Below, piece by piece: positions 1 through 64,000 of a stretch of 64,000 nucleotides of DNA (its first letter is position 1; each line of letters begins with the position of its first letter). Location of the stretch: NCBI RefSeq assembly GCF_036241575.1, contig NZ_CP108455.1, positions 3,964,001 to 4,028,000 of the forward strand. The letters run 5' to 3'. Under the pieces are notes generated by a model. It was given only the letters and a program-made list of their open reading frames with translations, ran no database searches and was not told the origin of the DNA. The position numbers and the translations under genes are program-made. The stretch comes from Streptomyces sp. NBC_01267. Its GTDB lineage: Bacteria; Actinomycetota; Actinomycetes; Streptomycetales; Streptomycetaceae.

Positions 1-91
1 GCCGCGGACTGCTCCTCAAGATCAGAAGAGTGTTCGCGGAGCCGGGAAATCGGGACGCTCCGGCCAGCTCGGGCACGTACCCTTTTCTGTT

Positions 92-1534
92 GTGCCGAAA
101 GCCAATGATGACAACCCCAGTGCACTGAGTCAGGTGCAGCACCGAGCGGTCACCGAACTGCTACGGGTGTCCCCGGTCGCCGATGACCTTGCCCGCCGAT
201 TCCAGGATGCCGGACACAGCCTCGCACTGGTCGGAGGATCGGTCCGGGATGCACTGCTCGGCAGGCTCGGCAACGATCTGGACTTCACCACGGACGCCCG
301 CCCCGAAGACGTGCTGAAGATCGTCCGGCCGTGGGCCGACGCGGTGTGGGAAGTCGGAATTGCCTTCGGGACGGTCGGTTGCCAGAAGGACGGCTATCTG
401 ATCGAGGTCACGACGTTCCGTTCGGAGGCGTACGACAGGACTTCACGCAAGCCGGAGGTGTCCTACGGCGACTCCATCGAGGAAGATCTCGTGCGCCGCG
501 ACTTCACCGTCAACGCGATGGCGGTGGCCCTTCCGGAGAAGACGTTCATCGACCCGCATGGAGGCCTGGATGACCTTGCCGGTCGGGTGCTGCGTACTCC
601 GGGCACTCCGGAGGAGTCGTTTTCTGACGATCCGCTGCGCATGATGCGGGCGGCGCGCTTCGCCGCCCAGTTGGGCTTCGACGTGGCGCCGGAGGTTGTC
701 GCCGCGATGACGGCCATGTCCGAGCGCATCGAGATCGTCTCGGCGGAGCGGGTACGCGACGAGCTCAACAAACTGCTGCTGTCCGCGAATCCACGCAAGG
801 GGCTTGCGCTGCTCGTCGAGACGGGCATCGCCGAGCGGGTACTTCCCGAGCTTCCGGCTCTACGTCTTGAGAGCGACGAGCACCACCGTCACAAGGACGT
901 GTACGAGCACTCATTGACCGTGCTGGAGCAGGCCATGGACCTGGAACAGGACGGCCCCGACCTGGTACTTCGGCTGGCCGCCCTGCTGCATGACATCGGC
1001 AAGCCGCGGACACGCCGCTTCGAGAAGGACGGCGGAGTCTCCTTCCATCACCACGAGGTGGTGGGCGCGAAGCTGACCAAGAAGCGCATGACGGCACTGA
1101 AGTACTCGAACGACATGGTCAAGGACGTCACCAAGCTTGTCGAGCTGCATCTGCGCTTCCACGGCTATGGAACCGGCGAGTGGACCGACTCGGCTGTGCG
1201 GCGTTATGTGCGTGACGCCGGGCCGCTGCTGGAGCGGTTGCACAAGCTGACGCGCTCGGACTGCACCACGCGCAACAAGCGAAAGGCCAATGCGCTCTCT
1301 CGTGCGTACGACGGACTTGAGGAGCGCATCGCCCACCTGCAGGAGCAGGAGGAACTCGACTCGATTCGTCCCGATCTCGACGGCAACCAGATCATGGAGA
1401 TCCTGGGCGTCGGTCCCGGGCCGGTGATCGGTAACGCGTACAAGTTCCTGTTGGAGTTGCGGTTGGAGCGCGGCCCGATGGAGCGTGATGAGGCCGTTGC
1501 GGAACTCAAGGAGTGGTGGGCCGCGCAGGGCTGA
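92..1534 (+). CDS. cca: CCA tRNA nucleotidyltransferase
   Basis: This enzyme adds or repairs the 3'-terminal CCA of tRNAs using CTP and ATP. The 480-aa product has the class II polymerase-beta head near the N-terminus: GGSVRD at about 48-53 followed by the DLD metal-binding pair at 62-64. RRDFTVNAMA (about 135-144) and RMMRAARFAAQLGF follow. An HD phosphohydrolase domain sits near residue 302 (LLHDIGKPRTR), as usual for the actinobacterial form. The start is a GTG at 92. The stop codon abuts a 26-bp palindrome containing a parS site. It converges with a small membrane-protein gene. The assignment is secure. Confidence 0.95.
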   Translation: MPKANDDNPSALSQVQHRAVTELLRVSPVADDLARRFQDAGHSLALVGGSVRDALLGRLGNDLDFTTDARPEDVLKIVRPWADAVWEVGIAFGTVGCQKDGYLIEVTTFRSEAYDRTSRKPEVSYGDSIEEDLVRRDFTVNAMAVALPEKTFIDPHGGLDDLAGRVLRTPGTPEESFSDDPLRMMRAARFAAQLGFDVAPEVVAAMTAMSERIEIVSAERVRDELNKLLLSANPRKGLALLVETGIAERVLPELPALRLESDEHHRHKDVYEHSLTVLEQAMDLEQDGPDLVLRLAALLHDIGKPRTRRFEKDGGVSFHHHEVVGAKLTKKRMTALKYSNDMVKDVTKLVELHLRFHGYGTGEWTDSAVRRYVRDAGPLLERLHKLTRSDCTTRNKRKANALSRAYDGLEERIAHLQEQEELDSIRPDLDGNQIMEILGVGPGPVIGNAYKFLLELRLERGPMERDEAVAELKEWWAAQG

Positions 1535-1560
1535 GGTCATGTTTCACGTGAAACATGACC
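1535..1560. promoter_or_regulatory. parS: parS site 1 (ParB binding), inside a 26-bp palindrome
   Basis: The core TGTTTCACGTGAAACA lies at 1540-1555 and matches the canonical parS palindrome exactly. Symmetry extends to a perfect 26-bp inverted repeat starting right after the cca stop codon. Known role: it nucleates ParB for chromosome segregation during sporulation. Confidence 0.9.
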
Positions 1561-1564
1561 TGCG

Positions 1565-1616
1565 GGCATGACGGAGGGGCGGTGTTTCACGTGAAACACC
1601 GCCCCTCCGTCATGCC
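1565..1616. promoter_or_regulatory. parS: parS site 2 inside a 52-bp perfect palindrome, probable bidirectional terminator
   Basis: The core TGTTTCACGTGAAACA is at 1583-1598. Both arms extend perfectly for 26 nt each (1565-1590 and 1591-1616), so the transcript would fold into a long hairpin between the convergent genes cca and the gene at 1627-2145. It is both an exact parS and the only evident terminator here. Confidence 0.85.
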
Positions 1617-1626
1617 TTGCAGGGGG

Positions 1627-2145
1627 CTACTTCTTGTAGTCCGACAGGCAGAGCGTGAAGTCCTTGTCGCCGCTCTCCGTGTACTGCGAATACTTGCTGC
1701 GGTCGCACTCGCCGCTGGTCCCGTCCTTCTTCTCGGCGACCTTGTACTTGGCCTTGGCGTCGCTGCAGTCCACAACCTTGAGATCGGGGTTGGTCGTGCT
1801 GTCCGGGTTGCCGATGCTCATGCAGTCGCCGACCTTGGCCGTGTTGGCGTCATGCCTGCTGGCGAACCAGCCGAAGGCGATGAGGCCCACGACGACCACG
1901 GCGATTCCTATCTTGACGAACTTCATGGCGCCACGGCGAGGTGGAGCGACCGGAGCCGGTGGGACCGGGCCGCCGCCCTGGTTGAAGTACGGCGACGGCT
2001 GCTGCGGGACGCCCTGCTGCCCCGGTTGACCGTACGGACCCGGCGGCGTCTGCTGGCCGTACGGGTTGCCGCCCTGAGGCGGCCCGTGGGGCGGGGTGGG
2101 CTGCTGGGCGTACGGGTTCTCGCCTTGGGGCGGCGGAGTGGACAT
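1627..2145 (-). CDS. Small membrane-anchored protein, LppU-like
   Basis: 172 aa. The N-terminal 75 residues are a low-complexity Pro/Gln/Gly/Tyr-rich cytoplasmic tail (repeated NPYGQQ-type units). One transmembrane helix follows at about 77-96. The roughly 75-residue extracytoplasmic domain has three cysteines (GDCMS, VVDCSD and GECDRS) plus one near the C-terminus (LCLSDYKK), which may form disulfides. The layout resembles actinobacterial LppU/SCO3897-type proteins of unknown function. I chose the ATG at 2145 because an AGGGGGA ribosome site precedes it. The longer in-frame extension has no such site. It converges on cca across the parS hairpin. Confidence 0.7.
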   Translation of the reverse strand: MSTPPPQGENPYAQQPTPPHGPPQGGNPYGQQTPPGPYGQPGQQGVPQQPSPYFNQGGGPVPPAPVAPPRRGAMKFVKIGIAVVVVGLIAFGWFASRHDANTAKVGDCMSIGNPDSTTNPDLKVVDCSDAKAKYKVAEKKDGTSGECDRSKYSQYTESGDKDFTLCLSDYKK

Positions 2146-2260
2146 GGGTTGGGATCCCCCTTGAATTGATGCGCGTGTGCGCGTCGTCGACGCCCGTAAA
2201 GTAGCGGGCCGCTCTGACGTTTCTGGAACCGAGGGCGCTTCTGTGGCTCTGATGTGACAC

Positions 2261-3517
2261 TCACGTGCGCCGAAAACGGGCCATAAATACAGCAACTGTT
2301 GCGTAGATGACGCCAACTGTGCCCAGGAGCGGGACCGACCTGCCGTCCGAGGGCAGTATCAGTGCAGCGACTGCGGCGGCCCCTACGAAGGCGACGTTGA
2401 ACAGCACGTCGTACACCGAGAAGATCCGGCCACGGAAGGCGTCAGCCACTGAGGACTGCACCACTGTGTCGGTGGCGATCTTCGTTCCCTGGGTCGCGAG
2501 CCCCAGGATGAACGCGGCGACGAGGGTCGGGACGGGAGCGAACGGCAGGCCGAGAGCTGGGACCAGCACGGCAGCTGAGCCCGAGCAGACCGCTGTCCAG
2601 CCGTACGGGCCAAGGCGCCCCACTGCCCAGGGCGTCACCACTGCCGCCGCGAAGAACCCGGCGCCCGAGACTCCGACCGCGATTCCGAGGAGTGCGAGGC
2701 CGTCCGACTCACGCGAGGACCAGGCGTATCGACAGAGCATCAGCAGCATCACCGTCAGCGCCCCGTAGCAGAATCGCAGCAGCGTCATCGCGGTCAGCGC
2801 CCGCGCTGCCGTCGGCCGCTCGGCCAGATGACGCAGTCCGTCGACCATCCCCCGTACCGTCGAGGCCAGCGCAGCGGCAAGCTTCGGCTGATCCGACACC
2901 AGCTCCGGCCCGAGCACATCGCGGGCTATTCGCAGGGATGCAACCGCGGCGCACAGATAGAGGACAGCTCCCAGCAGGACGATGACGGCATCGGAGTCCA
3001 CGGTGAGTACCCGTACAGCCAGGGCCAATCCGCCTCCTGCCGTCGCGGCGAGCGTCCCAGCTGTGGGGGAGAGCGCGTTCGCGATGACCAGTCGCCCGGG
3101 GGCGACGACGCGTGGCAGCGCGGCCGAAAGCCCGGACAGCACAAAGCGGTTGACCGCTGTGACGCAGAGAGCGGACGTGTAGAAGAGCCAGTCGGGTGCG
3201 CGGGTGAGTACCAGCAACGCGGTCGCGGAGGCCATGACGGCCCGCAGCAGATTCCCGTACAGGAAGACCTGCCGACGTGGCCAGCGGTCCAGTAGAACTC
3301 CGGCGAACGGGCCTATCAGGGAGTACGGCAGCAGCAGTACCGCCATCGCCGAAGCGATGGCGGCCGGTGAGGTCTGCTCCTCAGGGGAGAAGACGACATA
3401 CGTGGCGAGTGCGATCTGATAGACGCCGTCGGCCGACTGGGAGAGCAGCCGCACTGCCAGCAGTCGCCGGAAGCCGGTCAGGCGCAGAAGCGCGCACAGA
3501 TCACGGGCAACAGGCAT
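2261..3517 (-). CDS. MFS transporter
   Basis: 418 aa with about twelve hydrophobic segments and an MFS motif A-like loop (LLDRWPRRQVFLYGN) after the second helix, so it is a major facilitator superfamily exporter of unknown substrate. The start is uncertain. The ATG at 3517 was preferred over an upstream GTG at 3550 because the upstream one sits against the ino1 terminator, but neither has a strong ribosome site. It lies downstream of ino1 on the same strand, separated by a strong hairpin, so it is probably transcribed separately. Confidence 0.75.
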   Translation of the reverse strand: MPVARDLCALLRLTGFRRLLAVRLLSQSADGVYQIALATYVVFSPEEQTSPAAIASAMAVLLLPYSLIGPFAGVLLDRWPRRQVFLYGNLLRAVMASATALLVLTRAPDWLFYTSALCVTAVNRFVLSGLSAALPRVVAPGRLVIANALSPTAGTLAATAGGGLALAVRVLTVDSDAVIVLLGAVLYLCAAVASLRIARDVLGPELVSDQPKLAAALASTVRGMVDGLRHLAERPTAARALTAMTLLRFCYGALTVMLLMLCRYAWSSRESDGLALLGIAVGVSGAGFFAAAVVTPWAVGRLGPYGWTAVCSGSAAVLVPALGLPFAPVPTLVAAFILGLATQGTKIATDTVVQSSVADAFRGRIFSVYDVLFNVAFVGAAAVAALILPSDGRSVPLLGTVGVIYATVAVFMARFRRT

Positions 3518-3555
3518 GTGGGCAAGCGTCACACAGAGGTGAGCGGGCACGGAAA

Positions 3556-3584
3556 GGGCCCCCGGGCAGTATGCCCGGGGGCCC
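3556..3584 (-). terminator. Rho-independent terminator of the padR-ino1 operon
   Basis: A perfect 13-bp stem (GGGCCCCCGGGCA) with a 3-nt loop. On the minus strand it is followed by TTTCC. It lies 36 bp beyond the ino1 stop codon. Confidence 0.85.
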
Positions 3585-3619
3585 TCAACGACCGAGGACG
3601 ATCGTTCTCAGAGTGAGCT

Positions 3620-4702
3620 TCAGCGCTCGACCTCGCCCTTGATGAACTTCTCGACGTTCTCGTAGGCCTCGTCGTCGAAGTACTGCACCGGCGGGGACTT
3701 CATGAAGTACGAGGACGCGGAGAGGATCGGGCCGCCGATGCCGCGGTCCTTGGCGATCTTCGCGGCGCGCACGGCGTCGATGATGACGCCCGCGGAGTTC
3801 GGGGAGTCCCACACCTCGAGCTTGTACTCGAGGTTGAGCGGGACGTCACCGAAGGCGCGGCCCTCAAGGCGCACGTACGCCCACTTGCGGTCGTCCAGCC
3901 AGGCGACGTAGTCCGAGGGACCGATGTGGACGTTGTCGGCGCCCAGGTCGCGGTCACGGATCTGCGAGGTGACCGACTGCGTCTTGGAGATCTTCTTGGA
4001 CTCCAGGCGGTCGCGCTCCAGCATGTTCTTGAAGTCCATGTTGCCGCCGACGTTCAGCTGCATGGTGCGCTCGAGGCGGACACCGCGGTCTTCGAAGAGC
4101 TTCGCCATGACGCGGTGCGTGATGGTGGCACCGACCTGGGACTTGATGTCGTCACCGACGATCGGGACGCCCGCCTCGGTGAACTTGTCCGCCCACTCCT
4201 TGGTGCCGGCGATGAAGACCGGGAGAGCGTTGACGAAGGCGACCTTGGCGTCGATGGCGCACTGCGCGTAGAACTTGGCAGCGACCTCGGAACCGACGGG
4301 CAGGTAGCAGACGAGGACGTCCACCTGCTTGTCCTTGAGGATCTGGACGATGTCGACCGGGGTCTCGCCGGACTCCTCGATCGTCTCGCGGTAGTACTTG
4401 CCCAGACCGTCGTGGGTGTGACCACGCTGGACCGTCACGCCGGTGTTCGGCACGTCGGCGATCTTGATGGTGTTGTTCTCGCTGGCACCGATGGCATCCG
4501 CGAGGTCGAGACCGACCTTCTTCGCGTCGACATCGAAGGCGGCGACGAACTCGACGTCACCTACGTGGTAGTCGCCGAACTGGACGTGCATCAGACCGGG
4601 CACCTTGCCGGCCGGATCGGCGTCCTTGTAGTACTCGACGCCCTGCACCAGCGAGGCGGCGCAGTTGCCCACGCCGACGATGGCTACGCGAACCGAACCC
4701 AT
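3620..4702 (-). CDS. ino1: Inositol-3-phosphate synthase
   Basis: It converts glucose-6-phosphate to 1L-myo-inositol-1-phosphate with bound NAD, feeding mycothiol and phosphatidylinositol synthesis in Actinobacteria. The 360-aa product opens with [19 protein letters not shown], the nucleotide-binding Rossmann glycine pattern of the family, and carries GGNMDFKNM and [14 protein letters not shown], typical of the actinobacterial Ino1 type. The ATG at 4702 is chosen because GGGAG precedes it and family proteins start at this MGSV. It lies 49 bp downstream of a PadR gene in the same direction and ends at a strong terminator, so the two form an operon. A similar padR-ino1 pair beside a PBP gene exists in Mycobacterium. 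Confidence 0.95.
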
Positions 4703-4751
4703 TCCGGTTGCTCCCTGTGTGTTCTCGACGAAGCCCTGCGGACGCAGAGCT

Positions 4752-5432
4752 TCACTTAGCGGTGTCATCGGACGGATCCGGCGGGGTGGTACCCCGATGC
4801 CGGGGCAGGCCGCCCGTATCTCCTGATATGTCCTGCTGAGCGGCGCCGGCGTCGGGGGATCGTCGCTGATCCCGTCCCGCCCGCTCGCTCTCGATGAGCT
4901 CGTTCAGCCAGCGCACTTCGCGCTCCACGGATTCCATGCCGTGCCGCTGCAACTCAAGCGTGTAATCGTCCAGCCGCTCGCGAGTACGGGCCAGAGAGGC
5001 GCGCATCTTTTCGAGACGCTCCTCCAGCCGACTCCGGCGGCCCTCGAGCACCCGCATCCGCACCTCGCGTTCCGTCTGCCCGAAGAAGGCGAAACGTGCA
5101 GCGAAATGCTCGTCCTCCCAGGTATCGGGGCCGGTGTGCGAAAGGAGCTCTTCGAAGTGCTCCTTGCCGTTCGCGGTCAACCTGTAGACGATCTTGGCGC
5201 GGCGTCCTGCGAGTGAAGCTGCGAGAGCGTCCTCCGGGGCACTGCCCGGTTCCTCGATCAACCAGCCGCTGGCGACCAGCGTCTTGAGGCAGGGGTAGAG
5301 GGTCCCGTAACTGAAGGCCCTGAAGATCCCCAGCGAGGTGTTCAGGCGTTTGCGCAGCTCATAGCCGTGCATCGGCGACTCACGGAGCAGGCCGAGTACG
5401 GCGAATTCGAGGATGCCTGAGCGCCTGCTCAA
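4752..5432 (-). CDS. PadR family transcriptional regulator
   Basis: 226 aa. The N-terminal PadR winged helix is clear: [24 protein letters not shown] at about 6-29, then the [16 protein letters not shown] recognition segment. A C-terminal half rich in charged residues (about 130-190) is probably the dimerising coiled coil. It starts with TTG, supported by AGGAGG six bases upstream. It lies directly upstream of ino1 in the same operon and 34 bp downstream of a 33-bp palindrome, so I infer that it autoregulates and controls ino1. PadR proteins are usually repressors relieved by a ligand. The ligand here is unknown. Confidence 0.88.
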
Positions 5433-5466
5433 CCTTCGCCTCCTCTGCTGGTCCGGTCACTTATGC

Positions 5467-5499
5467 CGTGCTGATGTATCGAGTCGATACATCAGCACG
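5467..5499. promoter_or_regulatory. 33-bp palindrome, probable PadR operator
   Basis: Two perfect 16-bp arms (CGTGCTGATGTATCGA) around one central base, placed 34 bp upstream of the padR start. It contains the ATGT...ACAT elements typical of PadR operators. Confidence 0.75.
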
Positions 5500-5831
5500 A
5501 TAGAACGACCTTGCGCCCGCGACAAGGGGAGCCATCGTGAGCGGCGTCACATCGCGGATTCATAGGCGGCAACTTGCCTGATTTGAGGCGAACCTCGGCA
5601 CTGAGAGGGTTTTGAGCGTGCGTAGTCTGTGCGGCATGCAGACCGCCGGGGGCCGAGTGACACCAGGGGACGTCAGTTGTCTCGGCCCACGGAATGCGCT
5701 GCGGACGGGCCCGGCCAGGGGGCTGTCCGTGCCGCGGATGTGCCCGTCCGAGGGGCTGTCCGTGTGTCGGGGGGACCGGAACTCAACTGCCGTTTCCAGG
5801 CGTTAGCGCCTGCCCGAGGAGTAGTCGTTCG
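5500..5831. other. Intergenic region between padR and the PBP gene
   Basis: About 330 bp without a convincing gene. It holds the divergent upstream regions and two copies of GGGGCTGTCCGTG (near 5719 and 5752). GAGGAG at about 5815 is the likely ribosome site for the PBP. I see no RNA gene. Confidence 0.5.
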
Positions 5832-8549
5832 ATGAGCGAGCACCGTCGCAAACCGCCACAGCCACAGAGTGGTGGACGTGCCGCGGCCAGGCGAGTCGCC
5901 CAGCAGCCTCCCGGCCGCCGCGCAGCTCCCCCGCGAACCACCACTGAGTCACCTTCCGGTTCCTACGACGAGGAGGAGCGCCCGTACGGCGGACGTGCCG
6001 AGGCCAGACGTGCTGCCCAGCGCAGCGGAGGCGGGCGCCGCCGAGCCGCCGAAGCGGGCGGTGGCCGCGGTGGCCGACGCGGTTCGGGCGGTCGCGGTGG
6101 CCGCGGTGGCCATGGGGACAGCGGTTCCGGTGGAGGCCGTGGCCCCGGGAAGAAGCGGTTCATCGACTACCCGCGCGCGAATCTGACCGGCTGGCGCCAC
6201 TGGGCGCCGTCCTGGCGGCTGGTGACCGGTCTCTTCATCGGTTTCGCCGGCAGCATCCTGGCGGCCGCCACCATCGCGTACGCCATGGTGGGCATCCCGG
6301 ACGCCAGCAAGACGTCGCAGGCGCAGAACAACGTCTACTACTGGTCCGACGGCAGTCAGATGGTTGCCGCCGGCAATGAAATCAACCGGCAGATCGTGCC
6401 GCTCAGCAAGATCCCCGTCGCGATGCAGAACGCGGTGGTCTCCGCCGAGAACAAGACGTTCTACAAGGACAAGGGCATCGACCCCATGGGTATCGCCCGT
6501 GCCGTGCTCAACATGGCCAAGGGCGGTCAGACCCAGGGCGGTTCGACGATCACCCAGCAGTATGTGAAGAACTCCCGGCTCGATCAGGAGCAGACGTTCA
6601 GCCGTAAGTTCAAAGAGCTGTTCATCTCCATCAAGGTCGGCGCCAAGATAGACAAGAACGACATCATGAGCGGCTACCTCAACACCTCGTACTACGGGCG
6701 CGGCGCCTACGGCATCCAGGCCGCGGCACGCACGTACTTCGGAGTGGACTCCGACAAGCTCAACCCGAGCCAGTGCGCGTTCCTCGCCACGCTCCTCAAG
6801 GGCGCCAGCTACTACGACCCCGCGGGTGCCGTCGAGATCGATCCGGCAGCCACTCCGGCGGACAATACGGAGCGGGCCACCAAGCGCTGGAAATGGATCC
6901 TCGACGAGATGGTCAAGGACGGTCGTCTCCCGAAGGCCGAGCGTGACAAGTACACGACGTTCCCGAAGGTGGACCCGCGGAAGAAGACCGCCCAGCTGGG
7001 CGGGCAGACCGGCTACCTCGTCGACCTCGCGAATTCGTACTTCATCAACAACAACAAGCAGGGCGTCACGGCCGAGGGGCTGGCCAAGGGTGGATACCAG
7101 ATCCATACGACCTTCGACAAGAAGAAGGTCAAGGAGCTGGAAGCGGCGGTGGAGAAGGTCCGCAAGGCCAAGATCAAGCCCGGTCTGCGGCCGAAGACGG
7201 ACACCCACGTCCAGTTCGGCGGAGCGTCGGTGGACGCGCAGACCGGCGCCATCGCCGCCATCTACGGCGGTGAGGACGCCACCAAGCACTACATGAACAA
7301 CGCCGACTACACCGGAGCCCAGGTCGGATCGACGTTCAAGGCCTTCGTCCTGGCCGCCGCGCTCGAGTACGGAAAGCGCGACCCCTCCCTCGGATCCGAC
7401 CAACCCGATTCGGACCGCACGATCGTCTCGCCGAAGAGCCTCTACAGCGGGCAGAACGACCTGAAGATCAAGAATTACGACGGCACCGTCTGGCAGAACG
7501 AGAAGGGAGAGCAGTGGCTGCAGGAGAACGACGGCAAGGACTCTGTCGGTGCCCCTCCGAGCTACGCGATCGACCTGCGCGAGGCCATGAGGGAGTCGGT
7601 GAACTCCGCGTATGTCCAGCTCGGCATGGACGTCGGCACCGACAAGGTGCGTGAGGCGGCCATCGCCGCGGGGCTGCGCGACGACAAGCAGAGCATGGCC
7701 AGCTCCAACTTTCCCTCGTTCTCCATCGGTACCTCCAGCCCGAGCGCGATCCGGATGGCCGGCGCCTACGCCACCTTCGCCAACAACGGCCGTCAGAACG
7801 AACCGTTCTCCGTCACCGAGGTGACGAATGAAGGGAGGACGGTCTACCAGCACAAGCAGGTGGAGAAGATGGCGTTCTCGACGGCCATCGCCAGCAACGT
7901 CACCGATGTGCTGAAGACCGTGGTCGACAAGGGCACCGGAACCGCCGCACGGCTTCCGGACCGGGAAGTCGCCGGCAAGACCGGTACCACCGACGGCAAC
8001 AAGTCCGCCTGGTTCATCGGGTACACCCCGCAGCTCTCCACCGCCATCGACATGTACCGCTTCGACGACGACGCCAAGGGCAAGAACCGCACGTTCGAGA
8101 AGATGTACGGCACCGGTGGCGAGGACAAGATCCACGGTGCCTCGTTCCCGGCGCAGATCTGGCACGACTACATGTCGCAGGCGCTCAGCGGCACGAAGGC
8201 CGTGGACTTCCCGGCACCCGAGCCGATCGGGAAGGTCGTCTACGGCGGCGGTGTGTCCTCCCCGAAGCCGACCCCGGTCCTGCCCTCGTCGCCGAGCCCG
8301 ACGCCGTCCGCTCCGTCGCCGTCCCCGTCCGACACGCCCTCCACGACTCCGTCCCCGAGTGAGTCCTGCAACAAGTGGCAGGACTGGACCTGCGGAGACC
8401 CCGGAGGGACCGACGGGGGTACGGCCGACGGTGGAACCGGCGGCGGAGCCAGTCCGGGGCCCAGCGAGACGCCTCCGGGTGGCCAGAACGGCGGCGGCCA
8501 CGGAGCCAACGGTGGTGGCGGCGGCTTCTTCGGCGGGATGGGCGGGTGA
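5832..8549 (+). CDS. Class A penicillin-binding protein (transglycosylase/transpeptidase)
   Basis: It polymerises and cross-links peptidoglycan at the cell surface. The 905-aa product has a cytoplasmic Arg/Gly-rich N-tail (about 1-125), one membrane anchor at about 127-153, and a GT51 domain with the catalytic Glu206 (SAENKTFY) and GGSTITQQ near 236. The transpeptidase domain has the active Ser500 in STFK, the SVN motif at 589-591 and KTGT at 716-719. The C-terminus is a Pro/Ser then Gly-rich tail. All catalytic motifs are present. The ATG at 5832 (MSEHRRK) fits family starts, although the ORF is open further upstream. It corresponds in gene order to mycobacterial ponA1. Confidence 0.95.
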   Translation: MSEHRRKPPQPQSGGRAAARRVAQQPPGRRAAPPRTTTESPSGSYDEEERPYGGRAEARRAAQRSGGGRRRAAEAGGGRGGRRGSGGRGGRGGHGDSGSGGGRGPGKKRFIDYPRANLTGWRHWAPSWRLVTGLFIGFAGSILAAATIAYAMVGIPDASKTSQAQNNVYYWSDGSQMVAAGNEINRQIVPLSKIPVAMQNAVVSAENKTFYKDKGIDPMGIARAVLNMAKGGQTQGGSTITQQYVKNSRLDQEQTFSRKFKELFISIKVGAKIDKNDIMSGYLNTSYYGRGAYGIQAAARTYFGVDSDKLNPSQCAFLATLLKGASYYDPAGAVEIDPAATPADNTERATKRWKWILDEMVKDGRLPKAERDKYTTFPKVDPRKKTAQLGGQTGYLVDLANSYFINNNKQGVTAEGLAKGGYQIHTTFDKKKVKELEAAVEKVRKAKIKPGLRPKTDTHVQFGGASVDAQTGAIAAIYGGEDATKHYMNNADYTGAQVGSTFKAFVLAAALEYGKRDPSLGSDQPDSDRTIVSPKSLYSGQNDLKIKNYDGTVWQNEKGEQWLQENDGKDSVGAPPSYAIDLREAMRESVNSAYVQLGMDVGTDKVREAAIAAGLRDDKQSMASSNFPSFSIGTSSPSAIRMAGAYATFANNGRQNEPFSVTEVTNEGRTVYQHKQVEKMAFSTAIASNVTDVLKTVVDKGTGTAARLPDREVAGKTGTTDGNKSAWFIGYTPQLSTAIDMYRFDDDAKGKNRTFEKMYGTGGEDKIHGASFPAQIWHDYMSQALSGTKAVDFPAPEPIGKVVYGGGVSSPKPTPVLPSSPSPTPSAPSPSPSDTPSTTPSPSESCNKWQDWTCGDPGGTDGGTADGGTGGGASPGPSETPPGGQNGGGHGANGGGGGFFGGMGG

Positions 8550-8593
8550 CCGCCGCGTGAACCCCGTCGGCTGACCGGGTCGATCCGTACGAC

Positions 8594-8629
8594 GAGGGCC
8601 GCCACAGTCTCCCGGCTGTGGCGGCCCTC
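8594..8629 (+). terminator. Hairpin terminator after the PBP gene
   Basis: A perfect 14-bp stem (GAGGGCCGCCACAG) with an 8-nt loop and no U-tract, common in Streptomyces. It separates the PBP gene from the next gene. Confidence 0.7.
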
Positions 8630-8665
8630 CTCGCGTGCACAGCCGCGTACGGCAGGATGGCCGCC

Positions 8666-10162
8666 ATGACGAGCGTGCACGAGGACCGGCCCGCACAGAA
8701 GACCGCAGAGTCAGTGGTGCGGCCCACGCAGCAGGACGAGATCGCCGCGACGGGCAGCGAGCTGATCGGTGGACCCATCGGGCGCTGGGCGCGCACCGGC
8801 GCGAGCCGGCTCACGCCGGTACGCGTCATCGCCCTGGTCGCGATCGGAATGTTCGCACTCGGCATGGTGCAGAAAATGCCCTGCTACGACTGGGCCTGGT
8901 TCCAGGGAGCCACCTCCCAGTACAACCACGCCTGCTACTCCGACATCCCGCACCTCTACGTCGGCCGTGGCTTCGCCGACGACCTCGTGCCGTACTTCGA
9001 CCGGATCAACGGCGACATGCCGTACCTCGAATACCCGGTACTCACCGGGCTGTTCATGGAGGTCGCCTCCTGGCTGACGCCGCACGGCGGCGCCATGCAG
9101 CACCGCGAACAGGTGTACTGGATGGTCAACGCGGGCATGCTGATGATCTGCACAGCAGTCATGGCTGTCTGTGTCGCACGGACCCACCGGCGTCGCCCCT
9201 GGGACGCCCTGCTGGTCGCCCTCGCGCCGGCCTTCGCGCTCACCGCCACCATCAACTGGGACCTCTTCGCCGTCGCCCTGACCGCAGCCGCCCTGCTCAT
9301 GTGGTCGAGGGGAAGGGCCCTGGCCTTCGGTATCCTCATCGGCCTCGCCACCGCCGCGAAGCTCTATCCCGTACTGATCCTCGGCCCGCTCATCGTGCTG
9401 TGCTGGCGCGCCGGGAAGCTGCGGGAGTGCCGGGTGGCCGTGTTCGGCGCCGCAGCGTCCTGGCTCGTCGTGAACCTGCCCGTCATGCTGCTCGCCCCCG
9501 AGGGATGGAAGAAGTTCTACACCTTCAGTCAGGAAAGGAATGTCGACTTCGGCTCCTTCTGGCTCATCATCACCCAGCGCACCGGCAAGCCGCTCGACAT
9601 CGGCCACGTGAACACCTGGGCGATGCTGCTGGTCGTCCTGCTGTGCGGCGGCGTCGCGGTTCTCACGCTCACCGCCCCGCGCCGCCCGCGTTTCGCGCAG
9701 CTCGCCTTCCTCGTGGTCGCCGCGTTCATCCTGACCAACAAGGTCTACTCACCGCAGTACGTCCTGTGGCTCATCCCCCTCGCCGCCCTCGCCCGGCCGC
9801 GCTGGCGTGACTTCCTCATCTGGCAGGCCTGCGAGGTCATGTACTTCCTGGGCATCTGGATGTACCTCGCGTACACGATGAGCGGCGACAAACCCAAGGG
9901 ACTGCCGCCCGAGGGCTACCAGTTCGCCATCGCACTGCATCTGCTCGGAACGCTCTACATCTGCGCGGTGATCGTGCGGGACATCCTCATGCCGGAACGG
10001 GACGTCGTGCGCAAGGACGGCTCCGACGATCCGTCGGGGGGTGTGCTGGACGGTGCCCGGGACGTGTTCGTACTCGGCCCCGCCGCCCGGTCGGCGCGGT
10101 ACGCCGCACGCGACCACGAAGGTGCGCATGTCGAGTGGGGCAGCAGCGCGGCAGACGAATAG
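8666..10162 (+). CDS. GT87-type membrane glycosyltransferase
   Basis: 498 aa with about ten transmembrane segments. It resembles the DUF2029/GT87 family (polyprenol-phosphate-mannose-dependent alpha-mannosyltransferases acting outside the membrane). An early extracytoplasmic loop (about 60-125) carries acidic residues (INGDMPYLEYPVLTG) like the catalytic loop of GT-C enzymes. The NWDLFAV and YSPQYVLWLIPL segments are family-like. The ATG at 8666 was chosen because AGGA precedes it. An ATG three codons upstream is possible. It sits after the PBP as in Mycobacterium (ponA1-Rv0051). Its acceptor is unknown. Confidence 0.8.
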   Translation: MTSVHEDRPAQKTAESVVRPTQQDEIAATGSELIGGPIGRWARTGASRLTPVRVIALVAIGMFALGMVQKMPCYDWAWFQGATSQYNHACYSDIPHLYVGRGFADDLVPYFDRINGDMPYLEYPVLTGLFMEVASWLTPHGGAMQHREQVYWMVNAGMLMICTAVMAVCVARTHRRRPWDALLVALAPAFALTATINWDLFAVALTAAALLMWSRGRALAFGILIGLATAAKLYPVLILGPLIVLCWRAGKLRECRVAVFGAAASWLVVNLPVMLLAPEGWKKFYTFSQERNVDFGSFWLIITQRTGKPLDIGHVNTWAMLLVVLLCGGVAVLTLTAPRRPRFAQLAFLVVAAFILTNKVYSPQYVLWLIPLAALARPRWRDFLIWQACEVMYFLGIWMYLAYTMSGDKPKGLPPEGYQFAIALHLLGTLYICAVIVRDILMPERDVVRKDGSDDPSGGVLDGARDVFVLGPAARSARYAARDHEGAHVEWGSSAADE

Positions 10163-10167
10163 ACACA

Positions 10168-10204
10168 GCGGAGGCGGGTTCCGGCAACCGGAACCCGCCT
10201 CCGC
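10168..10204. terminator. Bidirectional terminator between convergent genes
   Basis: A perfect 17-bp stem (GCGGAGGCGGGTTCCGG) with a CAA loop, between the GT87 gene and the alanine-racemase-like gene. Confidence 0.85.
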
Positions 10205-10260
10205 CGTGATGCTCTGCCGCCCGGCCCGTTCCCGGTCCGGCGGCCCGCTCGGTGATCGGT

Positions 10261-11292
10261 TCAGTGATCCACGAGGCGGTCGAACTGCGTTGTCGTATGG
10301 CGCAGATGGGCCACCAGCTCATCGCCCACCCTCGGCTCCTGCGCGTCCGAAGGCACGAAGAGGATCGACACCTGCATGTGCGGGGGCTCGGCGAACCAGC
10401 GCTGCTTGCCCGCCCACACGAACGGCGACAGGTTGCGGTTCACCGTGGCCAGGCCCGCCCGCGCGACACCCTTCGCACGCGGCATCATCCCGTGCAGGGC
10501 CTTCGGCGCCTCCAGGCCCACCCCGTGCGACGTACCGCCCGCGACCACCACGAGCCAGCCGTCCGAGGCGGTCTTCTGCTGCCGGTAGCCGAACCGGTCC
10601 CCCTTCACGACCTGCGTGACGTCCAGGACGGAACCCCGGTACTGCGTCGCCTCGTGATCGCCCAGCCACAGCCGGGTGCCGATCCGCGCACGGAACCGGG
10701 TCTGCGGGAACTGCTGCTGCAACCGCGCCAGTTCCTCGGCCCTCAGATGACTGACGAACATGGTGTGCAGCGGCAGCCGGGCGCTACGCAACCGGTCCAT
10801 CCAGGCGATGACTTCCTCGACCCCGTCGGAACCGTCCGTACGGTCCAGCGGAAGGTGCAGCGCGAAACCTTCGAGACGTACGTCGTCGATCGCCGCGTGC
10901 AGCCGGCCCAGATCCGCCTCGGCGACACCGTGGCGCTTCATGGAGCTCATGCACTCGATGACCACACGGGCGCCCACCAGCGCGTGCACACCGTCGACCG
11001 AGGAAACGGAACGGATCACCCGGTCCGGCAGCGGCACCGGTTCCTCACCGCGCCTGAAGGGTGTGAGGACCAGCAGGTCACCGCCGAACGAGTCCTTCAT
11101 CCGAGCGGCCTCGTACGTGGTGCCGACGGCGATGATCTCGGAACCGAAGCGCGTCACCTCGTCCGCGAGCCGGGAATGACCGAAGCCGTACCCGTTGCCC
11201 TTGCAGACCGGAACGATTCCCGGGAACTGATCGAGCACGGACTTCTGGTGCGCCCGCCAGCGCGCGGTGTCGACGTAGAGGGTCAGCGCCAT
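10261..11292 (-). CDS. Alanine racemase-like PLP protein
   Basis: 343 aa with an alanine racemase N-terminal barrel. VPVCKGNGYGFGHS carries the predicted PLP lysine at residue 31 and the Tyr of KxxxYG. The middle segments (GFALHLPLDRTDG, RIGTRLWLGD) follow the barrel pattern. It is shorter than normal alanine racemases (about 370-390 aa), and the C-terminal domain is atypical, so it is a paralogue rather than the housekeeping Alr. The ATG at 11292 starts the recognisable domain. It lies about 100 bp downstream of the Fem gene on the same strand. The pairing suggests a role in the interpeptide bridge or amino-acid supply for the cell wall. Substrate not known. Confidence 0.75.
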   Translation of the reverse strand: MALTLYVDTARWRAHQKSVLDQFPGIVPVCKGNGYGFGHSRLADEVTRFGSEIIAVGTTYEAARMKDSFGGDLLVLTPFRRGEEPVPLPDRVIRSVSSVDGVHALVGARVVIECMSSMKRHGVAEADLGRLHAAIDDVRLEGFALHLPLDRTDGSDGVEEVIAWMDRLRSARLPLHTMFVSHLRAEELARLQQQFPQTRFRARIGTRLWLGDHEATQYRGSVLDVTQVVKGDRFGYRQQKTASDGWLVVVAGGTSHGVGLEAPKALHGMMPRAKGVARAGLATVNRNLSPFVWAGKQRWFAEPPHMQVSILFVPSDAQEPRVGDELVAHLRHTTTQFDRLVDH

Positions 11293-11395
11293 GGCCGGAC
11301 CGGAACCTTTCTCGGAGCTGCGGTGTATCTGAGGTATGAACGGGACGAACGTGATTGTGAACTGGCCGAACGGGACGACGGCATCATCATCCCTC

Positions 11396-12514
11396 TTAAC
11401 GACGCGACATGTAGATGTCGAGCGCCTTGTGCAGCAGCTTGTTGAGCGGGAAGTCCCACTCACCGATGTACTCGACGGCCTCGCCGCCGGTGCCCACCTT
11501 GAACTGGATCAGACCGAAGAGATGGTCGGTCTCGTCCAGTGTGTCGGAGATGCCACGCAGGTCGTAGACAGTGGCGCCCATCGCGTACGCATCGCGGAGC
11601 ATGCGCCACTGCATGGCGTTCGACGGGCGGACCTCCCGCTTGTGGTTGGCGGAAGCGCCGTAGGAGTACCAGACGTGGCCGCCGACGATCAGCATCGTCG
11701 CGGCAGCGACGTTCTCCCCCTCGTGACGGGCGAAGTACAGCCGCATCCGGTTGGGGTCCTCGGTGTTGAGGACCGACCACATGCGCTGGAAGTACGAGAG
11801 CGGGCGGGGCCGGAAGTGGTCGCGCTCCGCCGTGACCTCGTACAGGCGCTGCCACTCGGCCAGGTCCTCGTAACTGCCCTGGACGACCTCGACACCGGCC
11901 TTCTCGGCCTTCTTGATGTTGCGCCGCCACAACTGGTTGAAGCCCTTGAGGACATCATCGAGCGAGCGATTCGCCAGCGGCACCTGATAGACGTAGCGCG
12001 GTTGCACATCGCCGAAACCGGCGCCGCCGTCCTCGCCCTGCTGCCAGCCCATCTTGCGCAGCCGGTCGGCCACTTCGAAGGCACGCGGCTCGATGTGCGT
12101 CGCCTCGACATCGCGCAGACGCTTCACATCCGGGTTCTGGATACCCGACTTGATCGCAGCCGCATTCCACCGGCGGATGACGACCGGCGGGCCCATCTTC
12201 ACCGAGAACGCGCCCTGCTCCTTGAGATGGGCCAGCATCGGCTGAAGCCACTCATTGAGATTGGGTGCGTACCAATTGAGGATCGGGCCCTCGGGGAGGT
12301 ACGCCAGATAGCGCTTGATCTTGGGGAGCTGCCGGTAGAGCACGAGGCCGGCTCCGACGATCTGGCCGTCCTTGTCGAACCAGCCGAGGCTCTCCGAGCG
12401 CCACTCCGTCTTCACATCCGCCCACGCCGGGACCTGGCAGTGGCTCGCCGCGGGCAGACTCTGGATGTACGCCAGATGCTGCTCGCGGCTGATGGTCCTC
12501 AGGGTCAGGCTCAT
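11396..12514 (-). CDS. femX: FemX-like peptidoglycan interpeptide-bridge peptidyltransferase
   Basis: 372 aa of the FemABX family, which use aminoacyl-tRNA to add bridge residues to lipid II in the cytoplasm. In Streptomyces the bridge is a single glycine and FemX is the housekeeping enzyme. Family signs are the double GNAT-like fold, RYLAYLPEGPILNWYAP near residue 70-90, YVYQVPLANRSLDDVLKGFNQLWRRNIKKAEKAGVEV, and the C-terminal HVWYSYGASANHKREVRPSNAMQW. Length is close to the family norm of 370-420. The adjacent alanine-racemase-like gene on the same strand and the nearby PBP place it in a cell-wall block. Confidence 0.88.
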   Translation of the reverse strand: MSLTLRTISREQHLAYIQSLPAASHCQVPAWADVKTEWRSESLGWFDKDGQIVGAGLVLYRQLPKIKRYLAYLPEGPILNWYAPNLNEWLQPMLAHLKEQGAFSVKMGPPVVIRRWNAAAIKSGIQNPDVKRLRDVEATHIEPRAFEVADRLRKMGWQQGEDGGAGFGDVQPRYVYQVPLANRSLDDVLKGFNQLWRRNIKKAEKAGVEVVQGSYEDLAEWQRLYEVTAERDHFRPRPLSYFQRMWSVLNTEDPNRMRLYFARHEGENVAAATMLIVGGHVWYSYGASANHKREVRPSNAMQWRMLRDAYAMGATVYDLRGISDTLDETDHLFGLIQFKVGTGGEAVEYIGEWDFPLNKLLHKALDIYMSRR

Positions 12515-12634
12515 TCGGGGCGCTCCTCGGCAGGCGTGTCCCCATGGGTACAGGGGCGTCGGCTCTCCCGCCGAAGCCTACTGCGACCGAGAATCGCCCC
12601 GACTGGCCGTATGGGACAAGTGGTACGGACGCAG

Positions 12635-12958
12635 TTAGCCGCCGACCACACCACCGAAGAGACCACCGTGCGCCATGGCGATGAAGAAGCCCACCGCCGC
12701 GGTGCCCAGCCCGAGGATCACGATGAACCGTTCACGCGTGGTGACCGAGATGAACATCCCGTAGCCACCGGTGAGGATTCCCACCAGCCCGGCCCAGGAA
12801 CTGAGCAGGTGCAGGTTGTGGAATATCGACGTGAAGACGGCCAGCAGACCGAGCACCAGGGTCACAGCGACCAGGGTGTCCTGCAGCGGGTGTGGTTTGC
12901 CGTCCGTGGCGAAGAGAGAGACCGAAGATCCGTGACTGTGTCGCGCTGCCTGAGCCAT
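12635..12958 (-). CDS. Small four-helix membrane protein
   Basis: 107 aa. After a polar N-terminus (MAQAARHSHG) there are about three to four hydrophobic segments (DTLVAVTLVLGLLAVFTSIF, AGLVGILTGGYGMFISV, FIVILGLGTAAVGFFIAMA), ending in a Gly-rich tail. The ATG at 12958 has AGGAGG seven bases upstream. I do not recognise a function. A small integral membrane protein at this spot next to rpsF is common in streptomycetes. Confidence 0.7.
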   Translation of the reverse strand: MAQAARHSHGSSVSLFATDGKPHPLQDTLVAVTLVLGLLAVFTSIFHNLHLLSSWAGLVGILTGGYGMFISVTTRERFIVILGLGTAAVGFFIAMAHGGLFGGVVGG

Positions 12959-13225
12959 CAGGCACCTCCTGGCATAAGGCGGCGCACAGTAGCGCCGCAC
13001 ACATCCCACGCATAGAGATTCTGCCCCCTGACCGCCGGATTTCAACCGGAAGCGGGTCTGCGGGTAGTCTGTACGGTCTGCACCGGTGTCTGCCCAGGCC
13101 AGGTCGCAATCCCTCTCCCCGGTGAAAGTGGATTGTCAGTGGCTGCCGATACCGTTGCGTACGCATCACGACCCTCCTGCCACGGAACGACCGTGGCCGC
13201 TGAGTCCAAAGGAGGTGGGTTCCAC

Positions 13226-13516
13226 ATGCGTCACTACGAAGTGATGGTCATCCTCGACCCCGAACTCGAGGAGCGCGCTGTCTCCCCGTTGATCGAGAAC
13301 TTCCTCTCCGTCGTCCGCGAGGGCAACGGAAAGGTCGAGAAGGTCGACACCTGGGGCCGTCGTCGTCTCGCTTACGAGATCAAGAAGAAGCCCGAGGGCA
13401 TCTACTCGGTCATCGACCTGCAGGCCGAGCCTGCGGTCGTCAAGGAGCTCGACCGCCAGATGAACCTGAACGAGTCGGTCCTCCGGACCAAGGTCCTCCG
13501 CCCCGAGACCCACTGA
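13226..13516 (+). CDS. rpsF: 30S ribosomal protein S6
   Basis: 96 aa, with the S6 start [19 protein letters not shown] and the [16 protein letters not shown] strand. The ATG at 13226 has a strong AAAGGAGG site. It is the first gene of the conserved rpsF-ssb-rpsR-rplI operon. The 267-bp upstream region should contain its promoter and leader. I could not define a specific element. Confidence 0.97.
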
Positions 13517-13588
13517 GCAACTAGCTCAGTAGTCATCGGGTTCGAGTAGCAACAAGCAGCCCAGCAATCCCCGCCGAGAGGTTCACCC

Positions 13589-14191
13589 ATGGCAGGCGAG
13601 ACCGTCATCACGGTCGTCGGCAATCTCGTCGACGACCCCGAGCTGCGCTTCACCCCGTCCGGTGCGGCGGTCGCGAAGTTCCGTGTCGCGTCCACTCCCC
13701 GCATCTTCGACAAGCAGACCAATGAGTGGAAGGACGGCGATGGCCTGTTCCTCACCTGCTCGGTCTGGCGTCAGGCGGCGGAGAACGTCGCGGAGTCGCT
13801 TCAGCGAGGCATGCGCGTTGTCGTGCAGGGCCGGCTGAAGCAGCGGTCCTACGAGGACCGTGAGGGCGTCAAGCGCACGGTCTACGAGCTGGACGTCGAG
13901 GAAGTCGGCCCCAGCCTCAAGACGGCCACGGCCAAGGTCACCAAGACCACCGGCCGAGGCGGTCAGGGCGGCCAGGGTGGTTACGGCGGCGGTGGCCAGC
14001 AGCAGGGCGGCGGCAACTGGGGCGGAGCCCCCAGCGGAGGCCAGCAGGGCGGTGGCGGTGCACCCGCCGACGACCCGTGGGCCTCCAGCGCACCGTCCGG
14101 CGGTGGCCAGCAGCAGGGCGGGGGCAGCTGGGGCGGAAGCTCCGGCGGTTCCGGCTCGGGCGGCGGCTACTCGGACGAGCCGCCTTTCTGA
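13589..14191 (+). CDS. ssb: Single-stranded DNA-binding protein
   Basis: 200 aa. It has an OB-fold in the first ~110 residues ([34 protein letters not shown] strand), a long Gly/Gln-rich linker and the acidic tip SDEPPF that recruits replication and repair partners. It sits second in the rpsF operon, 72 bp after rpsF. The Gly-rich linker encodes near-repeats of GGGQQQGGG, typical of actinobacterial SSB. Confidence 0.97.
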
Positions 14192-14233
14192 GGCAGCTCG
14201 TACCCCACTTCTTGATCACACAGGAGAAACACC

Positions 14234-14470
14234 ATGGCGAAGCCGCCTGTGCGCAAGCCTAAGAAGAAGGTCTGCGCTTTCTGCAAGGACAAGACCCAGT
14301 ACGTGGACTACAAGGACACGAACATGCTGCGGAAGTTCATTTCCGACCGTGGCAAGATCCGTGCCCGCCGCGTTACCGGCAACTGCACGCAGCACCAGCG
14401 TGACGTCGCCACGGCTGTCAAGAACAGCCGTGAGATGGCGCTGCTGCCCTACACGTCCACTGCGCGATAA
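14234..14470 (+). CDS. rpsR: 30S ribosomal protein S18, zinc-ribbon type
   Basis: 78 aa, starting [20 protein letters not shown]. The CAFC pair plus a later Cys (GNCTQHQ) indicate the zinc-containing (C+) form of S18. In Streptomyces a cysteine-free paralogue is usually induced under zinc limitation elsewhere. AGGAGAA lies just upstream of the ATG. Confidence 0.96.
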
Positions 14471-14488
14471 GGGAAGGGTGACCGAAAA

Positions 14489-14935
14489 ATGAAGATCATC
14501 CTCACCCACGAGGTCGCTGGCCTCGGTTCCGCCGGTGACGTCGTTGACGTCAAGGACGGTTACGCCCGCAACTACCTGGTCCCGCGTGGTTTCGCGATCC
14601 GCTGGACCAAGGGTGGCGAGCAGGACGTGGCGCAGATTCGCCGCGCCCGCAAGATCCACGAGATCGCGACCATCGAGCAGGCCAATGAGGTCAAGGCCAA
14701 GCTCGAAGGCGTGAAGGTCCGCCTGGCCGTTCGCTCCGGCGACGCCGGCCGCCTCTTCGGTTCCGTCACTCCGGCCGACATCGCCTCGGCGATCAAGGCT
14801 GCCGGTGGTCCCGTCGTCGACAAGCGTCGCGTCGAGCTCGGTTCGCCGATCAAGACCCTGGGCGCCCACCAGGTGTCCGTGCGTCTGCACGCCGACGTTG
14901 CCGCGAAGCTCGGCATCGAGGTCGTCGCCGCGTAA
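14489..14935 (+). CDS. rplI: 50S ribosomal protein L9
   Basis: 148 aa with the L9 signature [21 protein letters not shown] and [14 protein letters not shown] at the N-terminus, a connecting helix and the C-terminal domain ending LGIEVVAA. It lies 18 bp after rpsR and is the last gene of the operon. A strong terminator follows. Confidence 0.97.
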
Positions 14936-14957
14936 TCGCTGCGCTCGGCAGAGCATG

Positions 14958-14991
14958 GAAAGGGCCGCACCCTCCGGGGTGCGGCCCTTTC
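14958..14991 (+). terminator. Terminator of the rpsF-rplI operon
   Basis: A perfect 15-bp stem (GAAAGGGCCGCACCC) with a TCCG loop and partial T-richness in the 3' arm. It ends 3 bp before a parS site. Confidence 0.88.
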
Positions 14992-14994
14992 GCC

Positions 14995-15008
14995 GTTTCA
15001 CGTGAAAC
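14995..15008. promoter_or_regulatory. parS: parS site 3
   Basis: Exact GTTTCACGTGAAAC in the intergenic space between rplI and the convergent MATE gene, immediately after the rplI terminator. Confidence 0.88.
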
Positions 15009-15091
15009 ACGCACCGATGGCCAGCGTTTGTTGGTCTGCTCGCTGGTCGGCCGGCAGAACGTCGCGTCGCTCGACCGTGAGCCGACAGTGC

Positions 15092-16429
15092 TCAGCGGGT
15101 GGCGCCGGTGACGATCCAGCGGCCCGAGCGGGCCCGCAGCCAGAGCGTGATCATCCGTACCGCCATCATCAGAGCCATCGCCCACCACAGTGCGGTCAGC
15201 CCGCCGCCCATCGCCGGTACCAGGAGTGCCACAGGGGCGAACACGGCCAGCGTCACTACCATCGCTCCCGCCAGATAGCGCCCGTCGCCCGCGCCCATGA
15301 GCACGCCGTCCAGGACGAAGACGATCCCTGAGACCGGCTGGGTCACGGCCACGACCAACAGCACAGGGAGCAGAACGTCCCGTACTGCTTGGTCGCCGGT
15401 GAAGAGCGGAACGAAGAGTGGGCGGGAAGCCACCACCAGTGCGCCCAGTACTACTCCGGAAGCGATCCCCCACTGCACCATGCGGCGGCAGGCCTGTCTC
15501 GCGCCCTCGGTATCGCCCGCCCCCAGATAGCGGCCGATGATCGCCTGCCCGGCGATGGCGATCGCGTCCAGAGCGAAGGCGAGCAGACTCCAGAGCGAGA
15601 GGACGATCTGGTGCGCCGCCACATCGGTGTCACCGAGGTGGGCCGCCACGCCGGTGGCGGTCATCAGGACGGCGCGCAGCGAGAGCGTGCGGACCAGCAG
15701 AGGCACTCCGGCCTGGGCGCAGGCCCGTATCCCGGCAGTGTCCGGCCGCAGCGAGGCACCGTGCTTTCTCGCCCCTCGTACGACCACCATCAGATAGACC
15801 GCGACCATGGCGAACTGGGCGATCACCGTGCCCCAGGCGGATCCCGCGATGCCCAGACCGGCTCCGTAGACGAGTGCTGCATTGAGTGCGGCGTTGGCGG
15901 CGAAGCCGCCGATCGCGACGTACAGCGGAGTCCGGGTGTCCTGGAGGCCGCGAAGAACCCCGGTTGCTGCCAGGACCACCAGCATCGCGGGGATGCCGAG
16001 GCTGGAGATGCGGAGGTAGGTGACCGCGTAGGGGGACGCGTCGGCCGAGGTTCCGAAGAGGCCCACCAGCCAGGGCGCGGTGGGCATGACCACGGCGATG
16101 ACAAGGGCGCCGAGCAGCAGGGCCAGCCAGATGCCGTCCATGCCCTGGCGGATGGCGGCCTGGAGGTCTCCGGCTCCGACCCGTCGGGCGACGGCCGCCG
16201 TAGTGGCGTAGGCCAGGAAGACGAAGATGCTCACGGCGGTGCTCAGCAGGGCTGCCGCGACGCCGAGGCCCGCCAGTTGGGGGGTGCCGAGGTGGCCGAC
16301 GATGGCACTGTCGACCATGACGAAGAGCGGCTCGGCGACAAGAGCGCCGAAGGCGGGGACGGCGAGCGAGATGATCTCGCGGTCGTGTCGTCGTCGGCTC
16401 GGCTTGGACGCCGTGGGGGCCAGTGTCAT
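15092..16429 (-). CDS. MATE family (DinF-like) efflux transporter
   Basis: 445 aa with about twelve transmembrane segments arranged as two MATE bundles. The first helix region has LAVPAFGALVAEPLFVMVDSAIVGHLG and the second bundle AGVPLLVRTLSLRAVLMTATGVAAHLGDTDVAAHQI, both MATE hallmarks. It is a cation-coupled multidrug or metabolite exporter of unknown substrate. The ATG at 16429 was taken as start (an upstream ATG at 16477 is less likely). It converges with rplI. Confidence 0.88.
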   Translation of the reverse strand: MTLAPTASKPSRRRHDREIISLAVPAFGALVAEPLFVMVDSAIVGHLGTPQLAGLGVAAALLSTAVSIFVFLAYATTAAVARRVGAGDLQAAIRQGMDGIWLALLLGALVIAVVMPTAPWLVGLFGTSADASPYAVTYLRISSLGIPAMLVVLAATGVLRGLQDTRTPLYVAIGGFAANAALNAALVYGAGLGIAGSAWGTVIAQFAMVAVYLMVVVRGARKHGASLRPDTAGIRACAQAGVPLLVRTLSLRAVLMTATGVAAHLGDTDVAAHQIVLSLWSLLAFALDAIAIAGQAIIGRYLGAGDTEGARQACRRMVQWGIASGVVLGALVVASRPLFVPLFTGDQAVRDVLLPVLLVVAVTQPVSGIVFVLDGVLMGAGDGRYLAGAMVVTLAVFAPVALLVPAMGGGLTALWWAMALMMAVRMITLWLRARSGRWIVTGATR

Positions 16430-16617
16430 GGGGGTCAATCTAATCTTCCACAGGTAAGAGATGCAATGTGTCTGCAACCCTTACTGAAGATCCCGCTTCG
16501 GCTCTTGTCGTGCGCTGTTTGTCGTGATCTTGGTCCAGTCGGGAAAGTTTTTCTCTCCCACAGCCAGTGGACGATGAAAGTGCAGGTCAGGGTGGTGGTG
16601 AGGGTGGTGCTATGACT

Positions 16618-16706
16618 TTGTCCACAGCGCTGTCCCCCGAGCCGTGCACAGGTTTCGGCGAGTTACCCACAGCATGTGGTCCTTCATCCACAGGCCCTGT
16701 GGATAA
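16618..16706. promoter_or_regulatory. Cluster of DnaA boxes upstream of dnaB
   Basis: An exact Streptomyces-preferred box TTGTCCACA is at 16618-16626, TTACCCACA at 16663-16671, TCATCCACA at 16684-16692 and TGTGGATAA (TTATCCACA inverted) at 16698-16706. Four matches or near matches in 90 bp lie between the divergent MATE and dnaB genes. The rest of the 424-bp gap shows no gene. Confidence 0.7.
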
Positions 16707-16853
16707 CAAGATTGGCTGACGGTGTCTGCGGGCCTAACGTGGACCGGCGCCCGACGCGCCGTTCGCGGAGTCGGGCCCCTTGTTTGTCGGTGCCGTGCCG
16801 TAAGAAAGAGTGGCATGGCTAGGTCCGCGGAGCGGACGGGAGGAGGCGGCCCG

Positions 16854-18332
16854 GTGAGCATTCCCGAGCCCTTGGACGACCCCTGGGCTGAGACCAGTCC
16901 GGGTGATCGTCTGCCCGTCTCCCGGCAGCGTCGTGGTGACGGCGGTGGCGGACGTGAACAGCACGACCGGGACCGTGAAGGCGGTTCCTGGGAGGGGGGC
17001 TCTCCCGCGTTCGAGCGGGTGCCCCCGCAGGACATCGACGCCGAGCAGTCCGTGCTCGGCGGCATGCTGCTCTCCAAGGACGCCATCGCCGATGTCGTCG
17101 AGGTCATCAAGGGCCAGGATTTCTACCGTCCCGCGCACGAGACCGTCTACCAGGCCATTCTTGACCTCTACGCGAAGGGCGAACCGGCCGACCCGATCAC
17201 GGTCGCCGCGGAACTGGTCAAGCGTGGCGAGATCAAGAAGGTCGGCGGGGCGCCGTATCTGCACACCCTCGTCCAGTCGGTTCCGACGGCCGCCAACGCC
17301 GAGTACTACGCCGAGATCGTCCATGAGCGGGCGGTCCTGCGCAGGCTCGTCGAGGCCGGTACCAAGATCACGCAGATGGGATACGCGGCCGACGGGGATG
17401 TCGACGAGATCGTCAACTCCGCCCAGGCCGAGATCTACGCCGTCACCGAGCAGCGGACCTCGGAGGACTATCTGCCGCTCGGCGACATCATGGAAGGGGC
17501 ACTCGACGAGATCGAGGCGATCGGTTCGCGCAGCGGCCAGATGTCCGGGGTGCCGACCGGTTTCACGGACCTGGACGCGCTGACGAACGGACTGCACCCG
17601 GGCCAGATGATCGTCATCGCGGCGCGCCCCGCCATGGGTAAGTCGACGCTGGCACTGGACTTCGCGCGGGCCTGTTCGATCAAGTCCGGACTGCCGAGTG
17701 TGATCTTCTCCCTCGAAATGGGGCGCAACGAGATCGCGATGCGTCTGCTGTCGGCGGAGGCGCGAGTGGCGCTGCACCACATGCGGTCGGGCTCGATGAC
17801 GGACGAGGACTGGACGAGGCTGGCGCGGCGGATGCCGGACGTCACCGCCGCTCCGCTGTTCATCGACGATTCGCCGAACCTGTCGATGATGGAGATCCGT
17901 GCGAAGTGCCGGCGGCTCAAGCAGCGGCAGGATCTGAAACTGGTCGTGATCGACTACCTGCAGCTGATGCAGTCCGGTGGGTCACGGCGCCCCGAGAGCC
18001 GCCAGCAAGAGGTCTCGGACATGTCGCGAAACCTGAAGCTGCTGGCGAAGGAACTCGAAGTTCCGGTCATCGCGCTCTCGCAGCTGAACCGTGGCCCCGA
18101 GCAGCGTACGGACAAGAAGCCCATGGTGTCCGACCTGCGTGAATCGGGTTCGATCGAGCAGGACGCGGACATGGTGATCCTGCTGCACCGTGAGGACGCG
18201 TACGAGAAGGAGTCGCCGCGAGCGGGCGAGGCGGACCTGATCGTGGCCAAGCACCGTAATGGCCCGACGGCGACGATCACGGTGGCGTTCCAGGGCCATT
18301 ACTCGCGGTTCGTGGACATGGCGCAGACGTGA
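16854..18332 (+). CDS. dnaB: Replicative DNA helicase
   Basis: 492 aa. It has an N-terminal DnaB domain (PPQDIDAEQSVLGGMLLSKDAI at about 62-83) and a RecA-like ATPase with Walker A AARPAMGKST (Lys263). Walker B KLVVIDYLQLM and the GPEQRTDKKPMVSDLRESGSIEQDAD loop follow. It unwinds DNA at the replication fork. The GTG at 16854 is preferred because AGGAGG sits seven bases upstream, and the longer open frame upstream overlaps the DnaA-box region without a ribosome site. No intein interrupts the ATPase. Confidence 0.95.
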   Translation: MSIPEPLDDPWAETSPGDRLPVSRQRRGDGGGGREQHDRDREGGSWEGGSPAFERVPPQDIDAEQSVLGGMLLSKDAIADVVEVIKGQDFYRPAHETVYQAILDLYAKGEPADPITVAAELVKRGEIKKVGGAPYLHTLVQSVPTAANAEYYAEIVHERAVLRRLVEAGTKITQMGYAADGDVDEIVNSAQAEIYAVTEQRTSEDYLPLGDIMEGALDEIEAIGSRSGQMSGVPTGFTDLDALTNGLHPGQMIVIAARPAMGKSTLALDFARACSIKSGLPSVIFSLEMGRNEIAMRLLSAEARVALHHMRSGSMTDEDWTRLARRMPDVTAAPLFIDDSPNLSMMEIRAKCRRLKQRQDLKLVVIDYLQLMQSGGSRRPESRQQEVSDMSRNLKLLAKELEVPVIALSQLNRGPEQRTDKKPMVSDLRESGSIEQDADMVILLHREDAYEKESPRAGEADLIVAKHRNGPTATITVAFQGHYSRFVDMAQT

Positions 18333-18557
18333 CCCGCTGTTGCTGCAGGTTCTCGGATCCGTTTTCTTTTCTCGTCCGGGGATGTCCACCGGGTGTCCAT
18401 TAGGACCTGGAGGGGAGAACTGTGCCTCTCCTGTCGCTGACCGAGGAAGCCGCGACTACCGGGCCCGCCCCGGCTTGATCGCCGGGGCGCTGAGCTCCTC
18501 TTCCAGGTACTGACGGAAAGGGGCGGTAGGCGGTGAGCCCGACCATGCCCACGGCTG

Positions 18558-18985
18558 TCAGGGCACGGTGACGACGATCTTGCCCGCGCGCATGGCCGGT
18601 GGCGCTGACGTCGTGAGCCGCGGCGGGTCTCCTTCAGCGGGAACGCGGCGTGCAGCGGGACGGTGAGGCGGCCTTGGCCGGCGAGATCGGATGCCAGTGG
18701 CTGCCCAGCCCGGCGACTCCCCTGCTTCGGAGCGGGAGAACCGCGCTCCGTGTCGGGCGGCGTAGAAGTCCGCGATGGTCACACGCGATGCGGATCGCCG
18801 GCGATGGCCACCAGTTCGGCCAGAGTGCCCTTACCGGCCGCGTCCAGAACCACGTCGACGCCGCGTCGGAACCAGTGGGGCAAGGCGATCGACCCTCCCG
18901 TAGGCGACCGGTGCGACGCCGAGTTGGTCGAGGAAGCAGTGGTTCCAGGGCCTCCAGTACCCGCATGGCCGTGAACACGGGCTAA
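18558..18985 (-). pseudogene. Decayed medium-chain oxidoreductase (C-terminal half)
   Basis: On the minus strand, pieces of a quinone-oxidoreductase-like protein appear in different frames. RRGVDVVLDAAGKGTLAELVAIAGD occupies about 18785-18880 and ends in a stop, while TIADFYAARHGARFSR continues in another frame from about 18782. The last residues, AGKIVVTVP, match the family C-terminus. The N-terminal GroES-like domain is absent and at least two frame changes are needed. It is clearly not expressed as a full protein. An intact relative lies at 20270-21163. Confidence 0.65.
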
Positions 18986-19047
18986 CTCCGCATACGTGGC
19001 GAGTCGTTCAGCGGGAGAGCTTGAAGTCGCTCACCTCTGCGGCACTG

Positions 19048-20172
19048 TCAGATTCCCGCTGCTTCTCGTCCGGTGAAGAACTTGATCACCTCCTGGGGCG
19101 TGGGGTTGTGGGCGACCGCGGCCGTGGCCGCGGCGCTGCGGGGGAACAGCCCTCGTTCGTACTCGGTGAGGGCGGTTTCGATGTCATCGGGGTGTGCGGC
19201 GAGGGCCTCGCCGAGTTCGGCGCCGTCCTGCATGGCCAGGCTGGCGCCCTCGCCGTTGGGGGTCGAGAGGTGGGCGGCATCGCCGAGCAGGGTCACTCCC
19301 GGCACCCGGTCCCAGCGCTGCCCGATCGGCAGGGCGTGCAGGGGGCGCAGGACCGGCGCGGTATCGCCGGCGGTGATCAGGGCGGTGAGTTCCGGTGCCC
19401 AGCCGTCGTACTCCTCCGCGATCCGCGCGGCGGCTGCGGCGGCATCGGTGAAATCGATGGTCTCGAACCAGTCCTGTGGCTTGGTCAGCGTGATGTAGGT
19501 GTGGAGGGTCCCGCCCCTCTCCCTGTGCGCCACGAACCACTTCCCGTTCCCGTCCAGGTCGAGCGCGACAAGCGTCCCGTCGCCGACCGCCTTCGCGGTG
19601 GCCGGGTGTCGGGTGTCGGCGTCGTGCAGTGTTGACTCGACGAAGGACCGGCCGACGTATGCGGGCGTGGTGTCGGAGAGCAGCGGTCGCACTCGTGACC
19701 ATGCACCGTCCGCGCCGACCAGCAGGCTCGTGACGACGGCGGTGCCGCCTGCGAAGGTCACCTCGTGACGGCCTTGGGTGAGGGCGCGGACGCCGGTGGC
19801 CGCGTGGCCCCATCGGACGGTGCCGGCGGGGAGTGAGTCGAGCAGGATCTGTCGCAGTTCGCCGCGCTGTACCTCGGGACTTCCGCCCGTGCCGTCGTCG
19901 GCCTTGTCGAACAGGACGGTCCCGTCTCGGCCGAGGATCCGTATAGCTTGGCGGCCCTCCAGGACGATGCCGCGGAACTCGTCCGTCAGACCGGCAGCCT
20001 TGAGGGCGAGTTGGCCGTTGCGGTCGTGGATGTCGAGCATCCCGCCCTGCGAACGCGCCGTCGGGGAGGACTCCGCCTCGTGGACCGTGACGGGGATGCC
20101 GTGGAGGTGCAGGACGCGGGCCAGGACGAGGCCGCCGAGTCCGGCGCCGATGATCGTGACAGGAGTGTGCAT
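19048..20172 (-). CDS. FAD-dependent monooxygenase, TetX-like
   Basis: 374 aa class A flavoprotein hydroxylase. An N-terminal FAD-binding GAGLGG motif is at residues 9-14. LVGADGAWSRVR follows mid-protein, with GDAAHLSTPNGEGASLAMQDGAEL for the FAD pyrophosphate-ribityl site. Length and segment order resemble TetX and related enzymes, but the substrate cannot be read from sequence. No signal or membrane segments. It lies between a decayed and an intact oxidoreductase of another family, all on the minus strand, suggesting a small xenobiotic/redox cluster next to a divergent TetR. Confidence 0.85.
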   Translation of the reverse strand: MHTPVTIIGAGLGGLVLARVLHLHGIPVTVHEAESSPTARSQGGMLDIHDRNGQLALKAAGLTDEFRGIVLEGRQAIRILGRDGTVLFDKADDGTGGSPEVQRGELRQILLDSLPAGTVRWGHAATGVRALTQGRHEVTFAGGTAVVTSLLVGADGAWSRVRPLLSDTTPAYVGRSFVESTLHDADTRHPATAKAVGDGTLVALDLDGNGKWFVAHRERGGTLHTYITLTKPQDWFETIDFTDAAAAAARIAEEYDGWAPELTALITAGDTAPVLRPLHALPIGQRWDRVPGVTLLGDAAHLSTPNGEGASLAMQDGAELGEALAAHPDDIETALTEYERGLFPRSAAATAAVAHNPTPQEVIKFFTGREAAGI

Positions 20173-20269
20173 GAAGCTCCTTGCTTGTCGTCCGTCCGCC
20201 GGGTGGGTCCGGGCAGGATCGCTGGAAGGAAGGCGGCTTGCCGGGCTGTGCCCTCGGGCAGGAAACGGC

Positions 20270-21163
20270 TCAGACGACGATCACCCGGCGCCCGCGTGTG
20301 TGACCGGCCCGGCTGTCGATGTGCGCGGCCGCGGCCTCGGCGAGCGTGTACGAGTTCTCGACCGGGATGTGGAGCTTTCCCCGTGCGATGAGGCCGACGG
20401 CCTCGGCGAGGGCTTCCGGTACGTTCCCGGTCACGCCGGAGTACCGGACACCGTGCTCCGGCGCGCCGAGATCGGCGATGGAGATCACCTTCCGCGGGTC
20501 CCCGGTCAGTCCGACGAGTTCGCGGATCACGCCGGAGCCGGTCAGATCGAGCGCTGCGTCGACACGGCCGAGCTGCCGCACCCGCTCGACCCAGCCCTCG
20601 CCGTACGTCGTGGCGAGGGCACCCAGGCTGCGCAGGTAGTCCTGGTTCGCGGCTCCGGCCGTGCCGATCACCGTGATGCCGCGGTCGCGGGCGATCTGCA
20701 GTACTGCCGATCCGACGCCCCCGGACGCTCCGCTGACCAGCAGCGTCTGGCCGGGCCGCACACCTGCCTGGCGGATGATGCGCAGCGCGGTCTCCACCAC
20801 GGAGGGGTATCCGGCCGCCTCTTCGAAGGTCAGCCCCTCGGGCATCCGGGCCCAGGCCGACAGCACGGCGAACTCGGCATAGGTGCTTGAGCCTCGCCCG
20901 AACACGTGGTCGCCGACCTCGACTCCTTCGACGCCCTCGCCGGCCTCGTCCACCACCCCGGAGGCGTCCTGCCCGACTCCGGCGGGCAGGACGACCGGGC
21001 GGACCTTCTGGAACTGGCCTTCACGGATTCTCCAGTCGACGGGGTTCACGCCCGCAGCCCGCACGGCGACGCGTATCTGGCCGGGGCCCGCGTGGGGCTC
21101 CTCGGCGCCTTCGAGGCGGAGAACGTCGGGACCGCCGAACTCGGCGAAGCTCACTCTCTTCAT
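20270..21163 (-). CDS. NADP-dependent quinone oxidoreductase-like protein
   Basis: 297 aa medium-chain dehydrogenase/reductase without the catalytic zinc cysteines. The N-terminal GroES-like domain includes AAGVNPVDWRIREGQ, and the cofactor-binding site is VSGASGGVGSAVLQIARDRG. It ends HTRGRRVIVV. It probably reduces quinones or enones with NADPH in the cytoplasm. It is transcribed divergently from a TetR regulator 72 bp away, which is the usual arrangement for regulator and target. Confidence 0.87.
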   Translation of the reverse strand: MKRVSFAEFGGPDVLRLEGAEEPHAGPGQIRVAVRAAGVNPVDWRIREGQFQKVRPVVLPAGVGQDASGVVDEAGEGVEGVEVGDHVFGRGSSTYAEFAVLSAWARMPEGLTFEEAAGYPSVVETALRIIRQAGVRPGQTLLVSGASGGVGSAVLQIARDRGITVIGTAGAANQDYLRSLGALATTYGEGWVERVRQLGRVDAALDLTGSGVIRELVGLTGDPRKVISIADLGAPEHGVRYSGVTGNVPEALAEAVGLIARGKLHIPVENSYTLAEAAAAHIDSRAGHTRGRRVIVV

Positions 21164-21181
21164 GCGGTCGACCGTAGCACT

Positions 21182-21206
21182 AACGGTTATTGTTTAGAAA
21201 CGGTTA
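21182..21206. promoter_or_regulatory. Candidate TetR operator in the divergent promoter
   Basis: Two direct copies of AACGGTTA (21182-21189 and 21199-21206), 17 bp apart, in the AT-rich space between the divergent oxidoreductase and tetR genes. Position and repeat spacing suit a regulator site. Symmetry is imperfect, so confidence is moderate. Confidence 0.45.
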
Positions 21207-21234
21207 CTCCTTTGGATTTGATAGTGTCAGCGGC

Positions 21235-21804
21235 ATGACCGAGCCGCCCGGACGCCGTGAGCGCAAGAAGGCCGCGACCCGGCAGAAGATCGCCGACACC
21301 GCCCTGCGGCTCTTCCTGGATCGCGGGTACGACGCGGTGGGCATCCGCGATGTGGCCGCCGAGGCCGACGTGGCCGTCACCACGCTCTTCTCCCACTTCG
21401 CCTCGAAAGAGGCCCTGGTGTTCGAGCAGGACGACAACTTCGAGCAACGCCTCACGCAGGCGGTCACCACCCGCGCGCCGCACGAACCGCTCATTCCCGT
21501 GCTGCGCCGCGAGATCCAGGAGATGGTCCGGCACTGCACGGCGGACGGCACCGTCCCGATCTACCGCATGATCGACGAGTCACGTGCCCTGCGGGAGTAC
21601 GAGGAGTCGATGCGGCTGCGTCATGCGGAGGCGCTGGCAACGGCCATCGCTGCCGATCCCGGCCTGTCACAGACCACGACGGCCTGCCGGACCATCGCGA
21701 GGTTCGTGATCGACGCCTATTCGCTGGCCCGTGAGGCGGACGATCCGCAGGCCGCGGTGGACGAGATCTTCCAGATGGTCGAGGCGGCCTGGGAAGTCAC
21801 CTGA
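21235..21804 (+). CDS. TetR family transcriptional regulator
   Basis: 189 aa. The N-terminal TetR helix-turn-helix is clear (RRERKKAATRQKIADTALRLFLDRGYDAVGIRDVAAEADVAVTTLFSHFASKEALV), and the C-terminal ligand domain is variable. The ATG at 21235 fits the family start. A longer open frame begins inside the promoter. It is divergent from the oxidoreductase at 20270-21163, so it probably represses that gene and possibly the FAD monooxygenase downstream. Confidence 0.88.
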   Translation: MTEPPGRRERKKAATRQKIADTALRLFLDRGYDAVGIRDVAAEADVAVTTLFSHFASKEALVFEQDDNFEQRLTQAVTTRAPHEPLIPVLRREIQEMVRHCTADGTVPIYRMIDESRALREYEESMRLRHAEALATAIAADPGLSQTTTACRTIARFVIDAYSLAREADDPQAAVDEIFQMVEAAWEVT

Positions 21805-21935
21805 CCTACCACTCTGCGAGCATCGCCCGCGAGATCAGGTCCGGTCCGGTGGTGCGCCGTCGAGACTTGTCGGTGTGCGGGCTGCCTGCCGGGTACGGGG
21901 TCGACCGGGACCGGATCATCGGGTAGGTCTCGACC

Positions 21936-23321
21936 ATGACATCTTCGGATTCCTTTACAGATCTCCTCCCCGGTACCCGGCGGGCTCTCCTGCACCGGGT
22001 TGCCACGGCTCAGTCCAAGGGGCGTGCGCCGTCGCTGGTGGGGGCGGTGATGCGGGACGGACAGTTGGTGTGGTCGGGGGCGCGCAGCTGCGTGGACGGG
22101 CACGCGCCGGACGCGGACACGCAGTACCGGATCGGCTCGATCACCAAGCCGTTCACGGCCGTGGCGGTGATGCGGTTGCGCGACGAGGGGCTGCTCGATC
22201 TCGCGGACCCGCTGGAGAAGCACCTCCCGGGCACCGGTGTGGGCGCGGTGACGATCGCTCAACTCCTCGGTCACACCGCCGGTCTGGCGGCCGAGACGCC
22301 GGGCGAGTGGTGGGAGCGTTCGTCGAGCGAGCTGCGGCCGGAGCTGGCGGATGTGCTCGGTGAGGGTCCGCCGCTGCATCCGGCGGGGCGGCGCCATCAC
22401 TACTCCAACCCCGGATACACGCTGCTCGGCGCGGTGGTGGAGGCGCTGCGCGGTGAGACCTGGGCGGAGGTGGTGCGGCGGGAGATCTGCGTACCGCTGG
22501 GGATGGACCGTACGACTGCGCAGCCGCAGGCACCGCATGCCGGGGGATGGGCGGTGCATCCGTGGGCGGATGTGATGCTGCCCGAGCCGTCGGAGGACCT
22601 GGGGCTGATGGCAGCCGCGGGGCAGTTGTGGTCGACGGCCGCGGATCTGTGCCGGTTCGCCGCGTTCCTGGCCCAGGGCGACGACCGGGTGCTGAGCGCG
22701 GAATCCGTACGGGAGATGCGCGCGCCGGCGGCTGCGCCGGAGGCCGGTCAGTGGGACGGCGGCTACGGCTTGGGGGTGCAGCTCGTCCGCCGTGACGGCC
22801 GGACACTCGTCGGGCACACGGGCTCGCTGCCCGGGTTCACCGCCGGGCTGTGGGTGTGCGTCGAGGACGGTGTGGCCGGGGTGGCGCTGGCGAATGCCAC
22901 ATCGGGGGCCGATACCCCGTCGGTGGCCGCTGATCTCGTTCGGATCGTCGCGGACGCGGAACCGGGACTGCCGCAACCGTGGCGCCCGCTCCCGGAGATG
23001 GACGCGGAGCTGCTGGAGCTGGCCGGGCCCTGGTACTGGGGGACGACGGTGGCCGGTCTGCGGCTGGTGGCGGACGGCGGGGTGGAGTTCGGCCCGCTGG
23101 CGGGCGGCGGGCGGAGTTCCAGCTTCCGTGCGGAGAAGGACGGGACCTGGACGGGGCTCGACGGCTACTACGCGGGGGAGACGCTGCGCGTCGTACGGCG
23201 GGACGGCAAGGTGAGCCATCTGGATCTGGGTTCCTTCGTGTTCACCCGGCAGCCGTACGAGCCCGCGTCGGTGGTGCCGGGCGGCGTCGACGAGGGAGGC
23301 TGGCGCGGCCTTCCCCGGTAG
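21936..23321 (+). CDS. Serine hydrolase, class C beta-lactamase-like
   Basis: 461 aa. The SxxK motif is S68-I-T-K71, YSN is at 156-158, and HTG at 294-296 takes the place of KTG, so the penicillin-recognising serine hydrolase site is complete. No signal peptide is visible, so it is likely cytoplasmic, closer to esterases and peptidases of the family than to secreted beta-lactamases. The C-terminal ~110 residues (from about 345) form an extra beta-rich domain as in Pab87/EstB-type proteins. Substrate unknown. Confidence 0.82.
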   Translation: MTSSDSFTDLLPGTRRALLHRVATAQSKGRAPSLVGAVMRDGQLVWSGARSCVDGHAPDADTQYRIGSITKPFTAVAVMRLRDEGLLDLADPLEKHLPGTGVGAVTIAQLLGHTAGLAAETPGEWWERSSSELRPELADVLGEGPPLHPAGRRHHYSNPGYTLLGAVVEALRGETWAEVVRREICVPLGMDRTTAQPQAPHAGGWAVHPWADVMLPEPSEDLGLMAAAGQLWSTAADLCRFAAFLAQGDDRVLSAESVREMRAPAAAPEAGQWDGGYGLGVQLVRRDGRTLVGHTGSLPGFTAGLWVCVEDGVAGVALANATSGADTPSVAADLVRIVADAEPGLPQPWRPLPEMDAELLELAGPWYWGTTVAGLRLVADGGVEFGPLAGGGRSSSFRAEKDGTWTGLDGYYAGETLRVVRRDGKVSHLDLGSFVFTRQPYEPASVVPGGVDEGGWRGLPR

Positions 23322-23353
23322 TGCGACAAGGGCTGCGGCAAAGGCTGCGGCAA

Positions 23354-23392
23354 GGGCCCGGATCAGCGCTCTCGATGTGCGGATCCGGGCCC
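23354..23392. terminator. Hairpin between convergent genes
   Basis: An 11-bp perfect stem (GGGCCCGGATC) with a 17-nt loop, between the serine hydrolase gene and the convergent winged-helix gene. Confidence 0.55.
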
Positions 23393-23441
23393 GGTCGGCC
23401 GGCCCGCGATCCGGCGTCCTGGGCGCTGTGCGTCCAACAGG

Positions 23442-24605
23442 TCAGCTCGTCAGTTCCCGTTCCAGCGGAGTCCGGAACCGCGGCGTGATCCGGGTGTCCC
23501 CCACCCACTCCGACAGCCGCGCCGCCTCCACTCCGATCGCCGCCACGGCCTCCTGGCCCGGATCCGTCAGCAGGCGCCACACCACTTCGCCGTCGGCGCG
23601 CTGTGCCCACCCGCCGATGATCTTGCCGTTCCACCACACGGTCGGGCCGATGTTGCCCGCGCGGTCGAAGAGGGCCGAGCGGTGCTCCGCGTCGAGGTGG
23701 AACGTGCGGTCCGCCCAGCCCATGGCGCTGGGGTCGAGGGCGGGCAGCAGGGCGGCCCAGGGTTCGACAGGCGGTTCGGGAGCGGTGTCGCCGGGGACGA
23801 CGAATCCGCTTACCCCGTCGTCGAGTTGGACTTCCTCCGCGTCGATCACCGCGAGCGCTCTGCGGCTGTCCGTCAGGGTCCACCCCGTCCACCAGGCGAG
23901 GTCCGCCTCGGTGGCCGGTCCGTACGAGTGGAGCCAGCGGCGGGCCACTTCCGCCTTGGCCTCGGGGACCGGGACGGCGGGCCAGGGGGTGGCGGCCGTC
24001 CAGCGGAACTGGCTCGATGTCCAGGAGCCGCGGGGGCGGTCGCGACGGATGTGGCCGTCGGCGGCGAGGAGGCGGATGATACGGGACGCGACGCCCTGTT
24101 CAGCCTGCCATTTCTTGCCGGGGAAGACCGTGATCTTCGTGCGCAGCGCGGGGACGGCAGCGGAGAGTTCACTCCCGGTGGCGGCGCCGCGGGTGGTGAG
24201 CGCGGCGAGTGTCGCGGCCTCGGTCTCGGCGAGCCAACGTTCGTCGAGGTCCCCGCTGTCGTCCGCGAGGTGTTTGAGGAACGTTCTGCGCTCCTTGGCC
24301 GCGATGGCGCGTGCGGTGGACGCGTCGACGTGCGGGGCGACCTCTCGCGACATGGCGAAGAGCGTGTTGCGCAGCGAGAGGAGCCGGACGAGGGCGACGT
24401 CGTCGTACAGGGCCCGCTCGACGGTGGCGGAGTCGGCGTCGGTCAGCCGTGCGCAGACGGAGAGGTAGAGGGTCGCGGCGTCGGTGGCGTGCAGGGCGAC
24501 GACGGCGTCCGCGGCTTCGACGGGGGTGGTGGCCCGTGCGGAGGGGACGAGGCGGTGACGGCGGCCCAGACGGGTGCGGCGCTGTTCGTTGCTGATCCGG
24601 TGCAT
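23442..24605 (-). CDS. Winged-helix DNA-binding protein, AlkZ-related
   Basis: 387 aa of the HTH_42 fold, which includes the AlkZ/AlkX DNA glycosylases that act on bulky or crosslinked bases. Known glycosylases use a QxQ or QxD motif after an 'LGLQ' turn. Here the equivalent position near residue 39 reads HAT (VVALHATDAATLYLSVCARL), so the catalytic Gln residues are not present. Later segments (GSWTSSQFRW, GPATEADLAWWTGW, FDRAGNIGPTVWWNGKIIGGWAQR) are typical of the family. It may bind DNA without glycosylase activity or use other residues. Confidence 0.75.
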   Translation of the reverse strand: MHRISNEQRRTRLGRRHRLVPSARATTPVEAADAVVALHATDAATLYLSVCARLTDADSATVERALYDDVALVRLLSLRNTLFAMSREVAPHVDASTARAIAAKERRTFLKHLADDSGDLDERWLAETEAATLAALTTRGAATGSELSAAVPALRTKITVFPGKKWQAEQGVASRIIRLLAADGHIRRDRPRGSWTSSQFRWTAATPWPAVPVPEAKAEVARRWLHSYGPATEADLAWWTGWTLTDSRRALAVIDAEEVQLDDGVSGFVVPGDTAPEPPVEPWAALLPALDPSAMGWADRTFHLDAEHRSALFDRAGNIGPTVWWNGKIIGGWAQRADGEVVWRLLTDPGQEAVAAIGVEAARLSEWVGDTRITPRFRTPLERELTS

Positions 24606-24737
24606 GGGCCCTGGTCGTCCGTTCCGTGGGTGCGGTCTTCGGTGGTGCGGCTGTGTGGGTGTGCGGCCGGGGCGACGTGCGGCCGTGCGTCCGTGGTTCG
24701 GTGGGCCGGTGCCACGGGCCGGGCCGCAGCCCGCTGG

Positions 24738-24767
24738 CCTTCGCCGGCCTTCGCCGGCCTTCGCCGG
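24738..24767. repeat. Three tandem 10-bp repeats
   Basis: CCTTCGCCGG occurs three times in a row just beyond the 3' end of the GNAT gene. It may be a simple slippage product. Confidence 0.6.
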
Positions 24768-24773
24768 TCCGGC

Positions 24774-25226
24774 TCAGAGCTGGAGTTTGAAGCCGAGGTG
24801 CGTGGCGGTGAAGCCGAGCCGTTCGTAGAAGCGGTGGGCATCGGTGCGGGTGGTGTCGGAGGTCAGCTGGACCAGCCGGCAGTTCTGGCTGCGGGAGGTG
24901 TCGACAGCCCACTCGATGAGCCGGGTGCCGAGACCGCTGCCGCGTTCGTCGGCATGGACGCGTACGCCTTCGATGAGGGCGCGGGTGGCGCCCCGGCGCG
25001 AGAGGCCGGGGATGACGGTGAGCTGAAGGGTGCCGACGACGCGCCCTTCGCGTACGGCGACGACGAGGTGCTGGTGGGGGTCGGCGGCGATCCGTCGGTG
25101 GGCCGCGGTGTACGGGGTGAGGTCGTCCGGGGATTCGCGCCGGGCGCCGAGGGGGTCGTCGGCGAGCATCGCCACGATGGCCGGGATGTCGTTCTCGTCC
25201 GCGCGGCGGATCTCCAGGTCGCTCAT
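24774..25226 (-). CDS. GNAT family N-acetyltransferase
   Basis: 150 aa, single GNAT domain. VRVHADERGSGLGTRLIEWA contains the acetyl-CoA-binding RGSGLG, and HRFYERLGFTATHLGFKL is the typical C-terminal motif. Substrate unknown. It is transcribed on the same strand as, and just downstream of, a MarR gene (10-bp gap), so the two may be co-transcribed. Confidence 0.87.
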   Translation of the reverse strand: MSDLEIRRADENDIPAIVAMLADDPLGARRESPDDLTPYTAAHRRIAADPHQHLVVAVREGRVVGTLQLTVIPGLSRRGATRALIEGVRVHADERGSGLGTRLIEWAVDTSRSQNCRLVQLTSDTTRTDAHRFYERLGFTATHLGFKLQL

Positions 25227-25236
25227 GGTGCGGAGG

Positions 25237-25725
25237 CTACTCGGGCGTGGGGTGCGTCCGCACGGGTCGGGCGGTCGGCCTGAGTTCCTCGACGGCCCTG
25301 ACGAGCGGGGAGAGTTCGGGGTTCCGGGCGGCCTCGGTGAGGGCTTCGCCCAGTGCGGCGGTGTGGGTGGGGCGGGCCTCGCCGAGAAGAGCGAGTCCGG
25401 CCTCGGTGACGTCCGTGTAGATGCCGCGCCGGTCGGTGTCGCAGAGGTAGCGGGTGAGCAGCCCGCGGTCCTCCAGCCGGGTGACCAGCCGGGTGGTGGC
25501 GCTCTGGCTGAGCACCACGGCGTCGGCGACCTGCTTCATCTGGAGGTGGCCGCCCGGCCCGTCGTGCTGGCGGCTGAGCACGTCGAGGAGGGAGTACTCG
25601 CGCACGCTGAGCCCGTGGCCGCGCTGGAGGGCCTTCTCGGTGTGGGCCTCGATGCGGCCGTGCAGCAGGGAGAGGGCGCACCAGCCGTGGGCGAGGGTGG
25701 TGAGTGCGGGGTCGGTCGCTGGCAT
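25237..25725 (-). CDS. MarR family transcriptional regulator
   Basis: 162 aa with the MarR winged helix (LSVREYSLLDVLSRQHDG, MKQVADAVVLSQSATTRLVTRLEDRGLLTRYLCDTDRRGIYTDVTEAG). The ATG at 25725 is chosen for its GGAGGA site 8 bases upstream. It is divergent from an MFS efflux gene, the classic MarR arrangement, so it probably represses that exporter in response to a phenolic or drug-like ligand. It also reads into the GNAT gene downstream. Confidence 0.88.
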   Translation of the reverse strand: MPATDPALTTLAHGWCALSLLHGRIEAHTEKALQRGHGLSVREYSLLDVLSRQHDGPGGHLQMKQVADAVVLSQSATTRLVTRLEDRGLLTRYLCDTDRRGIYTDVTEAGLALLGEARPTHTAALGEALTEAARNPELSPLVRAVEELRPTARPVRTHPTPE

Positions 25726-25799
25726 GGGTGTTCTCCTCCGTCGTCCTGCGCCCCGGCGCGGCTGAGATCCAGGATAGGACATAACCGCGATAGTCGGCG

Positions 25800-25824
25800 C
25801 TTGCAATTAATCGGCGCCTGCAAG
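25800..25824. promoter_or_regulatory. Candidate MarR operator
   Basis: Inverted repeat CTTGCA...TGCAAG (13-bp spacer) in the divergent marR/MFS promoter. Further GCAAG and TTGCA half-sites lie nearby (to 25855), a pattern seen at MarR sites. Confidence 0.5.
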
Positions 25825-25892
25825 TATTGTCTGCGCAAGTAAAGCGCTTCTGCAATCAATCAAGCTGTGCTTCCTCTGAAGGTGAAGACCCC

Positions 25893-27167
25893 ATGCCACT
25901 CGCGCTCCTCGCCCTGGCCATCGGGGCGTTCGGTATCGGAACCACGGAGTTCGTGATCATGGGGCTGCTGCCTCAGGTCGCGGCCTCCTTCCAGGTATCG
26001 ATCCCCACGGCCGGGTTCCTCGTCACCGGGTACGCCCTGGGGGTCGTCGTCGGTGCCCCGCTGATGACCGTGCTGGGCACCCGCATCTCCCGCAAGAACA
26101 TGCTGATGCTGCTGATGGGCCTGTTCATCGTCGGGAATGTCGTCTCCGCGACCGCGCCGGTCTTCGGCGTGATGCTGGCCGGGCGGATCGTCGCCTCGCT
26201 CGCGCACGGGGCGTTCTTCGGCATCGGCTCGGTCGTCGCCGCGGGCCTGGTCGCACCGCACAAGAAGGCGGGCGCCATCGCGATGATGTTCACCGGGCTG
26301 ACCCTGGCCAATGTCATCGGTGTACCGCTGGGCACGCTCATCGGCCAGGACATCGGCTGGCGGCTGACGTTCCTGCTCGTCGCCGGGCTCGGTGTCCTGG
26401 GGCTGGTCGGCGTTGCCAGGCTCGTACCGGAGCAGCCCAGGCCGGAGGGCGTACGGCTGCGCCACGAGATCGCCGCCTTGCGTGATGTGCAGGTGCTGCT
26501 CGCGATGGCGATGACGGTTCTCGGGTTCGGCGGGGTGTTCGCGGCGATCACTTACATCTCCCCGATGATGACCACGGTCGCGGGGTTCTCGGAATCGGGC
26601 GTCACGTGGCTGCTGGTGCTCTTCGGTCTCGGAATGGTCGGCGGCAATCTGATCGGCGGCAGGTTCGCGGACCGGGCGCTGATGCCGATGCTCTACGTGT
26701 CACTGGGCGGACTGGCGCTGGTGCTGGCCCTGTTCACGCTCACCGCGCACGACAGGATCGCGTCGGCCGTCACGATCTTCCTGATCGGCGGGCTCGGGTT
26801 CGCGACCGTCCCGCCGCTGCAGAAGCGGGTGCTGGACCGAGCGGCGGGCGCACCGACCCTGGCCTCCGCCCTGAACATCGGTGCCTTCAACCTCGGCAAC
26901 GCGCTGTCCGCCTGGCTCGGCGGGATCGTCATCGCGGCCGGACTCGGCTACACCGCCCCCAACTGGGTCGGTGCGGTACTCGCCGGATCGGCACTGGTCC
27001 TCGCGCTCGTCTCCGGCGCACTGGAGCGACGGAGCCGTTCCACGCACCCTTCCGGTACGGAGACGGCGGCCGAGCAGTCACCGCTGACCGAGCAGTCACC
27101 GCTGACCGAGCAGGTCGAGCCGGCCGGGCAGACCGGGCAGCGGCCCGCGGTACCCGCGCACCACTGA
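25893..27167 (+). CDS. MFS drug exporter, DHA1 (AraJ/Cmx-like)
   Basis: 424 aa with twelve hydrophobic segments and the AraJ/Cmx-type opening ALAIGAFGIGTTEFVIMGLLPQVA. Motif C-like glycines occur in the fifth helix. The hydrophilic C-terminal tail includes two tandem copies of EQSPLT encoded by an 18-bp direct repeat near 27071. Start is the ATG at 25893 with AAGGTGA upstream. Divergent from marR, so probably MarR-controlled efflux. Substrate unknown. Confidence 0.86.
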   Translation: MPLALLALAIGAFGIGTTEFVIMGLLPQVAASFQVSIPTAGFLVTGYALGVVVGAPLMTVLGTRISRKNMLMLLMGLFIVGNVVSATAPVFGVMLAGRIVASLAHGAFFGIGSVVAAGLVAPHKKAGAIAMMFTGLTLANVIGVPLGTLIGQDIGWRLTFLLVAGLGVLGLVGVARLVPEQPRPEGVRLRHEIAALRDVQVLLAMAMTVLGFGGVFAAITYISPMMTTVAGFSESGVTWLLVLFGLGMVGGNLIGGRFADRALMPMLYVSLGGLALVLALFTLTAHDRIASAVTIFLIGGLGFATVPPLQKRVLDRAAGAPTLASALNIGAFNLGNALSAWLGGIVIAAGLGYTAPNWVGAVLAGSALVLALVSGALERRSRSTHPSGTETAAEQSPLTEQSPLTEQVEPAGQTGQRPAVPAHH

Positions 27168-27191
27168 CCTGCCGATCGGTCCGGCTCCCGG

Positions 27192-28046
27192 CTACCCGGC
27201 GGCCACGGTCAGGGGTGCGAAGCGCCGGGTCCAGTCGCCAGGAAGGTCGGGGATCTTGTGCACCATCACCACGGTGGAGCCCACGGGCTCCAGGCCGCTG
27301 TTCTTGAGCCAGTCGAGGAGTTCGTCGTGACGGACGTCGATGTCGGAACGCAGCGGGCGCTCGGTGCCCGCAGCGAGTGAGGCGATCAGAGCCTTCGCCG
27401 TCGCTGTGTCGCGGGCGATCAGCGGGCCGACCACATGGGTGTCCATGTTGGGCCAGGCCGCCGCGTAACCGGTGATGCCGTGGGCGTCCTCGGCGACCCG
27501 GAGCTGGTCGGCGAAGGCGGGCAGCCGCGTGATCATGTGGGTGCGGTCCTCGCCGAACACCTCACTGTCCAGGCGCACGATCACGGGCAGGTCGCTCGCC
27601 GTGGCCGGCCGGGTGGCCACCGTCGGCGCCGGCCCGTGCGGCTGGAAGCGGCCAAGGACCCGCGTGGCCTTGCCGGTGGTCTTGAAGCCGAGCTGTTCGT
27701 ACAGCGGCTGTCCGGACTCGGTGGCGTACAAAGTGAGTGCGGTGTCCTGGAATTCAGCGATCGTGTGCTGCATCATGCGCCGTCCGACGCCTTGCCGGAC
27801 GTACTCCTTGGCGACCAGGAGCATGCCGATGGCGGCGAGCCCGGGGCCGTAGGAGGTGACCACACACGCGCCCGCGAGCCCGTTGCCGCCCGGCGCGTCG
27901 ATGCCGTAGCCCGTTCCCGCCGTGAGCAACAGGCCCCACTTGTGCTCCTCGCGCGGCCAACCACGGTTCTCGGAGAGGTCCGCACAGGAGACGAGGTCGT
28001 GGGTGGTCAGACGGCGGATGGGCAACGCGTCGAGGGGTGAGGGCAT
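27192..28046 (-). CDS. Double GNAT-domain acetyltransferase
   Basis: 284 aa with an N-terminal GNAT domain (VAKEYVRQGVGRRMMQHTIAEF for acetyl-CoA, YEQLGFKTTGKATRVLGRF) and a second, diverged GNAT-like half. The ATG at 28046 (MPSPLDALPIRRLTTHDL) starts the first domain. The open frame extends upstream without similarity. It is 5 bp downstream of a membrane-protein gene on the same strand, so probably the second gene of that unit. Substrate unknown. Confidence 0.8.
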   Translation of the reverse strand: MPSPLDALPIRRLTTHDLVSCADLSENRGWPREEHKWGLLLTAGTGYGIDAPGGNGLAGACVVTSYGPGLAAIGMLLVAKEYVRQGVGRRMMQHTIAEFQDTALTLYATESGQPLYEQLGFKTTGKATRVLGRFQPHGPAPTVATRPATASDLPVIVRLDSEVFGEDRTHMITRLPAFADQLRVAEDAHGITGYAAAWPNMDTHVVGPLIARDTATAKALIASLAAGTERPLRSDIDVRHDELLDWLKNSGLEPVGSTVVMVHKIPDLPGDWTRRFAPLTVAAG

Positions 28047-28051
28047 GGGGG

Positions 28052-28597
28052 TCAGGCTCGCTGATGTGCGGGTGCTCCGTCCACCGTTTTCCGTGATGTT
28101 TGACGGTTCTTCTCCCCACGCCTCTTCTCCCCCCACCGGGTCAGGCCCCACGGCTTCAGCACGGAGATCGCCGTCATGAAGAAGTACGCGGTGGAGGCGA
28201 CGACGGGGGCGGCGACCAGGCTGTGGTGGGGGATTCCGGAGTCGGCTGCCGCGTCGATGGTGGGGCGGAGGGCGAAGGTCGAGGCAGTGACCGTGACGAG
28301 GGTCAGCCAGAACTTGATCCAGACCCAGTGGTAGCGGGCCAGGCCCCAGCGCGTACCGAGGGAGAGAACCACACCGGAGATGAGGGTGAGCAGGGCGATG
28401 GGGACGACCAGCCAGTCGCCGAAGACCTTCATGGAGCGGTACGCAGCCTGCGTCATGGCCGCGCTGTCGCAGGTGTACGCCGTGATGCCGAGCGCGAGCA
28501 GCCCCACGGTGAGGCCCAGCCAGCCCACCGAGACGGCGACATGGATCACGAGGGCGCCCCGGCGTACGGGACGGGTCAGAGGTTTCACGTGAAACAC
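28052..28597 (-). CDS. Four-helix integral membrane protein, start overlapping a parS site
   Basis: 181 aa with four hydrophobic helices (GALVIHVAVSVGWLGLTVGLLALG, WLVVPIALLTLISGVVLSL, WIKFWLTLVTVTASTFAL, LVAAPVVASTAYFFMTAISVL) and a basic C-tail, reminiscent of DUF2269-type proteins. Function unknown. The start is unusual: the candidate GTG at 28597 or the in-frame GTG at 28591 lies in or against parS site 4, so the N-terminus would read (M)FHVKPLT. No good ribosome site precedes either codon. Divergent from a HAD phosphatase gene, whose start overlaps only the upstream open frame. Confidence 0.68.
   Translation of the reverse strand: MFHVKPLTRPVRRGALVIHVAVSVGWLGLTVGLLALGITAYTCDSAAMTQAAYRSMKVFGDWLVVPIALLTLISGVVLSLGTRWGLARYHWVWIKFWLTLVTVTASTFALRPTIDAAADSGIPHHSLVAAPVVASTAYFFMTAISVLKPWGLTRWGEKRRGEKNRQTSRKTVDGAPAHQRA
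28582..28595. promoter_or_regulatory. parS: parS site 4, in the 5' end of a gene
   Basis: Exact GTTTCACGTGAAAC. It encodes the first residues of the membrane protein at 28052-28597 when read on the minus strand. Confidence 0.87.
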
Positions 28598-28664
28598 GGT
28601 GTCGTGCTTCGGCCGTTCCGGCGTCCGACAGGGGGAGTAACCGGCTGTACTAGCCTCGGCGTAC

Positions 28665-29294
28665 ATGACACGTCTGCATCTCTTCGACCTCGACGGAACG
28701 CTCATACGCGGTTCGGCCGCGCCGGTGGAGATCTCCCGGCAGCTGGGGCTGCTGGACGAGATCGGCGTGCTGGAAAGGGAGTTCGTCTCGGGCCGGATCG
28801 GCCCGCCGCAGTACGCGGTGCGGGTCCATGCCCTGTGGTCGGGGCTGACCGTGGACCACGTGACGGCTGCCTTCGAGGCTGCGCCGTGGCTCGCCGGGAT
28901 CCGGGAGGTCTGGCGGGAGATCCGGGAGCGCGGCGACTACTGCGCCGTCATTTCGCTCTCGCCGTCGTTCTTCGTGGAGCGGCTGCTCGGCTGGGGCGCG
29001 CACGCGGCACACGGCTCGCGCTTCCCGGACGTGCCGTTCACACAGCCGGTGGACCCGGCGGGGATTCTCAGCGCGGCGGCGAAGGTACGGATCGCGGACC
29101 GGCTCTGTACGGAGTTCGGCGTCGGGCGGGCGGACTGCGTCGCGTACGGGGACTCGATGTCCGACGTGGAGCTCTTCGCCGCGGTGCCGGAGTCGGTCGC
29201 GGTGAACGCGGACGGCCGGCTGGCGGGGCTGGCCACGCACCGCTACGCGGGCGGAGATCTGCGCGAGGCGTACGGGCTGCTGGCCGAGGGCTGA
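28665..29294 (+). CDS. HAD-family phosphatase, SerB-like
   Basis: 209 aa. HAD motif I is FDLDGTL at residues 7-13, motif II is SLSPSF and motif IV is YGDSMSD, with the SerB-like cap inserted between motifs I and II. It most resembles the phosphoserine phosphatase/HAD-IB class, but the substrate is not certain. No membrane segment. Divergent from the membrane-protein gene that starts at the parS site. Confidence 0.83.
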   Translation: MTRLHLFDLDGTLIRGSAAPVEISRQLGLLDEIGVLEREFVSGRIGPPQYAVRVHALWSGLTVDHVTAAFEAAPWLAGIREVWREIRERGDYCAVISLSPSFFVERLLGWGAHAAHGSRFPDVPFTQPVDPAGILSAAAKVRIADRLCTEFGVGRADCVAYGDSMSDVELFAAVPESVAVNADGRLAGLATHRYAGGDLREAYGLLAEG

Positions 29295-29338
29295 CGACCT
29301 CACCCGCGACAGCGAGCGGGCGGCGGGCGCCGACTGCC

Positions 29339-29821
29339 TCAGCCCAGGTCGGGTGCCTGCAGCGCCCGTACGCCTTCGATGTTGCCGTCGAGGTAGTGCC
29401 GGAGCGAGAGCGGTACGAGATGGACGGCGGCGATGCCGACCCGGCTGAAGGGGACCCGGACGATTTCGTAGTCGCCGCAGGGCTTCTCGATCTCCGGCCC
29501 GTGCCGCAGAGCCAGGTCCATCGATGCCAGGCGGCAGACGAAGAAGTGCTGGACCTTCACGCCCGCCACTCCGCCGTCGTCGGGGATGTGCTCGACGGTG
29601 TCGACGAAGCAGGGAACCACATCGACGATTTTGGCGCCGAGTTCCTCGTCGACCTCGCGGTGCAGGGCTTCGACGACGGTGGAGTCCTCGGCCTCGACCC
29701 CGCCGCCGGGGGTCACCCAGTACGGGTCCACGCCGGGCTTGGTCCGCTTGATCAGGATCAGATGGTCGCCGTCGAGGAGGACGGCGCGGGCGGTGCGCTT
29801 GACCACTGGACGTTCGGTCAT
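29339..29821 (-). CDS. Nudix hydrolase
   Basis: 160 aa. The Nudix box runs PGGGVEAEDSTVVEALHRE then VDEELGA, with one residue more than the classic GX5EX7REUXEEXGU spacing, as in a recognisable streptomycete subgroup. It hydrolyses a nucleoside diphosphate linked to another moiety. The substrate is unknown. Start is the ATG at 29821 (MTERPVVK). Converges with the SerB-like phosphatase. Confidence 0.83.
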   Translation of the reverse strand: MTERPVVKRTARAVLLDGDHLILIKRTKPGVDPYWVTPGGGVEAEDSTVVEALHREVDEELGAKIVDVVPCFVDTVEHIPDDGGVAGVKVQHFFVCRLASMDLALRHGPEIEKPCGDYEIVRVPFSRVGIAAVHLVPLSLRHYLDGNIEGVRALQAPDLG

Positions 29822-29881
29822 GGAAGGAGATTGGCCCGCGGACACCCCTCTGAAACGCATCTCCCACAGCAGGAGGTCCCT

Positions 29882-30778
29882 TCAGGACCAGTCGGCGGCA
29901 GCCCGTAACAGCCATTCATGGGCACGGGCCAGGTGCGGGAGGGCCAGAGTGCCGGTGCGCACGGTGAGGAAGTAGGTGCGCAGCGGCGGCACCGGAGGGC
30001 TGAGCAGAGCCGTCAACCCGCCCCGTTCCAGGGCCTCCTCGCACAGATATCGCGGCAGTACGGCCAGCCCGGCGTCTGCGGCGACGGCCTGCAGGACAGC
30101 GCGCAGGTCGGGTGTGACGACGGCCCCCGTGGCAGCCGGGCGGGTATCGAACACGGCGGCCCAGTAACGGGAGACGAGAGGCAGCGACTCGTGGACGTCC
30201 ACCACCGGCAGGTCTTCGAGTACGGAGGGTCCCTCGCGCAGCAGTGTGCCGGGGCCGATGCGGGCGGCCCAGCGGGGCGAGGCGACCAGGACGTGCTCCT
30301 CGTCGCAGAGGGCGGTCGCGGTGAGCAGCCCGCCGCGTGGCCGGACCGTGGTGACCGCCAGATCGTGGTGTCCGGCGGCCAGCCCGTCCAGCGTCTCTTC
30401 GGCATGGCCGAAAGAGGCCCGCAAGGCGATGCCCTGCGGAACGAGAGGCGTGAGCGCGGGCAGAGCGCGCAGCGCGACGAATTCGGGAGGCCCCGCGAGA
30501 TGCAGGGTGCGCGGGCCCGCCTCTTCGTCGAGGCCGGTCCCGGTGATCTCGACGAGGGCGTCCAGGTGCGGAGCGGCGCGGTGGGCGAGTTCGTCACCGA
30601 TGGTGGTCGGGGTGACCCCGCGGGCCCGTCGCAGGAACAGTGGGCGGCCCAACTGCCGTTCCAGGGTGCGGATCTGGCTGGTCACCGCGGGCTGGGAGAG
30701 ACCGAGGAGCGCTGCGGCCCGGGTGAACGATCCGGCCCGGTGCACGGTGACGAAGGTGCGGAGCAGGGCGAGGTCCAT
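29882..30778 (-). CDS. LysR family transcriptional regulator
   Basis: 298 aa. The N-terminal LysR helix-turn-helix (MDLALLRTFVTVHRAGSFTRAAALLGLSQPAVTSQIRTLERQLG) is followed by a substrate-binding domain. GGAGG precedes the ATG at 30778. No target is obvious because the neighbours on both sides run the same way. It may regulate the gene upstream, a cystathionine gamma-lyase-like gene, or something outside the window. Confidence 0.87.
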   Translation of the reverse strand: MDLALLRTFVTVHRAGSFTRAAALLGLSQPAVTSQIRTLERQLGRPLFLRRARGVTPTTIGDELAHRAAPHLDALVEITGTGLDEEAGPRTLHLAGPPEFVALRALPALTPLVPQGIALRASFGHAEETLDGLAAGHHDLAVTTVRPRGGLLTATALCDEEHVLVASPRWAARIGPGTLLREGPSVLEDLPVVDVHESLPLVSRYWAAVFDTRPAATGAVVTPDLRAVLQAVAADAGLAVLPRYLCEEALERGGLTALLSPPVPPLRTYFLTVRTGTLALPHLARAHEWLLRAAADWS

Positions 30779-30925
30779 GGCCGTGCCCTCCTGTCTGGCT
30801 GCGTCGAAGGCATCCCCGCCCGGGTACAACTATAAATATGTCGATAGGTCCCTGTCGCTCCTGTGATTGGACACTGACGCTGGGTCAACTAGCCTTGTCC
30901 GGACGGTTCTTCGCGCGTGGAACCG

Positions 30926-30964
30926 GGACGGTCCGAGCCATGAGGGGGGAGGCTCGGACCGTCC
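30926..30964 (-). terminator. Terminator after the cystathionine gamma-synthase/lyase gene
   Basis: A perfect 14-bp stem (GGACGGTCCGAGCC) with an 11-nt loop, 17 bp beyond the stop codon. Confidence 0.75.
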
Positions 30965-30980
30965 GTCGCGCGTAGCCGGG

Positions 30981-32144
30981 CTACGGAGCGGGCTGCTCCG
31001 GCCTGGCCTCGTCCAGCGCCCGCAGTACGTCGGCCACCAGATCCGCGGTGTCCTCGACGCCCGCGGAGAAGCGGACGAAGCCTTCCGGCACGGCGTCGCC
31101 GCCCCAGCGCCCCCGTCGCTCCGCGGTGGAGCGCACGCTGCCGAAGCTGGTCGCGTCGTCGACCAGGCGCAGTGCGTCCAGGAAGCGTTCGGCGTGCTCG
31201 CGGTCGGGCAGCACGAACGAGACCACGCAGCCGAAGCGGCGCATCTGCCCCGCCGCCGTCCGGTGCGCGGGGTCCGACGGCAGTCCGGGATGGCGCAGTC
31301 CGGTGATCTCCGTGCGCTCGCCCAGTGCCTCGGCGAGCGCCAGCGCGTTCGCCGACTGCCGGTCCGCGCGCAGCTGGATCGTGGCGAGCGAGCGGTGCGC
31401 GAGCCAGGCCTCCATCGGTCCGGGGATCGCCCCGACCACCTTGCGCCACTTCCTGACCCGGGCGGCGAGCTCCGGGTCGCGGCAGGTCACGTAACCGAGC
31501 AGGAGGTCCCCGTGTCCGGTCAGGCCCTTGGTGCCGCTCGCCACGGCGAAGTCCGCGCCGAGATCCAGCGGTTGCTGCCCGAGCGGTGTCGCGAGGGTGT
31601 TGTCGACGGCGACCAGCGTTCCGCCCGCGTGCGCGGCAGCCACGAGCCGCCGTACGTCGCAGACGTCGAGACCCGGGTTGGACGGGGTCTCGATCCACAG
31701 CAGCCGGGCGCCGTCCAGCACGCGCAACTGCGCGTCGCCACCGGTCGGCGCGGTGCGCACCGTGATGCCGTACGCCTCCAGCTGTTCGCGTACGAGCGGC
31801 AGTGCCTGGTACCCGTCGTCGGGGAGGACCACCGTGTCCCCGGCGCGGGCCTGGGAGAGGAGGACCGCGGAGACCGCTGCCATGCCGGAGGCGAAGGTGA
31901 TCGTCTCGGCGGGCTCCCGGGGGGACTCCAGCTCGCTGATGGCCGCTTCCAGGTGCGTCCAGGTCGGGTTGGTGTCGCGGCCGTAGGTGTACGGCCCTAT
32001 GGGTTCGCCCGGCAGGTGGTAGTGGGCGGCGAAGACCGGCCCCGGCAGGGTCGGTTCGTACTTGACCGGCGTGGGCAGCCCGGCCCGTACCGCGCGTGTT
32101 CCGTCTCCGGCGGCCGTCCCGGGCATCTCGGGCGTCGTGGTCAT
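30981..32144 (-). CDS. Cystathionine gamma-lyase/synthase family PLP enzyme
   Basis: 387 aa of the Cys/Met-metabolism PLP family. The PLP lysine is Lys206 in ASGTKGLTGHGD, with YGRDTNPTW near 54-62, TFASGMAAVSAVL and ETPSNPGLDV as expected. It cleaves or forms cystathionine. Which direction it works in cannot be decided from sequence, but the shorter N-terminus is closer to the lyase-like actinobacterial group. Its ATG lies 1 bp beyond the stop of the upstream holin-like gene, so the two are translated together. Confidence 0.86.
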   Translation of the reverse strand: MTTTPEMPGTAAGDGTRAVRAGLPTPVKYEPTLPGPVFAAHYHLPGEPIGPYTYGRDTNPTWTHLEAAISELESPREPAETITFASGMAAVSAVLLSQARAGDTVVLPDDGYQALPLVREQLEAYGITVRTAPTGGDAQLRVLDGARLLWIETPSNPGLDVCDVRRLVAAAHAGGTLVAVDNTLATPLGQQPLDLGADFAVASGTKGLTGHGDLLLGYVTCRDPELAARVRKWRKVVGAIPGPMEAWLAHRSLATIQLRADRQSANALALAEALGERTEITGLRHPGLPSDPAHRTAAGQMRRFGCVVSFVLPDREHAERFLDALRLVDDATSFGSVRSTAERRGRWGGDAVPEGFVRFSAGVEDTADLVADVLRALDEARPEQPAP

Positions 32145-32145
32145 C

Positions 32146-32523
32146 TCAGTCCTCGTCGGGCAGGGCGAGGTTCATCGCCCACGAGACGATCGAGATGATC
32201 AGGCCGCCCAGAACAGCCGTCCAGAAACCGTGGACGTGGAAGGCGAGGTTCAGCGTGCCCGCCAGCCAGGAGGTCAGCAGCAGCATCAGGGCGTTGATCA
32301 CCAGCGTGATCAGCCCGAGGGTGAGGATGAACAGAGGGAAGGAGATCAACTTCACGATCGGCTTCACCACGAAGTTCACCACGCCGAAGACCAGCGCGAC
32401 GATGACCAGCGTGACGGCCTTGCGACCGGTGGAGTCGCCCCCCAGCGTGATGTCCTGGAGTAGCCAGACAGCTACGAACAGGGCCGCGGCATTGGCGACC
32501 GTCTTGACTACAAAATTCTTCAT
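32146..32523 (-). CDS. Phage-holin-like four-TM membrane protein
   Basis: 125 aa with four transmembrane helices (FVVKTVANAAALFVAVWLL, VTLVIVALVFGVVNFVVKP, FPLFILTLGLITLVINALMLLL, WTAVLGGLIISIVSWAMNL) and the VNFVVKPIVKLISFPLFILTLGL core of the actinobacterial 'phage holin family IV' chromosomal proteins. Physiological role is unknown and no phage genes are near. It lies directly upstream of the gamma-lyase gene in one operon. Confidence 0.83.
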   Translation of the reverse strand: MKNFVVKTVANAAALFVAVWLLQDITLGGDSTGRKAVTLVIVALVFGVVNFVVKPIVKLISFPLFILTLGLITLVINALMLLLTSWLAGTLNLAFHVHGFWTAVLGGLIISIVSWAMNLALPDED

Positions 32524-32574
32524 GTGTCTGATCGTGGCAGACACGATCGGTACGAGTGCAGGGGCTGAAGAGCG

Positions 32575-32892
32575 ATGAAAGCATTCCGGCTGGACGAACT
32601 GGAGGCGGAGCGCGCTGCCAACGACGGCGCGTATCTGCAGTTCCTGCGCGAACGGAACATGTCGGTCGGGCTGTACGCACTGGACGCGGGCGGGACCGAC
32701 CGGCAGCAGCCGCACGGACAGGACGAGGTGTACTTCGTGGTCAGCGGCCGGGCCTCGATCACCGTCGGGACGGAGACGACCGAGGTCGCGCGCGGCGGTG
32801 TGGTGTACGTACCGGCCGGGGTGGCGCACAAGTTCCACCACATCTCGGAGGACCTGCGGGTTCTCGTGGTCTTCTCTCCGCCCGAGGGCTGA
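32575..32892 (+). CDS. Cupin-domain protein
   Basis: 105 aa, one small cupin barrel. GQDEVYFVVSGRASITVGTE carries the first cupin motif and GVVYVPAGVAHKFHHISEDLRVLVVF the second, with a His (HK) and further His for metal. A metal-binding role is likely; the substrate is unknown. Divergent from the holin-like gene, 51 bp away. Confidence 0.83.
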   Translation: MKAFRLDELEAERAANDGAYLQFLRERNMSVGLYALDAGGTDRQQPHGQDEVYFVVSGRASITVGTETTEVARGGVVYVPAGVAHKFHHISEDLRVLVVFSPPEG

Positions 32893-33049
32893 GGACCGGC
32901 CGGGATCTCCCGGAGTCCCGTAGGGGGAGGCTCAGGGGAGTTCAAGGGCTGCGAGGCCCCCGCCGCTGCCCCGGGCGCCTTTAGCATCGGAAGCAGAGCA
33001 CCCGGAGTGGCCGGCGTGGTCCAGGAAGACCCAGGAAGAGGTAAGGGCG

Positions 33050-33268
33050 ATGGCGGTCCGAGAGATTTACGCGGGAATGCCGTGGTGGGTGAAGTGGGTC
33101 GCGGTGCCTGTCATCGCCCTGGTCGTGTTCGGCAGCCTCATCGCGACGGTCGTCGGGTTCGTGATCGGGCTGCTCTTCAAGGCGCTGGTCTTCGTCGCGC
33201 TCGTCGGCGGACTCATCTACGTCGTACGGAAGTTCACCTCCTCGTCGTCCTCGCGGAACGACTGGTAG
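33050..33268 (+). CDS. Small two-helix membrane protein (DUF5326-like)
   Basis: 72 aa, starting MAVREIYAGMPWWVKW, with hydrophobic stretches VAVPVIALVVFGSLIATVVGFVIGLLF and ALVFVALVGGLIYVVRK and a Ser-rich tail. From memory it resembles streptomycete DUF5326 proteins. Function unknown. AGAGGTAAGG lies just before the ATG. Confidence 0.72.
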   Translation: MAVREIYAGMPWWVKWVAVPVIALVVFGSLIATVVGFVIGLLFKALVFVALVGGLIYVVRKFTSSSSSRNDW

Positions 33269-33472
33269 CCCCTGCGGCCGTTAGCCCGGCCGGGGGAACG
33301 GGGACAGCTGTGTCCCCGCCCGGACGGAGGCTGTGATTAGAGTGGAAAGCTCTGCCGCCTCCTCGGGAAAAATGGCCTGAAACCGCTCTGACCTGCGGTT
33401 TGTGCGGGGCGGGGCCTGCGGGGGAGCCCCCGAAGCGGGTGGCGTGTCCGTCCGCATGCTGGGGGTGACCGC

Positions 33473-34243
33473 TTGGCGACAACGCCTCGTACCGCTGTTC
33501 CCACGCTGATCGGCTCGGTGCAGCGAGCGCTCAGACTGCTGGAGGCCGTGGGCTCCCACACCGACGGAGCCCCCGCCAAACAGCTCGCCCGGGAGGCGGG
33601 ACTCCCCCTCCCCACCGCCTATCACCTGCTGCGGACCCTGACGCACGAGGGATATCTGCGCCGCGAGCGCGGCGTGTTCGTCATCGGACCCGCAGCCGAG
33701 CGGCTGGCGGGCGGCGGAGCGGTGCAGAACCGCCGGGCCACGCTGGTCGATTCACTCACCCACTGGCGTGACGCGCTCGGGGTTCCGGTTTATTTTGCGG
33801 TCTACCGCCAGGGCGAGATCGAGCTCGTCGCGGTCTCCGACACACCCGCCGCGCCCGCTGTCGAGGAATGGGCGGACTTCCGTGAAACCGGTCATGCACA
33901 CGCCCTTGGTCAGTGTCTGCTGAGCCAGCTCGACGCGGCCTCGCGCGAGGACCATCTGGACCGCTATCCGGTCCGTCCGCTGACCCGCCATTCGGTGCGT
34001 GACCGGGGCATCCTGCTGCGGCGACTGGCCGCTGCGGAACGTATGCAACCGATCGTCGAGCAGCAGGAGTACGCCCTCGGAACGGTCTGCGCGGCCATCC
34101 CGATCACGGCCGGATCGGGTGCCGCCGCGATGGCCATTTCCGGCCCTGCGAACGAGGAAGAACGGTTGCGCTCCGCAGTCGAAACGCTACGGTCCGAGGT
34201 TGGCGCTTTACTCGGTTCGCTCGCGTTCTCTATCGGTATCTGA
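33473..34243 (+). CDS. ssgR: IclR-type regulator SsgR
   Basis: 256 aa IclR family protein with an N-terminal winged helix (GSVQRALRLLEAVGSHTDGAPAKQLAREAGLPLPTAYHLLRTLTHEGYL) and a C-terminal effector domain. It stands immediately upstream of ssgA, the known partner that SsgR activates in Streptomyces during development. The start is a TTG at 33473 with GGGGGTGA upstream. A TTA leucine codon is present at 34208-34210 (codon 246 of 256), so translation should depend on the bldA tRNA. Confidence 0.9.
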   Translation: MATTPRTAVPTLIGSVQRALRLLEAVGSHTDGAPAKQLAREAGLPLPTAYHLLRTLTHEGYLRRERGVFVIGPAAERLAGGGAVQNRRATLVDSLTHWRDALGVPVYFAVYRQGEIELVAVSDTPAAPAVEEWADFRETGHAHALGQCLLSQLDAASREDHLDRYPVRPLTRHSVRDRGILLRRLAAAERMQPIVEQQEYALGTVCAAIPITAGSGAAAMAISGPANEEERLRSAVETLRSEVGALLGSLAFSIGI

Positions 34244-34357
34244 AATATCACTCCTTGTGATCCGCTAGCGCTTACAGCACGATTACGTCAAGAGGGCCTG
34301 AGGGAACAGTCCCGGCCATCTTGCGATCCAACACGGCGTCTACTGCGGGGTAGGGAC

Positions 34358-34792
34358 ATGCGCGAATCGGTCCAGGCAGAGGTCATGATGAGCTTCCTCG
34401 TCTCCGAGGAGCTCTCGTTCCGTATTCCGGTGGAACTCCGCTACGAGGTGGGTGACCCGTATGCGATCCGGATGACCTTCCACCTTCCCGGAGACGCACC
34501 GGTGACCTGGACGTTCGGTCGCGAACTGCTCCTCGACGGGATCAACGCCCCCACGGGCGACGGCGATGTGCACATCTCACCCAGCGAGCCGACGGGACTG
34601 TCCGATGTCCATCTGCGGCTCCAGGTCGGCGCCGACCGCGCGCTCTTCCGGGCGGGCAGCGCGCCGCTGATCGCCTTCCTCGACCGCACCGACAAGCTCG
34701 TCCCGCTCGGACAGGAGCGCAGCCTGGGCGACTTCGACGGAAACCTGGACGAGGCGCTCGGCCGGATCCTGGCCGAGGAGAACGCGGGCTGA
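34358..34792 (+). CDS. ssgA: Sporulation and cell-division activator SsgA
   Basis: 144 aa. The SsgA-like fold is unmistakable: MRESVQAEVMMSFLVSEELSFRIP, LRYEVGDPYAIRMTFHLPGDAPVTW and ALFRAGSAPLIAFLDRTDKLVPLGQE. SsgA localises to division sites in aerial hyphae and with SsgB helps recruit FtsZ. It lies 114 bp after ssgR, which activates its transcription. The intergenic space should hold the ssgA promoter; I see no palindrome that stands out. Confidence 0.95.
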   Translation: MRESVQAEVMMSFLVSEELSFRIPVELRYEVGDPYAIRMTFHLPGDAPVTWTFGRELLLDGINAPTGDGDVHISPSEPTGLSDVHLRLQVGADRALFRAGSAPLIAFLDRTDKLVPLGQERSLGDFDGNLDEALGRILAEENAG

Positions 34793-34820
34793 CCGCGATA
34801 CCTCCCGGTACGGACCTGGA

Positions 34821-36146
34821 TCAGCGTCTGCGGCGGCGGCCCCCACCGCCCCGCACCGCCCGGCCGGGCGGTGCGTGCCCCTCTCCCCCGCTCCGCCGGT
34901 CCGCGGCCACCACCAGCGCCGCGAGCGCCGTGGTCACCGGCACCGAGGCGACCAGGCCGATGGACCCGACCAGGGTCCGTACGATCTCCTCGGCCACCAG
35001 CTCCGCGTTGGCCACCGTACCCACGCTGCTCTGCGCGATGGAGAACAGCAGCAGGAGCGGCAGGGCGGCGCCCGCGTACGCCAGGACGAGGGTGTTGACG
35101 ACCGACGCGATGTGGTCGCGGCCGATCCGGATCCCGGCGCGGTAGAGCCCGCGTGCGCCCATCGTGGGGTCCGCCCGGTGCAGTTCCCAGACGGCGGAGG
35201 TCTGGGTGACCGTCACATCGTCCAGCACTCCGAGCGAGCCGATGACGACGCTCGCCAACAGCAGCCCGCTCATGTCGATGTGCGGGTACAGGCCATGGAT
35301 CAGTCCGGTGCTGTCGTCGGTGTTGCCGGAGAGGCTCGCCCAGCCGATGAACAGCGAGCCGAGCAGCCCGATCAGCATCAGCGAGATCAGCGTGCCGATG
35401 ACCGCGACCGAGGTGCGTGCCGTCAGCCCGTGACAGGTGTAGAGCGCGATCAGCATGATCGCGCTCGCCCCGATGACCGCCACGACCAGCGGATTCGAAC
35501 CCTGCAGGATCGCGGGCAGGATGAACAGCGTCAGTACGGCGAAGCTGACGGCCAGGGCCACCAGCGCCATCAGCCCCCGCATCCGGCCCACCGCGACCAC
35601 CACCAGCGCGAAGATGCCGGCCAGCAGCGCCATCGGGAACTTCCGGTCCACGTCGGACACCGAGTACTGGAGATCACGCGGTGCGTCGGGCGCGTACGCC
35701 ACGATCACGCCCTGTCCCTGGTGCAACTGCCGCGGTGCGTCCGGCTGGACGAGCTCGGTGAACGTACGTCCCTTGTCCTTGCCGCTCGCCACCTCGACCT
35801 TGGCCTTCTTGCACAGCTTGCCCTGCCCGCCCTGCCCGCCCTGGCTCGTCGGCTGCTCCGTGGCGGAGGACCCGCCCGGCGGCGCGGACGGCTGACCGGC
35901 CTGCACGTCCTGGCAGTTGACCGGCGTCAGGGCCACCACCCTGCCCTGCTGCGTCTGCCGGTCGAAGCCGACACCGCTGCGTGCGTGCGGAGGCGCACCG
36001 CCCGGCCAGAGCACCACAAGACCGACAATCACCGCCGCACCGAAGGGAATCAGCACCGCCGCGACGACCTTGCGCAGATGCGTCGACACCGGTGCGGCGG
36101 GGCCGTGGCCGTGCGTGTGGCTGTGCTGTTCCTGGAGCGAGGTCAC
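34821..36146 (-). CDS. YibE/F family membrane protein
   Basis: 441 aa. A first TM helix near residue 30 is followed by an extracytoplasmic domain (about 50-190, with CKKAKVEVASGKDKGRTF) and about seven more helices in the YibE/F core (GSLGVLDDVTVTQTSAVWELHRADP, then RIGRDHIASVVNTLVLAYAGAALPLLLLF). GTG at 36146 is the preferred start; the reading frame is open upstream into the thiC leader. Function of YibE/F proteins is unknown; transport has been suggested. Converges with ssgA. Confidence 0.82.
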   Translation of the reverse strand: MTSLQEQHSHTHGHGPAAPVSTHLRKVVAAVLIPFGAAVIVGLVVLWPGGAPPHARSGVGFDRQTQQGRVVALTPVNCQDVQAGQPSAPPGGSSATEQPTSQGGQGGQGKLCKKAKVEVASGKDKGRTFTELVQPDAPRQLHQGQGVIVAYAPDAPRDLQYSVSDVDRKFPMALLAGIFALVVVAVGRMRGLMALVALAVSFAVLTLFILPAILQGSNPLVVAVIGASAIMLIALYTCHGLTARTSVAVIGTLISLMLIGLLGSLFIGWASLSGNTDDSTGLIHGLYPHIDMSGLLLASVVIGSLGVLDDVTVTQTSAVWELHRADPTMGARGLYRAGIRIGRDHIASVVNTLVLAYAGAALPLLLLFSIAQSSVGTVANAELVAEEIVRTLVGSIGLVASVPVTTALAALVVAADRRSGGEGHAPPGRAVRGGGGRRRRR

Positions 36147-36238
36147 CGGCCGATCATCGCAAGAACCGAGGGGGCCGGGCGGGGGCCCTCTGTTCAGCGC
36201 CCGGGGGATGGCGTTAGCGTGGGGGCACCTTTGCACAC

Positions 36239-38121
<1,883 letters not shown>

Positions 38122-38126
38122 GCCGA

Positions 38127-38180
38127 CCGGTCCGGCAGCCCCCCCGGCTTCGGCGAAGTCCAGGGGGCCTGCCGGTCCGG
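38127..38180 (+). terminator. Imperfect terminator hairpin after thiC
   Basis: The arms CCGGTCCGGCAG-CCCCC and GGGGGCCTGCCGGTCCGG pair with one mismatch and one bulge around a loop of roughly 16 nt. It may also act for the convergent gene at 38188. Confidence 0.6.
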
Positions 38181-38187
38181 GGCGGTC

Positions 38188-39015
38188 CTACTCCGGCTGG
38201 TGGTCGGGGCCGCCGAAGTCCGGACTGGTGAAGTCCGGGCTGGTGAAACTGGGACGCTCGTGGGCGGCCGTTCCTTCGTCCGGGCCGGTGAAGTCGGGCC
38301 GGCTGTAGCCGAGGCTGGGGATGCGGCCCGCCGGACGGTACGGGGCGGGGGCCGCCGGGTCGGCGCTGGGGTCGGCGAGGGCGTTGCGCAGGAACGGGAC
38401 GATGCCCCGCTCCAGCAGCGCGTGACGCCAGGCGTCACGGGCGCGGGCGACCTCCTCGGACAGTTCGTCGTCGCCGTTCTCCTCCTCGGCCTCCCGGTGC
38501 ACCTCGTTCGAGCTGTTGCGCAGGGCGGTGATGAGCAGCCCGATCGCGGCGAACAGGATGGCGGCAGCGGTGAGCGCGGCGAAGGCCCAGCCCGCGGTGA
38601 CCATGGTGTCGGCGAAGGCGGGCGGTGCGCTGAGAGCCTTCAGCAGATAGCCCACCAGCAGGAAGATCGCGGCTGCGGTGCCCGCCAGTACGGGGGCCAG
38701 CACGGCGACGACGGCGGTGAGCCCGGCGCCCGAACCGGTCCCGCCCCGGCCCGGGGTGAGAACGGCGGTCCGTACCGAGGCCGCGGCGGGTGCGCGCAGC
38801 TCGGCCCGCATCTTCACGAAGTGCTCGTACTCGGCTGCCGCGGCCGTGGTGACGAGGGCATCCGCGTTGAGCACCATGGTGCGCAGCTGTTCGCTGTTGA
38901 GCCGCTGTCCCACTGCGGCGAGGTCCGGTCGGTCCGGTGCGGCGCGCAGCGCGTCGTCGAGAACTCGCTCGAACTCCGGGCGGTCTTCGGTCCGCAGGTG
39001 CGAATCGCTGTTCAT
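38188..39015 (-). CDS. Two-TM protein with acidic C-terminal repeats
   Basis: 275 aa. A soluble N-terminus (MNSDSHLRTEDRPEFERVLDDALRAA) precedes two strong membrane helices (LTAVVAVLAPVLAGTAAAIFLLVGYLL, TMVTAGWAFAALTAAAILFAAIGLLI). An acidic segment follows, then a C-terminus of repeated DFTGPD/DFTSPDF units (six copies of the SP/GPDF-type motif from about 235). GGGGG six bases upstream supports the ATG at 39015. The ORF is open much further upstream but without similarity. Function unknown. Confidence 0.68.
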   Translation of the reverse strand: MNSDSHLRTEDRPEFERVLDDALRAAPDRPDLAAVGQRLNSEQLRTMVLNADALVTTAAAAEYEHFVKMRAELRAPAAASVRTAVLTPGRGGTGSGAGLTAVVAVLAPVLAGTAAAIFLLVGYLLKALSAPPAFADTMVTAGWAFAALTAAAILFAAIGLLITALRNSSNEVHREAEEENGDDELSEEVARARDAWRHALLERGIVPFLRNALADPSADPAAPAPYRPAGRIPSLGYSRPDFTGPDEGTAAHERPSFTSPDFTSPDFGGPDHQPE

Positions 39016-39170
39016 GTGCATCCCCCGATGCTCCGTTGGCCTGGACCGCCCGCCTTCTGACGGGCGGTCGGACGTGAACGGAGGAGAGCCTGCTACGGAT
39101 AACCCGATGGTAGAGCGGTAATGGCACGGGGTAACAGAGGGTTTCCGTAAATCGCCTCTCGGTCCGCCGA

Positions 39171-40262
39171 TCAGTTGGGGAGCGGGAGCCGGACCACGAG
39201 CAGCTTTCCGGCCATGGTCACGCCGCCGTCCATGGCGATGGCGAGCCCGTCGGCGTACACGTGCGGCCCCTCGATGACCGTGCGCGGTCCGTCCTCGCCG
39301 TCCTCGGCCCCGACCTCGCCCAGCAGATACGGAATGGGGCTGTGACCGTGGACGATGCGATGGCCGCCGAAGACCCCGAGGAGCTCCCGGACCGCCTGCG
39401 GCCCCGACTCGTCGCGGAACGCGAAGCGCTTGGTGAACTTGCGGAACAGGTCCCAGCACTCGTCGGCGTCGTTGCGGGTGAGTGTCTCGCGGACGGTGTC
39501 GTTGACGGCTTCGAGGGAATCGCCGTAGTCGAGATAGGCCGTGGTGTCGGAGTGCACCAGGAGGTGGTCGTCCTCCAGCTCGATGGCGTCGAGCCGGGAC
39601 ATCCACTGGAGATGAACGTCCTGGAGCCGGTCCATGTCGGCCTTCTGGCCGCCGTTCAGCAGCCAGGCGGCCTGGAAAGTGGCGGTACCCGCACCGGAGT
39701 TGACGGGGGTGTCGCCGAAACGCTTGGCGCCGAGCAGCAGCAGTTCGTGGTTGCCCATCAGGGCCTTGCAGTAGCCGCCCGAGGCCGCGGCCTCGGCGGA
39801 CAGCCGCATGACGAGATCGATGACGCCGATGCCGTCGGGTCCGCGGTCGGTGAAGTCGCCGAGGAACCAGAGCCGGGCGTTGCCCGCGGACCAGTTGCCC
39901 TCGGCGTCGATGAGCCCCTGGGCGCGCAGGGCGGCCAGGAGCTCGTCGAGGTACCCGTGGACGTCACCGACGACGAAGAGCGGCCCGGGGCCCCCGTCGG
40001 CATCGGCGACGGCCGTCTCGGCGGCGTCGGCCGCCGCGGGGTCGGGCACGGTCCGTACGACGAGCGTGTCGGCGGGGGCGCCGCGGCCGATGACCGGGAG
40101 GTCCCGCTGGGTCGGCGTGTATCCGTCCGGCTCCTCACCGGCGGCGTACCGAGGCGGCCTCCCGGCGTCGTGGACGTGCTCGGGCGCGGGCAGAGGCGGT
40201 ACGCGGAAGTCCCGCACTGTCGCCGTCCGCATCGCGGGTTCCAGACCGGCCCCCTGAGTCAT
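39171..40262 (-). CDS. Metallophosphoesterase (Ser/Thr phosphatase-like)
   Basis: 363 aa. The calcineurin-like motifs are complete: GDVHGYLDEL, GDFTDRGPDG, GNHELL and HGHSPIP. The N-terminal ~90 residues are a Pro-rich unstructured segment. It resembles PrpE/ApaH-type phosphoprotein or diadenosine-polyphosphate hydrolases. The ATG at 40262 follows GGAGGGG. Divergent from no gene here; the next gene upstream runs the same way. Confidence 0.82.
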   Translation of the reverse strand: MTQGAGLEPAMRTATVRDFRVPPLPAPEHVHDAGRPPRYAAGEEPDGYTPTQRDLPVIGRGAPADTLVVRTVPDPAAADAAETAVADADGGPGPLFVVGDVHGYLDELLAALRAQGLIDAEGNWSAGNARLWFLGDFTDRGPDGIGVIDLVMRLSAEAAASGGYCKALMGNHELLLLGAKRFGDTPVNSGAGTATFQAAWLLNGGQKADMDRLQDVHLQWMSRLDAIELEDDHLLVHSDTTAYLDYGDSLEAVNDTVRETLTRNDADECWDLFRKFTKRFAFRDESGPQAVRELLGVFGGHRIVHGHSPIPYLLGEVGAEDGEDGPRTVIEGPHVYADGLAIAMDGGVTMAGKLLVVRLPLPN

Positions 40263-40434
40263 CGACCCCTCCACCACCGTCGCGCCGCCGTGCACCGGTC
40301 GGACCTGCCTGGTCGGGGGGTCCGCGGTGTCGTCCGCCCATCATAGGAATGCGACTCGGTATGTGTGACGCACCAGGGGGGCTGAATCCGTGCGCTCCTG
40401 GGGTCGACTGACCGTTTCGCGCCTAATGAGGCGA

Positions 40435-41556
40435 TCAGTCCGGGGCGGGAGAGCGCGGTGCGCTCACCGTGGTGCGCGGCGGACGGCGCTGCGAGGAGGT
40501 CCGGACGATGAGTTCGGTCGGTATCACCTGCTCGACCGGGTGGTCGTCGTTGATGCCTTCGATGGCGTCGATGAGTAACTGGATGACCGCGGTGCCGATC
40601 CGGCGGGGCTTGAGGGACAGGGTGGTGATGGGCGGCTCGGTGCTGGCGTACACGGTGGATTCGCTGCAGCAGACCAGCAGCAGATCCTCGGGGACGCGCA
40701 GTCCGTACCGTCGCGCCGCTGCCAGCAGGTCGGTGCCGTTCGGGTCGAAGAGCCCGTACACGGCGTCGGGCCGGTCGGGGCGGGCGAGGAGCCGGTCGGC
40801 CGCGACGGCTCCGGCGCAGGGGTCGTGGGCGGGGTAGGACTCGTAGACCGGGTCCTGTCCGACCCGCTCGCACCAGTGCAGATACGCGGTGGTGGAGAGG
40901 CGGGTGTAGGTGTCGGTGGTGGTGCCGGTCAGCAGCCCGATACGGCGGGCTCCGGCGGCGGCCAGGTGGTCGAGCAGATCGAGGACCGCGGCTTCGTGGT
41001 CGTTGTCGACCCAGGCCGTGACGGGCAGGGAGCCCGCCGGGCGTCCGTCGGAGACGACGGGGAGCCCTTGGCGTACGAGTTCGCTGACGACCGGGTCGTG
41101 ATCGGAGGGGTCGATGACGACGGTGCCGTCGAGGGCGACGTTCGACCAGACGTCGACCGCGCTGTGGCGTGAGGTGGCGGGGAGGATGACGAGGGCATAG
41201 CCGCGTGCGAGCGCGGCGGAGGTGGCGGCTCTGGCCATCTCGGCGAAGTACGCGAATTCGGTGAAGGTGAAAGGTTCATCCCCGTAGGTCGTCACGGTCA
41301 GGCCGATGAGGCCCGACTTGCCGGTACGGAGGGTTCGGGCCGCGGCGGAAGGGCGATAGCCCAGCCGGTCTGCGACCTCGCGGACATGGCGGCGGGTGGC
41401 GTCCGGGAGCCTGCCCTTGCCGTTGAGCGCGTCGGAGACGGTCGTGATGGAGACACCGGCTGCGGCGGCCACGTCCCGGATGCCCGCTCGTCCTTGCCGG
41501 TTGGCCCTGCGGGGAGTCTCCGCCCGGCTCACCTGGTGCTTCCCTGCTGCTGTCAT
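40435..41556 (-). CDS. LacI family transcriptional regulator
   Basis: 373 aa. The N-terminal LacI helix-turn-helix and hinge (IRDVAAAAGVSITTVSDALNGKGRLPDATRRHVREVADRLGYRPSAAARTLRTGKSGLIG) is followed by a periplasmic-binding-like effector domain, usually sugar-responsive. No transport or sugar gene flanks it, so the target is unknown. The ATG at 41556 is the likely start; upstream open frame has no domain. Confidence 0.86.
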   Translation of the reverse strand: MTAAGKHQVSRAETPRRANRQGRAGIRDVAAAAGVSITTVSDALNGKGRLPDATRRHVREVADRLGYRPSAAARTLRTGKSGLIGLTVTTYGDEPFTFTEFAYFAEMARAATSAALARGYALVILPATSRHSAVDVWSNVALDGTVVIDPSDHDPVVSELVRQGLPVVSDGRPAGSLPVTAWVDNDHEAAVLDLLDHLAAAGARRIGLLTGTTTDTYTRLSTTAYLHWCERVGQDPVYESYPAHDPCAGAVAADRLLARPDRPDAVYGLFDPNGTDLLAAARRYGLRVPEDLLLVCCSESTVYASTEPPITTLSLKPRRIGTAVIQLLIDAIEGINDDHPVEQVIPTELIVRTSSQRRPPRTTVSAPRSPAPD

Positions 41557-41891
41557 GGCGAGCCGATAGTAGGTCGATGGAGGGGGGTGGGACTGAGCGC
41601 ATATGCATCCGTTGACAGGCACGTTTCTGCATGATCATTTAGAGTCGATCGCCTTGGAATGCACGGGAGTTGGCCCCTTGGTCATGGGAGTCTCGGGTGT
41701 CGATCGACCTGAACCTGCCCCATGGCTGATGTTGCGATGAGGTCTCAACTCACTGGTTCGAGGGACGCGCGCCACGGCGCAAGCCACCGGCGCGCGCCGG
41801 ATGCGGCAGCGCTCCCCCTTCCCGTGCCCGCCATTCGCAGCAGCCGCCGGCCCTCATAAGGTGTGCCTATCCGAGCCGAGGAGGACCCGCT
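41557..41891. other. Intergenic region before the aminotransferase gene
   Basis: 335 bp between the LacI gene and the divergent aminotransferase gene. I see no gene, RNA or convincing palindrome. It should hold both promoters; the last 25 bp include the aminotransferase ribosome site GAGGAGG. Confidence 0.5.
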
Positions 41892-42971
41892 GTGAGCGAG
41901 AAGAGCCCCAAGCTGCGCGCCGTACTGGACAGCATCCCCGCCTATGTACCGGGCAAGCCGGCCGCTGCCGACGGTCCGGTCGCGTACAAGCTGTCCTCCA
42001 ACGAGAACCCCTATCCGCCGCTGCCCGGTGTGATGGAGAGCGCGATCGCCGCAGCCGGCACCTTCAACCGGTACCCGGACATGGCGTGCACCGGCCTGAT
42101 GAACGAACTGGCCGAGCGCTTCGGGGTCCCCGTCTCCCATCTGGCGACCGGCACCGGATCCGTCGGTGTCGCGCAGTCGCTGTTGCAGGCGACGTCGGGG
42201 CCGGGCGACGAGGTGATCTACGCCTGGCGGTCGTTCGAGGCGTACCCGATCATCACGAGGATCAGCGGGGCGACCGCGGTGCAGGTGCCGCTGGACTCCG
42301 ACGAGGTCCACGACCTGGACGCGATGGCCGACGCGATCACCGAGCGCACCCGGATGATCTTCGTCTGCAACCCCAACAACCCGACCGGCACCGTGGTGCG
42401 CAGGGCGCAGTTGGAGCGATTCCTGGACCGGGTGCCGTCCGACATCCTGGTGGTCCTGGACGAGGCGTACCGCGAGTTCAACCGTGACCTCGATGTCCCC
42501 GACGGCATCGAGCTCTACCGGGACCGCCCCAATGTGGCGGTGCTGCGGACCTTCTCCAAGGCGTACGGCCTGGCCGGGCTGCGGGTCGGCTTCGCCGTCG
42601 CCCATGAGCCGGTGGCCGCCGCGCTGCGCAAGACCGCGCTGCCCTTCGGCGTGAGCCAGCTGGGACAGGACGCGGCGGTGGCCTCGCTGCGGGCCGAGGA
42701 CGAACTGCTGGGCCGGGTCGGCGCGCTGGTCGGCGAGCGGGAGCGGGTGTACGAGGGCCTGGTCGGCCAGGGCTGGAAGGTGCCCGCGACGCAGGCGAAC
42801 TTCGTGTGGCTGCGGCTGGGTGAGCGCACCGGCGACTTCGCGGCGTTCTGCGACAGGGCCGGCGTGGTCGTGCGTCCCTTCGGGGACGAGGGCGTACGCG
42901 TCACGATCGGCGAGGCCGAGGGCAACGATCTCTTCCTGCAGGCGGCGGCGGCCTTCCGCAAGGAGCTGTAG
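41892..42971 (+). CDS. Histidinol-phosphate/aromatic aminotransferase
   Basis: 359 aa fold-type I PLP aminotransferase with [13 protein letters not shown] at 33-45, CNPNNPTGT at 159-167 and the PLP lysine at 223 in [15 protein letters not shown]. It is close to HisC, but actinobacteria use very similar Pat proteins for aromatic amino acids. It stands alone with its own terminator rather than in a his operon, so an aromatic aminotransferase role is as likely. GTG start at 41892 with GAGGAGG upstream. Confidence 0.85.
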
Positions 42972-43018
42972 CTCTTCGGGCAGAGGGCGGGAGGCCCTTC
43001 CGAACAGGGTCGAAACAG

Positions 43019-43045
43019 GGCGGGGTGCCGTAAAGGCACCCCGCC
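43019..43045 (+). terminator. Terminator after the aminotransferase gene
   Basis: A perfect 11-bp stem (GGCGGGGTGCC) with a GTAAA loop. Confidence 0.8.
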
Positions 43046-43085
43046 TTCGTCATGTCAAAAGTGCTTACGTAATATTGCTTGTGAA

Positions 43086-43101
43086 TGTGAACGCTTTCAC
43101 A
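43086..43101. promoter_or_regulatory. Rex operator upstream of cydABCD
   Basis: TGTGAACGCTTTCACA matches the Streptomyces Rex consensus TGTGAACNNNTTCACA with no mismatch. An overlapping larger inverted repeat, GCTTGTGAA...TTTCACAAGC, spans 43077-43104. It lies 85 bp before the cydA start. Rex represses when NAD+ is high relative to NADH and releases under low respiration. Confidence 0.92.
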
Positions 43102-43185
43102 AGCGTGTCCCTTTTCATCCGGGCTGGGTGGGATCAAAGGGGCAGACTGCCGCTGTGACCACAGCCACGTAAGGAGAGTGACGAC

Positions 43186-44766
43186 GTGGAACTAGCTCTG
43201 GCGCCGGATACCCTGGCGCGATGGCAGTTCGGGCTGACCACCGTCTACCACTACCTGTTCGTCCCCCTCACGATCTCCCTCGCGGCGATCGCCGCGGGCT
43301 TCGAAACCGCCTGGGTGCGGACCGGCAAGGAGAAGTACTTCCACGCCACGAAGTTCTGGGGGAAGCTCCTGCTGATCAACCTCGCGATCGGGGTCGCCAC
43401 CGGCCTCGTCCAGGAGTTCCAGTTCGGGATGAACTGGTCCGACTACTCGAAGTTCGTCGGTGACGTCTTCGGTGCCCCGCTCGCGATGGAAGCGCTGATC
43501 GCCTTCTTCTTCGAGTCCACGTTCATCGGACTGTGGATCTTCGGCTGGGACAAGCTGCCGAAGAAGCTCCACTGCGCCTGCATCTGGATGGTGGCGATCG
43601 GCACCACCTTCTCGGCGTACTTCATCCTGGCGGCCAACTCCTGGATGCAGCACCCCGTCGGGTACAGCATCGACCGCGCCACCGGCGTGGCCCACCTCAA
43701 CGACATCTGGGGGGTGCTCACCCAGAAGACCGCGCTGGTCGTCTTCACCCACACCATGACCTCGGCCTTCCTCACCGGCGGCGCCTTCGTCGTCGGGATC
43801 GCCAGCTACCACCTGTGGAAGATCAGGCGGGCCAGGGCGGCGGGCACCGCGACCGACCGGAAGCGCACCGGCATGATGCGCACCTCGCTGCGCATGGGCC
43901 TGGTCATGACGGTGACCGCGGGCATCCTCACCGCACTCTCCGGCGACCAGCTGGGCAAGGTGATGTTCGAGCAGCAGCCCATGAAGATGGCCGCTGCCGA
44001 GGCGCTCTGGGACACCGAGGCACCTGCGCCGTTCTCGATCTTCGCGGTCGGCAACGTGGCAGCGGGCCACAACTCCGTGGAGCTGTCGATCCCGGGGATA
44101 CTGTCGTTCCTCGCCCATGACGACTTCCACACCGCGGTGCCCGGCATCCATGAGACCGCGAAGGCGGAGGCGGCCAAGTACGGCGGCAAGCCCGACGACT
44201 ACGTACCCAACATCTTCGTCACCTTCTGGGGCTTCCGGCTCATGATCGGCATCGGGCTCACGGCCTCCGTGGCCGCAGCCGCCGGACTCTGGCTCACCCG
44301 GAAGAAGAAGTGGCTGCTGCCCGAGCACCGCACCGGTGACGACGAGGCGCCCAAGCTGATGCTGACTGCGGGCCGGGAGCTCAACCCCTTCTTCACGAAG
44401 TGGGGCTGGCGGGTCGGCATGGCCTCACTGGTCTTCCCGCTGATCGCCAACTCGATCGGCTGGGTCTTCACCGAGATGGGCAGGCAGCCCTGGGCGGTGT
44501 TCGGCCTCTTCAAGACGGCCGACTCGGTCTCTCCCGGGGTCTCCCAGACGGAGATGCTGATCTCGCTGATCGTCCTGATGACGCTGTACACGGTGCTGGG
44601 CTGGATCAACGTCCGGCTGATGAAGAAGTACGCGGTGATGGGCCCCGACACCGACGAACAGCCACCGGCCAAGGACCCACGGCTGCGCGGGCCCTCGTCC
44701 GGCGGCCCCGGTGGATCCGGCGGTCCGGACGAGGACGCCGACAAACCCCTGACCTTCGCGTACTGA
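43186..44766 (+). CDS. cydA: Cytochrome bd ubiquinol oxidase subunit I
   Basis: 526 aa with nine predicted transmembrane helices. It carries the early heme ligand His (TVYHYLFVPLTI) and the GRQPW motif (TEMGRQPWAVFGLF) near the heme b558/b595 site. It holds the oxygen-reducing di-heme site of the high-affinity oxidase. First gene of cydA-cydB-cydCD. GTG start at 43186 with AAGGAGAG nine bases upstream. Rex-regulated by the site at 43086. Confidence 0.96.
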   Translation: MELALAPDTLARWQFGLTTVYHYLFVPLTISLAAIAAGFETAWVRTGKEKYFHATKFWGKLLLINLAIGVATGLVQEFQFGMNWSDYSKFVGDVFGAPLAMEALIAFFFESTFIGLWIFGWDKLPKKLHCACIWMVAIGTTFSAYFILAANSWMQHPVGYSIDRATGVAHLNDIWGVLTQKTALVVFTHTMTSAFLTGGAFVVGIASYHLWKIRRARAAGTATDRKRTGMMRTSLRMGLVMTVTAGILTALSGDQLGKVMFEQQPMKMAAAEALWDTEAPAPFSIFAVGNVAAGHNSVELSIPGILSFLAHDDFHTAVPGIHETAKAEAAKYGGKPDDYVPNIFVTFWGFRLMIGIGLTASVAAAAGLWLTRKKKWLLPEHRTGDDEAPKLMLTAGRELNPFFTKWGWRVGMASLVFPLIANSIGWVFTEMGRQPWAVFGLFKTADSVSPGVSQTEMLISLIVLMTLYTVLGWINVRLMKKYAVMGPDTDEQPPAKDPRLRGPSSGGPGGSGGPDEDADKPLTFAY

Positions 44767-44779
44767 GAGGAGAGACGTC

Positions 44780-45781
44780 ATGGGCCTCAACGACTTCTGG
44801 TTTCTGCTGATCGCCGTTCTGTGGACCGGCTACTTCTTCCTCGAAGGCTTCGACTTCGGGGTCGGCATTCTCACCCGGCTGCTGGCCAGGGACCGCCGGG
44901 AGCGACGGGTACTGATCAACATCATCGGTCCGGTCTGGGACGGCAACGAGGTGTGGCTGATCACCGCGGCCGGTGCGATGTTCGCCGCCTTCCCGGTCTG
45001 GTACGCGACCTTCTTCAGCGGCTTCTATCTGCTGCTCGTCCTGGTCCTCCTGCTGCTGATCGTGCGGGTGCTGTCCTTCGAGTACCGACACAAGCGGCCC
45101 GAGGAGAGCTGGCAGCGCAACTGGGAGTGGGCGCTCTTCACCACCTCGCTGCTGCTTCCCTTCCTCTGGGGGATGATCTTCGCCAACCTGGTCCACGGTG
45201 TGCCGGTCAACAGCCATCAGGACTACGCCGGTTCCTTCGGGGACCTGCTGAACGGGTACGCCTTCCTCGGCGGATTCGCCTTCACCGCGCTGTGCACGCT
45301 GCACGGGGCTGTTTTCACCGCGCTCAAGACCGTCGGGGACATCCGGGTACGCGCCAGGGCCTTCGCGGCGAAGGCCGCGGTCGTCACCGTGGCGCTCGCG
45401 GCTGCCTTCCTGATCTGGCTGCAGGCGGACCGGGGAGACGGCTCCACACTGATCGCGCTCTGCGTGGCACTGGCCGCGCTGGTCGTGGCGTTCGTGATGA
45501 ACGCACGGGAGCGGGAGGGCTGGGCCTTCACCTTCACCGGGGTGGCCATCGCCGCCACGGTGGCGGCGCTGTTCCTCTCGCTGGCGCCCGACGTGATGCC
45601 GTCCTCGCTCAACTCGGCCTGGAATCTGACGATCGACAACGCGGCGTCCGGCCACTACACGCTCAAGGTCATGACCTGGGTGGCGGGCATCATGACGCCG
45701 CTGGTCCTGCTCTACCAGGGCTGGACTTACTGGGTGTTCCGCAAGCGGCTGGGCACGCAGCACATCGCCGATGCCCACTAG
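44780..45781 (+). CDS. cydB: Cytochrome bd ubiquinol oxidase subunit II
   Basis: 333 aa with about eight to nine helices and the CydB opening (DFWFLLIAVLWTGYFFLEGFDFGVGILTRLLARDRRERRVLINIIGPVWDGNEVWLITAAGAMF). It pairs with CydA in the bd oxidase. It lies 13 bp after cydA with AGAGGAGA before the ATG, and is followed at 6 bp by cydCD. The stop codon overlaps a CCCACTAGTGGG palindrome. Confidence 0.95.
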   Translation: MGLNDFWFLLIAVLWTGYFFLEGFDFGVGILTRLLARDRRERRVLINIIGPVWDGNEVWLITAAGAMFAAFPVWYATFFSGFYLLLVLVLLLLIVRVLSFEYRHKRPEESWQRNWEWALFTTSLLLPFLWGMIFANLVHGVPVNSHQDYAGSFGDLLNGYAFLGGFAFTALCTLHGAVFTALKTVGDIRVRARAFAAKAAVVTVALAAAFLIWLQADRGDGSTLIALCVALAALVVAFVMNAREREGWAFTFTGVAIAATVAALFLSLAPDVMPSSLNSAWNLTIDNAASGHYTLKVMTWVAGIMTPLVLLYQGWTYWVFRKRLGTQHIADAH

Positions 45782-45787
45782 TGGGGG

Positions 45788-48700
45788 ATGTTTCACGTGA
45801 AACCGATCGACCCGCGTCTGCTCCGGTACGCCGGCGCCACCCGTCTCTTCCTGGGGGCGGTGGTGGTCCTCGGGCTGGCCGGCGCGGGCCTGGTCGTGGC
45901 CCAGGCGATGCTGATCGCCGATGTGGTGGTGGGGGCGTTCCAGAACGGTCTCGACGGGGCCGGGCTGCGGACACCCCTGCTGCTGCTCGCGGCGGTCGCG
46001 CTGGGCCGGGGACTGGTGTCCTGGCTGACCGAGCTGGCCGCGCACCGGGCCAGTGCGGCGGTCAAGTCCGAACTGCGCGGCCGGCTGCTGGAGCGCTCTG
46101 CCGAGCTGGGGCCCCAGTGGCTGACCGGGCAGCGGACGGGATCGCTGGTCGCGCTCGCCACTCGTGGTGTCGACGCGCTCGACGACTACTTCTCGCGCTA
46201 CCTCCCGCAGCTGGGGCTCGCGGTGGTGGTGCCGGTGGCGGTGCTGGCGCGGATCGTCACCGAGGACTGGGTGTCGGCGGCGATCATCGTGGTGACGCTT
46301 CCGCTGATTCCGGTGTTCATGATGCTCATCGGCTGGGCCACCCAGGCGCGGATGGACCGGCAGTGGCATCTGCTGTCCCGGCTGTCGGGGCACTTCCTGG
46401 ACGTGGTCGCCGGGCTGCCGACGCTGAAGGTGTTCGGGCGGGCCAAGGCCCAGGCCGAATCGATCAGGGCCATCACGGACCAGTACCGGAAGGCCACGCT
46501 GCGGACGCTGCGGATCGCGTTCCTGTCGTCGTTCGCCCTGGAGCTGCTGGCGACCCTTTCGGTGGCCCTGGTCGCCGTGGGCATCGGGCTGCGGCTGGTC
46601 AAGGGGGAACTGGACCTGTACACGGGGCTGGTGATCCTCGTGCTGGCTCCCGAGGCGTATCTGCCGCTGCGGCAGGTGGGGGCGCAGTACCACGCGGCGG
46701 CGGAGGGGCTCTCGGCCGCCGAGGAGATCTTCGCCGTTCTGGAGACACCGCTGCCGACGGGTGGTGACCGGGAGGTTCCGGACTCGCTCCGGCTGGAACT
46801 GGACCAGGTGACGGTACGCCACCCCGGCCGCACGGAACCCTCACTGGATTCGGCTTCGCTGATCGTGGAGGCCGGGGAGACGGTCGCGGTCACGGGACCG
46901 AGCGGAGTCGGGAAGTCGACGTTGCTCAACGTCCTGCTGGGCTTCGCGACCCCGGACGAGGGACAGGTACGGGTCGGCTCCGTGGAACTGGCCTCGCTCT
47001 CGCCCGAGCGGTGGCGGGAGCAGATCGCATGGGTACCGCAGCAGCCGTACCTGTTCGCGGGGACGATCGCCGAGAACGTACGGCTGGCGCGGCCCGATGC
47101 GGAGGAGTCCGCGGTGCACGACGCACTGCGGGAGGCAGGAGCCCACGGTTTTGTCTCCGCGCTGCCGGACGGCGTGCAGACGGTGCTGGGAGAGGGCGGT
47201 GCGGGGCTCTCCGCCGGACAGCGCCAACGGCTCGCACTGGCAAGGGCGTTCCTCGCCGACCGGCCGGTCCTGCTGCTCGACGAGCCCACGGCGGCGCTGG
47301 ACGGCGAGACGGAGGCAGGCATCGTCGACGCGGTGCGGCGTCTGTCGGTGGGCCGGACCGTGGTGCTGGTGGTGCACCGCCCCGCGCTGCTCGCCGTGGC
47401 CGACCGGGTCGTGGCGCTGGCCCCGGGGCCGCTCCGGGGCCAGCGCCACGACACGCTTGTCACCGACGGGCCGGACGGGCCGGACGACCGGACCACCGTG
47501 CCCGCCCCGCGTGCTGCCGAGGAGCCAGCGGCCGACGAGGCTCCGGCTTCTGACGCTCCCCGCTCAGGACGGTCGGGACGGGGTCCGCTGGCGCGGGTGC
47601 GGGACACGGCCGGTGCGCTGCGGGGGCGGTTGCTGCTGGCCCTGCTGCTCGGGAGTCTCGCCCTGGGGTCCGCCGTGGGTCTCCTGGCGACCTCGGGGTG
47701 GCTCATTTCGCGGGCTTCCCAGGAGCCGCCGGTGCTGTACCTGATGGTCGCGGTCACGGCGACGCGGGCCTTCGGGACCGGGCGGGCCGTCTTCCGCTAT
47801 GCCGAGCGGCTGGTGTCGCACGACGCGGTGCTGCGGATGCTCGCCGACCTGCGGGTCGCCGTCTACCGCAGGCTGGAGCGGATCGCCCCGGCCGGTCTGG
47901 GCCGGGTGCGCCGCGGGGATCTGCTGTCGCGGCTGGTGGCTGATGTGGACGCGCTCCAGGACTACTGGCTGCGCTGGTTGCTCCCGGCGGCGGTCGCCGT
48001 GGTGGTGGGCGCGGGCGCGGTCGGATTCACCGCCTGGCTGCTGCCCGCTGCGGGCGCCGTGCTCGCCGTGGGGCTGCTCGCCGCCGGGATCGGGGTACCC
48101 GTGCTGAGCGGCGCCTTCGCCCGACGGGCCGAGCGTCAACTGGCCCCCGCACGCGGAGTGCTGGCCACCCGCGTCGTCGATCTGCTCTCCGGAACCGCGG
48201 AGCTGACGGTCGCCGGTGCGCTGCGCGGGAGGCTGCGTGCGACCCGGGACGCCGATCGGACGCTGACCCGGATCACCTCGCGGGGAGCCACCGCCACCGC
48301 GCTCGGCGGCGGGCTGACCGCGCTCGTGTGCGGGCTGACCGTCGCGGCTGCCGCGGTGGTCGGAGTGCAGGCCGTGCGCGACGGGCGGCTCGCAGGTGTG
48401 GAACTCGCCGTGGTGGTCCTGACGCCGCTGGCCGCTTTCGAAGCGGTCACCGGGCTGCCGCTCGCCGTGCAGTACCGGCAGCGGGTGCGACGGAGCGCGG
48501 AGCGGGTGTACGAGGTGCTGGACGCACCCGTTCCCGTACAGGAACCGCAGCACCCGGTGGCGGTCGGGACGGCGGCGGACCTGCCGTTCCCGCTGGAGGT
48601 GCGCGGGCTGAGCGCGCGCTACCCGGGACAGCGGCGGAAGGCGCTCGACGGGGTAGCTCTCCGTCTCGAAGCCGGCCGGCGGGTCGCTGTCGTCGGCCCT

Positions 48701-49339
48701 TCCGGGTCCGGCAAGACGACGCTGGCGCAGGTACTGCTGCGCTTCCTGGACGCCGAGACCGGGACGTACACCCTCGGCGGGGTGGCCGCCGGTGCGATGG
48801 ACGGTGACGCGGTGCGCGGGTTCGTCGGGCTGTGCGCCCAGGACGCGCACATCTTCGACAGTTCCCTCCGGGAGAACCTGCGGCTGGCCCGCACCGGGGC
48901 CTCGCAGGAGGACCTGCGCGACGCGCTGGCCGCCGCCCGGCTGCTGGAGTGGGTGGACGGGTTGCCCGAGGGGCTCGACACGCCGGTCGGCGAGCACGGT
49001 GCCCGGCTCTCGGGCGGCCAGCGCCAGCGCCTCGCACTGGCCCGCGCGCTGCTCGCCGACTTCCCCGTACTCGTACTGGACGAGCCGGCCGAGCATCTCG
49101 ATCTGGCGACCGCCGACGCGCTGACCGCCGATCTGCTGGCCGCCACCGAAGGGCGCACCACGCTGCTCATCACGCACCGGCTCCGGGGTCTGGACGCCGT
49201 CGACGAGGTGATCGTGCTGGACGGCGGCCGGGTGGTGCAGCGCGGACCGTACGCCGAGCTGGCCGCTTCGGAGGGCCCGCTGCGGCGGATGCTGGAGCGG
49301 GAAGAGGCTGGTGATCTCCTCGGAGCCGACAGAATCTGA
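45788..49339 (+). CDS. cydCD: Fused CydD-CydC thiol ABC exporter
   Basis: 1183 aa carrying two complete ABC exporter halves in one chain. The CydD half (about 1-570) has six TMs and Walker A GPSGVGKST near 371 with signature LSAGQRQRLALA near 474. The CydC half has a second six-TM domain (about 600-880), GPSGSGKTT near 970 and LSGGQRQRLALA near 1074. It exports cysteine/glutathione-type thiols required to assemble cytochrome bd. The fused form is usual in Streptomyces. The start codon region overlaps an exact parS (ATG TTT CAC GTG AAA CCG). The GTG nine bases further in may be the true start. Confidence 0.94.
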   Translation: MFHVKPIDPRLLRYAGATRLFLGAVVVLGLAGAGLVVAQAMLIADVVVGAFQNGLDGAGLRTPLLLLAAVALGRGLVSWLTELAAHRASAAVKSELRGRLLERSAELGPQWLTGQRTGSLVALATRGVDALDDYFSRYLPQLGLAVVVPVAVLARIVTEDWVSAAIIVVTLPLIPVFMMLIGWATQARMDRQWHLLSRLSGHFLDVVAGLPTLKVFGRAKAQAESIRAITDQYRKATLRTLRIAFLSSFALELLATLSVALVAVGIGLRLVKGELDLYTGLVILVLAPEAYLPLRQVGAQYHAAAEGLSAAEEIFAVLETPLPTGGDREVPDSLRLELDQVTVRHPGRTEPSLDSASLIVEAGETVAVTGPSGVGKSTLLNVLLGFATPDEGQVRVGSVELASLSPERWREQIAWVPQQPYLFAGTIAENVRLARPDAEESAVHDALREAGAHGFVSALPDGVQTVLGEGGAGLSAGQRQRLALARAFLADRPVLLLDEPTAALDGETEAGIVDAVRRLSVGRTVVLVVHRPALLAVADRVVALAPGPLRGQRHDTLVTDGPDGPDDRTTVPAPRAAEEPAADEAPASDAPRSGRSGRGPLARVRDTAGALRGRLLLALLLGSLALGSAVGLLATSGWLISRASQEPPVLYLMVAVTATRAFGTGRAVFRYAERLVSHDAVLRMLADLRVAVYRRLERIAPAGLGRVRRGDLLSRLVADVDALQDYWLRWLLPAAVAVVVGAGAVGFTAWLLPAAGAVLAVGLLAAGIGVPVLSGAFARRAERQLAPARGVLATRVVDLLSGTAELTVAGALRGRLRATRDADRTLTRITSRGATATALGGGLTALVCGLTVAAAAVVGVQAVRDGRLAGVELAVVVLTPLAAFEAVTGLPLAVQYRQRVRRSAERVYEVLDAPVPVQEPQHPVAVGTAADLPFPLEVRGLSARYPGQRRKALDGVALRLEAGRRVAVVGPSGSGKTTLAQVLLRFLDAETGTYTLGGVAAGAMDGDAVRGFVGLCAQDAHIFDSSLRENLRLARTGASQEDLRDALAAARLLEWVDGLPEGLDTPVGEHGARLSGGQRQRLALARALLADFPVLVLDEPAEHLDLATADALTADLLAATEGRTTLLITHRLRGLDAVDEVIVLDGGRVVQRGPYAELAASEGPLRRMLEREEAGDLLGADRI
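45790..45803. promoter_or_regulatory. parS: parS site 5, overlapping the cydCD start
   Basis: Exact GTTTCACGTGAAAC beginning at the third base of the cydCD start codon. It also encodes FHVK at the protein N-terminus. Confidence 0.87.
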
Positions 49340-49376
49340 CTTTCCACTCCAAATGGGACTAACTAGGCTTCGGGGT

Positions 49377-51086
49377 ATGCCAGCTCCGGATCCGACCGAT
49401 CCCCCGAAGCCCCCCACCGGCGCGAACCACAGCCTGCGCGGGCTCTCCGCCGAACTCACCGAGCGTGTGCCGCAGCTGCTCGACGCCATGCGCACCATCG
49501 GCACGGGGCTCGAACTGCACTCCACCCTGAACAGGATCTGCGAGACCGCGGCGGGGCTGACGGACTCCAGGTACGCGGCCATCGGGGTCGTCGACCGGGA
49601 GCGCGGCGGCCTCAGCGACTTCGTCACGTACGGCATCGCACCCGAGGACGCGGCCAGGATCGGCCGGATCCCCGACGGGCGGACCGGGCTGCTGGGCGCG
49701 CTGATCAACGAGTCCCACGGGGTGCGGCTCACCGATCTGACGGAGGATCCGCGCGCGGGCGGGTTCCCTCCGCACCATCCGCCGATGCGGACCTTCCTGG
49801 GGGGACCCGTCCAGGTACAGGGGGAGACCTTCGGCAATCTCTACGTCGCCGAGAAGAAGGGCGGGGCCGAATTCACCGACGCCGACTTCCACATGGTCCG
49901 GGTCCTCTCCACCGAGGCGGGCATCGCGATCAACAACGCGCGGCTGTACGAGGCCGCCCGGCAGCGTGAGCGGTGGATCGACGGCTCGGTGGCCGTCACC
50001 ACGGCGCTGCTGGCCGGTGGCGATGCCGATGACGCGCTCTCGGTGGTCGCCGAGCAGGCGCGCCGGCTCGCGGACGCGGCGGTCGGGGTGGTCATGCTGC
50101 CCGCCGCCGAGGGCGGTCTTGAGGTCGTCGCCCTCTCCTCCACCGACCGGCCCGGCCCCGCGCTGGGGATGATCGCCCCGCCGGAGAGCGGCATCGTGGC
50201 GACGCTGCTCTCGGGCTCCCCGGTGTTCGTGGACGACTCGGCCACCGACCCGCGGATGATCACCGATCTCGGCAGGGAGTACGGGCCGAGCATGCTGCTG
50301 CCGCTGCACAGCGGGGGCCGTCTGCTGGGCGTACTGGCGACTCCGCGCGAGCGGGGCGCCCGGCCGTTCAGCGCGGCCGAGCGCTCGCTGGCCGCGCAGT
50401 TCGCCTCACAGGCCGCGCTGGCACTCATGATGGCCGACGCGCAGCGGGACAGGGAGCGCCTCGCGGTCTTCGAGGACCGCGACCGGATCGCCCGCGATCT
50501 GCACGACCTGGTCATCCAGCGGCTGTTCGCCACCGGAATGATGCTGGAGGGCGCCCACCGGCAGTCCGCGATGCCCGAGGTCAGAGACGGTGTGGGGAAG
50601 GCCGTGGACGAACTGGATGTCACGATCCAGGAGATCCGCACCGCCATCTTCGCGCTCCAGCAGGGGCCCGCCGAAGCGCCCTCGGGGCTGTGCAAGCGGG
50701 TGCTGCGGGAGATCAACATGGCGGCCGTGCCACTCGGGTTCAAGCCGGAACACCGCTTTGTGGGCGCGGTCGACACGGCCGTCGGTGAACTGACGGGGAA
50801 GAACCTGATCGCTGCGCTGCGGGAGGCGCTGTCCAATGCCTTCCGGCACGCCCGTGCCTCCCGTATCGAAGTGGTCGTCGACGCCACCGCGCACCTGGAC
50901 GACGGCCGTCCGGCGGTGCGTCTCACCGTTGCCGACGACGGTGTCGGCATTCCGGAGGGCGGGCGCCGCAGCGGGCTGCGCAATCTCGACAGGCGCGCGG
51001 AGTCGCTGGGCGGATCGAGCAGCCACGGTCCGGGACTCGGCGGCGGGGGCGGCGGCACGACGGTGGTGTGGGAGGCCCCGCTGTAG
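49377..51086 (+). CDS. GAF-GAF sensor histidine kinase, DosS/DosT-like
   Basis: 569 aa. It has two GAF domains (about 35-190 and 210-350), a HisKA_3-type dimerisation region with the phosphoacceptor in DRIARDLHDLVIQRLF (near 374), and a C-terminal HATPase with DDGVGIPEGGRR. Within GAF-A, PPHHPPM and GNLYVAEK place His134 and Tyr156 exactly 22 residues apart. That is the spacing of the proximal heme His149 and distal Tyr171 of M. tuberculosis DosS. No response regulator is adjacent. It follows cydABCD by 37 bp. An upstream in-frame ATG at 49311 exists but overlaps cydCD. Confidence 0.85.
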   Translation: MPAPDPTDPPKPPTGANHSLRGLSAELTERVPQLLDAMRTIGTGLELHSTLNRICETAAGLTDSRYAAIGVVDRERGGLSDFVTYGIAPEDAARIGRIPDGRTGLLGALINESHGVRLTDLTEDPRAGGFPPHHPPMRTFLGGPVQVQGETFGNLYVAEKKGGAEFTDADFHMVRVLSTEAGIAINNARLYEAARQRERWIDGSVAVTTALLAGGDADDALSVVAEQARRLADAAVGVVMLPAAEGGLEVVALSSTDRPGPALGMIAPPESGIVATLLSGSPVFVDDSATDPRMITDLGREYGPSMLLPLHSGGRLLGVLATPRERGARPFSAAERSLAAQFASQAALALMMADAQRDRERLAVFEDRDRIARDLHDLVIQRLFATGMMLEGAHRQSAMPEVRDGVGKAVDELDVTIQEIRTAIFALQQGPAEAPSGLCKRVLREINMAAVPLGFKPEHRFVGAVDTAVGELTGKNLIAALREALSNAFRHARASRIEVVVDATAHLDDGRPAVRLTVADDGVGIPEGGRRSGLRNLDRRAESLGGSSSHGPGLGGGGGGTTVVWEAPL

Positions 51087-51167
51087 CTGCGCCGGGCCGG
51101 GACCGCGCCGGACCGCCGGGCAGCAGCGGCGCCGGTGTCAGCGGGACTCGTGGTGAGGCGCCAGGTG

Positions 51168-52022
51168 TCAGCGGGCCTTGAGGATCTGCTCGATGATGAC
51201 CGCGACGCCGTCCTCGTTGTTCGTCAGAGTCCGCCCCGAAGCGGCGGCCACCGCTTCCGGGTGGGCGTTGCCCATCGCGTACGAGGTGCCCGCCCAGCTC
51301 AGCATCTCGACATCGTTCGGCATGTCACCGAAGGCGACGACCTCGGACGGGGCGATGCCCCGCTCGGCGCAGCACAGTTCCAGGGTGCCCGCCTTGGAGA
51401 CACCGGCGCCGCTGATCTCCAGCAGCGCGGTCGGGCTGGAGCGGGTGATGGACGCGCGGTCCCCGACGGCGGCGCGCGCCAGGGCGAGGAAGTCGTCGGG
51501 CGCCAGCTCGGGGTGGTGCGCGAGCACCTTCAGTACCGGCTGATCCGCGATGTCGGAGTCCGGAGCGAGCAGCTTCTCGGCGGGTGCGACGCTCGATGCG
51601 GGGTCGAACTGCATCGGGGGGTAGGCCAGTTCGTGGTGGATGCCGCCGGTCCGCTCCACGGCGAACGAGGTGCCGGGTGCGGCGGCTCGCAGGATGGAGA
51701 TCACGTCGAGTGCGTCGGTGCGCTCCAGGGGGAGGACCTTGACGAAGACGTGTCCGCCTCCGTCGCCGTGCAGGTCGACCACGGCTGCGCCGTTGCCGCA
51801 GATGGCGAGGCCGTGGCCGTGGACGTGGTCGCTGACGACATCCATCCACCGGGCCGGACGACCGGTGACGAAGAAGACGTCGATCCCGGCCTCCTCGGCG
51901 GCGGCCAGCGCGGCGATGGTGCGGTCCGAGACGGTCCTGTCGTCCCGCAGCAGGGTGCCGTCCAGATCGGTGGCGATCAGCCGGGGCGGAAGGGGGGCGG
52001 CGGGGCCGGTAGCTGAGGTCAC
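51168..52022 (-). CDS. HAD-superfamily (Cof-type) hydrolase
   Basis: 284 aa. Motif I ATDLDGTLLRDDRTV, motif II FFVTGRPARW, and C-terminal GDMPNDVEMLSWAG (motif IV) define the HAD-IIB Cof class of sugar-phosphate or nucleotide phosphatases. The GTG at 52022 is chosen over a much longer open frame because it fits family length. Converges with the histidine kinase gene. Substrate unknown. Confidence 0.85.
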   Translation of the reverse strand: MTSATGPAAPLPPRLIATDLDGTLLRDDRTVSDRTIAALAAAEEAGIDVFFVTGRPARWMDVVSDHVHGHGLAICGNGAAVVDLHGDGGGHVFVKVLPLERTDALDVISILRAAAPGTSFAVERTGGIHHELAYPPMQFDPASSVAPAEKLLAPDSDIADQPVLKVLAHHPELAPDDFLALARAAVGDRASITRSSPTALLEISGAGVSKAGTLELCCAERGIAPSEVVAFGDMPNDVEMLSWAGTSYAMGNAHPEAVAAASGRTLTNNEDGVAVIIEQILKAR

Positions 52023-52229
52023 CGGACCATTCTCCCGCACGGAGCGCACGGGCGTGCGAAAGGTCGCACATCTGAGAGCGTGCGCGGGCACGCGGCTGAG
52101 CCGGGCGGGCCCCGCCGGTGAGCGTCCGGGCCGCGTTCCCGTCCCCGGAGGCGCCGCCGGGTGGGGTGCGTGCGGTCCGGTCCGGCGACCGGGTCCGCCC
52201 GGGGGCGGGTACGACGTAGGGTCGTGGCC

Positions 52230-52449
52230 ATGCGTCTGAGTACCGTGATTCTCCCCGTCCGCCGCTGGCGCGAGGGTGGCCGTGAGCAGTGGGTGCGCGC
52301 CGAGGGGCTGGGTTTCCACACCGCGTACACCTACGATCATCTGTCCTGGCGGGTGCCGTTCCGCGACGGCCCGTGGTTCGGTGCGGTGCCGACGCTGACC
52401 GCGGCGGCGGCGGCGACCGGGCACATCCGGCTGGGCACGCTCGTCACCT
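52230..52449 (+). pseudogene. Truncated 5' fragment of an LLM-class F420/flavin oxidoreductase (native copy)
   Basis: The first ~73 codons of an LLM-class oxidoreductase (MRLSTVILPVRRWREGG, AYTYDHLSWRVPFRDGPWFGAVPTL, RLGTLVTS). It is intact in frame but abruptly continues into unrelated DNA after the codons for GTLVTS, at the shared sequence CTCAGTCAAGCCTCTT. The rest of the gene is not in the window on this strand. It lies in the expected place after the HAD gene, so this looks like the chromosomal copy split by an insertion. Confidence 0.8.
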
Positions 52450-52463
52450 CAGTCAAGCCTCTT
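52448..52463. repeat. Shared junction repeat, copy 1 (candidate att)
   Basis: CTCAGTCAAGCCTCTT, identical to 56078-56093. Both copies sit at the point where an LLM 5' fragment ends. Confidence 0.75.
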
Positions 52464-52506
52464 TCACCTATCGCGGCGTGACCTGGGCGAATTCGTTGTC
52501 TCCGAC

Positions 52507-52595
52507 TCAGATACTGATGGGCCGGACGCGGTCAGCGCACAGCAGGGCCATGTCATCGTCCGTCTGGCAGCCGACCAGGGAGTGATGGGGACAGC
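52507..52595 (-). pseudogene. Possible C-terminal remnant of a PP2C/SpoIIE-type phosphatase
   Basis: On the minus strand an ~85-bp run reads HHSLVGCQTDDDMALLCADR before a stop. DDxALL is a typical C-terminal piece of SpoIIE-like phosphatases. There is no complete domain, so it is at most a relic. Confidence 0.35.
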
Positions 52596-52647
52596 GGTTC
52601 CCCGCCTGGACGACGCCGGGTCAGGGCGGACCAGTAGAACGGACTGG

Positions 52648-54651
52648 TCACGTGTAACCGAGTTCCTCCAGGCGGACTCTGAGCCGTGTCGCAGCCGCCT
52701 CGCTCTGCCTCTCCAAATCCGCGATGGAAGTTTCGTACCGGTCACCCCATGAGCGGTAGACGTCGACCATTCCCTGTCGCTTTGCGGCAGCGAGCCTCTC
52801 CACACGAGAGCAAAGGTCGTCACCAAGGACCTCAAGCACTCGCTCGCGTGCCAGGCCATCAGGGAGATACGAAGGTCGGCCGTCGGCCACCGCCCACCGG
52901 GCGATCACCCCGGGAAAGCTCCGGAGGTCCAGGCTTCTGAGGTCGTCCTGCCGGACGGCCCACCATGCCGCGAACGCACCGGTCAACTGGTACCGGTCCA
53001 GGATCCCGGCCAGCAGGAGCTCCTCACGGAAAGAGGCCATGAGCCGGGAACGCGACGTCAACAGATTTCCGGTGCCCACGAGTTCGGCAATGCGTGATTC
53101 CGTTGCACGCCACCAGGAGCGGCAGTGGTCGACGAAGTCCCCCTCTCGGGCAGCGGCCAGGTCCGAGATACGCGCTGCCGTCGCCTCGCACCCGCGGGCA
53201 GGGAAATCGAAGTAGCCGGAATCCTTCGTCGTGAACAGGTCGGTGAGGCCGATACCGAAGACCTGGAACCTCTCCATCCCCGCGACGACCTCACTTCTCG
53301 GTACCCCACCGAACAGCGCGGCACGGACGTCCAGCGATGGCTCGGCGGGTGGACCCGGGTCGACATAACGCCGGATGTTGAGGTTGAAGTCGTTGGCCTC
53401 GATCTCGTCCAGAGAGACCACTCGCGAGAAGCCGGGGATGTCCGCCCACTCGTGGAAGGCGCCCACGATCTTTTCCACGTTCTGCGGCTCCAAGCGGTTC
53501 TGCGACCGCCCCGTGACCACTTCGCGCTCCGCGTTGACGAACAGTACCTGGCCGCGCTGATCCGCCGATGTGCCGGCCGTGCCCCGCAAGACCAGGATGC
53601 AGGCCGGGATGGCCGTGCCGTAGAAGACGTTCGGTCCGATACCGATCACCGCTTCGAGTCGGCCGTCTTCGACGATTCCCCGGCGGATCTGCTCCTCTGC
53701 CCCACCCCGGAACAGCACACCGTGCGGGGTGACGACCGCTCCGATCCCGTCCGGAAGGAGTGTGGCCAGCACGTGCTGGACGTTCATCAGATCGGCCTTC
53801 TTACCCTGCCCGGGTGTCCAGCCATACTTCATCCGCTCCGAATGCCTCATCTCCTTCTCGGAGTAGTTCATCGAGAAGGGAGGATTGGTCAGTACGCGGT
53901 CGAAGCGCCTGAGGTGCCCGTCCTCCAGTGAGTGAAGTGGATCGGTCAGTGTGTCCCCGCAGAGCACGGAACTGTCCGTGAGGCCGTGCAGCAGAAGGTT
54001 CAGCCGAGCAGTGGAGCACGTCGCGGCGTTCATCTCCTGCCCGAAGAGGGCGAGGTCCGCGCCCTCCCCGCCCTGCTCGTCGACGTACTGCCCGGCTTGG
54101 ACGAGCATGCCTCCTGAGCCGGCAAACGGATCGTAGACCGACTGTCCTGCCAGCGGGCGGACCAGGCGCACCATCAGGCTGACCACAGAACGGGGCGTGA
54201 AGAACTCTCCACCCCGTTTCCCGAAACTGTCGGCGAACGCGCCCAGGAGGTGGTCGTACGCGCGGCCGACCACGTCGCCGAACTCCAGGTCGCCGTCGTT
54301 CAGCGGAATACGGTCGAAGTGATCGACCATTGCCTTCAATTCGCCGCGGCTCAGTCTTACGTCGAAGTCGACAGCCTCGAACACGCCCTTAAGGACTTCT
54401 GGGTTGCTCTGCTCAAGTGCCCACAGAGCCTCGTTGAGTACCCGCCCCGGCGCCTTGCCCTCGTAGTCGACGATCTGGGACCAACGCGCACGGTCAGGCA
54501 CCCGCAGGATGCCCGGCTGATCCGAGACCCGCTTGAGAAGCAGCATCGCAGAGATGACTTCACGGTACTGCGACGCGTCCATCCTGCCGCGCAGGATGTC
54601 GCCAGCGTCGAAGAGGGCCCGTTCCAATTGGTCGAGGTTCAACAGACTCAC
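52648..54651 (-). CDS. hsdM: Type I-like DNA adenine methyltransferase (HsdM)
   Basis: 667 aa. The N-terminal helical HsdM domain (about 1-130) is followed by the gamma N6-adenine methylase core. SAM motif I is DPFAGSGGMLVQA at 174-186 and catalytic motif IV is NPPF at 256-259. The roughly 200 residues after the core (from about 450) are an unusually long helical extension. The GTG at 54651 overlaps the stop codon of hsdS. No hsdR lies in the window. Without it the pair could only methylate, or it belongs to another defence type. Confidence 0.85.
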   Translation of the reverse strand: MSLLNLDQLERALFDAGDILRGRMDASQYREVISAMLLLKRVSDQPGILRVPDRARWSQIVDYEGKAPGRVLNEALWALEQSNPEVLKGVFEAVDFDVRLSRGELKAMVDHFDRIPLNDGDLEFGDVVGRAYDHLLGAFADSFGKRGGEFFTPRSVVSLMVRLVRPLAGQSVYDPFAGSGGMLVQAGQYVDEQGGEGADLALFGQEMNAATCSTARLNLLLHGLTDSSVLCGDTLTDPLHSLEDGHLRRFDRVLTNPPFSMNYSEKEMRHSERMKYGWTPGQGKKADLMNVQHVLATLLPDGIGAVVTPHGVLFRGGAEEQIRRGIVEDGRLEAVIGIGPNVFYGTAIPACILVLRGTAGTSADQRGQVLFVNAEREVVTGRSQNRLEPQNVEKIVGAFHEWADIPGFSRVVSLDEIEANDFNLNIRRYVDPGPPAEPSLDVRAALFGGVPRSEVVAGMERFQVFGIGLTDLFTTKDSGYFDFPARGCEATAARISDLAAAREGDFVDHCRSWWRATESRIAELVGTGNLLTSRSRLMASFREELLLAGILDRYQLTGAFAAWWAVRQDDLRSLDLRSFPGVIARWAVADGRPSYLPDGLARERVLEVLGDDLCSRVERLAAAKRQGMVDVYRSWGDRYETSIADLERQSEAAATRLRVRLEELGYT

Positions 54652-55253
54652 GTGCGCCTCACTCCCTGGATCAGCTCTCCGAAGATGGCCGGCCGTAGTG
54701 CCTCCAGGCGATCAGCCATCTGCCGCTGGATCCTGATCCGTACGTCGACATCCGCCAGCGCTTCGACGACAGCGTGCTGCCGGTCCAAGGGCGGAACGGT
54801 GACCGGCAACTCGTTCAGCATCGCCGAGTTGAGCGAAGGCACCGTACCCGGGATGGACTGGCCCAGCATGTACCGCTGCACGGGCGGATACGACAGATAC
54901 GACACCAGGTACTCCGGCAGGACACGGTCTCGCTGGGGCCTGATGCGCAGACAGGACGAACCATAGAACCAGGTGGCGTGTTCCGCCTCGACCAGCGCCA
55001 GCCGGCCGAGCGTCCCCTGCCGCACGACGAGGATGTCGCCCTCCCGCAGCGAGAACCGGGAGAGGCGTTTCGCTCCGTCCCACGGAACCCGCCGTAGCCG
55101 CCGGGTGTCCACTTTGTGGTCGTCGGTGAGATCCGGCGGCGAGATCACCGGCACTCCGTCGGGGCCTTCTTGGAGGTTGTCCAGCAAGGACCCGGACGGC
55201 CCTGCCTTCACCTCGCACAGGGTCCCGAGCGGGATCTCATGGTCCCGGCTCAT
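54648..55253 (-). CDS. hsdS: Half-size type I specificity subunit (HsdS)
   Basis: 201 aa, about half the usual HsdS. It has a single target-recognition domain (WFYGSSCLRIRPQRDRVLPEYLVSYLSYPPVQRYMLGQSIPGTVPSLNSAMLNELPVTVPPL) and one C-terminal spacer helix. Half-size S subunits work as dimers and recognise palindromic targets. ATG at 55253 with AAAGGAG upstream. Overlaps hsdM by 4 bp, so translation is coupled. Confidence 0.8.
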   Translation of the reverse strand: MSRDHEIPLGTLCEVKAGPSGSLLDNLQEGPDGVPVISPPDLTDDHKVDTRRLRRVPWDGAKRLSRFSLREGDILVVRQGTLGRLALVEAEHATWFYGSSCLRIRPQRDRVLPEYLVSYLSYPPVQRYMLGQSIPGTVPSLNSAMLNELPVTVPPLDRQHAVVEALADVDVRIRIQRQMADRLEALRPAIFGELIQGVRRT

Positions 55254-55321
55254 GGATACGTCGTCTCCTTTCACAGCTCCTCGGTCCTCTTCCCGGCACC
55301 CCGATCTGCCGTGGCCCCGCG

Positions 55322-55357
55322 CGTGGGTGGTGCGGGTGCGCACCCGCACCACCCACG
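55322..55357 (-). terminator. 36-bp perfect palindrome terminator
   Basis: Two 18-nt arms (CGTGGGTGGTGCGGGTGC) with no spacer, just after the small gene at 55359-55574 and before hsdS, on the minus strand. Confidence 0.7.
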
Positions 55358-55358
55358 G

Positions 55359-55574
55359 TCAGGCGACCCGCGTCCAGTACCGCACGGCGCCGCGTACCAG
55401 TTCCTCCATGGCAGCGGCCAGCAGGGCCATGACGACCACGGTCAGCGCCGCCGTACCGTGCCCCAGGGCGAAGGCGCCGAACACAATCAGGACGATGATC
55501 AGCACAAGCGGCACCCCGGCCTTGATGGCCCGAGGCGGGAGGGACCATGCATGATGGGTAATGGGAATCCTCAC
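55359..55574 (-). CDS. Small membrane protein in the island
   Basis: 71 aa, starting with GTG at 55574 (AAAGGAC upstream). Two hydrophobic helices: VPLVLIIVLIVFGAFALG and TAALTVVVMALLAAAMEEL. I do not recognise it. It resembles the tiny membrane proteins common on actinomycete mobile elements in size and build only. It lies upstream of hsdS-hsdM on the same strand. Confidence 0.5.
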   Translation of the reverse strand: MRIPITHHAWSLPPRAIKAGVPLVLIIVLIVFGAFALGHGTAALTVVVMALLAAAMEELVRGAVRYWTRVA

Positions 55575-55734
55575 GAGGATGTCCTTTCTGTCTTCGCACT
55601 CTGTGCGGGGATGGTCGAACCGCGCCACCCTGCCGGGCGTCCAAACCATGCAGGGTGGCGCGGCGGTTCGTGCGGCACCACACACCGAGTCCGGGCCACG
55701 CCCGATCCTCGGTGACACTGAAGACACTACATCT

Positions 55735-55748
55735 CGAAGCTAGCTTCG
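55735..55748. promoter_or_regulatory. 14-bp palindrome near the island gene start
   Basis: CGAAGCTAGCTTCG is a perfect palindrome 160 bp upstream of the small membrane-protein gene and 119 bp before the second LLM fragment. It may be an operator; nothing proves it. Confidence 0.4.
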
Positions 55749-55866
55749 CAAAAGGTCGCGCGCTCCAACTGCCCCACCGAGGGCAGCGAGTTGGCCCCGC
55801 CGCATCCCTTTGCCGCGTCACCACATCCGCCGGAACGTCTCAGACCGTCTCGCCTATCGTCGAGGT

Positions 55867-56080
55867 ATGCGTCTGAGCACTGTGATCCTGCCGATCCATC
55901 GATGGACCAACGGACGGAGGCTGTGGCAGCACGCCGAACAACTCGGCTTCCACACCGCGTACACCTACGACCATCTGTCCTGGCGGAGCTTCCGCGACGG
56001 GCCATGGTTCGGTGCGATCCCGACGCTGACGCGGCAGCGTCGGTAACGCAGCGTATGCGTTTGGGTACCCTCGTCAACTC
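55867..56080 (+). pseudogene. Second truncated 5' fragment of an LLM-class oxidoreductase
   Basis: Codes for MRLSTVILPIHRWTNGRR, AYTYDHLSWRSFRDGPWFGAIPTL, then after a 1-2 base frameshift near 56030 AAASVTQRMRLGTLVNS. It is clearly a diverged allele of the fragment at 52230, not a copy of it. Homology stops at the equivalent codon (GTLV[T/N]S), again at CTCAGTCAAGCCTCTT. Confidence 0.8.
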
Positions 56081-56093
56081 AGTCAAGCCTCTT
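56078..56093. repeat. Shared junction repeat, copy 2 (candidate att)
   Basis: CTCAGTCAAGCCTCTT, identical to 52448-52463. 3.6 kb of hsdMS-bearing DNA lies between the two copies. Confidence 0.75.
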
Positions 56094-56280
56094 CGACTCA
56101 CCAAGTTGCACTGGCTTCGCATCGGGGTTCGACTCTTGCCCTCGGTCAACCCACCACTCGACCGCGCTGGCAGGGCGTGGATCCCAGTTTGTCAAATTCG
56201 GAGACGCTGAATGACCGTGCGCTGTAGCTTCACCGCGTGCGAGCCGAATCGAGCTCGCGCAGCGGGAGGGGATGTTCGGC

Positions 56281-57204
56281 GTGCGAGTTGTGTCAGTCAT
56301 CAATTATAAGGGTGGGGTCGGAAAGACTACCCTTACTGCAAATATTGGAGCAGAGCTTGCATTTCGAGGGAAGAAAGTTCTGCTCATCGACCTCGACCCG
56401 CAGGCGAGTCTGACATTTTCGCTTGTTCGACCCGAGTATTGGCAACAGAATCTTGAAGCCGAGAAGACGATTAAGAGATGGTACGAGTCGTTCGACTCCA
56501 GTTCCCCTCTGAGTCTATCGTCACTTGTGACGCGAGCTCCGCGAATTCGAGACTTCGGGAACGGCGGAATCTTGCGATTCATTCCGTCGCATCTTGGGCT
56601 GATCAACGTCGATTTGGAACTGGCCACAGAACTCGGGGGAGCCTCCCTCAAGCAATCCAAAATCAACTACCTCCGCGTCCATCGACGTCTTTCTGAAGGA
56701 CTCAAAGAGGATGTGTTTAGCAATTTCGATGTAATCCTAATCGACTGCCCGCCAAATTTTAATATCGTAACAAAGAATGCAATCGTCGCAAGTGACAGCG
56801 TCCTCATCCCAGCCAAAGCCGACTATCTTTCGACACTCGGAATCGACTATCTCCAGCGAAGTCTGCGCGAACTCGTTGGGGATTACAATGAATATGTGCA
56901 ACTCGAGCCTGGAGACGGAAATGCGCGGGTGATCAATCCGCAGGTACTTGGCGTAGTTTTCACGATGATGCAATTTTATGGCGGTCAGCCAATTTCCGCT
57001 CTGCGTCCGTATATGCGCCAGACCGCATCGCTCGGAGTGCCCGTGTTCGACAGCCTTATGCGGGAGGCGAAGACGCTGTTCGCCAGCTCCCCTGGCAGTG
57101 GGCAGCCCCTAGTTCTGAGGGCCGGAAAGACTGCGACCGAGAAGCAGTTGATCAGGGAACTCGAAGTCCTGGTTTCGGAATTCATGCTCAAGCTTGGGGT
57201 GTAA
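56281..57204 (+). CDS. ParA/MinD-like ATPase, lower-GC than neighbours
   Basis: 307 aa from GTG at 56281 (GGAGGG sits 10 bases upstream; the ATG at 56272 is too close to it). Deviant Walker A NYKGGVGKTT near residue 9-18, LLIDLDPQASLT, DVILIDCPPNFN and the C-terminal VFDSLMREAKTLFASS match ParA/Soj. The gene uses AT-ending codons far more than its neighbours, a sign of transfer. It overlaps the downstream small gene's ribosome site and forms a two-gene unit. No parB is adjacent. Confidence 0.83.
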   Translation: MRVVSVINYKGGVGKTTLTANIGAELAFRGKKVLLIDLDPQASLTFSLVRPEYWQQNLEAEKTIKRWYESFDSSSPLSLSSLVTRAPRIRDFGNGGILRFIPSHLGLINVDLELATELGGASLKQSKINYLRVHRRLSEGLKEDVFSNFDVILIDCPPNFNIVTKNAIVASDSVLIPAKADYLSTLGIDYLQRSLRELVGDYNEYVQLEPGDGNARVINPQVLGVVFTMMQFYGGQPISALRPYMRQTASLGVPVFDSLMREAKTLFASSPGSGQPLVLRAGKTATEKQLIRELEVLVSEFMLKLGV

Positions 57205-57208
57205 AACT

Positions 57209-57625
57209 ATGCACACGTCTGCAGGAGAGTCGAGTATGGTGCTCGAGCAGGTGGGGATTTTCCTGCAATCTCTATCACCTGAACAGATCGAAGATCTAGC
57301 GGCTGGGCGGTACCGAATTTCCCTGGTCAGAACGCAGGCGCCACGAGAAGCCAAAGCTCGCCGGAGCAGCCCGAGCGTCGATCTCGAGCAGCTGCGAATT
57401 GACCTTTCCGGTGTGGAATCACGGGAAGCCGGAGAGGATTATCTTAAAAATAAAAAGCTGAGTCGCGCCGATCTGCAGGCTCTTGCCCGCGTGCTGGATA
57501 TTCCAGTGCGGAAGGGTGACAACATGGATGCGATCAGAGAGAGTGTTGTCGAGGCTACGATCGGGTACCGATTGAGGTCTGATGCAATTCGCGGAAACAC
57601 CCCGCCCGAAGGTGAGGTTAAGTAG
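57209..57625 (+). CDS. Small protein with a SAP/Rho-N-like C-terminal helix pair
   Basis: 138 aa, starting 4 bp after parA. The C-terminal part (LSRADLQALARVLDIPVRKGDNMDAIRESVVEATIGYRLRSDAI) looks like the SAP/Rho-N family of nucleic-acid-binding helix-loop-helix units. The N-terminus has SLSPEQIEDLAAGRYRISLV. Lower GC like its partner. I infer a DNA-binding partner of the ParA-like ATPase. No exact match is remembered. Confidence 0.6.
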   Translation: MHTSAGESSMVLEQVGIFLQSLSPEQIEDLAAGRYRISLVRTQAPREAKARRSSPSVDLEQLRIDLSGVESREAGEDYLKNKKLSRADLQALARVLDIPVRKGDNMDAIRESVVEATIGYRLRSDAIRGNTPPEGEVK

Positions 57626-57812
57626 TAGATTTACCAGCCGTAAATTTGCAGACTCCAATCTGGGCGCCTCTACTGCGGTCCGTATCCGGTTGGCGGTGCT
57701 CGCGCGACGTGATGCAGTCCGCAACCTTCGTATTCATCACCTCTTACTCGCTCTGACTGCTCAATGAAGGCATGCCGTGCTGGTCCGGCGCTCCCGTCTC
57801 GGCACGAGTTGG

Positions 57813-58982
57813 TTACTCGGCACCCGATCTTGAAATCCATCGGGCCACACCTTCGAAGGCATTTAGTGCCCGCTTGTCATACAGCCCGAAAAGGTCCTGG
57901 CAGTCACGGCCGAGGCGGTTGTACAGGGCTGCAGCCCCCCGGGTATCGCCCGACTGGCCAGTGAGTTCGGCATGCTCTATGCGCTTTTCGATCACTTCCT
58001 CACCATACGGCCCGAACCGGAGTTCCAGTTCGAAGATGCGGCGGTCCAATTCCTGAATACGCTCCGAGTGGCCGACATTACTGTCCACGGCGTCCAGCAG
58101 GTGAGTCCGCCCCATGGCAATGGCCACGTCCTCAGTTCCCAAGGAGTGCTGGACTTCGCTCATCACTACGGCAACTGCTTCGGCGCTGCGCGGACGACCT
58201 GCCGGATCCTTGGCCAGGAGAATTCGGACGATGAAGTCAAGCTGATCGGGCACGCCTGGGCGGTGGGCACTTGGCGGTGCCGGCAAGTTGTCTTGGTGCA
58301 TTCTTCCCACGGTCATGGGATCGTCCTGCGGGCTGCCGAAGGGCGGTCGCCCCGTCAGCATCTCGTAGAGGACGCAGCCCACGGAATACAGGTCACTATG
58401 CACGCTGCCCGGGCTGCCAGCCCACCTCTCGGGAGCCTTGTACAGAGCGGTTCCCACGCCTGTGTGGGACTGGGTGACATCAGCGAAGGACGCGAGCCCG
58501 AAGTCCACGATCTTCACCACGCCCTCGTTTGTGATCATGATGTTGTCGGGCTTGATGTCATGGTGGAGCACCTTGCGTAAGTGCGCGGCGTCCAGGCCCT
58601 CGCAGATCTCCCGTGTCCAGCGGACGGTTCGCTCGGTCGTGAGCGTGGGCCCTTCCTTTAAATGGCTAGCGAGTGATCTGCCCTGGATGTACTCCATGAC
58701 GATGTAGAGCTCGCCCTCGTGCTCGCCCGTGTCGTAGATCTGCGCGACGTGGGCATGGCTGACCCGCGCCATAGCAACGCTCTCTCGCCCGAACCTTTTC
58801 ACCGTCCAATCGGTGAACTCTGTGGCAGCTCCCTGCTGGCGGAGACGTCGTCGCGCGAGAAACTTCAGGGCCACAGTGCGGCCAAGCTTCGTGTCCTCGG
58901 CCGGCCAGACGTCACCCATAGCACCGCTGACCGGACGGTCCTTAACTTTGAAGCGGCCACCGATCAACTTGGAGGTGTCCAT
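57813..58982 (-). CDS. Soluble Ser/Thr protein kinase
   Basis: 389 aa. N-terminal eukaryotic-type kinase domain: P-loop VSGAMGDVW (the first Gly of GxGxxG is replaced), ATP Lys40 (VALKFL), catalytic loop HHDIKPDN with Asp142 (the HRD arginine is replaced by His), DFG at 160-162 and KAPERW. The last ~110 residues are helical and TPR-like. No transmembrane segment, so it is cytosolic, unlike PASTA kinases. Leu108 is a TTA codon (58659-58661). 44 bp downstream of the coiled-coil membrane gene on the same strand. Confidence 0.85.
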   Translation of the reverse strand: MDTSKLIGGRFKVKDRPVSGAMGDVWPAEDTKLGRTVALKFLARRRLRQQGAATEFTDWTVKRFGRESVAMARVSHAHVAQIYDTGEHEGELYIVMEYIQGRSLASHLKEGPTLTTERTVRWTREICEGLDAAHLRKVLHHDIKPDNIMITNEGVVKIVDFGLASFADVTQSHTGVGTALYKAPERWAGSPGSVHSDLYSVGCVLYEMLTGRPPFGSPQDDPMTVGRMHQDNLPAPPSAHRPGVPDQLDFIVRILLAKDPAGRPRSAEAVAVVMSEVQHSLGTEDVAIAMGRTHLLDAVDSNVGHSERIQELDRRIFELELRFGPYGEEVIEKRIEHAELTGQSGDTRGAAALYNRLGRDCQDLFGLYDKRALNAFEGVARWISRSGAE

Positions 58983-59026
58983 CTGGTTCCTTTCCCGCTT
59001 CCTGGCCGGACACTCACGCCAGGTGA

Positions 59027-60820
59027 TCAGCCCCGCTTGTGTCCGTCTCCCCACCGAGTGAGGAGATCTAGCTGCTCCACCGCATCTTGCCAATCCTCGA
59101 GAAGGTCCTTGCACTGGCGGAGCGCCTTGTCCATCGTTGCGACAGCTTCGTGTCGCAATTGGTCTCCGTGATCGCGTACGCGCCTTCTGCGGAACGGGAT
59201 GCTTCCGAACTCCCAGACCGCCCCAGTGAAGAGTCCGATCGTGAGCAGCGCGAAGAACCAACGTGCTGCGCCATCGACGAACGGCACCACCAGCGCCAGT
59301 GTGAACGCACCGATTACCAAGGCGCCGATCACGCGTGGCCATCTGCGCGCGACAGCGTCCGATCGAACCTGAGTCTGTCGCTCGATATGCGTGTCGAGTT
59401 CATCGACAACCCTGCCTGACTGCACCATCATCTGCGGGTCCGTCGGGACGGAGCAGTCCCAGCCCGCGACGCTCAACGTGATGTGACGCGGGAGGCGATT
59501 GCGGGAGGCAGTGACGAGCCGTTGCGCAGCCTCCTCCAAATCCGGCCAAATGGCCCGCAAAGCCATGCGGCGAGCCGGTTGGCTGAGCCGTACTTCGTCT
59601 GGCTCGAAGATGGCCTGATCGAGGAGTTCCATGAGTGCGATCGGGGCGCCGTCGGGGGAGACTGACGATTCATGGGCCCTGTCAGCCGCCTCAAGGTCTC
59701 CGCCGTGTTCGATGACCCGCTCAAGTCGCCGCATCCTCTCGCGCATGTCTGCTTCATCCGGCTCGAGTTGATCGATGAGACGTTCGAGGGCGCTCTCCAC
59801 ATGGCCGCCATTACCGACCGGCGTATCGGCTCCGTCGAACCCATCAGGGAACATGTGCTCAAGGTGGGCCAAGGTCCTGTCGGGCACCGTCGATAGTTCC
59901 CAAGCACCCCGGATCGCCTCCCATTGGTCTCCGCACGTCTTGCGTAGGACTGCGTACCGGTTCTCGGTAAGGCGACCTCGGAGGTTCAAGAGACGGGACC
60001 CCAGCTGGGTGCTACCAAGCATGCCGACCGATGCAGGTGCACCGGCTGAGAGGGGCGAGACCCCTCGGTTCCATCGCGCCATAGCCTGCCGGGCGTAGCC
60101 GAGTGCCTTTTCGCCCAGTTCCTTGCCGGCGATCGCGTCCAGGACGACCAAGAAGTCTTGCCCCAGTTCATCAGGGTCGAGCGACTGGAGGTAAAGGTCC
60201 ATCCATGCAGTGGCTTCGGTTTCGTCTCCGAGGCGAGAACACGTAAACGAGAAAAAGAGGTTGGCCTTCGCGGCGTCCAAGGCGCAAGCATGCGCCCGCG
60301 CGCGCTCACCCTGCTCCTCCTCATCGCGGAACTTGGCTGCGACTGCCATCGTGGCAGGCGCTAGCCAGTACGTTGGCTCAAGGAGTAGCCGCTCCTCGGA
60401 GCATGCCCGCACGGTGGCTGTGTTCACTACGTTTCTGTAGATGGCCTGTGCGGTGAGGGTGTGCACTAGGCCGCGGGCCAGGGTGCGGGTCTGTTTGCGC
60501 TGCGCGAAGCTTGCATGCCACTCGGTAGTCAGCCGAGACAGTTCTGCCTGGGCCTTGGAGGCTTCCCGGTCACGTCCGTACTGTTCGATAAAGGTGTCGA
60601 GAGTCTGGCGTGTGTCGGTGACCGCGCTCTCTAGCCCTGCGATCTCCTGCCGCACATTGCTGACCTCCCCGCTAAGCCTCACGACGTCCGTCTCCACGTC
60701 TTGCAGCCCCTCCCTGAAGCCGGACAGCCTCGCCTCGTGACGCCCTTGCCCCTCCTCTATGCCTTCGATCCGTTCGCCGAGTCGCTGAATCGCCGTGTCC
60801 AGGCCAAGCTCGTCGTCCAT
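59027..60820 (-). CDS. Large coiled-coil protein with two C-terminal TM helices
   Basis: 597 aa. Residues 10-100 predict a coiled coil (IEGIEEGQGRHEARLSGFREGLQDVE, QEIAGLESAVTDTRQTLDTF). A long helical middle part with Trp/Leu-rich segments follows. The pair of helices VIGALVIGAFTLALVVPFV and WFFALLTIGLFTGAVWEF lie near 500-545, with a cytosolic basic tail. ATG at 60820 follows GGGGGATGTC. I do not recognise a family. It precedes the kinase gene in one transcription unit, so it may be a sensor or a substrate. Confidence 0.7.
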   Translation of the reverse strand: MDDELGLDTAIQRLGERIEGIEEGQGRHEARLSGFREGLQDVETDVVRLSGEVSNVRQEIAGLESAVTDTRQTLDTFIEQYGRDREASKAQAELSRLTTEWHASFAQRKQTRTLARGLVHTLTAQAIYRNVVNTATVRACSEERLLLEPTYWLAPATMAVAAKFRDEEEQGERARAHACALDAAKANLFFSFTCSRLGDETEATAWMDLYLQSLDPDELGQDFLVVLDAIAGKELGEKALGYARQAMARWNRGVSPLSAGAPASVGMLGSTQLGSRLLNLRGRLTENRYAVLRKTCGDQWEAIRGAWELSTVPDRTLAHLEHMFPDGFDGADTPVGNGGHVESALERLIDQLEPDEADMRERMRRLERVIEHGGDLEAADRAHESSVSPDGAPIALMELLDQAIFEPDEVRLSQPARRMALRAIWPDLEEAAQRLVTASRNRLPRHITLSVAGWDCSVPTDPQMMVQSGRVVDELDTHIERQTQVRSDAVARRWPRVIGALVIGAFTLALVVPFVDGAARWFFALLTIGLFTGAVWEFGSIPFRRRRVRDHGDQLRHEAVATMDKALRQCKDLLEDWQDAVEQLDLLTRWGDGHKRG

Positions 60821-60996
60821 GACATCCCCCAGGCCATCACCAACTGCGTTATGTGCCTGACCATTGTCGACTCAACCCGGCCACTCCTCGGCCAACTGGC
60901 TTGAATCGGTCTGTAATTGTGTCGTTTCGGCCACTGTCGGCGCGGGATGGCAGTATGGCGTGTCACATGAACAGACCGACCGAACGGGAGCGCACA

Positions 60997-61746
60997 GTGC
61001 GCGAAATCGTCTATCTGTCGGAAAGTAAACTGCGGCAGTTCGTACCTGCGCCACGGCGTGTCCCGCGTACGGGTGCTCTCCGAGTGACCACGCCGTTGGG
61101 AGGCATCGACCTGGACGCGCCGGTACCCAACCTGGAACAAGGGCAGCTGCGGCACCTTCGCGATGTTTCCGAGCACGTTGAGCTTGTGGCGGGCTGGTAC
61201 GCACAGCCTGACTTGCGTCCCGGCCAGTGGGTGCAGTTCGAAGCACCACTTCGTTGCGTGACGCTCGATGGCGCTCACCAGGACCTCGTACTGTTCGTGG
61301 ACCCTTCAGACCGAGAGAGAACAGGCTCCGTGACAGACGGGGACTGCCGTCTGCTCATGCATGGGTCGGTCCGTCATCTCAAGGGCTGGACCCCGATGTC
61401 AGTAGACGGTCCCGCGCTAGAAGTAGAGAACTCGGCCTCCAGCCTGGGAACTGCATTCATCACCAGGGCCGGGCAGGTCGTGGAGGCGCTCACCAGGCAC
61501 CGCGACCCGCTGCTACTGGAACGGACTCCATCCCCGGAAGCGGCGCGCCTGCACCGCCGGGGCGTGCAGGAACTGCTAGATGCGTTGGACGACGAGGACG
61601 GCAGTATCGATACTTCCGCAATGATGACTGGATACGCGCGGGTCACGGGAATTCTCTCGAGTGCCGGCGCCACCTCTCGGTGCGTAGTGGCTAGCCCCCT
61701 CGTTGTGGAGTTTTCGGCAGCCGACCCTTTGAGGAATTCCATGTGA
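60997..61746 (+). CDS. Uncharacterised protein, SAVMC3_10250/DUF7019-like
   Basis: 249 aa from GTG at 60997 (GGGAG six bases upstream; an in-frame ATG at 60967 is possible). It opens with MREIVYLSESKLRQFVP, which from memory resembles a streptomycete family named SAVMC3_10250. The body shows GGIDLDAPVP, LFVDPSDRERTGSV and LLMHGSVRHL. No enzyme motif is recognised. It is divergent from the coiled-coil/kinase operon with a 176-bp gap. Confidence 0.6.
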   Translation: MREIVYLSESKLRQFVPAPRRVPRTGALRVTTPLGGIDLDAPVPNLEQGQLRHLRDVSEHVELVAGWYAQPDLRPGQWVQFEAPLRCVTLDGAHQDLVLFVDPSDRERTGSVTDGDCRLLMHGSVRHLKGWTPMSVDGPALEVENSASSLGTAFITRAGQVVEALTRHRDPLLLERTPSPEAARLHRRGVQELLDALDDEDGSIDTSAMMTGYARVTGILSSAGATSRCVVASPLVVEFSAADPLRNSM

Positions 61747-61832
61747 CTGCAGAGCGACTTCGCGTGCCAGGAAGCTAAACCCACGATGCCAGCGAAGTGC
61801 CTGTTGAGCCCCTACTCCCGATAGTGCAGCAA

Positions 61833-62735
61833 TTAGCCGAGTTGTTTGCGACCTTCGGTGGCAATCAACTCGAAGACCGCCTGGCCAGCGGCAAAGTCCG
61901 AGTCGGGAATCGGCCAGTGGATCACGATTTCGGTGAAACCGAGCTCACGGTGGCGGCCCGCGAAATCAACAAAGGCGTCTACGGAATCCAGCGGCCGGTT
62001 TCGGTCGGGAGTGAAGCCGTGGAGCAGGATCTTGTCGAGTTCGGCCACGTCTCGGTCGATCTCCGCACATGCCGTGCCGAGTTTCTCAATCTGGCCGCGA
62101 AGGGCTTCCACCGACTGGTCCGGTGTGCCCATCTCGTACAGCTTCGGGTCACCGGTCGTCACCCATGCCTGCCCGTACCGTGCGGCCAGCTTCAGCCCGC
62201 GCGGACCTGTCGCCGCCACCGCGAACGGCAGCCGGGGCTGCTGTACGCAGCCGGGGATGTTCCGGGCCTCGTCCGCCGAGTAGAGGTTCCCCTCGTGCGT
62301 GACGGAGTCCTCGGTGAGCAGCCGGTCGAGCAGCGGCACGAACTCGCCGAGCCGATCCGCCCGCTCCTTCGGTGTCCACGGCTCCTGCCCTAGTGCCGTC
62401 GCGTCGAAGCCGTTGCCGCCTGCCCCGATGCCGAGCGTGATCCGGCCGCCGGAGATGTCGTCAAGCGAGATCAGCTCTTTGGCAAGGGTCACAGGGTGCC
62501 TGAAATTCGGTGACGTAACGAGGGTGCCCAGGCGCAGCCGGTCAGTGGCCGTGGCAGCAGCGGTAAGCGTGGGCAGAGCGCCGAACCATGGACCGTCGCG
62601 GAAGGTGCGCCAGGAGAGATGGTCGTAGGTGTAGGCGGCGTGGAAGCCGAGTTGCTCGGCGCGCTGCCACTTGGCGCGGCCTCCCTCATGCCAACGGTCG
62701 ACGGGAAGGATCACGGTGCTCAGGCGCAGGCTCAT
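61833..62735 (-). CDS. LLM-class F420/flavin-dependent oxidoreductase, complete copy
   Basis: 300 aa. A TIM-barrel bacterial luciferase-like fold with MSLRLSTVILPVDRWHEGGRAKW, FHAAYTYDHLSW, LGTLVTSPNFRHPVTLAKELISLDDISGGRITLGIGAGG. It is the full-length relative of the two truncated fragments at 52230 and 55867 and lies on the opposite strand. Its cut point equivalent reads LVTSPNFRHP in full. Cofactor and substrate not defined. Its ATG overlaps the stop of an upstream small ORF by 4 bp. Confidence 0.88.
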   Translation of the reverse strand: MSLRLSTVILPVDRWHEGGRAKWQRAEQLGFHAAYTYDHLSWRTFRDGPWFGALPTLTAAATATDRLRLGTLVTSPNFRHPVTLAKELISLDDISGGRITLGIGAGGNGFDATALGQEPWTPKERADRLGEFVPLLDRLLTEDSVTHEGNLYSADEARNIPGCVQQPRLPFAVAATGPRGLKLAARYGQAWVTTGDPKLYEMGTPDQSVEALRGQIEKLGTACAEIDRDVAELDKILLHGFTPDRNRPLDSVDAFVDFAGRHRELGFTEIVIHWPIPDSDFAAGQAVFELIATEGRKQLG

Positions 62736-62857
62736 GTCACTGAGCCTATGCCGGACACGGACCCCCATTCGTCCCGAGCGAAGACGAGCCGGGGCTGCTT
62801 GGGCTGCTCGACGTCGCACACGACGATGAGGCCGCCGATCATCTGCCGCCCGCTCAT
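62732..62857 (-). CDS. 41-aa ORF coupled to its neighbours
   Basis: MSGRQMIGGLIVVCDVEQPKQPRLVFARDEWGSVSGIGSVT. Its start ATG overlaps the Nudix stop by 4 bp (ATGA) and its own stop overlaps the LLM start by 4 bp (ATGA). This suggests it is translated in one operon, but no homologue is known to me. Confidence 0.5.
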   Translation of the reverse strand: MSGRQMIGGLIVVCDVEQPKQPRLVFARDEWGSVSGIGSVT

Positions 62858-63331
62858 TGCGCCGCGGTGGCCGCCCATCCGTAGCGGGAGAAGGAGGGAC
62901 CACCGTTCTGATACGCGGCAAGGGCCTGTGCGGAGGTCGGGAACGCAGGCTCGGGCAGGCGGTCGGCGGCGACCCACTGGGCCGCCAGGTGCTTGGCCGG
63001 CTCGGTGTTGGTCAGTTCGCCGGTCCACGTGTCGGTGGCGAAGGCAAAGAGGACGAACTGCCCGGCCTCGTCCCAGCCATGTTCGACGTGGATGACGTGG
63101 ACGAGTGCGAGGTCCGCCGGGCCGACAAGCAGACCGGTCTCCTCCTTGAGTTCGCGGGCGGCGGCCTCGTCGAGGGCTTCGCCAGGTTCGGCCTTGCCCC
63201 CGGGGAGGGTCCAGGCCGGTTGCGGGGACCAGTTACGCGCGGCGTAGTGCACAGCGGGCGATCGTGCCGGCGCGCTTGTCGTGGACGATCACGCAGACCA
63301 TGTTGCGGCTGTTCATCACGCTGGCGCTCAT
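62854..63331 (-). pseudogene. Nudix hydrolase split by a frameshift
   Basis: The ATG at 63331 (AAGGAGAGGG upstream) reads MSASVMNSRNMVCVIVHDKRAGTIAR, then shifts frame near 63253. Removing one T there gives ARVHYAARNWSPQPAWTLPGGKAEPGE and continues through the Nudix box PGGKAEPGEALDEAAAREL-KEETGL. The second part alone lacks the first beta strand. Either a real pseudogene or a sequencing error. Upstream of the small ORF and the LLM gene in one operon. Confidence 0.78.
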
Positions 63332-63419
63332 CACAGTGCCCTCTCCTTGATGCCAGAAGATGTCGGTGGTCCGGCTGTGTGTTCAGTCTGGGCCCGCCGC
63401 TCGGAACGTACGTGTGCTG

Positions 63420-64000
63420 TCAGCACCCGAGCATGAGGCGGTCGGCGTTGATGCGTGAGAAGACCAGGTCGGTCATGTGGGTCGGGGTTTCGGTGCACCG
63501 GACGGGCGGTTGTGGTCGGCGCATGGCCCGGGGGTAGGTGGCCGGGTCGTAGTCGTTGGTGAGCGTGTACGCGTGAAAGCCGTGTTCGCCAAGGGTGTTG
63601 ATGATGGCGATGGTGCTCTCGCCTTGCTTGGCCAGGAGCCTGGGCGTGACTTCCACGACGAGTTCCGCGTCGTCCCGCAGGTGGGGGAGCGCGGGTAGCA
63701 GTCCGCGGATGGCTGCTGCTTCGGCGCCTTCGACATCGATCTTGATGATGCGGGTGGTGGCAAGTTCGGTCTGGCTGACCAGGTCGGCCAGGGGCGCGGT
63801 GGGAGCCTCGAAGGCCGTGTGGACACAGCGGGGCCGGACAGCGGTGGTGTGGCCGAGGTTGGCGGGGTCCTCCAAATACAGGGTCAGCGTGCCGTGGGTA
63901 TCGGAGGCTGCGGAGCGAACGGCGCGGATGTTGGTGCGGTGGTTGGCAGTGGCCGCAGCGGTCAGGTCGTCGTGGAACTGCGGGGAGGGCTCGATGGCGA
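63420..64000 (-). CDS. FkbM-type methyltransferase, partial (start outside window)
   Basis: The C-terminal 193 residues of a FkbM-family SAM-dependent methyltransferase. FkbM signature IIKIDVEGAEAAAIRGLLPAL and the preceding AVRSAASDTHGTLTLYLEDP are visible. The gene runs in from the right edge. Natural start is not in the window. Such enzymes O-methylate sugars or secondary metabolites. Context is the accessory island. Confidence 0.82.
   Translation of the reverse strand, partial: AIEPSPQFHDDLTAAATANHRTNIRAVRSAASDTHGTLTLYLEDPANLGHTTAVRPRCVHTAFEAPTAPLADLVSQTELATTRIIKIDVEGAEAAAIRGLLPALPHLRDDAELVVEVTPRLLAKQGESTIAIINTLGEHGFHAYTLTNDYDPATYPRAMRRPQPPVRCTETPTHMTDLVFSRINADRLMLGC

Follow-up and report, generated by a model that had tools for sequence, protein, structure and literature searches.

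A large serine recombinase element in a Streptomyces LLM oxidoreductase gene, with a putative recoded rescue copy of its target

The split LLM gene, its junctions and the integrase

The window, meaning the whole 64,000-nucleotide stretch of DNA analysed here, contains an LLM gene split by an insertion of approximately 21.6 kb. The host locus and the two junctions within the window comprise the following features:

51168..52022, minus strand: HAD-type hydrolase gene, chromosomal left flank (Pfam Hydrolase_3; flank identical in G358)
52230..52450, plus strand: the host's own LLM 5' half, the B half of attL, ending at the crossover (identical to the uninterrupted gene of G358)
52448..52490, plus strand: outer attL junction, core and P' arm (CTCAGTCAAGCCTCTTTCACCTATCGCGGCGTGACC...; P' consensus from 34 sites)
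55867..56080, plus strand: passenger LLM 5' half of another lineage, with a 1-nt deletion (96% identical to an inner piece of G057)
56078..56093, plus strand: inner attL junction, with a P' arm that leaves the consensus after approximately 15 bp

Both LLM 5' fragments continue into CTCAGTCAAGCCTCTT, at 52448-52463 and 56078-56093, as the sequence-only reading of this DNA had observed. The 16-mer is present in two exact copies, with no further match at up to three mismatches on either strand of the window, while two or more matches at this tolerance were obtained in 4 of 100 shuffles. In the 8.07-Mb genome, the 12-mer CTCAGTCAAGCC was found at these two junctions and nowhere else. Among 295 genomes of the genus, the 13-mer TCAGTCAAGCCTC was listed at 14 places in 10 genomes, and an LLM 5' half or stub precedes it at 10 of them. 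At the remaining four (two in G068, one in G040 and one on contig 34 of G275) no LLM sequence was found before the 13-mer, which excludes the assumption that every occurrence is an attL. Dyad symmetry in the G000 attP is not supported, since 10 of 26 positions are symmetric and 3634 of 20,000 random centres reach this value.

An uninterrupted LLM gene, representing the empty site that the earlier reading proposed to look for, is present in G358, a genome of the same species. Up to position 52450, the host piece shows zero differences from it. Comparison of the empty and filled sites revealed that attL and attR have CTC in common, and the recombination core is probably TC. The expectation that a complete gene would continue into SPNFRHPV was borne out by a host 3' half starting in this way at 74096-74776, 10 kb past the window end (coordinates beyond the window continue its numbering into L003). 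The short common core and the empty site in G358 characterize this locus as a site-specific insertion of a large serine recombinase element. The repetition of one 16-mer 3.6 kb apart could also suggest that a single LLM fragment was simply duplicated in tandem. This explanation has a negligible probability, as it is already refuted by the empty site; moreover, an integrase is present and, as the first reading recognized, the alleles differ, the first piece being that of G358 and the second of different origin.

A large serine recombinase gene (72633-74066) is located beside attR, approximately 30 bp from the LLM 3' half. Both had been missed in the sequence-only reading because its finding stopped at the window edge. 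The 477-aa integrase combines Resolvase, Recombinase and zinc-ribbon domains in one protein (PF00239, PF07508 and PF13408, all above cut-off). Of 20 genomes encoding an integrase at least 87% identical, 19 have it beside an LLM 3' half. The proposed targeting of this LLM codon window by an integrase is upheld by the empty site, the recombinase beside attR and the recurrence of the same junction in many species.

More distant integrases (73–75% identity, together with L058 and L059) do not share the LLM site; they adjoin the 3' half of another gene, a putative aminotransferase by our reading. All 11 genomes of this group that were searched contain a further copy of that gene in a longer open frame, and the 10 further copies inspected are unbroken across the junction. 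A phage origin is not supported by the integrase matches, which in 619 phage records all stayed below 60% identity, the top-listed one being at 31%. In IMG/VR, five relatives were detected at 29–32%, while the PDB yielded one weak match (E 2.8e-4). Among plasmids, two large Streptomyces replicons encode a partial relative at 91%, which covers 61% of the query. Membership in the SCC/Ccr group was also rejected, as the integrase scores far under the cut-offs of the CcrA (47.8 bits, cut-off 700), CcrB (39.2, cut-off 900) and CcrC (32.3, cut-off 900) models.

Composite element and 5'-half arrays

The interval 52450-56078 is an integrase-free segment bounded by two attL copies. The genes of this segment and of the rest of the element within the window, apart from the LLM sequences, are listed below:

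52648..54651, minus strand: type I DNA methyltransferase (HsdM-like), first-interval cargo (Pfam N6_Mtase, HsdM_N)
54648..55250, minus strand: short type I specificity subunit (HsdS-like, 200 aa; Pfam Methylase_S)
55359..55727, minus strand: ORF of 122 aa, also in G057 and G323 by tblastn (no Pfam match)
56272..57204, plus strand: ParA-like ATPase (Pfam AAA_31, CbiA)
57209..57625, plus strand: ORF adjoining the ParA-like gene (no Pfam match)
57813..58985, minus strand: Ser/Thr protein kinase (Pfam Pkinase; best PADLOC model PD-T4-6)
59027..60820, minus strand: 597-aa protein (no Pfam match)
60853..61746, plus strand: SAVMC3_10250 family protein (NCBIfam NF040893, 188 bits, cut-off 50)
62854..63252, minus strand: Nudix-type hydrolase gene, kept in related elements (NCBIfam Nudix below cut-offs; tblastn matches in G025, G057, G116 and G290)

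The LLM piece at 55867 is at most 85% identical to the intact chromosomal LLM genes compared. The composite containing it is also found in G057, which belongs to another species (95–98% identical DNA), and is absent as a unit from G358, a distribution suggesting that it moved as a unit. Judged by this comparison, the second LLM 5' half is a passenger attL inside the composite and does not mark another integration into the gene of this host. The earlier idea of tandem accumulation, with each end bringing its own 5' piece, therefore holds for the stacking of elements and fails for the second piece as an integration of its own. The G057 element has matches to MobC (PF05713) and DUF2637, with a 569-aa protein lacking a Pfam match beside MobC; approximately 3.8 kb of its MobC region is missing from the G000 element.

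Arrays of this kind are common, as 14 of the 23 carriers have between two and five LLM 5' halves, full or partial (a count that includes partial pieces and leaves out G146, with no 5' half beside its truncated integrase), separated by cargo genes of restriction type and other kinds. They could be derived from recombination, homologous or illegitimate, of resident elements with imported chromosomal DNA, with no regeneration of attB by inner excision. The junctions between cassettes and foreign 5' halves, which differ from case to case, are consistent with such an origin, as are the up to 300 bp of upstream DNA common to the inner pieces of G290, G416 and G418. Against it stands the integrase-free cassette of G003, whose stub, P', cassette and chimeric complete LLM form the structure predicted for inner excision. 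We regard the recombination origin as a possible, though less likely, account of the arrays, and growth of the element family by tandem accretion as the best reading. Insertion into the cargo LLM in its present orientation was ruled out because the 5' halves have the opposite orientation.

As a separate observation, one cargo-type LLM, in G010, may be cut in direct orientation.

The carried LLM copy and its attachment window

The element also contains a complete LLM gene, whose element-borne position and recoded attachment site were passed over in the sequence-only reading:

61833..62735, minus strand: complete element-borne LLM gene, inverted, the proposed rescue copy (Pfam Bac_luciferase)
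62485..62536, minus strand: attB-equivalent stretch in the carried copy, synonymously recoded (GTT ACG TCA CCG AAT TTC AGG CAC CCT)

A search of G000 for LLM 3' halves identified, besides this copy, the host's 3' half as the sole match. All 23 intact element-borne copies have a synonymously recoded attachment site (the broken cargo LLM of L057, excluded from this set, is also recoded), compared with 0 of 30 native genes, a set without L106, which has no full LLM, and without L093 and L108, where the genome's own 3' half and cargo copy were refound. All 53 genes encode VTSPNFRHP, and the synonymous versions number 14. The carried copy is thus altered at the target site with the protein unchanged, the pattern expected of a disrupt-and-rescue arrangement. 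In a scan of the whole gene by 5-codon windows, the attB window came out on top, 6.3 standard deviations over the mean, and the native form is found at 22 of 23 used attR sites. G046 was moved from the cargo to the native set because its LLM adjoins the HAD gene and has the direction of the 5' stub; if counted as cargo, recoding would stand at 23 of 24. The cargo of G419 is on a contig without other context, and that of G373 lies at a contig end.

In three held-out genomes (G508, G550 and G584), the copies are recoded and agree on the main point, with ACC kept in G508. No single base change is common to all copies, and the G421 copy exhibits few changes. The ACG before the core was found in used attL, and the codon AGG alone is evidently tolerated because the used attR of L067 and the native gene of L111 have it. 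The carried copies do not form one clade (AU p 4.6e-13), being scattered among native genes in the tree, and they are under purifying selection, with a median dN/dS of 0.18 and a maximum of 0.32 (171 pairs).

Recoding could have arisen without selection against integration, by descent from a small number of donors in which these codons were unusual, by window exchange among copies or through codons relevant to translation. The form CCT AAT TTC AGG appears in several copies across distant parts of the tree, which window exchange could explain, and the phylogenetically independent pairs on well-supported branches number two, too few for a sign test. The 14 synonymous versions, the scattering of the copies among native genes and the concentration of change at the attachment window, not along the gene, make this origin quite unlikely; window exchange would in addition still need a reason for keeping the recoded form. 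The DNA of the carried copy is changed exactly at the insertion site, apparently so that the spare would escape breakage.

A further alternative is that the inverted LLM does not act as a replacement and encodes a useful or neutral enzyme carried as ordinary cargo. The case of G146 bears on this, as its native LLM is intact and its sole cargo LLM is broken, beside a truncated integrase, indicating that the carried copy can be lost. Such a loss fits ordinary cargo, but loss beside an intact native gene fits replacement as well. Since the carried gene is the same gene as the target, occurs in all carriers examined in this respect and is recoded precisely at attB, we consider the cargo explanation unlikely.

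Proposed mechanism and comparison with known systems

We consider it likely that this family is an element of Streptomycetaceae in which target disruption is accompanied by a recoded rescue copy and arrays arise by inner excision; the block by recoding and the rescue itself are what we infer. In this model, the 477-aa large serine recombinase would recombine attP with an attB inside the conserved F420-type LLM oxidoreductase gene, and the recoded copy would replace the function lost through insertion while serving poorly as an integration target for this integrase and its relatives. In a composite with a foreign LLM 5' half, the integrase part could excise at the inner attL, leaving a chimeric complete LLM; this would constitute a new attB and thereby permit array growth. 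Imprecise loss of the element would leave a host without an LLM gene, so that host and element would be tied together. That this is a natural disrupt-and-rescue element, with repeated capture of the gene from different host lineages and synonymous attB changes making the copy immune to its own and related integrases, is fairly probable from the comparisons described above.

For Streptomycetaceae, the element offers a candidate attB/attP system, and it marks a defined locus at which cassettes, of restriction type and others, gather. Elements that insert into genes may restore the gene end, as at tRNA genes; carrying a complete spare with a recoded attachment site would, if true, be another solution. 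Recoded spare copies are visible from sequence alone and may be findable around other serine integrases.

The family resembles SCC with Ccr in its large serine recombinase, its one chromosomal target gene and its composite islands with several attachment sites. SCC leaves its target gene intact, whereas the present element splits its target and brings along a complete copy in inverted orientation.

The integrases of Streptomyces vectors (phiC31, phiBT1, TG1, R4, SV1, phiJoe and Samy) likewise use an attB inside a conserved gene (portions of PMC12924846 and PMC7460540). An LLM gene is not named as attB in those portions of the two texts, and neither an LLM attB nor a naturally recoded rescue copy was found among the abstract openings searched, although the LLM site may already be listed in supplementary attB tables.

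According to the consulted part of PMC5704250, decayed integrase-free elements accumulate in tandem beside an active one and can move as a composite (ICESt1 and ICESt3 of streptococci). The stacked integrase-free segments and the apparent composite movement here resemble this CIME/ICE accretion; there, however, the newcomer enters the resident's attR including the target-gene end, while the present cassettes end in a target 5' half able to rebuild both gene and attB. Serine-recombinase IMEs disrupt dispensable genes (same source, in part), and insertion breaks a gene in this family too, but the element carries a copy of the broken gene. There is also a likeness in design to engineered rescue gene drives (HomeR, Cleave and Rescue, and TARE), in which, as far as the excerpts describe them, the target is broken and an escaping copy is supplied. 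Those systems are engineered nucleases in insects, whereas the element described here uses a natural recombinase in bacteria, with a putative rescue.

The split LLM gene and its integrative element

In G000, the genome under study, the F420-type LLM oxidoreductase gene is split by an insertion of approximately 21.6 kb, whose features are listed below in window coordinates, continued rightward where needed.

Window: G000:C1:3964001-4028000, in an 8.07-Mb genome
52230-52450: outer LLM 5' fragment, adjoining a divergent HAD hydrolase gene
52648-55250: genes for HsdM and a short HsdS, in the first interval
55867-56080: inner, diverged LLM 5' fragment with a 1-nt deletion
61833-62735: complete LLM gene in the element, inverted
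72633-74066, minus strand: recombinase gene (477 aa)
74096-74776: LLM 3' half, found by reading 18 kb beyond the window

The sequence-only reading held that both 5' fragments run into one 16-bp sequence, and CTCAGTCAAGCCTCTT is indeed present directly after each, outer and inner. Its expectation that a complete gene would continue into SPNFRHPV agrees with the 3' half, whose first residues are exactly these. It also proposed searching other genomes for a serine or tyrosine integrase at the junction and for an empty site with an intact gene; a recombinase gene was located at the far end of the insertion, next to the 3' half, and an empty site in another genome. The distance from the 3' half to the start codon of the recombinase is about 30 bp, and the Resolvase, Recombinase and zinc-ribbon domains of this protein are the set found in large serine recombinases. 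G358, a genome of the same species in which the integrase search (E ≤ 1e-150) found nothing, has the empty site: it matches window positions 50500-52450 at 100%, continues directly into the LLM 3' half, and its right flank aligns with G000 over 1497 bp with 9 mismatches. Comparison of the empty site (GTCACCTCGCCGAACTTC), attL (GTCACCTCAGTCAAGCC) and attR (GGTTGGGCTCGCCGAAC) showed that attL and attR have the bases CTC in common; since ACG, ACT or AAC precedes TC in some used attL sites, the recombination core is probably TC. A new attachment site and its integrative element are well supported. The HAD gene (51168-52022) is located upstream of and divergent from LLM in G000, G290 and G116, but many others, G057 and G025 among them, have it downstream of the LLM 3' half.

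Integrase matches at E up to 1e-150 were identified in 25 of 392 genomes of the genus, 11 of them (including G000) with at least 87% identity, in some cases over part of the length, and a scan of GTDB genomes yielded 29 named loci. Where the integrase reaches 87% identity or more (20 genomes), the LLM 3' half adjoins it in 19, the sole exception being L057, where the integrase is truncated. Integrase relatives of 73-75% adjoin another gene. These sister integrases, together with L058/L059, were observed beside the 3' half of an aminotransferase-like gene (L044-L050, L052-L054, L058, L059; L177-L206). Several such 3' halves stand in tandem at these loci, and one more copy runs uninterrupted through the junction, as though sister elements brought a replacement 3' half along, which would be another mode of target rescue. 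Actinacidiphila bryophytorum DSM 42138 (G424; L052, L055) encodes both integrase types, each beside its own target-gene halves.

A carried LLM copy recoded at attB

A search of G000 with the LLM 3' half returned matches limited to the cargo copy and the split host gene. Complete copies are present in the other carriers too; in all cases where copy and 5' halves share a contig, the two have opposite orientations. The carried copy is recoded at attB: native genes read ACC TCG CCG AAC TTC CGG CAC at this site and typical copies ACG TCG CCT AAT TTC AGG CAT, with the same protein. In the first set (19 copies, 29 native genes), unusual codons within an 8-codon window, picked after the codons had been viewed, amounted to 75/152 in copies and 9/232 in native genes, against 573/5331 and 545/8129, respectively, elsewhere in the gene. 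As a control, all 5-codon windows were ranked along the gene, and the attB window ranked highest, exceeding the mean by 6.3 standard deviations. After the addition of four copies and one native gene, CC[GC]AACTTC after the Ser codon was absent in 23/23 copies and present in 30/30 native genes; all 53 encode VTSPNFRHP, the copies in 14 synonymous versions. The same motif is found in 22 of 23 used attR sites, the exception (L060) belonging to an element with a broken integrase. Purifying selection acts on the copies (dN/dS over 171 pairs: median 0.18, maximum 0.32). The best explanation is that recoding would block integration while the copy would restore function.

For INDEPENDENCE, a tree was computed without the attB window. 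Copies fall at several points among native genes, with 7 label changes, at least 3 forced by well-supported branches, and one clade of copies was rejected (AU p 4.6e-13). A larger tree gave 8 label changes, 2 of them forced; only two supported pairs are independent, each agreeing with the expected direction, and this number is too small for a test. Recoding and structure were predicted beforehand for the newly found carriers G508, G550 and G584. In each of them, an LLM 3' half adjoins the integrase, 5' halves are present and a complete LLM lies in inverted orientation; the copies are synonymously altered (CCT or CCA, in part also AAT or TTT), while attR is native. Where ACG or ACA had been predicted, G508 keeps ACC and G584 has ACT. 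Neither AGG nor CGT was found in the three copies, and the pattern used detected no P' motif at the 5' halves of G584.

Composite elements and possible growth of arrays

The composite at 52450-74095 is also present in G057, with 97.7% identity over 4.7 kb and about 94.8% over two stretches of 11.5 and 5.5 kb, between which G057 carries extra DNA. The alleles of the two fragments differ, as the sequence-only reading had noted: the outer piece equals the species' own LLM gene, and the inner one, located within the shared composite, is 96% identical to the inner piece of G057. Because the composite is shared and the outer piece is native, the inner piece is, on this comparison, a passenger attL. 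The earlier proposal that elements accumulated in tandem, each end bringing its own LLM piece, is right in part: the inner piece here came within the composite and not through a second integration into this host's gene. Of 23 carriers with a readable left side, 14 contain two or more 5' halves (full or partial), with five in G550; these counts are lower bounds owing to fragmented contigs. Full 5' pieces mostly run into the P' arm, the element-side half of attL; partial ones do not always. At L003:3723-4634 (67723-68634, window continued), a gene that encodes 569 aa in G057 and neighbours MobC there is reduced to its first 26 codons, which continue into a downstream gene, and about 3.8 kb of the G057 element is missing there, so that the G000 element may be defective in transfer.

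According to PMC3783163, serine integrases recombine no pair but attP and attB unless a directionality factor is present; insertion into attL is therefore not expected, and every step of array growth would need a fresh attB. A composite could lose its integrase part at the inner attL; this excision would unite the passenger 5' half with the 3' half of the host gene, and the joined halves would rebuild an LLM gene and an attB. G003, a genome with no integrase match, displays the host LLM 5' half, P' arm, cassette and complete LLM in this order. The 5' half of its complete LLM is closest to inner pieces of other elements (0.907, G418), with at most 0.824 for other native genes in the ranked list, and the 3' half is closest to native L104 (0.905). 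This arrangement corresponds to the state expected after inner excision. In the window, the inner P' arm matches the consensus over roughly its first 15 bp and then diverges, and the composite may consequently now move only as a whole.

Two further arrangements were observed. In G010 (L024, L025), P' follows an LLM 5' half that, together with 0.75 kb upstream, shares 98% identity with the cargo LLM of G421 (L163), as would result from the cutting of a cargo copy with little recoding; close by is a second, decayed LLM. G022 (L172, an L022-type locus), a genome in which no integrase was matched, combines an LLM 3' half and a short LLM stub with attL and a Snf2-like cassette; the stretch read has no complete LLM gene.

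Interval cargo and known systems

The intervals between attL copies encode HsdM and HsdS in G000, G057 and G323, a PIN-like protein (19.8 bits, below the cut-off of 23.6) and a 410-460-aa unknown protein in G416, G418, G424 and partly G323 and G425, Snf2-like and SWIM-like proteins in G425 and G323, and a GmrSD-type protein in G323. In the G290 interval (L021), a 515-aa transposase-like gene is present twice, as identical tandem copies separated by about 1.7 kb. The family-library run was limited to HsdM, HsdS, PIN and GmrSD; other names derive from reading translations. Between the two attL copies of G000, the genes seen did not include one for a restriction subunit.

Engineered rescue drives are known in the literature consulted, whose limited coverage yielded no report of a natural recoded rescue copy. 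Tandem accretion is known in ICEs and IMEs, as described in PMC5704250.
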